A stretch of 34,271 nucleotides of DNA. It comes from Methanoculleus sp. Its GTDB lineage: Archaea > Halobacteriota > Methanomicrobia > Methanomicrobiales > Methanomicrobiaceae. The notes below the pieces were generated by a model. The model made no database searches and was not told the DNA's origin. It was given only the letters and a program-made list of their open reading frames with translations. The translations under genes and the position numbers were made by a program. The stretch is taken from assembly GCA_011045995.1 (NCBI GenBank), contig DSBQ01000044.1, forward strand, positions 1-34,271. Reading direction: 5' to 3'. The stretch's first letter is position 1; every line of letters starts with the position of its first letter. This document shows positions 1 through 34,271 of this stretch, piece by piece.

Positions 1-146
1 AAAGCACGCAAGTACTGGTATCAGGTCAAGGAGATCAAGATCAAAATCATTCTCTATAACCTCAGGATGGTGATGAAAAATTATTCTTTGTTGTTCTTGT
101 TGAGGAATTCTACAGAGCCAAAAAATCTTATATTTTCTGGATTTAT
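1..146 (+). mobile_element. C-terminal end of an IS transposase (fragment)
   Basis: The first frame is open from base 1 and reads a basic, aromatic-rich segment (RKYWYQVKE, then IKIKIILYNLRMVMK) that resembles the C-terminal helix of IS4/IS5-type transposases. Only about 45 residues are inside the window, so the family cannot be fixed. The frame has no stop before the CRISPR repeat at 147 and stays open to 375, which suggests the natural end was lost or that the element ends without its own stop. The left end and terminal inverted repeats lie outside. Local AT content is high compared with the rest of the window, as expected for imported DNA. Alternative: an unrelated basic protein end. Confidence 0.42.
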
Positions 147-243
147 GTCACACCCCTCGCGGGTGTGTGGATTGAAATTTTTGTGCCGCATCCGTGGCAC
201 CGTTCGACGGTGTCACATCCCTCACGGGTGGGCACCAATTCCG
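147..243 (+). CRISPR. One-spacer CRISPR remnant, type I-C-like repeat
   Basis: A 32-base repeat lies at 147-178. It begins GTCACACCCCTCGCGGGTG and ends in ATTGAAAT, the form of type I-C repeats (short GC-rich palindrome followed by GTGGATTGAAAC). A 33-base spacer follows at 179-211. A second, degenerate repeat starts at 212: its first 19 bases match repeat 1 at 17 positions, and the 3' half has drifted. Repeat and spacer lengths fit the type I-C family. The decayed copy marks the trailer end, so the leader side was to the left, where transposase sequence now lies. No cas gene is in the window. With only one good repeat the call rests on repeat form and spacing. Confidence 0.68.
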
Positions 244-331
244 GGCATATTTTCTTGTGCACATGCCTCGTTGATATCCACCAGCGGGGGGGCCACCTCG
301 ATCAGTTTCTTTGGTGTTTTCACGGGAACAG

Positions 332-541
332 TCATACTAATACCCATGAAGCAGAAGAGCGGGCTTCAGGGATAGGGATGCCATCTTCTTTCAAGCCTTC
401 AATATGAAAGGCGATCGCCTCATGCATCTGTTCTTCTGCTTCTTCACGGGTCTTGCCTGTGGCAATACATCCTGGGAGATCAGGAGAATATGCTGAATAA
501 TTTGTCTCAGCCTTCTCAATGACAATTAGAAATCTGTGCAT
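332..541 (-). CDS. hicB: HicB-type antitoxin
   Basis: A 69-residue protein of the short HicB class. It opens with a strand ending in an aromatic/charged turn, followed by YSAYSPDLPGCIATGKTREEA, the usual HicB pattern (Y-x-A-x-x-PDLPGC-x-x-x-G-x-T-x-EEA). An amphipathic helix (EEQMHEAIAFHIEGLKEDG) and the typical IPIPEA tail follow. HicB folds as a partial RNase H-like domain that binds and masks the HicA toxin. No C-terminal DNA-binding domain is present, so autoregulation, if any, would need the complex or another factor. It starts 3 bases after the hicA stop and must be co-transcribed with it. Length is normal for the class, so the pair looks intact. Confidence 0.87.
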   Translation of the reverse strand: MHRFLIVIEKAETNYSAYSPDLPGCIATGKTREEAEEQMHEAIAFHIEGLKEDGIPIPEARSSASWVLV

Positions 542-544
542 ACG

Positions 545-736
545 TTATTCCTCCTTTAATCCTGCCTGTTTAAAGACACTGTTTAATGTACCTGGTGCTA
601 CCGTATCATTTGGATGACCTGGAACGGTGATCCGTCCAACTTTTCTTGGATGTTTAAACTGTCTATGGCTTCCCTTTGTCTTTACGAGATACCACCCATC
701 TGCTTCGATCATCCTTATTATCTCTCGTACTTTCAT
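545..736 (-). CDS. hicA: HicA-type mRNA interferase toxin
   Basis: A 63-residue protein with the double-stranded-RNA-binding-like HicA fold. It has MKVREIIRMIEADGW, then KGSHRQFKHP with the catalytic-type His at residue 24, then a TVPGHPNDTVAPGTL segment and a final helix. HicA toxins cleave mRNA and arrest growth until neutralised by HicB. It is first in a two-gene unit with hicB 3 bases downstream. An AT-rich box (TTTAATAAA on this strand, 774-782) lies about 38 bases before the ATG and gives a plausible promoter. The pair sits next to a CRISPR remnant and transposase DNA, a setting typical of mobile toxin-antitoxin genes. Confidence 0.9.
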   Translation of the reverse strand: MKVREIIRMIEADGWYLVKTKGSHRQFKHPRKVGRITVPGHPNDTVAPGTLNSVFKQAGLKEE

Positions 737-773
737 ACTTTCCCCAAAACAACACCGTTTTTTCGAACCCTTT

Positions 774-782
774 TTTATTAAA
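774..782 (-). promoter_or_regulatory. Probable TATA box of hicAB
   Basis: TTTAATAAA on the minus strand, in an otherwise unremarkable stretch, lies 38 bases before the hicA ATG. An archaeal start site about 25 bases downstream would give a short leader of roughly 10-15 bases carrying GGGGAAAG just before the ATG. Confidence 0.5.
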
Positions 783-866
783 GTATCGAGCGACAGGAAT
801 CAGCTCGGAAAATTCTGGGAATGTATCCGTTCCTGTGATCACGGGAGGGGAACGGATCTCATTTCT

Positions 867-1487
867 TCACTGAATATTCGCATACCGCTCAATAACGTCC
901 TCAATCCCGCAGTGCCTGATCTGCATGAGGGCGAGGATGACCGAGTCGGCAAAGACGCCTGCGGCCGTCTCGTAGATGGAGCCGATGGGGGACTTCGGGG
1001 CGCGTCCGGCGTCCGAGCGGTGTTCGCCGGTGAGCTGGCGTATCCCGAACTCCTTCGGGAGGCCCTCGTCGTCGTAGGGGCTGCTGTTGAGGACGACGAG
1101 GAGATCGGCGGTCTTTGCTATCGTCGAGTCGGGCGTGGAGGTGATCAGCGCGACCGTGCCGCCCACGCCCCGTGCCGTCCGGCAGATGTCGGCGATCGAG
1201 CGGGTCTCGCCGGACCCGGAGAAGGCCACCAGCAGGTCCCCTTCCGCCATGGCAGGGGTGATCGTCTCCCCCACGACATAGCTCTCGAACCCGAGGTGCA
1301 TCAGCCGCATCGCAAACGCCTTTGCCATGAGCCCGGACCTGCCCGCCCCGGCGACGTAGATCCGCTGCGCCCGCAGTACCGCGCCGACAAACTCCCGTGC
1401 TTCCCGGTCCGAGACGGTGTCGGCAATGGCCTCCACGGCCTTTGCGATCATCCGCATCATCTCCTGCAAACTGTTGTATTCGGTCAT
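867..1487 (-). CDS. hxlB: 6-phospho-3-hexuloisomerase (PHI)
   Basis: A SIS-domain sugar-phosphate isomerase of 206 residues that interconverts D-arabino-hex-3-ulose 6-phosphate and fructose 6-phosphate. Visible hallmarks are VAGAGRSGLMAKAFAMRL (phosphosugar-binding turn), FSGSGET with the Ser/Thr phosphate ligands, and GSIYETAAGVFADSVILALM near the end. The frame is open to 1586, but the extra N-terminal 33 residues are Pro/Arg-rich and unlike the family, so I choose the ATG at 1487 (MTEYNSL). About 20 residues (near DEGLPKEFGIRQL) look inserted before the C-terminal helix compared with the roughly 180-residue Methanocaldococcus enzyme. In methanogens PHI serves ribose phosphate formation and the reductive hexulose-phosphate route. 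The phosphoribulokinase at 25779 belongs to the same route. Confidence 0.88.
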   Translation of the reverse strand: MTEYNSLQEMMRMIAKAVEAIADTVSDREAREFVGAVLRAQRIYVAGAGRSGLMAKAFAMRLMHLGFESYVVGETITPAMAEGDLLVAFSGSGETRSIADICRTARGVGGTVALITSTPDSTIAKTADLLVVLNSSPYDDEGLPKEFGIRQLTGEHRSDAGRAPKSPIGSIYETAAGVFADSVILALMQIRHCGIEDVIERYANIQ

Positions 1488-1634
1488 GTGATCCGTAGCA
1501 GAAGAGTACGGTGCTTCAGGTAAAAAAAGGGTTGTTCTCTCCAACGGTTCCCGCAGCCGCCCCCCCGGCCGCGACCGGTGGTGCATCGTTGCCGTTCCGG
1601 GGGTGCAGGGGGCGCTGGCGCCCCCCGGGCCTTC

Positions 1635-2822
1635 CTACCTGACGAGGGAGGCGAGCGCACGGGCGAGCCGGGCCATCCCTTCCTTGATCTCCTCCTCGCC
1701 TGCGGTGGAGAAGTTCAGGCGGAAACAGTCGTCCCCGCCCCCGTCCGCAAAGAACGGGCGGCCCGGCATCACCGCGACCCCCTGGGAGAGCCCCGCCCGG
1801 AAGAGATCCATCGACGAGACGCCCTCCGGGAGCGCTGCGGTCATGAACATGCCCCCTCCGGGGCGGGTGTGGGTGCAGGCGGGCAGGCGTTCGTCCAGCA
1901 GATCGCTCATCAGCCGGCAGTTTTTCGCGTACGCGCTTCGCACCACCGTGAGGTGGGCGTCATAGTCATGGGTGGTGAGGTAGCGGTGCAGGATCATCTG
2001 CGAGAGGTGGTTCGAGTGGAGGTCGGCCGCCTGTTTTGCCACATCGAAGGTGGTGATGATCTCCTCCGGCGCCCACAGCCATCCGCACCGCATCCCCGGT
2101 GCGATGGTCTTGGAAAACGACCCGCTCATGATGCCGAACTCACCCGCCCATCGCTTGACCGGGGGACGCGCCCTGCCGTCGAAGGCAAGTTCCCCGAAGG
2201 CGTCATCCTCGTAGAAGGGCACCTTTGCCTCCCGGCAGAGGGTGCCCGCCTCCTTTCGCACCGCCTCCGGGTAGGCGGTCCCGGAAGGGTTCTGGAAGTT
2301 CGGGATGCCGTAGAAGAAGACCGGACTCTTCTCCGTCAGGAGGCGGGAGAACGCCTCCATCTCCGGCCCTCCTTCCGGTGCGAGGGGCACGCCGTAGATG
2401 GCGGGCTCGTAGAGGGAGAACGCCTCCACCGCACCGAGGTATCCCGGGCGTTCCATGCCGACCGCATCACTGGGGTTGCAGAAGATCTTTGCGACGAGGT
2501 CCAGGCACTGCTGGGAGCCGTTGACGATGCGTATCTCCTCAGCGCGGGCGGGAAGGCCGAGACGGCGGCGGTAGCGGTCCGCAATCCACTCCCTGAGGGG
2601 GAGGTGCCCGTCGCAGGTGGCGTACTGGAGGGCGGCCTTCCCGTCCTCAGCCATCACCCCTGCCGCCGCCTCTGCGATGCCCTTTACGTCGATGAGGGCC
2701 GCCGAGGGGAGCCCGCCGGCAAACGAGATGATCGAGGGGTCCGATGAGACGGCAAAGAGGGTGTCCAGAAACGACTCCGGGGCTGCCTCCATCCGGTGCG
2801 CAAACTGATACGGCATGTGCAT
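1635..2822 (-). CDS. PLP-dependent class I aminotransferase (2-aminoadipate/aromatic type)
   Basis: A fold-type I aminotransferase of about 395 residues. It has the ISFAGGLPS entry, LQYATCDGHLPLREWIA, an NGSQQCLDLV cofactor-phosphate segment, PNFQNPSG (PLP-ring region), the YEDDAFGEL aspartate region, and SGSFSKTIAPGMRCGW with the Schiff-base lysine at about residue 238. A conserved arginine that binds the substrate carboxylate is in DCFRLNFS. The pattern matches the LysN/MocR-like group, which transfers amino groups among aromatic, branched and 2-aminoadipate substrates; the true substrate cannot be read from sequence. There is no N-terminal GntR domain. Two starts (2822 and 2816) are possible, and neither has a strong ribosome binding site. 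It is followed by hexuloisomerase on the same strand after 147 bases. Confidence 0.83.
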   Translation of the reverse strand: MHMPYQFAHRMEAAPESFLDTLFAVSSDPSIISFAGGLPSAALIDVKGIAEAAAGVMAEDGKAALQYATCDGHLPLREWIADRYRRRLGLPARAEEIRIVNGSQQCLDLVAKIFCNPSDAVGMERPGYLGAVEAFSLYEPAIYGVPLAPEGGPEMEAFSRLLTEKSPVFFYGIPNFQNPSGTAYPEAVRKEAGTLCREAKVPFYEDDAFGELAFDGRARPPVKRWAGEFGIMSGSFSKTIAPGMRCGWLWAPEEIITTFDVAKQAADLHSNHLSQMILHRYLTTHDYDAHLTVVRSAYAKNCRLMSDLLDERLPACTHTRPGGGMFMTAALPEGVSSMDLFRAGLSQGVAVMPGRPFFADGGGDDCFRLNFSTAGEEEIKEGMARLARALASLVR

Positions 2823-3228
2823 CTGTGCACTGTTGGTCGCCGGGAGGGAAAAATCTGTGGCAGGGGGGAGAAAGGAGCGTTATTGGCAGGCCGCCCCTTT
2901 TCGGCGCCGCTGTCCCGTGATGGGCCACTCAGGCACGCAAACGGGGGAACCCGCCCATGCAAAACCCGGTAATAGGGGCCCGGACCTGACGCGTAAGGGC
3001 ACAGGGATGAGCCGCAGGCGGCCACCGGGCAGGCATTCTTCCTACGGGATCACGGCCCCTCCCCGGACCCTGTCCGGGTTTACGGTCGGGCGCCGGCAAA
3101 CCATTTTATGGTAAAAAAGGGAAGATCCGCCGCAGATAATGGTATTTATTAATTCCTCAGGGAAATTTTTGCCATCCGAGTGCTCATATTCCATGTTCAG
3201 GATAGATCAATACAGGTGAAGGTGCCCC
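2823..3228. other. Intergenic region between divergent genes
   Basis: No convincing gene in these 406 bases. The middle is GC-rich and holds a perfect hairpin CCCGGAC-CCT-GTCCGGG (3062-3078) and, just after it, a small stem ACCAT-TTT-ATGGT (about 3100-3112). The right part turns AT-rich and carries the probable promoter of the PAS regulator. The hairpins could belong to a leader or a small RNA; nothing identifies them. Confidence 0.5.
3143..3152 (+). promoter_or_regulatory. Probable TATA box of the HTH-PAS regulator gene
   Basis: TATTTATTAA lies 77 bases before the GTG start at 3229. Transcription about 25 bases on would leave a leader of some 55 bases that includes the AGGTGAAGGTG ribosome binding site. 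Confidence 0.5.
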
Positions 3229-5079
3229 GTGCAGCAGTATGTTTCTGAGATGGAAAAGATAAAACGGGCGCTCCGGTCCCATCCGCGGGGGATGAGTATC
3301 ACCGATCTCGCAAAAAGCCTCCAGACCAACCGGAACTCCGTCGCCAAATATCTCGATATCATGCTCACCTCCGGCGAGGTGGAGATGAAGAAGGTCTGCA
3401 CGGCAAAACTCTATTATCTCTCGCAGCGCCTGCCGCTCTCCGAGATGCTGTCGCTGACATCGGACTGTCTCATCGTCCTCGATGACGACCAGGTAATCAC
3501 CTTTGCAAATGACGCATTTCTGCAGCTCGAGGGGACCACCCGCAGGGAGATCATCGGCCGGCCGCTTTCAGAGTTCACCTTTTGCCTGGTCGACGGCGAC
3601 ATCGCCTCCCACGTCGGCACGGGGTCGGGGGAAGCATTCTCGAAAGAGATCGAGATCGCGTCGGAGGACGATCTCCGCATCCTGCGTGCCAAAGTGATCG
3701 CAACAGTCCTCGAGAACGGGAAGAAGGGGACGACCCTGCTCTTCGAGGACATCACCAAAAAACGGCTGTGCCAGCAGCGGCTGGAGAAGAGTGAAGAGCT
3801 CTACCGGGCGGTTGTTGAGGACCAGACCGAATTTATCGTCCGGTACCTGCCGGACCGTCGCGTCGTCTTCGCCAATAAGGCCTACTGCCGTGCCTTCGGG
3901 CTGGAGCAGGGGACGGTTGCAGGAACGAAATTTACCCCGCCCATACCTAAAGAATATATAAAACAAGTGCTCGAACAGTTCACCGCCATCACTCCGGACC
4001 ATCCCGTCGTCACCGTGGAAAATCCGGTCATCATGCCCGACGGCACGGAGGCCTGGCACCAGTGGACGAACCGCGGGATCTTCGATGCTTCGGGGGTGCT
4101 CGCCGAGTACCAGTCGGTGGGCCGCGACATCACCGCCACGAAGCGCATCCAGCATGCCCAGGAAGAGCTCATGCAGGAGATGACGATTCTCACCGAATCG
4201 GCAACCGGCCTCATCATGCTCGGCGACCATGAGAATATCTTCCGGTATACGGCAGAATCCCTCTCCTGGGCGGCACCGGATGCGGTGACGGCCCTCTTCT
4301 CGTTCAATGACGGGCTCTATACGATAGAGGCGGTGCGAAAGGGGAGCGAATGGGGAGATGACGGGGTGTTTTCTTATCTGCAGGCATCGGAACTCCTTGG
4401 CATGCACTGCACGAGCGCTGCCCTGCTGGCATTCTCCCCCCCTCATCTTGAGGAGTGCAGCCTGCAGGACTACTCCCGGCTGCTGGCAGGCTCCGGAGCC
4501 CGTCAGCTTTCACAGGGGCTAAGGAGGATGAAGGGGGTCGCGTTCTTTTCGATGGGCATCTATTCGGGAGGGGAGATGCTCGGCACCCTTCTTTTGATCA
4601 CGGAGCAGGGACACCGTCCGAAAAACCCGCCTCTCATCGAGACGATCGTCCACCAGGCGGCGATCATGATCCATCACCGTAAGGCGCTGGAGTCCCTGAT
4701 CCTCGCCGAGGAGCGGTACGTTGATCTGCTCACCCGCTCGAAGAGCATGATCGGCATCCATGCCGAAGGGAAGCTGGTCTATGCAAACCCGGCGCTGCGG
4801 CGGTTCTTCGGGTACTCCGAAACGGGTGAACCGGTCAGCATCTCCCTTGAGACCCTCATCCATCCCGATTATATCGATGCCGTCCTTGAGCGGGTGCAGG
4901 CATCCTATGAGGCCGGAAAGGCCGTCTCTCCCATGCACGAGAAGATTTTCCGGAAGGACGGGACGCCGGTCGATGTGATCGTGTACGGGTTGCCCACCGT
5001 CTACAACAACCGGAACGCGACGCAGGTGATCGTCGAACCGGCGGAGATGCGGGGTCCGGTGGACCCTAACGGCAGGTGA
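3229..5079 (+). CDS. Winged-helix / multi-PAS / GAF one-component sensor-regulator
   Basis: A 616-residue soluble protein. Residues 8-60 form a winged helix-turn-helix (MSITDLAKSLQTNRNSVAKYL, then EVEMKKV wing). After it come PAS 1 (about 73-180), PAS 2 (about 190-305, ending VGRDITATKR), a GAF-like domain (about 312-490, with LLLITEQGHRP and QAAIMI) and PAS 3 (about 492-610). There is no histidine-kinase core, no receiver domain and no membrane helix. It therefore looks like a one-component cytoplasmic regulator whose DNA-binding or protein-binding N-terminus is controlled by ligands or redox sensed in the PAS/GAF part. This architecture is frequent in Methanomicrobiales. The start is a GTG with AGGTGAAGGTG just upstream. 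Ligand and targets are unknown. Confidence 0.82.
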   Translation: MQQYVSEMEKIKRALRSHPRGMSITDLAKSLQTNRNSVAKYLDIMLTSGEVEMKKVCTAKLYYLSQRLPLSEMLSLTSDCLIVLDDDQVITFANDAFLQLEGTTRREIIGRPLSEFTFCLVDGDIASHVGTGSGEAFSKEIEIASEDDLRILRAKVIATVLENGKKGTTLLFEDITKKRLCQQRLEKSEELYRAVVEDQTEFIVRYLPDRRVVFANKAYCRAFGLEQGTVAGTKFTPPIPKEYIKQVLEQFTAITPDHPVVTVENPVIMPDGTEAWHQWTNRGIFDASGVLAEYQSVGRDITATKRIQHAQEELMQEMTILTESATGLIMLGDHENIFRYTAESLSWAAPDAVTALFSFNDGLYTIEAVRKGSEWGDDGVFSYLQASELLGMHCTSAALLAFSPPHLEECSLQDYSRLLAGSGARQLSQGLRRMKGVAFFSMGIYSGGEMLGTLLLITEQGHRPKNPPLIETIVHQAAIMIHHRKALESLILAEERYVDLLTRSKSMIGIHAEGKLVYANPALRRFFGYSETGEPVSISLETLIHPDYIDAVLERVQASYEAGKAVSPMHEKIFRKDGTPVDVIVYGLPTVYNNRNATQVIVEPAEMRGPVDPNGR

Positions 5080-5148
5080 CCGGTCGGGGCGGGCCGGAAG
5101 AAGAGGGGGTTCTGAGCCTAAGAAGGGGTTTCGGATGACGCCTGTCCA

Positions 5149-5856
5149 TCAGATGCGTACGGCTGGCACCTTTCGGTTCCGTGGTGCGCTCCTTTTTTCA
5201 GCCCTGATGCGTTTTGAGATCTGGTGCAGGGAGGGGTGCACCTTGCGGTACCGGAACTCGGCGGTGCGCAGGCTGCGGATGAGCCCGTCAGGCGAGTCGA
5301 AGGGCTCGAGAATGGCATAGGTGGAGCAGAGCTCGAACGGGGTATGGGCGTCCGATCCCACCGAGACGGGTTTTCCCCGCTCCTCGGCGAACCGGAGCGC
5401 CTCGACATTCGCCTGCCGGGTCACGTTGCGGGCATTGTAGCCCTCGACGATGTCGATGCGGTGGCCGAGCTCCAGCAGGGTCTCGCGCCGGATGGCCGTC
5501 GAGCGGTAGGTGCAGAACGGGTGGGGGACGAGGGAGAGGGCCCCCTGGTCGGCGATAACGTCCAGTGTCTCCGCGGCCGGAAGATACGGCGGGATCTCCT
5601 CGTTCAAAAAGAGGCCGACGATCTCGCCCTCGGAGGTCAGGATCTCCTCGGCAAGGATGACGGGGACGTTGGGGGATCGCTCCCGGATGAGGCGGTAGGT
5701 CGCCTCCGCTCCTTTGATGCTGTTGTGGTCGCAGACGATGGGGAGGATGCCGGACTGGCCCCAGCCCCGTGCGATTGTCCGCGGGTCCGTGGAGGCGTCG
5801 GCAGAAAAGTGCGAATGCACATGCATGTCGAGACAGATGCGGCCGGAGGGTGTCAT
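5149..5856 (-). CDS. PHP-domain metal-dependent phosphoesterase
   Basis: A 235-residue protein of the polymerase/histidinol-phosphatase (PHP) superfamily. Metal ligands are visible as DMHVHSHFSADA (His12, His14, Asp20), CDHN (Asp43-His44), the AEE glutamates near residue 70, LVPHPF and SVGSDAHTP. Relatives hydrolyse phosphate esters or nucleoside 3',5'-bisphosphates; this short, stand-alone form is annotated only as a PHP protein in archaea. The C-terminal tail is basic (RIRAEKRSAPRNRK) and could contact nucleic acid. It stands alone on the minus strand, with two TATA-like boxes upstream. The substrate cannot be predicted. Confidence 0.82.
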   Translation of the reverse strand: MTPSGRICLDMHVHSHFSADASTDPRTIARGWGQSGILPIVCDHNSIKGAEATYRLIRERSPNVPVILAEEILTSEGEIVGLFLNEEIPPYLPAAETLDVIADQGALSLVPHPFCTYRSTAIRRETLLELGHRIDIVEGYNARNVTRQANVEALRFAEERGKPVSVGSDAHTPFELCSTYAILEPFDSPDGLIRSLRTAEFRYRKVHPSLHQISKRIRAEKRSAPRNRKVPAVRI

Positions 5857-5900
5857 TGCAGGTATATTCTTTTCAGGATATGATATGGTTTTGCGACATT

Positions 5901-5933
5901 TTGTATATAGAGAATATGTTTACAATATATAAT
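5901..5933 (-). promoter_or_regulatory. TATA-like boxes upstream of the PHP gene
   Basis: On the minus strand there are two AT-rich boxes, ATTATATATTGTA (5933-5921) and CTATATACAA (5910-5901). The nearer one is 45 bases before the ATG at 5856 and is the better candidate, giving a leader of about 20 bases. The remaining bases up to 6110 show no gene I can support. Confidence 0.5.
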
Positions 5934-6110
5934 GATTGACAAGTCGCTTTTAGTCCATGTCGCTGGCAGTCGCGGTTTTCATCGGTGGCGGCGAGAAGGA
6001 TTCTTCCCGGATGGCCTACACCGCGAGCCCGTCTGTTGCGTTGAATTATTTAAAGAACGGCCGGCATCCGGTAAAATAAGAAAGAGGAAGATATTTCCGC
6101 GTTTTCTCCC

Positions 6111-7010
6111 CTACACCACGCAGACCACCGCCAGGTACATCATCCCGCCGAGGAGAATGTTCTGCCCGTCGGCCACGAGGTCGTAGAGAATCCGGTTGAG
6201 TTCCGTGCCGTTGAAGAAGAGGACGTAGCCCTGCACATATGCGGCGATGGCGCCGATGACCAGCATCTCGACGAGCGGGAGGGTGCCCGCGCAGAAGAAG
6301 AGCACCCCTGCAATGCCGGCGAGGTTGAGCGCCGAGAGGAGCACCTTGGTCCGGGGGATGCCGAGCATCACGGGAAGCGTCCGTACGCCCGCCCCGGCGT
6401 CGCCTTCGACATCGCGGATGTCAAAGACCGTCGAGTTGATGAAGGAGAGGAGGAAGAAGAAGAAGCCCGCAACGAAGGTCATGGTGCCCGCGGGGGCGCC
6501 GGTGCACGCAACCGGCAGGAATGCGACCGGCACCGCCCACGCAAGCCCCACGAGAAGGTTTTTGACGAGCGGGATATCCTTCAGGCGCCGGTACCGGAAC
6601 CCCGCGGGGAGGAAGGGGATGCTGTAGAGGATGCCCGCTGCAAGGGGGATGGCGGTCATTGCCATGGCAAGCGGCCCGTAGGTCCAGGCAAGCAGGAGCG
6701 CAAGGCCGTAGCCGGCAAAGGAGGAATACCAGAGCAGACCTGCATACTTCTGGGTGAAGGCAAAGCGCCTCGCGTGGTTGACGGCATCCTCGCTTTCATC
6801 GGTCTTCCGGTTCATGTTATAGATCGAAAAGGTGCCGAGGAACATGATGAGGCACGCGCCGGCCGAGACCGGCACGCCCTGCAGCACGGAAGAGACGTAC
6901 GCCTTTGCCATCGCGGCAATGGCGAGGAAGAGTGAGCTGTACAGTAGATAATCGATCACTGCCTGATAGTTCAGGTCAATGGGTTTTGGTGTATGCTCGA
7001 ATGTGAACAT
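6111..7010 (-). CDS. UbiA-family prenyltransferase
   Basis: A 299-residue integral membrane protein with eight or nine hydrophobic helices. The first metal/diphosphate motif is present in altered form as NMNRKTDESED (residues 65-75). The second is DIRDVEGD (197-204). The family signature YSIPF and KDIPLVKN lies between them. Such enzymes join a polyprenyl chain to an acceptor, for example in making archaeal ether lipids or respiratory quinones. Methanogens lack ubiquinone, and this member is diverged in motif 1 (NMNRKxD in place of NDxxD), so the acceptor is unknown. It stands alone, with a TATA-like GAAATATAAAA (7034-7024) only some 15-25 bases before the ATG, suggesting a very short or absent leader. 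Confidence 0.84.
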   Translation of the reverse strand: MFTFEHTPKPIDLNYQAVIDYLLYSSLFLAIAAMAKAYVSSVLQGVPVSAGACLIMFLGTFSIYNMNRKTDESEDAVNHARRFAFTQKYAGLLWYSSFAGYGLALLLAWTYGPLAMAMTAIPLAAGILYSIPFLPAGFRYRRLKDIPLVKNLLVGLAWAVPVAFLPVACTGAPAGTMTFVAGFFFFLLSFINSTVFDIRDVEGDAGAGVRTLPVMLGIPRTKVLLSALNLAGIAGVLFFCAGTLPLVEMLVIGAIAAYVQGYVLFFNGTELNRILYDLVADGQNILLGGMMYLAVVCVV

Positions 7011-7299
7011 ACATTACGTAGAATTTTATATTTCACATTAGTTTGCAAGGCAGACCCCCCGGGTATGGAGAGGGAGTACTCGAATATACGGGGGGGATGT
7101 GCCAGAATAGTTCCCATATCACAGCTAGAATTAATATATAGCTGCAATTTTTGATTCAAACTAAATATTTAAAGTTTAATGAAGAATAACAGGGTAATAA
7201 TTGAATGATATAAAATTTCAAAAATTTTTTTTAGAATGATGAATGGCAATAAGGATTTGGGTCTGACTGATGGTACCTGATAGGGCACGTCCCCGATAA

Positions 7300-7317
7300 T
7301 TATATTTTTAAATATAA
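7300..7317. repeat. 18-base AT palindrome (possible promoter or operator)
   Basis: TTATATTT and AAATATAA are perfect inverted copies separated by TT. The site could bind TBP or a dimeric regulator, and a start site 25 bases to the right would fall just before the first GC-rich hairpin at 7349. Confidence 0.5.
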
Positions 7318-7339
7318 ATAATAATTGATTTTCCCTTCT

Positions 7340-7470
7340 GATCCATACGTTCCCACAACCGCGTGAGGGAACTCAGCCTATCGGGACGGCCCATGCCGCC
7401 GGACGGGGAGAAGCGCGGCATCCGGCGTATCACCTGTGCCGGACCGGGCCATCCCGGTGCCCGTTACCCC
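7340..7470 (+). ncRNA. Candidate structured RNA (unrecognised)
   Basis: Four perfect short stems fall within 110 bases of GC-rich sequence directly after an AT palindrome. Two of them, 7393-7399/7415-7421 and 7397-7403/7421-7427, share bases and cannot form together. The strand is inferred from the upstream AT palindrome and from the plus-strand kinase gene at 7761. The many CCGG-like words raise the chance of accidental pairing, so this is a candidate only. Confidence 0.25.
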
Positions 7471-7760
7471 GCCGGGCTCCATCCGGTAAAGGCATGGAAC
7501 CGGTAAAAGAGGCGTGCCGCCGCCCGGCACATTCCGGCATCTCACCGGGGCCACGCCGGGATGGCACGGAAAGATGAAATGGCACAGCGGAAAAAGAGAT
7601 AACTATTTTACTGATACTGAACGATGAGGTATCATCGCCAAACAATGACTGTCGCAGGAATGAATCCACTCTACACGTGGTTGAAAAAACCTGGTATTCG
7701 GGAAGTACGGGCACGCATGGCTGTTCTTTCGGCAGGGCGCCACCACCAGGGCAGTATGCC

Positions 7761-8999
7761 ATGAAGAACGACGAGGAAGCAGCTCCGGGAGAACGCCTGC
7801 GTCAGAGGGCTGAAGAGCAGCTTGCCCGGAGAGAGCCAACGTCCACCGGCCAGAGCGGGATGACCGGTGACCGGAAGGTGATCCATGAACTGGAGGTTCA
7901 CCAGATCGAACTGGAACTCCAGAATGAAGAACTCATCACTGCACGACAGACCGCTGACGAACTCCGGCAGGAGTATCAGACACTCTTTGACATAGCCCCG
8001 GTCGGGTATCTGGTACTCGGTCCCCGGAGTACGATCCTCCGGTGCAACCGCCGTGCCGCCGAACTCTTCGGCACCCCCGCGGACCACCTGACCGGAAGGC
8101 GCCTTGCGGTGTTCCTGGACCCGGCAACCCTTGCTGCCTTCAACACGTTTTATCAGGACTGCTGCCTGAACGAAACGGGCCGCCCCTCTGAATTCGTCAC
8201 CTGCCTGGCCCCTCCGTCGCAATCAGCCCCCCGGGATCTCCACTTTTTCGGCAAGAGCATCCCGTCGGCACATCATCAGAGTGAATGTATCGTGGCCATC
8301 AGCGACATCACCGAACTGCACCAGCACCAGGAGGCCCTCGGGGAGATCAACAGGAAACTCCATCTCCTCTCCAATATCACCCGGCACGATGTGCTCAACC
8401 AGGTCATGATCCTTACCTCGAGTCTGGAGCTTATCAGGATGAAGATGAAGGAAGGCGGCCCGATCGATGAGGATCTCGCCCGGTGCGAGTCATCAGTGGA
8501 GGCAGTTTCCCGGCTGATTGAGTTTACCCGTGGGTACGAGCGTTTTGGCGTGGGAAAGCCCATGTGGCAGTCTCCCGGGACGATCGCTGAAACGTTCCGG
8601 AAAAAAACAGCACTTGCGGTCACGGTCGACCCTTCGCTCCATGCCATCGAAGTATATGCCGACATGATGCTGCCCAGTGTCTTCTCCAACATCTTTCTCA
8701 ACGCCGAGCAGCACGGGGGCGACAACAGCCGGATCGCCGTCTCATTTCACCCGAACGGCCGGAAAGGCATCCTTGTGATCGAGGACGACGGCATCGGCAT
8801 TCCTGATGACATGAAAGAAGAGATCTTCAGGCGGGACGTGGGGGAAGGGACCGGGCTGGGGCTCTTCTTCTGCTCGGAAATTCTGGGGATTACCGGAATC
8901 AGCTTCTGTGAGACGGGAATTTTCGGAGAGGGAGCCCGTTTTGAACTGCATATTCCTGCACGAGTATGGAAGTACCGCAATGACGCTCTGATCTCCTGA
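7761..8999 (+). CDS. PAS-domain sensor histidine kinase (soluble)
   Basis: A soluble kinase of 412 residues from the ATG at 7761. The frame is open back to 7677, but those 28 residues are not family-like. Residues 35-70 are a coiled coil (ELEVHQIELELQNEEL). A PAS domain covers about 71-185 and closes with AISDITELH. The phosphoacceptor motif is NITRHDVLNQ with His209, a form common in methanogen kinases. The ATPase domain has the N box NIFLNAEQHGG, G1 EDDGIGIP and G2 GEGTGLGLFF. It autophosphorylates and should pass phosphate to a receiver protein, but no response regulator is nearby. The next gene, a CheB-CheR-PAS fusion in the same direction, may share its signal pathway. Confidence 0.88.
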   Translation: MKNDEEAAPGERLRQRAEEQLARREPTSTGQSGMTGDRKVIHELEVHQIELELQNEELITARQTADELRQEYQTLFDIAPVGYLVLGPRSTILRCNRRAAELFGTPADHLTGRRLAVFLDPATLAAFNTFYQDCCLNETGRPSEFVTCLAPPSQSAPRDLHFFGKSIPSAHHQSECIVAISDITELHQHQEALGEINRKLHLLSNITRHDVLNQVMILTSSLELIRMKMKEGGPIDEDLARCESSVEAVSRLIEFTRGYERFGVGKPMWQSPGTIAETFRKKTALAVTVDPSLHAIEVYADMMLPSVFSNIFLNAEQHGGDNSRIAVSFHPNGRKGILVIEDDGIGIPDDMKEEIFRRDVGEGTGLGLFFCSEILGITGISFCETGIFGEGARFELHIPARVWKYRNDALIS

Positions 9000-9194
9000 A
9001 TACTCCTCCCCGCGGGCACAACCGCTGACACCCGCTCTTCTGTCCTGCCGGCAGAGAAGGCCTCTGCCTCGTGAACGGGCGGTGCAGATCCCGGGCACGC
9101 TTTGAAGAGCAACCGGAGAGAGGGACTGCAACGGGCAGAACAGCGCCGGAGGCCCGCCGGAACGGACCGGAACGGCAGACTGAAGAACCGGATA

Positions 9195-9203
9195 GCTATA
9201 TTG
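9195..9203 (+). promoter_or_regulatory. Probable TATA box of the CheB-CheR-PAS gene
   Basis: GCTATATTG is centred about 30 bases before the ATG at 9229. The spacing would give a leaderless or nearly leaderless mRNA, consistent with the lack of a clear ribosome binding site. The preceding 180 bases between the two sensor genes hold nothing else I recognise. Confidence 0.45.
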
Positions 9204-9228
9204 GAATTTACGACGATTCTCTGGTATC

Positions 9229-11868
9229 ATGGTGGCACAAAAAGAACCTGAAGAGGAAAAGGGCAGTCCGGAAAAAGAACAGCAAACCAAAGCCCCGTTG
9301 CCCGCCACCACGCGCAAAAAAAAATCCGGGGCCCGATCGCCGAAGCCGGACTATATCGTCGGCATCGGGGGGTCTGCCGGTGGCCTGGAGGCACTTGAGG
9401 CGTTTTTCCATGCCATGCCGGCGGATGAAGGGCTTGCCTTTGTGCTGATTGTTCATCTGGACCCCACCCACAAGAGCATTACCGATGAACTGATACAGCG
9501 GTGCACGACCCTGAAGGTCACCGAGGCGAAGGACAATACGGCGGTCGAACCGAATGCCGTGTATATCATTCCCCCCGGCAAGAATCTCTCCCTTCTCAAC
9601 GGAACGATTCAGCTGATGAGCGTTACGGGAACCCAGGGGGTGAGAATGCCGATAGACTACTTCTTCCGCAGTCTTGCAAAGGACCGGAGAGAAAAATCGA
9701 TCGGCATTATCCTCTCAGGAATGGGGACCGACGGCACGCTGGGGCTGCGGGCCATTCAGGAGGTCGGCGGCATGACGATGGTGCAGAATCCGGAAAGTGC
9801 CAAATTCGACAGTATGCCCCGCAGTGCGATAAAAAACGGGCTGGTGGATTTCAGCCTCGCACCGGAGAAGATGCCGGAGGCGCTGATCAGTTATATCAGG
9901 AAAAGTCCGGCGGTCATATCCCAAAAGGCACTGGAGAGGACTGAGCTCACCAAGCTTCAGAAGATATTCGTGCTGGTCAGGGATCAGACGGGAAACGATT
10001 TTTCAGAGTATAAGGACTCCTCTGTTCTCCGCAGAGTGGAGCGGCGGATGAGTATCACATCAATGGATGATATGGAAGACTATGTCGAGCTCCTCCAGAA
10101 CAATCCCGCGGAGATCGATCTGCTCTTCAAAGAACTTATCATCGGGGTGACGAATTTCTTCAGGGACCCGGAGGCCTTTGAGCATCTCAAAGCGGCCATC
10201 ATCCGAAAGCTCAGGGAGCATTCCCGGAACCAGACGATCTTCCGGGCCTGGTGTCCGGGGTGCGCCACCGGTGAGGAAGCATTCTCGGTCGCAATTCTGA
10301 TCTGGGAGTGCCTGGAGGAATGCAATCTTTTGGGGAGTATGCGTGTGCAGATCTATGCCACCGACATTGGGAGTGACGGAATAGAATATGCACGAAAAGG
10401 GCGGTATCCGAAAAATATTGCTGCGGACGTATCGGCGTCCCGCCTGAAGAGATGGTTTATAGAGGAGGGCGACTCGTACGTGGTGGGCAAGGAGATCAGG
10501 GAGTCGGTGATCTTTGCGGTGCAGAATATCATCTCAGACCCGCCGTTTACCCGGCTCGATCTGATCTGCTGCAGAAATCTCCTGATCTATTTCACGGCCA
10601 GCCTTCAGAAGAAGATCTTCCCGTTGTTCCACTATGCCCTCCTGCCGCACGGCATTCTTTTTATGGGCACATCGGAATCCCTGAACTCCAATGACGGGCT
10701 CTTTACGACCCTGAACGCAAAGTGGAAGATCTTCGAACGAAGCGAAGCAGCGGTCCGGCCCCTCCCCGGTTCCACGCCGGCGTTTGGATTTGTCCCGGTC
10801 CTGCACGGCAATCTGGCACGGGTCTCCTCCCCGGAGGCCGGGGAGAAGGTGCCGGATCTTATCAGGACCATTCTCCTTGAACATTACACCCCGCCCTCCG
10901 TTCTGGTCACAAAGGACGGTGATATCGTCTATTTCAACGGAAAGACCGGAAAATATCTGGAACCCGCACCCGGCAGGCCGAATATGAATATTTTTTCGAT
11001 GATGCAGGACGACTTCAGCTTCGAGTTCGGGACGTCATTCCATCACGCCCTGCAGGAGTGGGAGAAAGTGACGGTGCAGGGGCTGCATACCGACACCTGG
11101 GGACAGGACCAGTATTTTGATCTGATCATCCATCCGATTACGGGGTATAAGGCACTTGAAGGCCTGATCCTCATCGTATTCAGGGACCTTCCCCCGAAAC
11201 CGAAACGCCGGCAGGCACAAAAAACTCCTGAAGGGGCAGAGAGGGTCGCATCTGATATCGAGGAGGAACTGCGCAAACTCAAGCTGCACCTTGCCGGGGT
11301 GCTCGAAGACAAGCAGACCAAGGAGGAGGAACTCAAGACGATGAATGAGGAACTCCAGTCCTCCAATGAAGAGCTGCAGAGCACGAATGAAGAACTTTCG
11401 ACCTCGAAAGAGGAGATGCAGTCCTTAAATGAGGAGCTGAGGACCGTCAACGCCGAACTGGAGAGCAAGAACAACGAACTGGGCAAGGTCAACGCAGATA
11501 TCAGAAACCTGCTGAACAGCACGGATATTGGGACGCTCTTTCTGGACAAGGACATGCGTATCACCCAGTTCACTCCCAAAATCCTCCCCCTGTACAATCT
11601 CTTGGATTCCGACATCGACCGTCCGCTGAGTGACATCGTCACCACCCTCGCCTATGATCATGTGATTGAGGACGCACGGCAGGTCTTTGACACCCTCATC
11701 GTTCAGGAAAAGAACGTAAAGACCAAAGACGGGGTCTGGTATTTTATGCGGATTGTGCCGTATAAGACTCAGGACAACAAAATTGAGGGGGTCGTCATTA
11801 CGTTTACCAATATTACCGCGGCCCGCCGTACGGAGACGCCCCGGAAAAAGGCGGGGCCGAAGAGATAA
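9229..11868 (+). CDS. CheB-CheR-PAS fusion protein without receiver or kinase
   Basis: An 879-residue cytoplasmic fusion. A Lys/Glu-rich tail (1-40) leads into a CheB methylesterase domain with GIGGSAGG (Ser49), IVHLDPTHKS (His76) and SGMGTDGTLGL. A CheR methyltransferase domain (about 240-500) follows, with WCPGCATGEEAFS (SAM site) and CRNLLIYF. Next are a PAS-like part (about 545-680), a long Glu/Asn-rich coiled coil (about 700-770, repeated NEELQS/NEEL units) and a final PAS domain (about 770-870). In bacteria such fusions usually end in a histidine kinase; here the protein stops after PAS. The N-terminal receiver of true CheB is also missing. No chemoreceptor or CheA lies nearby, so a role outside classical chemotaxis is likely. 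Confidence 0.9.
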   Translation: MVAQKEPEEEKGSPEKEQQTKAPLPATTRKKKSGARSPKPDYIVGIGGSAGGLEALEAFFHAMPADEGLAFVLIVHLDPTHKSITDELIQRCTTLKVTEAKDNTAVEPNAVYIIPPGKNLSLLNGTIQLMSVTGTQGVRMPIDYFFRSLAKDRREKSIGIILSGMGTDGTLGLRAIQEVGGMTMVQNPESAKFDSMPRSAIKNGLVDFSLAPEKMPEALISYIRKSPAVISQKALERTELTKLQKIFVLVRDQTGNDFSEYKDSSVLRRVERRMSITSMDDMEDYVELLQNNPAEIDLLFKELIIGVTNFFRDPEAFEHLKAAIIRKLREHSRNQTIFRAWCPGCATGEEAFSVAILIWECLEECNLLGSMRVQIYATDIGSDGIEYARKGRYPKNIAADVSASRLKRWFIEEGDSYVVGKEIRESVIFAVQNIISDPPFTRLDLICCRNLLIYFTASLQKKIFPLFHYALLPHGILFMGTSESLNSNDGLFTTLNAKWKIFERSEAAVRPLPGSTPAFGFVPVLHGNLARVSSPEAGEKVPDLIRTILLEHYTPPSVLVTKDGDIVYFNGKTGKYLEPAPGRPNMNIFSMMQDDFSFEFGTSFHHALQEWEKVTVQGLHTDTWGQDQYFDLIIHPITGYKALEGLILIVFRDLPPKPKRRQAQKTPEGAERVASDIEEELRKLKLHLAGVLEDKQTKEEELKTMNEELQSSNEELQSTNEELSTSKEEMQSLNEELRTVNAELESKNNELGKVNADIRNLLNSTDIGTLFLDKDMRITQFTPKILPLYNLLDSDIDRPLSDIVTTLAYDHVIEDARQVFDTLIVQEKNVKTKDGVWYFMRIVPYKTQDNKIEGVVITFTNITAARRTETPRKKAGPKR

Positions 11869-11874
11869 TTTTTT
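11869..11874 (+). terminator. Oligo-T terminator after the CheB-CheR-PAS gene
   Basis: Six T residues follow the TAA stop directly, the usual archaeal intrinsic termination signal. Confidence 0.45.
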
Positions 11875-12102
11875 CCTGCTTATTTGTATGCCGCGGCGCC
11901 GGGGCCGGAACGGGGAGTGAGGGCCCCTTCCGGCCGGGACGGCTGCACCACCATCCCCGGGAAGAACCATCTCCGCCGCTTCTCCCCGCCAACAGATATC
12001 CCTGATCACGGGTCTGCAGAAGCATCCCTTGCCGTGGCTCCCCTTTACCTCTGCCGGACGAACAATTGAGCAAAGGCTCCGCCCGCCTGAAGGAAACGCA
12101 CG

Positions 12103-12109
12103 AAAAAAA
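12103..12109 (-). terminator. Oligo-T terminator after EF-2
   Basis: Seven A residues on the plus strand give T7 in the EF-2 transcript about 20 bases after the stop. This ends the S12-S7-EF-2 unit; no EF-1A or S10 gene follows, unlike in many archaeal str operons. Confidence 0.5.
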
Positions 12110-12127
12110 GTATGGGTGGTCTGATGA

Positions 12128-14323
12128 TTATGCGAGGTAATCGGCGGGCACGGGGATCTGTTCCTTGAGGCCCTTCCTCTTCCGGATGGCCTGGACGATC
12201 TCCTTTAAGAGGCCCTGGGGGACGGTCTCGAAGCCGGCGAACTCCGTCGACCACATGGCACGGCCTTCGGTTGCCGAGCGGACATCGCCTGCAAACCCGA
12301 AGAGTTCTGCAACCGGTGCCTTGCCGATGACGGTGATCGTGTCACCCTCGGACTGCATGTCGTAGACCTGCCCGCGGCGGCCCTGGATCTGTGAGGTTGC
12401 GGCACCCATGTGGTCCTGCGGGACGGTGATCTGGATGTTCTGCATCGGCTCGAGGAGCGAGTCGCCGGCAAGGAGGAGGCCAGCCTTCACGGCGGACCGG
12501 ACGGCCGGGATGACCTGTGCGGGGCCACGGTGGATGGCATCCTCGTGGAGCTTGACATCGATGAGGCGGATCTTCGTGTTCTGGACCTGCTCGTCGGCGA
12601 GCGGACCGCCGGCAAGCGCCTCGCGCCATCCGTCGAGGACCAGTTCCATCGTCTCGTTCAGGTACTGGATACCCTTCGTCATGTCGAAGAACATGTTGGT
12701 CGTCTGGATGGCGGTGAGGTTCTTTGCCTCGTCCTTCTCAAAGCCCGCCGCGATGAGCTTCTCACGGCGTTCGATCTCGGGAAGGTCCATGGAGATTTCG
12801 CCGTCCTTGATCATCTTGACAACCTCGGGGGGGAGGGGCTCAAGCTCGATGTAGAAGCGGTTATGGCGGTTCGGTGACTTTCCTTCGACCGGGCCCGCGG
12901 TGGTGGTGATCGTCTCACGGTACACCACAATCGGGGGCGAGGTCTTGATCTCGACACCCTTGTCACGCCCGATACGGTGGGTGATGATCTCGAGGTGGAG
13001 CTCTCCCATACCGGAGATCAGGTTCTCTCCGGTCTCCTCGTTGATCGTGACCGCAACGGTCGGGTCTTCCTTGCCGACCTGGCGGAGCACCTCGACGAGT
13101 TTCGGGAGGTCCTTCATGTTCCTCGCCTCGACCGCGACGGTCATGACCGGTTCGGAGTAGTGCTTGAGCGACTCGAAGGTCTGCATCTCCTGGAGGGAGG
13201 TGACGGTCGATCCGACGATCGCGTCCTTGAGGCCGGTGACGGCGGCGATGTTGCCCGCGTTCAGGGATTCGACCTCGATACGCTCCGCACCCATGAAGAT
13301 ACCCACCTGCGAGAGGCGGTTGGCCTTCTTTGCGGTGCCCATGACATACAGCTCGGACCCGCGGCGGATCGTGCCGGAGAAGAGACGGCCGGTGGCGACC
13401 TCGCCTGCGTGGGGGTCAAAGGATATGTCGGTCACCATCATGCAGGCCGGACCGTTCGGGTCACACGTGAGCATCGACTTGCCTTCGGCGGTGGTCGGGT
13501 CACCGTGCTGCCAGATGATCGGGATACGGCGCTTCTGGGCCTCCAGCGGGTTGGGAAGGTGGCGCACCACCATGTCGAGAAGGACATCGGTGAGCGGGCT
13601 CGACTTTGCAAGCTCCTTCATCTGGCCTGCCTGGCACTTCTCGTTGACTTCCTTGAAGGAGACGCCGGAGGTCTTCATGTACGGGATGGAGACGGCCCAG
13701 TTGTAGAGGGCGGAGCCGAACGCGACGGTGCCTGCTGCGGCATCGAGCTTCCAGCCGCTCTTGTAGGCATCCTCGTTCATGCCCTTGATGAGCTTGTTGA
13801 CCTTGTCGATGACCTTGCCGAGGCGGATCATCAGTTCCTGGTCGTCGACCTTCAGCTCGTTGATCAGGCGGTCCACCTTGTTGATGAAGAGCACCGGGCG
13901 CACACCCTCCTTGAGGGCCTGGCGCAGCACGGTCTCGGTCTGGGGCATGGTGCCCTCCACCGCGTCCACGACGACGACAGCACCGTCCACTGCACGCATT
14001 GCACGGGTCACGTCACCGCCGAAGTCCACGTGGCCGGGGGTATCGATCATGTTGATGAGGTACTCCTTGCCGCCGTAGGTGTGGACCATCGAGACGTTCG
14101 ATGCATCTATGGTGATGCCGCGTGCCTGTTCCTCCTCGTCGGAGTCCATCCAGCACGCCTTGCCTGCAATCTCTTCGCTGATCATCCCGGCCCCGGCAAG
14201 AAGGTTGTCGGAGAGAGTGGTTTTTCCGTGGTCGATATGGGCCACAATGCCGATGTTGCGGATATGCTCCGGCTGGCTCATCAGCGTGGTGACTCGTTCA
14301 ACCATCTTTCTTCTTCTGGTCAT
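12128..14323 (-). CDS. fusA: Translation elongation factor 2 (aEF-2)
   Basis: A 731-residue GTPase that drives ribosomal translocation. The G domain shows [11 protein letters not shown] (P-loop), RGITIDAS (switch I), [11 protein letters not shown] and NKVDR. The C-terminal domain IV carries [13 protein letters not shown] with His598, the residue converted to diphthamide in archaea and eukaryotes. Length is normal. The start [11 protein letters not shown] fits the family (MxRRKKMVERV), which favours the ATG at 14323 over the internal one at 14305; GGATGAAAT precedes it. It is 25 bases after uS7 and last in the str-type operon. Confidence 0.97.
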
Positions 14324-14348
14324 GAAATTTCATCCAAAAAAATGTAGA

Positions 14349-14972
14349 TTATCGTGCGGATTTCGCCACACGCTCGCGTTCTTCTTTCTTTCCGACAGAG
14401 AAGCACCGTGCATCACCGTTGGCAGCAGCGATAAGCTCGTCTGCGAGGACGGCCGATGCGGCGCGCTTCTTCTTGTGGCTGCCCTGGCGCACTGCACGGG
14501 CAATGAACATCAGTGCCGCATCGATACGGCGCTGGGGTGCGGTATCGACCGACTTCGGGACATTGATGCCACCGTACTTCAGGCGGACGGTCTCCTCGCG
14601 GGGCCCTGCGTTTGCAATGGCATCGATGAGCACCTCGACGGGGTTTTTGCCGGTCTTCCTGTTGATAATATCGAAGGCATCGCTCACGATCTTGGTCGTA
14701 ACGGCCTTCTTGCCGGTGTTCTTCTCCGACTGCATGAGGCGGTTGATGAGGCGCTCGACGATGAGCATATCGCTCTTTGCAAACTGGGTGCCTGCCCGCT
14801 TGCCGCAGGAGTGCGGCACGATCATGGACTGGATATTGACATACCTGACCAGACCCGGATCCCTGACCTGGACCTCCGAGATATCCCACTTGTTAAAGAG
14901 GAGATAGGAAGGGGCGGTCTTTTCGACCTGTTCTTCGCCAACGGTCGCTTCTGTGATGTTTTCCTCGGTCAT
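14349..14972 (-). CDS. rps7: Small ribosomal subunit protein uS7
   Basis: A 207-residue archaeal uS7 that organises the 3' major domain of 16S rRNA. It has an acidic N-terminal extension (MTEENITEATVGEEQ), then the conserved KWDISEVQVRDPGLVRYVN, NRKTGKNPVEVLIDAIANAGPREE and the end RRIDAALMFIARAVRQGSHKKKR. An in-frame GTG at 14981 overlaps the uS12 stop, but I choose the ATG at 14972. The sequence GGTGAT, a perfect match to the 16S anti-Shine-Dalgarno tail, lies 4 bases upstream of that ATG and overlaps the uS12 stop codon. Translation of uS12 and uS7 is therefore probably coupled. Confidence 0.95.
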   Translation of the reverse strand: MTEENITEATVGEEQVEKTAPSYLLFNKWDISEVQVRDPGLVRYVNIQSMIVPHSCGKRAGTQFAKSDMLIVERLINRLMQSEKNTGKKAVTTKIVSDAFDIINRKTGKNPVEVLIDAIANAGPREETVRLKYGGINVPKSVDTAPQRRIDAALMFIARAVRQGSHKKKRAASAVLADELIAAANGDARCFSVGKKEERERVAKSAR

Positions 14973-14977
14973 GACGA

Positions 14978-15406
14978 TCACCTGCGCGGCTTCTCCTTCT
15001 TGCCGGTCACCATCTCGTGAAGCGAGACGTTGTTCACCGCGGTGACCTGGAACCGGACACCCGGGATATCTCCCTTCGACCGGCCAAGCCTTCCGCCGAT
15101 ACCCTCGATGGTCACTTCGTCGTGTTCATCGATGAAGTTGATCGCACCGTCGCCGACGGCGAATGCCGTGACCTGACGGCCGTTTTTGATCAGCTGCACA
15201 CGGACACATTTCCGGATGGCCGAGTTCGGCTGTTTTGCCTCGACACCCACCTTCTCGAGCACGATGCCGCGTCCCTGCGGGGCACCCTCGAGCGGGTCGG
15301 ATTTGACGTCGAGGCCGAGCTGACGGCGGGCGTAGTTGGTGTCGCGCCAGCGGTTTTCCTTGGAGGTGCGCTTACATTTTCGCGCAGCAAATTTTCCGTT
15401 TCCCAT
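14978..15406 (-). CDS. rps12: Small ribosomal subunit protein uS12
   Basis: A 142-residue archaeal uS12, the decoding-centre protein. It shows [43 protein letters not shown], in which the [10 protein letters not shown] loop contacts the decoding site, and [22 protein letters not shown]. Length and start ([10 protein letters not shown]) fit the archaeal family, with GAAGGTAATC just upstream. It is first in the S12-S7-EF-2 unit. The RNA polymerase and NusA genes that often precede it in archaea are absent; the divergent neighbour is queD. The operon must therefore have its own promoter in 15407-15739, where a multi-stem structure would lie in its leader. Confidence 0.96.
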
Positions 15407-15488
15407 TGATGATTACCTTCGTGATTCTTCGTGAGATAGGCAACGCTTTTCACAGCATATGCCGGCAGATGAAATTGATGATCAGACC

Positions 15489-15589
15489 GTGGGTGAGAAT
15501 CAGTCCCCGCAGGGGGGTTTTCGCCGTTGAACCCCTATTTTGCGGATTAAGGTGCTGATGCTCCTTTACTGATTCTCCGCCGCTCCCAC
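15489..15589. ncRNA. Candidate structured RNA, three-way-junction fold (unrecognised)
   Basis: The outer stem is GTGGG (15489-15493) with CCCAC (15585-15589). A perfect 10-bp stem follows, GAGAATCAGT (15495-15504) with ACTGATTCTC (15568-15577). Inside it are two arms. Arm 1 is CCGCA (15507-15511) with TGCGG (15541-15545), then GGGGTT (15514-15519) with AACCCC (15530-15535), which wobble pairs extend. Arm 2 is AAGG-T-GC (15549-15555) with GC-T-CCTT (15560-15566) and a TGAT loop. All stems nest. The strand is not settled: on minus it would be at the 5' end of the rps12 operon mRNA; on plus it lies upstream of the likely queD promoter. I do not recognise a known family. Confidence 0.5.
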
Positions 15590-15627
15590 AAGATATCAGA
15601 TTTCTGCCCATATGTTGGGCGGTAAAA

Positions 15628-15638
15628 GGTATTAAAGG
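15628..15638. promoter_or_regulatory. Near-symmetric TATA box, likely for queD and possibly for rps12
   Basis: GGTATTAAAGG reads CCTTTAATACC on the other strand, and both resemble archaeal TATA boxes. On plus it is preceded by the purine-rich TAAAA, a good BRE, and would start queD mRNA about 75 bases before its ATG. On minus a start about 25 bases away falls just before the outer stem at 15589. Confidence 0.45.
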
Positions 15639-15739
15639 TGATTCCCCTGTGCATCCCATGCCGCGCGGGGGCGGGGACGGGGGGGACGAATGAAACATTT
15701 ACCATCCGGGGTGCGCAAGGTGATAGGGAGGATACAGCC

Positions 15740-16159
15740 ATGGCTGGTACAACACGCATTTATAAAGAGGTTTACTTCGAGGCGAGCCACCGTCTCCTGC
15801 ACTACAAGGGGAAGTGCTTCCGCCTCCATGGCCACCAGTGGCGTGTCGAAGTGTGGATGGAAGGTGCGGTCGAACCCGCGTCGAAGATCCTGCTCGACTA
15901 CAATACGATAAAACAGGTCGTGGGCCGCTTTGACCACCAGGTCATTCTCAACAGGGACGACCCGATGGTCGGCTGCCTGTCACAGTTCCAGGAGGTCATC
16001 ACGACCGAGGGGGACCCGACGAGCGAGAACCTGGCCGGCATCATCGCGGGCATGATCAACGACGCCTGTGCCGGGGCGGGCATCGATGCGGGGATACGAA
16101 AGATACGGGTGTGGGAATCGACCTCCTGCTATGCAGAATGCGTCTATGAAGATCAATGA
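15740..16159 (+). CDS. queD: 6-carboxytetrahydropterin synthase QueD
   Basis: A 139-residue enzyme of the 6-pyruvoyl-tetrahydropterin synthase family, which converts dihydroneopterin triphosphate to 6-carboxy-tetrahydropterin for preQ0. Zinc ligands are His17 (EASHRLL) and His30/His32 (RLHGHQW), with the catalytic Cys26 in GKCFRLHGH; TSEN follows and the C-terminal Glu is in VWESTSCYAE. The ATG at 15740 has a strong AGGGAGGAT site 6 bases upstream; the open frame back to 15638 is not family-like. First of queD-queE-queC. In archaea preQ0 goes to archaeosine at tRNA position 15. Its last codons overlap the first copy of a duplicated queE start. Confidence 0.94.
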   Translation: MAGTTRIYKEVYFEASHRLLHYKGKCFRLHGHQWRVEVWMEGAVEPASKILLDYNTIKQVVGRFDHQVILNRDDPMVGCLSQFQEVITTEGDPTSENLAGIIAGMINDACAGAGIDAGIRKIRVWESTSCYAECVYEDQ

Positions 16160-16194
16160 ACAAGTTGCGGGCATCTCCGGTGCCGGGACGCCGG
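16146..16194 (+). repeat. Decayed duplicate of the queE 5' end
   Basis: These 49 bases match the first 49 bases of queE (16217-16265) at 38 positions without a gap, both starting ATGAAGATCA. The copy begins in the last codons of queD. It opens a 24-codon frame that encodes MKINEQVAGISGAGT, like QueE MKITEIFASISGEGT, and its TGA overlaps the real queE ATG. No ribosome binding site precedes it. Confidence 0.6.
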
Positions 16195-16216
16195 TGTCCA
16201 CCTCCCCGGAGCCCAC

Positions 16217-16825
16217 ATGAAGATCACTGAAATATTCGCGAGCATCTCCGGCGAGGGGACCCGGCAGGGTGCGCCGGCGGTCTTCGTCAGGTTTGCCGGG
16301 TGCAATCTCCGCTGCGCCTGGTGCGACACGGAGTATTCGTTTGCAGCGGGCACCGCGATGGAGGCATCCGCCGTCCGTGACGAGGTCGCCCGGCACGCCA
16401 TCCCCTTCGTCGTCATCACCGGCGGCGAACCGCTCCTCCAAAAGGACGAGCTCATCCCCCTCCTCAGGGTGCTGCATGCGGAGGGGTACGATATAGAGAT
16501 AGAGACCAACGGGACCTTCCCGGTCGGCGCTGTGCAGGAATATGCGGCCATCTGCATGGATATCAAGTGCCCCTCCTCGGGGGAGTCGTCCGACCCGGCC
16601 CTGCTCGCGTCCCTGCGGCCGCAGGACATGGTGAAGTTCGTGGTGGCGGACCGCGGCGACTGCCTCTTTGCCGAAGAGGTGCTGGCCTCATGGCCGACGC
16701 GGGCACCGGCGGTCTTCTCGCCGGTGTGGGGTGCGGACTACGGCGAGATCGCCGCATTCCTCATGGAACGCCGCCCGCCCGCACGGCTGCAGGTGCAGCT
16801 CCACAGGATTCTCGGGGTGAAATAA
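16217..16825 (+). CDS. queE: 7-carboxy-7-deazaguanine synthase QueE (radical SAM)
   Basis: A 202-residue radical SAM enzyme that contracts 6-carboxy-tetrahydropterin to 7-carboxy-7-deazaguanine. The cluster motif CNLRCAWC (Cys29, Cys33, Cys36) is present, preceded by SISGEGTRQGAPAVFVRFAGC, the QueE hallmark. VVITGGEPLLQ (the GGEP SAM-binding motif), IEIETNGTFP and MDIKCPSSGE follow. It is short, as archaeal QueE usually is. GGAG lies 5 bases before the ATG at 16217. It follows queD by 57 bases, most of which are the decayed copy of its own start, and precedes queC by 3 bases. It needs a [4Fe-4S] cluster. Confidence 0.94.
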   Translation: MKITEIFASISGEGTRQGAPAVFVRFAGCNLRCAWCDTEYSFAAGTAMEASAVRDEVARHAIPFVVITGGEPLLQKDELIPLLRVLHAEGYDIEIETNGTFPVGAVQEYAAICMDIKCPSSGESSDPALLASLRPQDMVKFVVADRGDCLFAEEVLASWPTRAPAVFSPVWGADYGEIAAFLMERRPPARLQVQLHRILGVK

Positions 16826-16828
16826 GAC

Positions 16829-17497
16829 ATGAAAGCAGTATGCCTCCTCTCAGGCGGGATGGACTCGACCACGCTCGCCTACCTGGCAAAGGACATGGGC
16901 CATGAGATCATCGCCCTCCATGTCCGGTACGGTCAGCCGACCGAAGACGCCGAATACCGGGCGGCGAAGAAGATTGCAGAGCTCCTCGGTGCGGTCGAGT
17001 TCTTTGAGGTGAACCTTGACTACCTGCTGAGAATCGGCGGGTCGGCGCTCACCGACGCATCGCTTGAGATTACGGACCACACCGAAGGGGAGACGGGGAT
17101 GCCCGCGACCTACGTCCCCTTCAGGAACGCAAACCTCCTTGCCATCGCAACGAGCCTCGCCGAGGCGCGGGGGGCGGAGTCGATCTTCATCGGGGTGCAG
17201 GCATCGGACTATGCCGGGTACCCCGACTGCCGTCCCGCCTTCGTCGAGGCCTTCCAGACGGCGGTCGACGCCGGCACGGCGGACGGGACGAAGATCACCC
17301 TTCAAACGCCCTTCGTGCGGATGACGAAGGCGGAGATTCTCCAGGTGGGCTTCGACCTCGGGGTGCCGTACGAGCACACCTGGTCCTGCTACCGTTCGTC
17401 GTCGCCGGCGTGCGGGACCTGCGACTCCTGCCACTACCGCCTCGAGGCCTTTGCGGCGCACGGGGTAAACGACCCCATCGAATACGGGGAGCGGTAA
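16829..17497 (+). CDS. queC: 7-cyano-7-deazaguanine (preQ0) synthase QueC
   Basis: A 222-residue ATP-dependent enzyme that turns 7-carboxy-7-deazaguanine and ammonia into preQ0. The PP-loop is SGGMDST (8-14). HVRYGQ, TYVPFRNANLLAIA and GVQASDYAGYPDCRP are family landmarks. The zinc site near the C-terminus has four cysteines in WSCYRSSSPACGTCDSC (Cys187, 195, 198, 201). Length is normal. The ATG is 3 bases after queE, and the GGGGTG at the queE end can serve as ribosome binding site. Archaeal preQ0 is inserted by TgtA and converted to archaeosine; those later genes are not in this window. Confidence 0.96.
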   Translation: MKAVCLLSGGMDSTTLAYLAKDMGHEIIALHVRYGQPTEDAEYRAAKKIAELLGAVEFFEVNLDYLLRIGGSALTDASLEITDHTEGETGMPATYVPFRNANLLAIATSLAEARGAESIFIGVQASDYAGYPDCRPAFVEAFQTAVDAGTADGTKITLQTPFVRMTKAEILQVGFDLGVPYEHTWSCYRSSSPACGTCDSCHYRLEAFAAHGVNDPIEYGER

Positions 17498-17501
17498 ACC
17501 C

Positions 17502-18017
17502 ATGGAGGAAGGGACGGAGGTCTGCGGTGGGGGGCGCCTCAGCGTCGAGAAGGCGCAGGTGACCCTCCCCTCCGGGAGGACGAAGGAACGCTACATCGTC
17601 CACCCCGGAAAGGCCGTTGCGATGCTTCCCGTGGAGGGGGAGTACTGCTATCTCGAGCGCCAGTACCGGTTTGCCGTGGGGGAGTGGCTCTACGAGGCCC
17701 CCGCCGGCACCATGGACGAGGGGGAGACTCCCGAACAGACCGCCCACCGGGAACTGATCGAGGAGACCGGCATGCAGGCCGCGACCTTCATCCCGAAGGG
17801 GATCATCTACCCCGCCCCCGGCTATACCGACGAGGTGATCACGCTCTTCGAGGCACGCGACCTCTCGGCGTCCGACGAGTACCAGATGGACGACGACGAG
17901 ATGATCGAGGTGGTAAAGATCCGTCTCGACGAGGTCGAGGCGATGATCCTCTCGGGCGAGATCATCGATGCAAAGACCATCTGCCTCATGTACCGGTGCT
18001 TCGGGTGCCGGCGATGA
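17502..18017 (+). CDS. Nudix hydrolase (ADP-ribose pyrophosphatase-like)
   Basis: A 171-residue protein with a complete Nudix box at residues 69-91: G-x5-E-x7-REL-x-EE-x-GM (GTMDEGETPEQTAHRELIEE, then TGM). The N-terminal strands and YEAPAGTMDEGE match the ADP-ribose/NDP-sugar pyrophosphatase group, which splits nucleoside diphosphate derivatives with Mg2+. Substrate preference cannot be fixed from sequence. The ATG is 4 bases after queC with GGGGAG upstream, and the stop overlaps the next start as ATGA. It is thus co-translated with the preQ0 genes and the lipoprotein hydrolase. A housekeeping role removing toxic nucleotides is the simple reading; a link to deazapurine chemistry is speculation. 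Confidence 0.88.
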   Translation: MEEGTEVCGGGRLSVEKAQVTLPSGRTKERYIVHPGKAVAMLPVEGEYCYLERQYRFAVGEWLYEAPAGTMDEGETPEQTAHRELIEETGMQAATFIPKGIIYPAPGYTDEVITLFEARDLSASDEYQMDDDEMIEVVKIRLDEVEAMILSGEIIDAKTICLMYRCFGCRR

Positions 18018-18916
18018 GCCGGGGGGCCGTATTTTTTGTCCTTGGCGCAGTCCTGATGGTATCGGTTGGTGCCGGGTGCCTCGGGGGTGCCCCGGCAGCG
18101 CCCGCGTCGTCGACGCCCGTCTACTCGCTTGACGGGAACGGGGCGCTTGTCATCTCCGGCACCGAACCCGTCTATGCCGAGTACCCGCTGGAGACTACGG
18201 GGCAGGACGGAAACGTCACCGTCTCGGAGGTCGTCCTGTATGTGGGGGGTGTGGATGTCCATGCCCTCTGCGCCGCCCCGGCAGACCCGGTGGCAGGCGT
18301 CGTGCTTATCCCCGGTGCGGGGGTGAAAAAAGAGGGCCACCGCGGGCGCATCATATCCTATGCAGAGAAGGGGATTGCGGCCATCGTCCTCGACGTCCGT
18401 GGCAACGGCGGTGCGACCGCCGGGCACGGGGGCGGCCTGCAGGAGGACTACCGCCGGTTTGTGCAGGGAAAGACCCCGCAGTGGTGGCAGACCATCGGGG
18501 ATATCATCACGGCACGGCGGATGATGAGCGAACGGTATGACGTCCCGGTCTACCTCGTCGGCTCCTCCAACGGCGGGATGCAGGGGGCGGTGGCCGCCGC
18601 CGTCGACCCCGGCGCCGCCGGATACTTCGGTGTCTCGACGGCGGGGATAGGAGCACCCGGCCCCGAAACCGACCCCTCGGTTGCGGCATTCCTGCGCTCT
18701 ATCGACCCCGGCCCCTCCATCGGAATGATCGCCCCCCGCCCGGTGTGGCTCTTCCACGCAAAGGCCGACAGCGTCATCAGCTACGAGGCAGGAGAGGCCC
18801 TCTTCGAAGAGGCGGGCGAACCGAAGACCTTTACCGCGTTCACCGGCGGCCACGGGATCACCGGCGAGGTCGATGCCGCCGTCACGGAAGCGATACTCAC
18901 GCTTAATACTCCGTAA
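18014..18916 (+). CDS. Alpha/beta-hydrolase lipoprotein, extracellular
   Basis: A 300-residue protein that starts with a hydrophobic signal peptide and a lipobox-like GAGC (Cys22), followed by an Ala/Pro/Ser linker. It should therefore be anchored outside the membrane. The core is an alpha/beta hydrolase: VVLIPGAG (oxyanion turn), VLDVRGNGG, the nucleophile elbow GSSNGG with Ser185, HAKADSVI (acid) and FTGGHGITG (catalytic His). Relatives include dienelactone-hydrolase-like and prolyl-peptidase-like esterases; the substrate is unknown. The ATG overlaps the Nudix stop (ATGA), implying coupled translation. The frame is open far upstream, but only this start gives a signal peptide. Confidence 0.85.
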   Translation: MSRGAVFFVLGAVLMVSVGAGCLGGAPAAPASSTPVYSLDGNGALVISGTEPVYAEYPLETTGQDGNVTVSEVVLYVGGVDVHALCAAPADPVAGVVLIPGAGVKKEGHRGRIISYAEKGIAAIVLDVRGNGGATAGHGGGLQEDYRRFVQGKTPQWWQTIGDIITARRMMSERYDVPVYLVGSSNGGMQGAVAAAVDPGAAGYFGVSTAGIGAPGPETDPSVAAFLRSIDPGPSIGMIAPRPVWLFHAKADSVISYEAGEALFEEAGEPKTFTAFTGGHGITGEVDAAVTEAILTLNTP

Positions 18917-18960
18917 AATGAACTGTATAACCACTTTGTCCTTCTGGAGGAAGGCAGGCA

Positions 18961-20232
18961 ATGGCAGAAGAGGCTGAGATGGACAGCGCACGGAAGCGCT
19001 ATGAATTTAAAAAGATGCTCGAGCGGCTCGAGGAGAAGGAGGGGAGCGGTACAGAACTGATTACGATCTATGTCCCTCCCGACAAACAGATACACGATGT
19101 CACAGCGCAGCTGCGCGATGAGTTCGGCCAGTGCGCCAATATCAAATCAAAGCAGACCCGGACGAATGTGCAGAGTGCGATCTCCTCCATCCTCTCCCGC
19201 CTGAAATACTACAACCGCCCCCCGGAAAACGGCATGGCGATCTTCTGCGGCGCCGTCAAGGCAGGGGGCGACCGTACCTCGATGGACTGCACGATCATCG
19301 AACCGCCGGACCCGGTCCCCCTCTATATGTACCGGTGCTCGTCGAACTTCGAGCTCGAACCGCTGGAGCAGATGCTCGTCGAGAAGGAGGTCTACGGCCT
19401 CATCGTCATCGACCGGCGTGAATCCTTCCTCGGGTTCCTCCGCGGCAACCGCATCGAACCTGTCTCCGGCGTCACCTCGACGGTCCCCGGCAAACAGCGC
19501 AAGGGTGGTCAGTCCGCGATGCGTTTCCAGCGCCTGCGCCTCATTGCCATCAACGAATTCTACAAGAAGGTCGGCGAACGGGCAACGGACATCTTCATGG
19601 CGGAACCCGACTTCTTCAACCGGTTCAAGGGCGTGCTCATCGGCGGTCCGACGCCGACAAAAGAGGAGTTTGCGGAAGGGGAATTCCTCCACCACGAGCT
19701 CCAGAAACGGGTCATCGGCCTCTTCGACGTCTCCTACACGAACGAGTCGGGGCTTGCCGAACTCGTCGATGCGGCGCAGGAAGCACTGCGCGGCGTCGAG
19801 GTGATGAAGGAGAAGACCGTCATGGACCGGTTCTTAAAGGAACTGGTAAAGGATGACGGGCTCGCCGCCTACGGAGAGGAGAGCATCCGCCGCAACCTCG
19901 AGATCGGCGCCGTCGACACCCTCCTCCTCTCCTCCACCCTGCGCGAGGAGCGCCTCACCATCCACTGCCAGAGCTGCGATTTTGCAAAGGAGGAGACCGT
20001 CAGGATAGAACCCGGCAAATCGATGTCGGGCATCGAGTTTGGCAACTGCCCGAAATGCACGGCGCCGATGTACCTTGAGGAGGAGGTGGACATCATCGAC
20101 GAGCTGACGGCGCTCGCAGATGCGTCGAGTGCGAAGGTGATGATCATATCGGACGACTTCGAAGAAGGCGCGGTGCTCTACAATGCCTTCGGCGGCATCG
20201 CGGCCATCCTCCGGTACAGGACGGGATACTGA
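18961..20232 (+). CDS. prf1: Peptide chain release factor aRF1
   Basis: A 423-residue archaeal/eukaryotic-type class 1 release factor that reads all three stop codons and releases the peptide. NIKS (residues 60-63) is the stop-recognition loop and GGQ (182-184, in RKGGQSAMRF) the catalytic tripeptide. The C-terminal domain holds a zinc-type mini-domain, CQSC with CPKC. Length is normal. The ATG at 18961 has GGAGGAAGG some 8 bases upstream. A TTAATAC box overlaps the end of the preceding gene and could be its promoter. First of four tightly packed translation genes; its TGA shares one base with the argS ATG (TGATG). Confidence 0.97.
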   Translation: MAEEAEMDSARKRYEFKKMLERLEEKEGSGTELITIYVPPDKQIHDVTAQLRDEFGQCANIKSKQTRTNVQSAISSILSRLKYYNRPPENGMAIFCGAVKAGGDRTSMDCTIIEPPDPVPLYMYRCSSNFELEPLEQMLVEKEVYGLIVIDRRESFLGFLRGNRIEPVSGVTSTVPGKQRKGGQSAMRFQRLRLIAINEFYKKVGERATDIFMAEPDFFNRFKGVLIGGPTPTKEEFAEGEFLHHELQKRVIGLFDVSYTNESGLAELVDAAQEALRGVEVMKEKTVMDRFLKELVKDDGLAAYGEESIRRNLEIGAVDTLLLSSTLREERLTIHCQSCDFAKEETVRIEPGKSMSGIEFGNCPKCTAPMYLEEEVDIIDELTALADASSAKVMIISDDFEEGAVLYNAFGGIAAILRYRTGY

Positions 20233-21896
20233 TGTACTTTACCACCTATTCCACCATAGAAACCATCCTCCGGGAGGCGACTGGTGAGGAGAATGTGCTG
20301 CTCACCGGGGGCGGCGACCATGCGGACCTCGCCTCCACCGTCGCCTTTGCGATGGCAAAGCGCGAGAAGAAGAACCCCGCCGCCCTTGCGGCGCAGATCA
20401 AAGCGGCCATCGAGGGGCCGCTCGCAGAGAAGGGCGTCATCGTCACCACCATCGGGCCGTACATCAACTTCGTCTTCGGCCCCTCGTATGTTGCAAGCGC
20501 CGTACAGGATGCCCTCGGCGAGGGCTACGGGGCTCTTCCCCTGCGGGACGGCAAGGTCTGCATCGAGCACACGAGCGCCAACCCCAACGGCCCCCTCCAT
20601 GTGGGCCATATCCGCAACTCGGTCATCGGCGACACCCTCGCCCGTGTCTTCAGGAAGGCCGGCTTCGACCTCGAGGTGCAGTACTACCTCAACGACATGG
20701 GCCGCCAGATAGCGATCGTCTCCTGGGGGTTCGACCACCTGGAAATCCCCCAGAACGAGGGGGAGAAGGACGACCACTACGTCGCCCGCGTCTACGTCGC
20801 GGCGAACCGCGCCATAACCGCAGACGAGTCGATTAAGGCGGAGATCGACCGCCGTATGGGGCTCATCGAGCAGGGCGACCCGGAGATGGTGGAAAAGTTC
20901 CGCCGTGCCGTCTCGCTCTGTGCGGAGGGGATCAAGGCGACGCTTGCACGCCTGAACACCCCGCACGACCGTTTCGTCTGGGAGTCCTCCTTCGTGCAGG
21001 ACGGCTCGATGGCGGCGATCCTTGAGCGCATCGAGGCGCTGCCCGAGGCAAGCCACGACGGCATTCTCGCCGTCGACCTTGCGGCGTTCGGCTTTGAGAA
21101 GGAGTATGTGCTGCGCAGGAGTGACGGGACCAGCGTCTATGCGGCCCGCGACCTTGCGTACCACCACTGGAAGGGCGACCACTTCGACCGGCTGATAAAC
21201 GTCCTCGGCGCCGACCACAAGCTCATCGGCGCCCAGCTGCAGGCAACGATGGAGCTCCTTGGGGAGACGGTCCCCGAGATCGTCTTTTTTGAGTTCGTCT
21301 CCCTGCCCGAAGGGTCGATGAGCACCCGTGCGGGCAAGTTCGTCTCGGCCGACCAGCTCATCGACGAGGTGACGGAGAAGGCGTTTGACGAGGTGACCGT
21401 CCGCCGGCCGGAACTGCCCGAAGAGGAGCGGCGCTCCATCGCCGCCGCGGTCGCGGTGGGCGCGGTCCGGTACGATATCGTCCGGGTCTCGCAGGAGAAG
21501 AGCACGGTATTCGACTGGAAGACGGCGCTTGACTTCGAGCGCCAGAGCGCCCCCTACGTCCAGTACTCCCATGCCCGCGCCTGTTCCATCCTTGACAAGG
21601 CGGGGGACTTCGAGCCGGCGTTCACCTACACCACCGAAGCGGAGTGCGCCCTTGCCAAACATCTCGGGCTCTTCCCCGTCGTCATCCGGACCATCGTTGA
21701 CGAACTTCGCCCCCATCACCTGGCCATCTACGCCCGTGAATGCGCCGACCTCTTCAATGCCTTCTACCACCAGGACCCGGTACTCAAGGCGGAAGGGGAG
21801 ATTCGCAATGCACGGCTGACCCTTGTGAAGGCGGCGCAGAACACGCTCAAAGAAGCGCTGGAGACGCTTGGCATCGATGCAGTCCGAAGCATGTAA
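20232..21896 (+). CDS. argS: Arginyl-tRNA synthetase
   Basis: A 554-residue class I synthetase. The N-terminal Add1-like domain (1-105) is followed by EHTSANPNGPLHVGHIRNS with the HIGH motif as HVGH (123-126). YLNDMGRQ, YAARDLAYH and GADHKLIGAQ follow. The KMSKS region is degenerate, as in many ArgRS (STRAGKFVS). The C-terminal anticodon-binding helices have YVQYSHARACSI. It loads arginine onto tRNA(Arg) and, like the family, needs the tRNA for activation. It overlaps aRF1 by one base and the next gene by 20 bases, so the four genes are one transcript with coupled translation. Confidence 0.97.
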   Translation: MYFTTYSTIETILREATGEENVLLTGGGDHADLASTVAFAMAKREKKNPAALAAQIKAAIEGPLAEKGVIVTTIGPYINFVFGPSYVASAVQDALGEGYGALPLRDGKVCIEHTSANPNGPLHVGHIRNSVIGDTLARVFRKAGFDLEVQYYLNDMGRQIAIVSWGFDHLEIPQNEGEKDDHYVARVYVAANRAITADESIKAEIDRRMGLIEQGDPEMVEKFRRAVSLCAEGIKATLARLNTPHDRFVWESSFVQDGSMAAILERIEALPEASHDGILAVDLAAFGFEKEYVLRRSDGTSVYAARDLAYHHWKGDHFDRLINVLGADHKLIGAQLQATMELLGETVPEIVFFEFVSLPEGSMSTRAGKFVSADQLIDEVTEKAFDEVTVRRPELPEEERRSIAAAVAVGAVRYDIVRVSQEKSTVFDWKTALDFERQSAPYVQYSHARACSILDKAGDFEPAFTYTTEAECALAKHLGLFPVVIRTIVDELRPHHLAIYARECADLFNAFYHQDPVLKAEGEIRNARLTLVKAAQNTLKEALETLGIDAVRSM

Positions 21897-22773
21897 GGCC
21901 CTCAGAAAACAGGGCTACCAGTTCTTCTCCCCCACCTCTTCGGCGGCGCTCAAGCCGTGCATGTGGAACAAACGGGCGCTGCGTGGCGGCGACATGTGCT
22001 ACAAGGCACAGTTCTACGGGATCTCCAGCCACCGGTGCGTCCAGATGACCCCGACCCTGAAATGCAACCAGCGGTGCCTCTTCTGCTGGCGCTCGATGGA
22101 GTACGAGGTCGTGGAAGAGGAGGAGTGCCCCCCGGACGTCATCGTCGAACGCCTCTACAAGCTCCAGAAGAAGGCGCTCGCCGGCTACAACCCGACGGCG
22201 CACAAGGGCACTGACGAGGCGATCTGGAAGGAGGCGCTCGCTCCTGATATGGCGGCCATCTCCCTCTCCGGCGAGCCCACCTGCTACTCGCGCCTCCCCG
22301 AGCTCGTCGATATGCTGAATGCCCGGGACTTTACGACCTTTGTCGTCACGAACGGCACCCGGCCGTGGGTGCTGGAGAAGGTCCACCCGTACCAGACCTA
22401 TATCTCGCTCGACGCGCCGGACAGGGAGACCTACCTGAAGGTCTGCCGCCCGATGGAGGACTACTGGGAGGATATCCACGCGTCGCTCTCGCTCCTCCGG
22501 TCGCGCCGGTCGGCGATCCGCATCACCGTGGTGAGGGGCCTCAACGATTTCGCCCCTGAAAAGTATGCCGCGATGATACAGGACGCCGGGCCGGACTACG
22601 TCGAGGTGAAGGGCTACATGTACCTCGGCTACAGCAGGAACCGGCTCGAACGGCACAATATGCCCGACCACTCCGAGGTCAGGGCCTTTGCAGGCGAAAT
22701 TGCAAAATACTGTGATTATGATAGGTACGACGAGAGCCCGATCTCACGGGTGGTCTGCCTGACACGGCGGTGA
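21877..22773 (+). CDS. taw1: 4-demethylwyosine synthase Taw1 (radical SAM)
   Basis: A 298-residue enzyme that builds the tricyclic 4-demethylwyosine at position 37 of tRNA(Phe) from N1-methylguanosine and pyruvate. The radical SAM motif is CNQRCLFC (Cys63, 67, 70). Cys28, Cys41 and Cys54 match the N-terminal cysteines of archaeal TYW1 that bind a second cluster. [11 protein letters not shown] is the SAM-binding GEP motif. [15 protein letters not shown] near residue 248 is family-specific. I choose the ATG at 21877 (MQSEACKAL), 20 bases inside argS. Unlike the eukaryotic enzyme there is no flavodoxin domain. The stop is 2 bases before sepS. Confidence 0.94.
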
Positions 22774-22775
22774 AG

Positions 22776-24356
22776 ATGAAATTTAATGCAGAAGAATTCA
22801 GGGAGCTTTCACGAAAGGACTTTGAACACGCATGGCACCGCGGCCCTTCGGTCGTCGACCCGACAGGCCCGGCGGACCGGTACCCGAGGAAGATGTTCCG
22901 GCGGGCACGGGCGCACCCCGTCGCAGAGACGATCCAGCGCCTGCGCGAGGTGTACCTTTCCATCGGCTTTGACGAGGCGCGGGTGCCGCTCTTCATCGAG
23001 GAGCAGGACGTCTACCGCCAGTTCGGCCCCGAGGCATCGGCGGTGCTCGACCGGGTCTTCTACCTGGGGGGCCTCCCGCGGCCGAACGTCGGCATAGGAA
23101 AGGATCGGACGGCACGGATAGGGGAGCTCCTCGGGCGCCCGCTCGGCGAGGAGGGCGAGGAGCGCCTCAGAAAGACGCTGCATGCCTACAAGAAGTCCGA
23201 GATCGACGGGGACGAACTGACCTTCGAGCTTGCAAAAGTCCTCGACTGCGACGACGGGCTCGTGGTGCGGATCATGGAGGAGGTCTTCCCGGAGTTCCGG
23301 GAGCTTGCCCCCGAGTCCTCCCGGACGACGCTCCGGTCCCACATGACCTCCGGGTGGTTCATCTCGTTGGGGGCGATGTGGAACAAGCTGCCCCTGCCCA
23401 TCATGCAGTTCTCCATCGACCGGTGTTTCCGCCGCGAGCAGGAGGAGGGCCCCACACGGCTGATGACCTACCACTCCGCCTCCTGTATCATGGCAGGCGA
23501 GCACATCACGGTCGAGGACGGCAAGGCGGTCGCCGCGGCCCTCCTGTCAGCCTTCGGGTTTACGGACTTCGAGTTTCGGCCCGACGAGAAACGCTCCAAA
23601 TACTACATTCCCGATACCCAGACCGAAGTCTACGCCCGCCACCCCACCCACGGCTGGGTGGAGGTCGCCACCTTCGGCATGTACTCGCCGTCCGCCCTTG
23701 CCGAGTACGGCGTCGAGGTGCCGGTGATGAACCTCGGCCTCGGGGTCGAGCGGCTTGCGATGATCGAGTACCAGGCGGAGGATGTGCGAAAGCTCACCCA
23801 CCCGCAGTTCTTCCCCCGTGAGTTCTCCGATCTCGACCTTGCCCGGGGCATCGGCCTCCGGGAGGCGCCGACGACGCCTGCGGGGATGGCGATGGCCGCC
23901 GCGATTATAACGGCCGCGACCGCACACGCCGCCGAGGAGAGCCCCTGCTCCTTCGAGGCATGGGAAGGCGGCATCGGGGACGCGAAGGTCCGGGTCTTCG
24001 TCGAAGAGGAGGAGGAGAACTCCAAGCTCTGCGGTCCTGCCGTCTTCAACGAGATCTTCGTGGAGAAGGGGCGTATCCTCGGGGTGCCCGACACGGAAAA
24101 GTTCGCCGATGTCCGCAAAAACGGAACGGCAACGGGCATCTCCTACCTCGAGGCGGTCGCGAGCCTTGCCGCATCCCGCATCGAGGAGGCGGCCCGAACC
24201 GGCGAGCCCGTCCGGGTGCAGGTGAAGATGGTGAAGACGCCATCCGAGGTGAACCTGAAGATCGACGAGTACGTGATGCGCTTCATCACGGACAACAACA
24301 AGAAGATCGATGTCCGCGGCCCCGTATTTCTGGCGGTGCGCTCGGAGATCCTCTGA
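22776..24356 (+). CDS. sepS: O-phosphoseryl-tRNA(Cys) ligase SepRS
   Basis: A 526-residue class II synthetase that charges tRNA(Cys) with O-phosphoserine, which SepCysS then converts to cysteinyl-tRNA. Landmarks are the HAW-x-RGP start region, [35 protein letters not shown] (motif 2 area) and [14 protein letters not shown] (motif 3). The C-terminal anticodon-binding part ends [20 protein letters not shown]. An in-frame GTG at 22770 exists, but the ATG at 22776 has GGTGA at the right distance and gives the family start MKFNAEEF. This gene is almost restricted to methanogens and is strong evidence for the kind of organism. SepCysS is not in this window. Confidence 0.96.
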
Positions 24357-24407
24357 TTTTTTTTCATCCGGCACCTCAGCCCGGCATCACATTTTTCAGC
24401 TTTTTTT
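24357..24407 (+). terminator. Oligo-T terminators after the aRF1-SepRS operon
   Basis: Eight T residues follow the sepS stop directly (24357-24364). Further T runs lie at 24392-24396 and 24401-24407. Repeated T tracts are a typical archaeal transcription end. Confidence 0.6.
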
Positions 24408-24532
24408 CAACGGAGAGCATTCCCCGGTGATGGGGAAAGCCGGACGGCATGTAGTCTCCTCCGGGTTTCACGGTCAGGGAAGCCTGCGGCCCGCCCGGGA
24501 GCATCCCTGCACGGATTATTTGGGCCCCCTCT

Positions 24533-24560
24533 GGCGGGCACCGGTCGGCGGGCACCGGTG
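24533..24560. repeat. Tandem 14-base repeat
   Basis: GGCGGGCACCGGTC is followed directly by GGCGGGCACCGGTG, identical at 13 of 14 bases. It sits in the gap between the sepS terminator and the small membrane protein genes. No function is apparent. Confidence 0.6.
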
Positions 24561-24595
24561 TCATCCGGGAATGGCACGCGGGCGTAAGGCGTATG

Positions 24596-24602
24596 AAAAA
24601 AA
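24596..24602 (-). terminator. Oligo-T terminator after the small membrane protein gene
   Basis: Seven A residues on plus give T7 on the minus transcript, 24 bases after the stop at 24626. Confidence 0.4.
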
Positions 24603-24625
24603 GAAAAGGAACGCTCGTTTCGGCA

Positions 24626-24817
24626 TCAGGCCGCCTTGTTCTTTCTCTGGTCGCGTGCCGCGACGAGGATGGGGGCAATCGTTTTTGAGTAGACGCTTCG
24701 TTTTGCAAGGTGTGCCAGCCGCCTCACGTAATGGATATGGGCAATCTGTATGCCGATCAACAGGCCGAAACAGACGGAAACAATGGCTATGAGCAGTGCG
24801 CTCACCAGGTCGATCAT
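24626..24817 (-). CDS. Small single-pass membrane protein (63 residues)
   Basis: An unrecognised protein. Residues 4-28 are one hydrophobic helix (LVSALLIAIVSVCFGLLIGIQI), followed by a basic cytoplasmic-type tail with many Arg and Lys (HYVRRLAHLAKR, then RDQRKNK at the end). Its reality is supported by a strong AGAGGAGAAG ribosome binding site 6-8 bases before the ATG and a T7 terminator after the stop. A second small membrane protein gene lies 98 bases upstream on the same strand. Small membrane proteins of this kind often act as accessory subunits or regulators of larger membrane complexes; no partner can be named. Confidence 0.6.
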   Translation of the reverse strand: MIDLVSALLIAIVSVCFGLLIGIQIAHIHYVRRLAHLAKRSVYSKTIAPILVAARDQRKNKAA

Positions 24818-24846
24818 CGGTATCTTCTCCTCTTTTTCGTATCCGG

Positions 24847-24870
24847 TATTCTGTTATTCTGGTATTCAGG
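24847..24870. repeat. Three 8-base tandem units TATTC-T/A-G-T/G
   Basis: TATTCTGT, TATTCTGG and TATTCAGG follow one another without a gap, 30 bases upstream of the 63-residue membrane protein gene. The place and regular 8-base spacing suit an operator or a slipped repeat in a promoter. Confidence 0.45.
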
Positions 24871-24915
24871 CTTTTTTCGGTTATCAGGGCCGCAAGGTTC
24901 TTCCGGCGTTCCTCG

Positions 24916-25125
24916 TCAGCTCTGCTGTTCGAGCTCATCAATCAGCGGCTCGAGGGAATCGGTCTCCTGGCAGGCGTCGGCAACGGTGAGAAACCGCTGG
25001 TTGAAGTGTGCGGTCAGGCCCACATAGCCGATGATTACCCCGAGAACGGAGCTGAAGGCCACGATTCCCAGGTACAGCCAAATAATACTCATTTCCAACG
25101 ATAAGGGGTGTGTTTTTCCCGCCAT
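24916..25125 (-). CDS. Small single-pass membrane protein (58 or 69 residues)
   Basis: An unrecognised protein with one hydrophobic helix (MSIIWLYLGIVAFSSVLGVI, then IGYVG) and an acidic C-terminal tail (ETDSLEPLIDELEQQ). The frame starts at 25125, but the internal ATG at 25092 would put the helix at the N-terminus as in its downstream neighbour; neither start has a strong ribosome binding site. The acidic tail contrasts with the basic tail of the 63-residue protein 98 bases downstream, so the two could pair in the membrane by charge (inference). It is divergent from another small membrane protein gene at 25196. Confidence 0.5.
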   Translation of the reverse strand: MAGKTHPLSLEMSIIWLYLGIVAFSSVLGVIIGYVGLTAHFNQRFLTVADACQETDSLEPLIDELEQQS

Positions 25126-25195
25126 TAACCTTTTTCACCCGCCGGGGGCGGCGGGGGCAGAAGCATTGATAGGAGGGAGGGGTGTATGTTCATGC

Positions 25196-25483
25196 ATGGA
25201 TTCATCGGTTCCTCCTCCCTCCTCTCCCTCCTCACCCGGCTGTCCGTGGCTGCGCCGGGGGATAGCCGGCGGGGTGGCGGGCCTTGTGGTCACGTTTCTC
25301 ATCTATGCGGGCGCATTCTTCGTGGCATTCGGCAACCCCACCCCCTTTGCACGTGCCTATCTCTCGTTTGTGGAGGCCTTTACGGCATACCTCGGTCCTG
25401 CCTGGTGCATGCTGGGCGGGTTTGCCGTGGGGGCGTATCTTGCATGCCGCAGGGGCACGCAGGACAAGAAAGAAGCGCCCTGA
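25196..25483 (+). CDS. Small two-helix membrane protein (95 residues)
   Basis: An unrecognised protein. A Pro/Ser-rich N-terminus (MDSSVPPPSSPSSPGCPW) is followed by two hydrophobic helices, IAGGVAGLVVTFLIYAGAFF and YLGPAWCMLGGFAVGAYLA, separated by a short loop (GNPTPFARAYLSF), and a basic tail (CRRGTQDKK). An AGGAGGGAGGGGTG tract ends about 11 bases before the ATG at 25196. The frame stays open to 25031, but the upstream part is not protein-like. It has no operon partner downstream; phosphoribulokinase begins 295 bases later with its own TATA-like box. The gap shows only weak dispersed inverted repeats. Confidence 0.55.
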   Translation: MDSSVPPPSSPSSPGCPWLRRGIAGGVAGLVVTFLIYAGAFFVAFGNPTPFARAYLSFVEAFTAYLGPAWCMLGGFAVGAYLACRRGTQDKKEAP

Positions 25484-25746
25484 ACAGGAGAGCATCTTGG
25501 CATTGCCGCTTGCCCCGCCGCAGCTCCGGCCGGCATCCTTGACGTTCTCATGGCTGAGGACCAACCAAACATGGCCGACCTCAATGCCCCGTATGCATGA
25601 GACTGAAATGGAGGATATCTGCCGGGGCTCTCCGGGGAGAGGGGCACCGGCAGCCGCCCATCCGGAGCGTTCGGCCGCCCGGCATCCGTGGATACGGACA
25701 CGCCACCAGCGGCAGAACGCCTGCCCGGCAAACGGCGGACAGAAGC

Positions 25747-25757
25747 GCTTTTTAATG
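25747..25757 (+). promoter_or_regulatory. Probable TATA box of phosphoribulokinase
   Basis: GCTTTTTAATG is centred about 27 bases before the ATG at 25779. This implies a leaderless or very short-leader mRNA, although AAGGTG (25766-25771) is present near the start. Confidence 0.4.
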
Positions 25758-25778
25758 CCGGCGGCAAGGTGTGATGAT

Positions 25779-26756
25779 ATGGACGGGGTGCGGCTGAATT
25801 TTATCCGGACGATTGCAGCGTCGGAGTGTATCTTCATCATCGGGGTGGCGGGGGATTCGGGCTCCGGCAAGACCACGTTCACCCGGGCGCTGCGCGAGAT
25901 CTTTGGAAACCGGCTCGTCTCTTCCATCACGATGGACGATTACCATACCCTCGACCGTGCCGCCCGTGCACGGGAGGGGATCACGCCCCTGCACCCGGCG
26001 GCCAACGACACCGGCCTTTTGGAACGCCACCTCGCCGACCTGAAGGCCGGCAGGAGCATCGAAAAACCGGTGTACAACCACGATACCGGGACCCTCGAAG
26101 GGCCGGTGACCTTCTCCCCGACGAAGATCATCATCGTCGAAGGGCTCCATCCGCTCAGCACCCCGGCCCTCCGGTCACATCTTGATGTGATGCTCTTCGT
26201 CGATCCGGTGGACGACGTGAAGCATGCGTGGAAGATCCGCCGCGATGTAGGGGAGCGGGGATACCGCCGTGAGGATGTGATGGCGGAGATCAAGGCACGT
26301 GAGCCCGACTACGAGGCGTATGTAGCCCCCCAGAAGCAGTATGCCGACGCCATTCTCCGGGTGGCGCCGTCGGCCTATGACCCTGAAGGAGTAAGGGACC
26401 TCTATGCTGCCACCCTTATCCAGGAGCAGTTCGATCACACGATAAAAAACATCACCCTGCCGCTGGACCTCTTTGCGATGACCTCGCTCTCCCAGCGGGA
26501 CTTTTCGATCGCCTTTCGGGCGGAGACGCTCTACGGGAGACGGATGGGGGCCGTCACCTTCGACGGCGAGCTTGCCTACGAGGCGGTCCGGAGGCTGGAG
26601 ACGGCGGTCGAGGAGCAGACCGGGGTTGCCCCGATACGCATCTTCGAGGGAAAGGAGTATGTGACCGCGACGGAGGCGGTGAGCCTGATCCTTGCCTGGC
26701 GCATCATCAACCGCCGGATATTCGTCGAGCAGACCGGTCCCGGCTGCCGGAGATGA
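25779..26756 (+). CDS. prk: Archaeal phosphoribulokinase (PRK), uridine kinase-like
   Basis: A 325-residue P-loop kinase with GVAGDSGSGKTT (22-33), SSITMDDYHTLDR with the catalytic-type Asp pair (53-54), and HPAANDTGLLERHLADL. KPVYNHDTGTLEGP, IIIVEGLHPL (Walker B-like) and KIRRDVGERGYRREDVMAEI, which is typical of PRK, follow. PRK makes ribulose 1,5-bisphosphate from ribulose 5-phosphate and ATP. Methanogen PRK was shown in Methanospirillum hungatei to act with RubisCO, hexulose-phosphate synthase and hexuloisomerase in the reductive hexulose-phosphate route. The frame is open to 25284, but the start at 25779 has AAGGTG upstream and gives the family length. RubisCO is not in this window. Uridine kinase is the alternative but less likely. 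Confidence 0.88.
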   Translation: MDGVRLNFIRTIAASECIFIIGVAGDSGSGKTTFTRALREIFGNRLVSSITMDDYHTLDRAARAREGITPLHPAANDTGLLERHLADLKAGRSIEKPVYNHDTGTLEGPVTFSPTKIIIVEGLHPLSTPALRSHLDVMLFVDPVDDVKHAWKIRRDVGERGYRREDVMAEIKAREPDYEAYVAPQKQYADAILRVAPSAYDPEGVRDLYAATLIQEQFDHTIKNITLPLDLFAMTSLSQRDFSIAFRAETLYGRRMGAVTFDGELAYEAVRRLETAVEEQTGVAPIRIFEGKEYVTATEAVSLILAWRIINRRIFVEQTGPGCRR

Positions 26757-26786
26757 CAGCCATTTCGGGCAGAAGGGTCCGGATCG

Positions 26787-29048
26787 TCAGGCCGCGCCTT
26801 TGCCCGTGATGTATTCCAGGAGGGCACGGGCGCCGTTCTTGTCGAGGGGGGTGTTCCCGCTCCCGCATTTTGGCGAGTAGATGCAGGAGGGGCAGCCCTC
26901 GTCGCAGGGGCATTCGCGGATCATCGCCTCTGTCGAATGCGCAAGGGCCGCGAACCGGTCAAACGCCTTCCCGGCAAGCCCCGCTCCCCCTGCATACCCG
27001 TCATAGATGAGCACTGCCGGGTTCCCGGTGCCGGGGAACTGGACGGAGGAGATGCCCCCCAGGTCCCACCGGTCGCAGAGGACATGGGCGGGCATCATGG
27101 CAATCAGCGCATGCTCCAGGGCATGGAGGGCCCCTGCGGCGTCCACCCCCTGGTGCTTCGCCCTGTCCATCGTCTCCTCCGAGAAGGTGAGGAGCAGCGC
27201 CCGGGTATCGAAGGTCCTGTCCGGAAGCGAGAGGGGGCGGGTGCCCAGCAGGTCGCCGTATCTGGTGACCCGGTAGGCGGGGACGGACTCCGTGATCGTC
27301 GCGGGGCCGAAGGAGAGCGAGCCCCACGGCATCGGTGCCACCCGTTCAGCGGCGATGGCATCCGGGAAGGAGGTGACGAGTGCCCGTGTCTGCATATCCG
27401 CATCGGACCTGCGCGCTGTGATCGTCCCGGTCAGGGTATCGAGCTCCTCGATGAGGTAGGTCTTCCCGTGATGGAGAAAGACTGCCCCGGGATGGGCCTC
27501 ACGGAATGCCTGGTCCTCGGTCATCGTCTCAAGGGTGGTCCCGTCGCAGAGGAGACGGTAGGTGGTATGGCCCGTCCCGCCGAACGGGACCATCTCCGCC
27601 GCCCGTCCGGTCCCTGAGTAGACGAACCCCCGTGCGGTGGCGGTGAGGAGGCCGCCTGTGGCGAGTGCGGCGAGGAGGGCGGGCGCTCCCTCGCCGAAGC
27701 AGTCCCGTGCCTCGTCCTCTCCCAGCGGCATCTCTGCGGCGGCGCAGATCAGGTGCCCCGCCATCACGTAGGGGTTCTGTGCATCGACGACGGCATCCTC
27801 CACCCCTCCCGCGAAGAATGCGGCCGGGTGGCGCATGTAATACTGGTCGAGGGGGTCTTCGCCTGCGAGAAGCACCGCCGCCGACGCCCCGTCCCCCCGA
27901 CCGGCCCTCCCCGCACGCTGCCACGTCGCCATGCGGGTGCCGGGGAACCCGGCGAGGAGGACGGCATCGAGGTGGCCGATATCGATGCCGACTTCGAGAG
28001 CGCTCGTTGCAACGACCCCCCGCAGGCTCCCGCTCTTCAGTTGCCCCTCGAGGGCCCTTCGTGCTGCAGGGAGGTAGCCTGCACGGTAGGCGGCCACCTC
28101 ATTCTGCCGCTCGTGGGGAAGGCGCCTGCAGAGCGCCTGCACCAGCGCCTCGCTCCCCTGCCGGGAATCGGTAAAGCAGATCGTCTGGTGCCCGGCATTC
28201 ATGAAATGCTCAACGAGGGCCGCGGCAGAGCCGAAGAGGGCCGCCGGGGAGGTGCCGGCGGAGGGGTTGTAGAAGAGAAACTCCCTCGCCGGGCGGCCGC
28301 CTCCTCCCCCCGTCACCGGAAGGCAGGGGAGCCCGGTGAGCACTTCGGCAAATTCACCCGGGTTGCCGATCGTGGCGGTGGCAGAGAGAACCTGCGGTGA
28401 CGACCCGTACCGCCCGGCGACCCGGCGCAGGCGACGGAGAAGGAGCGCCACATGGGCCCCGGTGATCCCGCGGTACCAGTGGGCCTCGTCGATGACCACC
28501 AGCTTCAGGGAGGACCAGAACGCCTGCCACTGCGAATGCCAGCCCATCACATGGTGCAGTTCGTGGGGGTTTGAGAGGATGATCCGGGATCTTTCACGGA
28601 TGCCCCTGCGCAGGTGCTGCGGGGTGTCGCCGTCGTAGACCCGGGGGTGGGCCGTGATGCCGGTCGCCTCCTCCATGGCGCGGATGGTGCCCAGTTGGTC
28701 CTGTGCAAGCGCCTTGGTGGGGTAGAGAAAGAGCACCCGTGCATCCGGGTCGTTTTCGAGGAGCATAAAGGCGGGAATAGCAAAGGCGAGCGTCTTTCCT
28801 GATGCCGTCGGCGCCGTCAGGATGACGTTGTCGCCGCGGGCAATGGCATCGATGGCTGCCGACTGGTGGGCGTAGAGGAAGATGCCGCGCTCTTCGAGAT
28901 GGCGGGCAACCGCCGCCGGCAGGGCCGCCGCCGGGGGCCGGTATTCGGGCGGGGACGCAGAAATTTTCTCCACGTGGGCAATCCTGCCGGCATGGCGCGG
29001 GTCCCGGAGGAGGGCGGCGCAGGCCGCCTCTACCCCTCCGATGGGCAC
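26787..29048 (-). CDS. mrfA: MrfA/Hrq1-type DEAD/DEAH helicase with C-terminal four-cysteine domain
   Basis: A 753-residue superfamily 2 helicase. Motifs are YAHQ (Q-like), APTASGKT (79-86), FLYPTKALAQDQ, SNPHELHHVM, VVIDEAHWY (DEAH 187-190) and LSATATIGNP. The second RecA domain has CFTDSRQGSE, ATSALEVGIDIGHLD and WQRAGRAGR. The C-terminal third is the DUF1998/MZB-type region with four cysteines in CPCDEGCPSCIYSPKC. Bacillus MrfA (YprA) with exonuclease MrfB removes mitomycin C adducts, and eukaryotic Hrq1 acts on crosslinks. Here the gene follows an MrfB-like gene and overlaps it by 19 bases. The start is a GTG at 29048, the first possible start after an in-frame stop, with CTGGAGGG upstream. 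Confidence 0.88.
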   Translation of the reverse strand: MPIGGVEAACAALLRDPRHAGRIAHVEKISASPPEYRPPAAALPAAVARHLEERGIFLYAHQSAAIDAIARGDNVILTAPTASGKTLAFAIPAFMLLENDPDARVLFLYPTKALAQDQLGTIRAMEEATGITAHPRVYDGDTPQHLRRGIRERSRIILSNPHELHHVMGWHSQWQAFWSSLKLVVIDEAHWYRGITGAHVALLLRRLRRVAGRYGSSPQVLSATATIGNPGEFAEVLTGLPCLPVTGGGGGRPAREFLFYNPSAGTSPAALFGSAAALVEHFMNAGHQTICFTDSRQGSEALVQALCRRLPHERQNEVAAYRAGYLPAARRALEGQLKSGSLRGVVATSALEVGIDIGHLDAVLLAGFPGTRMATWQRAGRAGRGDGASAAVLLAGEDPLDQYYMRHPAAFFAGGVEDAVVDAQNPYVMAGHLICAAAEMPLGEDEARDCFGEGAPALLAALATGGLLTATARGFVYSGTGRAAEMVPFGGTGHTTYRLLCDGTTLETMTEDQAFREAHPGAVFLHHGKTYLIEELDTLTGTITARRSDADMQTRALVTSFPDAIAAERVAPMPWGSLSFGPATITESVPAYRVTRYGDLLGTRPLSLPDRTFDTRALLLTFSEETMDRAKHQGVDAAGALHALEHALIAMMPAHVLCDRWDLGGISSVQFPGTGNPAVLIYDGYAGGAGLAGKAFDRFAALAHSTEAMIRECPCDEGCPSCIYSPKCGSGNTPLDKNGARALLEYITGKGAA

Positions 29049-30103
29049 ACCTCCGCGTATCCCTCCAGTAGCCGTTCATAAAGGCGGGCAAGGCTGGCGA
29101 CATCCTGGCGGTTGTGGTCGACGATGGGGACGAGGGGGCCGGGGTTCTGCGACCGGAGGTAGGCCGCATAATACCCGGGCACATCCTTTCCCGGCAGGTC
29201 ATCGTCACGGAAGATGGAGAGCGCCTGCCGCTCGATGGTCCCAAGCCGGCAGTCGGCGCATTCCCCCTTCCATCGCGACCGGGACGGATGCAGCAGATCA
29301 AAATGAGCGGGGTCGGGAGGAGGCGCCATCCCGTAATAGGCGGCACGGTCCCGGAGGTACGGGAGATCAAAGCCCCTCCCGTTGTACGTGACAAGAGCCG
29401 TCCCCGCATCGGACATCTCCTCGAGCACCATGGAAATGGCGGCCGGCTCCTCGCCGATGTCCCGGAGCAGGTACTGGGTGATCTGCATCTCTCCCCGGCG
29501 GATTCTGCCGGTGGCAAGGAGGATGATCGGCCGCGAGAAGAGCCCCATCGTCTCGATATCGAAGAAGAGCAGTTCGTCGGTCCGGCAGAGGAGGGAAAAG
29601 AGCAGGTGATGAGGGTGGGAAGGGCGGAAACGTGACCGCACCTCCTGTTCGAGGCCGTCCCAGTCTTCCGTTTCCAACAGGGCGAAAAGCGTCCGGGCCT
29701 GCGCCCCGAACCGCTGGTGGCGGCGGAGGCTTTCTATCGTCGAATATCCCCGTGAGCGGAGCTGCGATGCCGTTACAGGGCCGATGCCGCAAATCAGGCA
29801 GAGTTCACCGGCGAGTGTATGATACAGTGCCTCCATCTCCGGGCGGCCGACGGAGCACGGCACGGAGGAACGGACGGCATAACAGTCCCCCTGTGCGGTA
29901 TGGCATTCGCTCCCGGCGAAGATATCATCAAGGAGGCAGCCTTCATACTCGTTCATCAGGGCGTTTCTGCGCAGGTGCTCAGAACCATCGGCGTACCCGG
30001 GGAAGAGGCGGTGCTGGTCGCAGTGATAGGGCGTGGCCGCACTGTCCACTCCGCTCACCGTGTCGCGCTGCCAGCGTGCTGCAATCCGGGCCGCAAAATC
30101 CAC
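29030..30103 (-). CDS. mrfB: MrfB/YprB-like RNase H-fold exonuclease
   Basis: A 3'-5' exonuclease-fold protein. Counting from the upstream in-frame ATG at 30229, metal ligands are Asp224 and Glu226 (FFDIETMG), Asp288 (TYNGRGFDLPYL) and Asp376 (DHNRQDVASL). HFDLLHPSR and CRLGTIER are YprB landmarks. A helix-hairpin-helix-like segment (CGIGPVTASQLRSRGY) precedes the nuclease. The Bacillus protein ends in TPR repeats, absent here. The start is unsettled: the ATG at 30229 sits inside a TATA-like box and its first 40 residues are not protein-like, so I use the GTG at 30103. It is upstream of the helicase gene and overlaps it by 19 bases, so the two surely act together. Confidence 0.82.
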   Translation of the reverse strand: MDFAARIAARWQRDTVSGVDSAATPYHCDQHRLFPGYADGSEHLRRNALMNEYEGCLLDDIFAGSECHTAQGDCYAVRSSVPCSVGRPEMEALYHTLAGELCLICGIGPVTASQLRSRGYSTIESLRRHQRFGAQARTLFALLETEDWDGLEQEVRSRFRPSHPHHLLFSLLCRTDELLFFDIETMGLFSRPIILLATGRIRRGEMQITQYLLRDIGEEPAAISMVLEEMSDAGTALVTYNGRGFDLPYLRDRAAYYGMAPPPDPAHFDLLHPSRSRWKGECADCRLGTIERQALSIFRDDDLPGKDVPGYYAAYLRSQNPGPLVPIVDHNRQDVASLARLYERLLEGYAEVCPSEG

Positions 30104-30213
30104 AGGTCTGCCTCTGTACAGTGGTTCGGGACCATGGGTAAGGTCTGGTGCCGTGCAGGGTGAAAGTGTCCGCCCTCCGGCGTGTCCGGCAGGAGAGCGC
30201 TTCCCGGGGGGAA

Positions 30214-30225
30214 CTATATTATATG
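30214..30225. promoter_or_regulatory. Quasi-symmetric TATA box between mrfB and the lipoprotein gene
   Basis: CTATATTATATG reads CATATAATATAG on the other strand. On plus it is well placed for the lipoprotein gene at 30254 (start site near 30245). On minus it would start mrfB mRNA near 30190, which supports a start downstream of the ATG at 30229. Confidence 0.5.
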
Positions 30226-30253
30226 GCATCCTATCCTTGAGAAGGAATAATGC

Positions 30254-31384
30254 ATGCCCAGAACTATCCCGGTGCTTTTGGTCCTTCTCGCAGTCCTGAT
30301 TCTTTGTGCGGGCTGCACCACCTCACTGTTTCCGTTCGGCACGAGGGCGGATTATCCGTCAATCGACGATGTCGGAACATCCCCGGGAACCATCCCCGTG
30401 CATCACACCTTTCCGTTTCAGGACCGTGAACTGACCATCAGCCTCACCGTGGAAAACGACCTCTACACCGATGCCCGGGGCTCGACGAAATCAGTGGTGC
30501 TCTACGGCGCATGGGACAGCGATGAGGAATGGCTCAGGGAATCCTACCGTGCATTTGTCGGCGACCCGCGCCAGGAAGGGATGTATGGCGATCTTCGGTC
30601 CGCCTTTCGTGATATCCGGACTGCGATGGGGCTGGATGATGATGAATATGTGGAACTGATGGCGGCCTTTGTCCAGTCCATCACCTATGAATCCCCGGAA
30701 GGGGAGCAGACACCACGGTTTCCGGTGGAGACCGTCGTGGAGGGCAAAGGGGACTGTGACGACACCTCCATCCTCCTTGCAGGCCTCCTCGAACGCGAGG
30801 GGTATGATACGGCACTCTTCTTTTTCGAAGAGGAGAACCACATGGCCGCCGGGGTCCGGGGGCCGGGTGCCGGGTTCATGGGGACGGGGTATGAATACAT
30901 CGAAACCACCAGTTTCAGCCTGCCGGGGGGTGCCACGACCCGTCTCCAGAACGGGATGAGACTCGAATCAGAACCGTTGGTCATCGCCATCGGAGAGGGG
31001 ACCGGGATATATACGGCCGGAGATGAGGCGAGAAGCATTGCCGCTGCGGCGCAATCCTCCCGTGAGTATGCCGCCTTGATTGAAGCGGACCTCGAAGAGC
31101 GGGAGGAGGAGATCAACACCCGGCACGATGCAATCGTTGTGATACAGGAACGGCTGGCAGACGCCGGACAGGCAGGAAATCCCGCCCTCTATACCCGGCT
31201 GGTCTCAGAACACAACCGCCTTGCCGGGGACTACAACCGGCTCCTTGCAGACTATGACCGGCTCTATGCCGATTTTGAGGCGTATGCCCGGCTGAACAAC
31301 CATATCGCCGGTCACCAGTATGACCGTCCGGGCCTTGTTGCATATATCAGCGAGTGGAAAGATGCGACCGGGCTGCCCCTTTGA
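30254..31384 (+). CDS. Transglutaminase-like lipoprotein with coiled-coil tail
   Basis: A 376-residue protein with a signal peptide and lipobox LCAGC (Cys21), so it is probably lipid-anchored outside the cell. The middle is a transglutaminase-like (papain-fold) domain: the Cys nucleophile is Cys168 in GKGDCDDTSILLAGLL and the His is His196 in EEENHMAAGV. The order Cys-His fits the superfamily, although the third residue is not obvious. Residues about 275-345 form an acidic coiled coil with NRLAGDYNRLLADYDRLYADFEA-type heptads. Relatives in methanogens are unstudied and could be peptidases or wall-binding proteins. GAAGGAAT precedes the ATG. It is divergent from mrfB. Confidence 0.82.
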   Translation: MPRTIPVLLVLLAVLILCAGCTTSLFPFGTRADYPSIDDVGTSPGTIPVHHTFPFQDRELTISLTVENDLYTDARGSTKSVVLYGAWDSDEEWLRESYRAFVGDPRQEGMYGDLRSAFRDIRTAMGLDDDEYVELMAAFVQSITYESPEGEQTPRFPVETVVEGKGDCDDTSILLAGLLEREGYDTALFFFEEENHMAAGVRGPGAGFMGTGYEYIETTSFSLPGGATTRLQNGMRLESEPLVIAIGEGTGIYTAGDEARSIAAAAQSSREYAALIEADLEEREEEINTRHDAIVVIQERLADAGQAGNPALYTRLVSEHNRLAGDYNRLLADYDRLYADFEAYARLNNHIAGHQYDRPGLVAYISEWKDATGLPL

Positions 31385-31404
31385 GCCTGAGGCGTGCCTC
31401 AGGC
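31385..31404 (+). terminator. Hairpin directly after the lipoprotein stop
   Basis: An 8-bp perfect GC-rich stem with a CGTG loop begins on the base after TGA. No T run follows, so it may instead stabilise the 3' end of the mRNA. Confidence 0.4.
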
Positions 31405-31696
31405 CGAGATGATTGTCGCGATTGCCTCAGTGGAGGGGCTGCCCGGCATCCGCGATCTTTTTTTCTGTGCGCATGACTGTGATGAGAACATGGCCGTCTT
31501 TGACATCTGGCTTCTCCGGACAATGACGGGGTAGTGAGCGGCCCGTGACGCGATGCAGCTGAAGGTATCTGTCATACTTCAACAGGGAACAACAGCACTA
31601 TATGCCGGCTGCCCGGACACAGGGTGAAAGTATTCCGGTTGCCCATGTCGGTATCCCTTTATTTCTTCCCCTCAAATAGAAGAGGAAGTTGGTTCT
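31385..31696 (+). other. Intergenic region with two hairpins and a 41-codon frame
   Basis: A perfect hairpin GCCTGAGG-CGTG-CCTCAGGC (31385-31404) follows the lipoprotein stop directly and may mark the transcript end. An ATG at 31409 opens a 41-codon frame to 31534 (starts MIVAIASVEGLPG, has a Cys-x3-Cys and ends LLRTMTG); it has no ribosome binding site and I do not recognise it. A second stem, TGAAG-g-TAT with ATACTTCA (31560-31581), lies before a TATA-like CACTATATGC near 31598. A box CCTTTATTTC (31656-31665) is nearer to sufC. Confidence 0.45.
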
Positions 31697-32428
31697 ATGC
31701 TAAAGGTTGAAAATCTCCATGTCGAGGTGGGGGGCAAGGAAGTCCTGCATAACGTCAATCTCGCCATAGGTGAAGGCGAGACGCACGTGCTCATGGGCCC
31801 GAACGGGTCGGGGAAGACGACCCTTCTCCGTTCCATCATGGGGTTCGGGAATTATGAGATTACCGAAGGGCGCATCCTCTTCAAGGGTCACGATGTGACC
31901 GACGTTCCGCTGCATGAACGGGCCCGCTATGGAATGGGGCTCATGTTCCAGCGCCCGCCGACCATCTCAGGGCTCAAACTGGGAAAGCTTCTGACGGCCA
32001 TGTCCGGGGTGCACCCGGAGAAGATATATGAATACGCCGAATCGATGAAGATGGCCGATTTTCTCGAACGCGACATCAATGCGAACTTTTCCGGTGGTGA
32101 GATCAAGCGCAGCGAGGTGCTCCAGCTGATGGTGCAGCAGCCGGATTTCGTGATGCTTGATGAACCCGAGAGCGGAGTGGACCTGGAAAATATCGCCCTC
32201 ATCGGCAACGCGATCGCCCGCCTGGTGGAGAAGGACCGGCACATCGTCAAACGCCAGAAATCGGGGCTTATCATCACCCACACCGGCTATATCCTCGACT
32301 ATCTCGAGGCGGACGCCGGGCACATGCTCTGTGACGGAGAAATCCGGTGCAAAGGAAATGCACGCGAAATCCTCAAAGTGATCCAGGAACGCGGCTACAA
32401 GGAGTGTATCGAATGCACAAAGATCTAG
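31697..32428 (+). CDS. sufC: Fe-S cluster assembly ATPase SufC
   Basis: A 243-residue ABC-type ATPase of the SUF system. Walker A is GPNGSGKTT (34-42), the Q-loop lies in MFQRPPTISGL, the signature is FSGGEIKRSE (131-140), Walker B is FVMLDE (151-156) and the switch His is in LIITHTGYIL. The ERD-x-N-x-NFSGGE-x-KR region and DEPESGVD separate SufC from transport ATPases. It works with SufB to build Fe-S clusters, and archaeal SufBC is seen as the minimal form. GAGGAAG lies 8 bases upstream of the ATG. Its end overlaps the sufB start by 16 bases, so the subunits are co-translated. Confidence 0.95.
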   Translation: MLKVENLHVEVGGKEVLHNVNLAIGEGETHVLMGPNGSGKTTLLRSIMGFGNYEITEGRILFKGHDVTDVPLHERARYGMGLMFQRPPTISGLKLGKLLTAMSGVHPEKIYEYAESMKMADFLERDINANFSGGEIKRSEVLQLMVQQPDFVMLDEPESGVDLENIALIGNAIARLVEKDRHIVKRQKSGLIITHTGYILDYLEADAGHMLCDGEIRCKGNAREILKVIQERGYKECIECTKI

Positions 32429-33522
32429 ACGCCATGAACAACCTCTCCGAAGAGGACCGGGTCCGGCTCGAGCAGACCGGCATGATGCTCTCCGCCGTCA
32501 ACCGCTGCGGCAGTTATTTCCAGACCGACCAGGACGTCGTGCAGTCCGAGTGCACCTACGAGGGCATCGAGATGCTCCCGACCGAAATTGCGCTGAAGAA
32601 ATACGAGTGGCTCAGCGACTACTACTGGAACCTCGTCGACAAAGACAAGGACGAATACACCCGGTATGTTGCGGGCCAGAAGATCAGCGGCTACACCATC
32701 ATCGCCAGGAAGGGGAGCAAAAACATCTTCCCGCTCGAGACCTGCCTCTTCATGCAGAAGGACGAGATCCAGACCGTCCACAATATCGTCATCGCCGAGG
32801 AGGGTGCCGAGCTCCACCTGATCTCCGGCTGCGCTTCAAGCCATGCCGTCAGAAAGGGCGCCCATTACGGGGTCACGGAGTTCTATGTCGGCAAGGACGC
32901 CCTCATCTCCACCACGATGATCCACACATGGGGGGAGCATGTGGATGTCTACCCCCGCAGCGCAGCCGTCGTCGGGGAGGGAGGGACCTTCCTCTCCAAT
33001 TATGTCTCCATGAAACCGGTCGCGCACATCCAGATGTACCCGGTGGCACGCCTGACCGGCGCAACCTCGGTCGCCCGCTTCAACTCGGTCGTCCTCGCAC
33101 CGGAAGGGTCGCACCTCGACCTCGGCCAGCGGGCGGTCCTCGAGGCAAAAGGGAGCACTGCGGAGCTCATCTCCCGCGTGATTACCCGCGGTGGCGAGGT
33201 GATCGCCCGCTCCCATATCATCGGCGCCGAAGAAGAGACCCGCGGGCACATCGAGTGCAAGGGGCTGATCCTCGACGGCGGAAGCATTCATGCGGTCCCG
33301 GAGATCGAAGGCCGTCTGTCCAATACCGAACTCTCCCACGAGGCGGCGGTCGGCAAGATCGCCCGTGACGAGATCGAGTACCTGATGGCACGGGGCCTTG
33401 ATGAGGAGGTAGCGACGGCGACCATCATCCGCGGATTTTTGGATGTACGGATCCAGGGGCTGCCGGAGACCCTCCAGAGGCAGATAGATGCGGCAATCGA
33501 TGCTGCCGAGGACGGGTTCTAA
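32413..33522 (+). CDS. sufB: Fe-S cluster assembly scaffold SufB (SufB/D family)
   Basis: A 369-residue SufB/D-family protein, the scaffold partner of SufC. The right-handed beta-helix core shows the family pattern, with HNIVIAEEGAELHLISGCAS, ARFNSVVLAPEGSHLDLGQRAVLEAKG and GHIECKGLILDGGSIHAVPEIEG. The last part (ELSHEAAVGKIARDEIEYLMARGL-type helix, then FLDV) is the SufC-binding end, and it contains the conserved ELSHEAAVGKI. It is shorter than bacterial SufB, as usual for archaea. AAGGAG lies 8 bases before the ATG at 32413, inside sufC. Only one SufB/D gene is present, so a SufB homodimer with SufC is likely. Confidence 0.93.
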   Translation: MHKDLDAMNNLSEEDRVRLEQTGMMLSAVNRCGSYFQTDQDVVQSECTYEGIEMLPTEIALKKYEWLSDYYWNLVDKDKDEYTRYVAGQKISGYTIIARKGSKNIFPLETCLFMQKDEIQTVHNIVIAEEGAELHLISGCASSHAVRKGAHYGVTEFYVGKDALISTTMIHTWGEHVDVYPRSAAVVGEGGTFLSNYVSMKPVAHIQMYPVARLTGATSVARFNSVVLAPEGSHLDLGQRAVLEAKGSTAELISRVITRGGEVIARSHIIGAEEETRGHIECKGLILDGGSIHAVPEIEGRLSNTELSHEAAVGKIARDEIEYLMARGLDEEVATATIIRGFLDVRIQGLPETLQRQIDAAIDAAEDGF

Positions 33523-33538
33523 GACCCGTCACTTTTTC

Positions 33539-34168
33539 ATGACGCTGTACGACTGCACCCGGCCCTTTCCCGAACCCCTGATGACCTGGCCGGGCGACCC
33601 GGTCCCCGCGGCAGAACAGGCCGCAGCCGGAGAGTATACTATTACCCTGATGAGCAGTGCGAGCCACAGCGGTACGCACATCGATGCGCCGTCCCATCTC
33701 ATCGAGGGCGGGATGACGGTGGATGCGATCCCCCTCTCCACCCTCATCGGGCCGGTGACGGTTATCGACCTGACGGGCGGGAATGGCCCCGTAACGGCAG
33801 GCGACCTGAAGGATGCCTGTGGTCCGGGGATGCGGGTCCTGGTGAAGACGACCGCCCGGCATGTAGCGGAGTTTGATCCGTCATTTCGGGGGCTGTCCCC
33901 GGAGGCGGCGGAGTGCCTGGTGGATGCGGGGGTCATTCTCTTAGGCATGGACACCCCGTCGGTCGAGCCCTGGGGCGGTGACGGCAGGGTGCATCGCTCC
34001 CTCCTTGGTGCAGGGATTCCCCTGCTGGAAAATGTTGACCTGAGCGGGGTTTCCCGGGGTGACTATTATCTGATTGCCCTCCCATTACGTCTTACCGGCG
34101 GCGACGGAGCGCAGGCGCGGATCTGCCTGTCCGATACGGAGGAGATATTTCATGGATTTGGTCACTGA
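33539..34168 (+). CDS. Cyclase-family metal-dependent hydrolase (kynurenine formamidase-like)
   Basis: A 209-residue protein of the cyclase family (PF04199). The metal and active-site motif HSGTHIDAPSH (residues 43-53, H-x-GTH-x-D-x-P-x-H) is complete. LLGMDTPSVEPW and LLENVDLSGV, both typical, follow. Family members hydrolyse amides such as N-formylkynurenine or act on unrelated small molecules; methanogens have no kynurenine route, so the substrate is unknown. The ATG at 33539 gives the family start MTLYDCTRPFPEPL; an upstream start at 33488 would overlap sufB. It follows sufB by 16 bases without a clear ribosome binding site, and its end overlaps the next gene by 17 bases. Confidence 0.88.
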   Translation: MTLYDCTRPFPEPLMTWPGDPVPAAEQAAAGEYTITLMSSASHSGTHIDAPSHLIEGGMTVDAIPLSTLIGPVTVIDLTGGNGPVTAGDLKDACGPGMRVLVKTTARHVAEFDPSFRGLSPEAAECLVDAGVILLGMDTPSVEPWGGDGRVHRSLLGAGIPLLENVDLSGVSRGDYYLIALPLRLTGGDGAQARICLSDTEEIFHGFGH

Positions 34169-34271
34169 CGCAGTAAGAAGGATGGAAGAGGTCATCTGCG
34201 GGAGCGGATGCCAGGACAGCAATGTGCGCATCCGGCGCTCACCCGACGCGGATGTGTGCCGGTATGAACGC
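34152..34271 (+). CDS. Unidentified gene, cut by the window end
   Basis: An ATG at 34152 with a very good GGAGGAGAT ribosome binding site opens a frame that runs off the window after 40 codons (MDLVTDAVRRMEEVICGSGC and on). It overlaps the cyclase gene by 17 bases in another frame, so coupling is likely. The start is an amphipathic helix followed by a Cys-x3-Cys. Too little is present to name a family. Confidence 0.6.
   Translation, partial: MDLVTDAVRRMEEVICGSGCQDSNVRIRRSPDADVCRYER

Follow-up and report, generated by a model that had tools for sequence, protein, structure and literature searches.

In Escherichia coli the ribosomal protein uS7 is the repressor of the str operon (PMC10931766), and in archaea L7Ae is known to autoregulate via a k-turn in its own 5' UTR (PMC5539422). 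Only few archaeal cis-regulatory RNAs have been described and the control of the archaeal S12-S7-EF-2 unit has been little studied. In this paper we describe a structured RNA element next to this unit in a Methanoculleus contig, of which a stretch of 34,271 nucleotides was analysed (the window). The unit lies on the minus strand and includes rps12 (uS12, 14978-15406, above the cut-off of NF003254/TIGR00982), rps7 (uS7, 14349-14981, above the cut-off of NF003106/TIGR01028, with a listed frame that shares 4 nt with the end of rps12) and the aEF-2 gene (12128-14323, 1141 bits with TIGR00490).

A preliminary description of this DNA had proposed a multi-stem nested fold at 15489-15589, and all the stems that it named are present, including the arm of two stacked helices and the arm with a single T-T mismatch. 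The 5-bp outer stem (GTGGG/CCCAC, 15489-15493 with 15585-15589) is helix P1, formed in the RNA by the 5' strand GUGGG and the 3' strand CCCAC. The perfect 10-bp stem (GAGAATCAGT/ACTGATTCTC, 15495-15504 with 15568-15577) is P2, with GAGAAUCAGU as 5' strand and ACUGAUUCUC as 3' strand on the minus strand. The 101 bases fold with -46.5 kcal/mol on the plus strand (z -5.6, 0 of 200 shuffles as good) and with -37.5 kcal/mol on the minus strand (z -2.95, 1 of 200 shuffles as good), in line with the earlier view that the pairing is hard to explain by chance. The named stems recur with the same nesting in the plus-strand minimum free energy (MFE) structure. The interval itself turned out to be short at both ends. 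An extra 11-bp helix with a bulged C, P0, encloses the 101-base fold and extends the element to 15471-15608 of the minus strand (15608→15471), about 138 nt, for which our covariance model R1 gives a match of 92 bits (E 2.4e-19). The 5' strand of P0, GAAAUCUGAUAU with an invariant bulged C (15593-15604), pairs with 15471-15481, which reads UCAUCAAUUUC in this genome and AUAUCAAUUUC in most relatives. The 5' end of the RNA at 15608 is the predicted transcription start. The conserved internal-loop strand AGCGGCGG is found at 15577-15584, and its last base, 15577, also opens P2 in this genome. The two inner arms (15505-15567) differ between genera, and other stems take the place of P2 in other genera. 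No tRNA or tmRNA was found by ARAGORN.

The comparison with relatives drew on 150 genomes of the order, with rps12 located in 146 of them, and on the 28 genomes of the family Methanomicrobiaceae (GTDB), each of which yielded the gene. Of these 28 family members, 25, representing eight of the nine genera, carry a homologous element upstream of rps12, and it is absent from the genus g5 and from the rps12-upstream regions read in other families. The conserved pieces on the minus strand are, in order, AGAAAUCUGAUAU, GUGRC and AGCGGYGG, and at the far end GYCAC followed by AUAUCAAUUUC. Across the relatives P0 is formed by GAAAU-C-UGAUAU with AUAUCAAUUUC, with one bulged C, and P1 by GUGGC with GCCAC. 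The conserved core consists of a 16-bp basal helix, in which the bulged C is invariant, and of the internal-loop strand GCGGYGG, whose alignment columns are invariant in the 25 homologues.

The covariance check on the rps12-upstream regions of relatives, which had been suggested together with the fold, revealed compensatory changes in the basal pairs. P1 occurs as GUGGC/GCCAC, GUGAC/GUCAC and CCGAC/GUCGG, and P0 shows A-U to G-U changes at four pairs, which keep the paired state on the minus strand only. In 12 distinct rows and 16 pairs, four basal pairs are altered on both sides, and pairing in the basal helix amounts to 97.4% on the minus and 91.7% on the plus strand. None of 500 shuffles attains this pairing percentage or the covariation score, in a count for which rows were trimmed to homologous columns with the variable interior swapped for a short linker, and which favours the structure because it was picked from those same sequences. 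With a fixed register over 25 sequences and 15 basal pairs there are 336 Watson-Crick pairs, 25 G-U pairs on the minus strand, 6 G-U pairs on the plus strand and 8 other combinations. The interior wobbles of three stems also lean to the minus strand (14 to 0, 9 to 4 and 17 to 5), where the register of the first two stems was set on the minus strand and is biased towards it, and that of the third was fixed. The MFE is lower on the minus strand in 22 of the 25 carriers, with means of -41.5 kcal/mol on the minus and -34.4 kcal/mol on the plus strand. The genus of the window belongs to the few in which the plus strand folds better, and hence the preliminary description could not pick a strand. RNAalifold returned no structure for the whole set, as the inner arms are rebuilt between genera, and class-wise folds were used instead. 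Since the inner arms are not conserved between genera, any binding site must sit in the basal part.

R1 was built from the carriers, and searches with it hence test for absence elsewhere and for absence of further copies. Run against 199 genomes from the order and 232 from the class, R1 matches exactly the 25 carriers, with 85-123 bits, and everything else scores about 22 bits or less. There is one copy per genome, always upstream of rps12; one genome has a second match at chance level (21 bits). Weak matches of 20-22 bits in the family f6 were rejected as chance, as the one that was inspected (L080) falls within an ATP-grasp-like reading frame. When non-carrier loci were searched with R1 and filters off, nothing was found above 9.5 bits. 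A three-part exact pattern found 15 stretches in 84,980 genome species, 14 of them in records that carry the name of a Methanomicrobiaceae genus, of Methanomicrobiales or, once, of Euryarchaeota; the remaining one is in a bacterial record and was taken as chance. Against Rfam 15 the window has no match at gathering score, with chance-level weak matches only in a local scan, and 19 related loci have no match up to E = 3. A limited search of the open-access literature, which is no proof of absence, did not find a description of the element either. The element appears to be an undescribed RNA and matches no Rfam 15 family, in line with the preliminary description, which recognised no described archaeal family.

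All 25 carriers possess a TATA-like box (TTTAATA, TTTATTA or ATTAATA) on the minus strand, whose centre precedes the first base of the RNA by 22.5-25.5 nt; this is the usual spacing between TATA box and start site in archaea. In the window this putative distal rps12 promoter is TTTAATA at 15630-15636. A strong TATA box (TTTATATATTG in plus-strand letters), located some 78 nt from the S12 start codon, is present in most non-carriers, among them g5. The carriers have a degenerate form of this old proximal site, which there overlaps with the 3' side of P0/P1; exceptions are the genus g8 and, in part, a few others. The two carriers of g8 still have a good proximal TATA box, and part of their S12 mRNA may therefore lack the RNA. 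The fixed spacing of the distal box and the decay of the proximal one in carriers suggest that the S12 promoter most likely moved upstream, to just before the RNA. The distance from the RNA to S12 is 59-67 nt in 20 of the 22 loci measured and 182-184 nt in one genus, while queD lies anywhere between 132 and 1153 nt away from the RNA. Because of this near-constant S12 distance, the variable queD distance, the conserved minus-strand box and the decayed old promoter, the RNA most likely represents the 5' leader of the rps12-rps7-EF-2 mRNA. Of the two strand readings that had been put forward, a minus-strand S12-S7-EF-2 leader and possible control element is thus favoured by covariation, strand-specific wobbles, the minus-strand promoter at fixed distance, the loss of the ancestral promoter and the S12 distance, and the plus-strand or preQ0 reading is not supported. 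Sequence comparison supports the fold, the minus strand, the single-copy linkage to rps12 and the promoter shift. The locus resembles cis-acting leaders of ribosomal protein operons in its covariation-supported structure and, judged by sequence, in its place in the 5' UTR on the operon strand.

The remaining 64 nt of the leader (15407-15470, minus strand) carry a Shine-Dalgarno motif (SD) AAGGU at 15419-15415 before the S12 ATG, and their longest T run is 2. A possible non-ATG start was seen in several genera (L010, L011, L015, L017, L021, L022, L028, L032-L034), where the rps12 match opens at a TTG after GAGGTG. In four genera (g2, g3, g4 and g7, class A; loci L010, L011, L015, L017-L019, L021, L022, L028, L032-L034) a hairpin loop GCCUCG and a downstream AGAGGC are both invariant and complementary. 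A long-range contact between them with anti-SD pairing is only a possibility, since neither piece varies and the other genera lack the pair. The g8 leaders (L014, L016) contain TTAATAGC...GCTAT(T/A)AA downstream of the RNA, which makes up a second hairpin with AGAGG in its loop. In g5 (L023, L024, L027) the corresponding position in the gap between S12 and queD is taken by a GC-rich hairpin, and there is a GGGCAGAAAT-like remnant; this may be a version of the RNA that has decayed, or an alternative one.

Our best guess for the function, by analogy, is autogenous control via the conserved base of the RNA, which we propose because uS7 represses the corresponding operon in E. coli and L7Ae represses via 5' UTR structures in archaea. 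The RNA would act in cis as the 5' end of a leader of about 200 nt of the rps12-rps7-aEF-2 mRNA in Methanomicrobiaceae, with feedback by an operon product, a proposal for which we consider the chances evenly balanced. Transcription would start at the base of P0, with the first base of GGCAGAAAUCUG or of its counterpart. A product of the operon, with uS7 or uS12 as first candidates and aEF-2 as a less likely one, could then bind the basal helix with its bulged C and the purine-rich GCGGYGG loop. Binding may lower the translation or stability of the mRNA and so exert feedback on the whole unit. The RNA would in this way probably let the cell adjust the output of two ribosomal proteins and a translation factor. 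It counts against this explanation that the element is missing from g5 and from all other families examined. Sequence mimicry of rRNA by the loop ACAGCGGYGGAG, which is reminiscent of the uS7 site of E. coli 16S rRNA and would have spoken for uS7 as regulator, was not supported, as the score of the loop against the 16S rRNA of the genus itself is no better than that of shuffles. For sequence likeness to the uS7 site at h28/h29 of 16S rRNA, 15-44% of shuffled queries score as well, and the 5' segment has no significant sequence similarity to rRNA as a whole. A 14-of-15 match to another 16S stretch was discarded too: it was obtained with the g7 query only, about 5% of shuffles are as good and it was picked after the fact.

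Other explanations place the function outside the leader. An RNA of the plus strand, be it a free-standing sRNA or an element that belongs to the preQ0 (queD-queE-queC) operon, could draw on the better plus-strand fold in the window genome, but it is very improbable given that the plus strand is less paired and less stable in relatives, that the distance to queD varies so widely and that no conserved plus-strand promoter was seen by eye at a fitting distance. The candidate plus promoter AAATTGATAT was rejected: the conserved box is only 16 nt before the helix and the spacing does not fit. We also observed a G-rich stretch before queD (gcgcgggggcggggacggggggg, 15655-15740), which is variable in the two relatives of the same genus. 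It is equally hard to believe that the site works at the DNA level only, as an inverted-repeat operator or the remnant of a mobile hairpin. It does lie between two divergent promoters and CAGATTTCTG in P0 is itself palindromic, but the changes preserve G-U pairs, which are relevant only in RNA, the conserved features include a loop strand and a bulged C that is asymmetric, and the element is present as a single copy and not as a repeat family. An independent, trans-acting non-coding RNA of the minus strand, either transcribed before rps12 or released from it, seems doubtful. The two ends of the element pair together as in stand-alone RNAs, and g8 has a second promoter right after it. Against this, the linkage to rps12 is tight and the loss of the proximal S12 promoter in most carriers means that S12 needs the distal one. 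There is also no conserved U-tract after the RNA, with no U run of at least four between RNA and S12 in most carriers; archaeal termination favours U tracts (PMC8716108).

A further explanation keeps the same 5' leader but makes it a riboswitch or other sensor, whose ligand would be a small molecule or ion, a protein encoded outside the operon, or temperature. A lineage-specific leader RNA of this kind would have arisen with an upstream move of the rps12 promoter by about 150 nt, and would sense something else than the rRNA-mimic binding of its own ribosomal proteins: a metabolite, an ion or an outside protein. It shares the positional and covariation evidence, and the large invariant GCGGYGG with the bulged C, having no likeness to rRNA, does not point to an rRNA-mimic site. 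We nevertheless regard a sensor as unlikely, because the element is present in a single copy per genome, at rps12 only, while many riboswitches control several genes, and because control by ribosomal proteins is the commonest mechanism for such operons. If true, it would be a new kind of sensor of the translation apparatus in archaea.

The element is a compact single-copy candidate that also occurs in cultured species (Methanogenium, Methanomicrobium), and the control of a core archaeal translation operon becomes directly testable. The evolutionary step can be seen in outline, with the old promoter in non-carriers and a new distal promoter with the folded leader in between in carriers.

The feedback leader that we propose can be compared with several known systems. 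The flpD motif (RF01737, Euryarchaeota; PMC2864571) is also a candidate structured RNA of euryarchaea, but the element does not match RF01737. Bacterial ribosomal protein leader families are likewise structured 5' leaders of one ribosomal protein operon in one lineage, whereas the host here is an archaeon and Rfam 15 has no match. The E. coli str operon (PMC10931766) has the same core gene order, S12-S7-EF-G/EF-2, and structure in the operon mRNA could allow feedback in both. Its site is 16S-like and lies between rpsL and rpsG; here the element forms the 5' end of the leader, upstream of rps12, has no 16S sequence likeness, and the listed frames of rps12 and rps7 overlap. The L7Ae leader belongs to other genes, the element described here is far larger, and by inspection we found no k-turn (3-nt bulge, tandem G-A pairs) in the conserved columns and internal loops of P0/P1. 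What the two have in common is that the mRNA of an archaeal ribosomal protein has structure in its 5' UTR, with a TATA box on the upstream side and an SD downstream.
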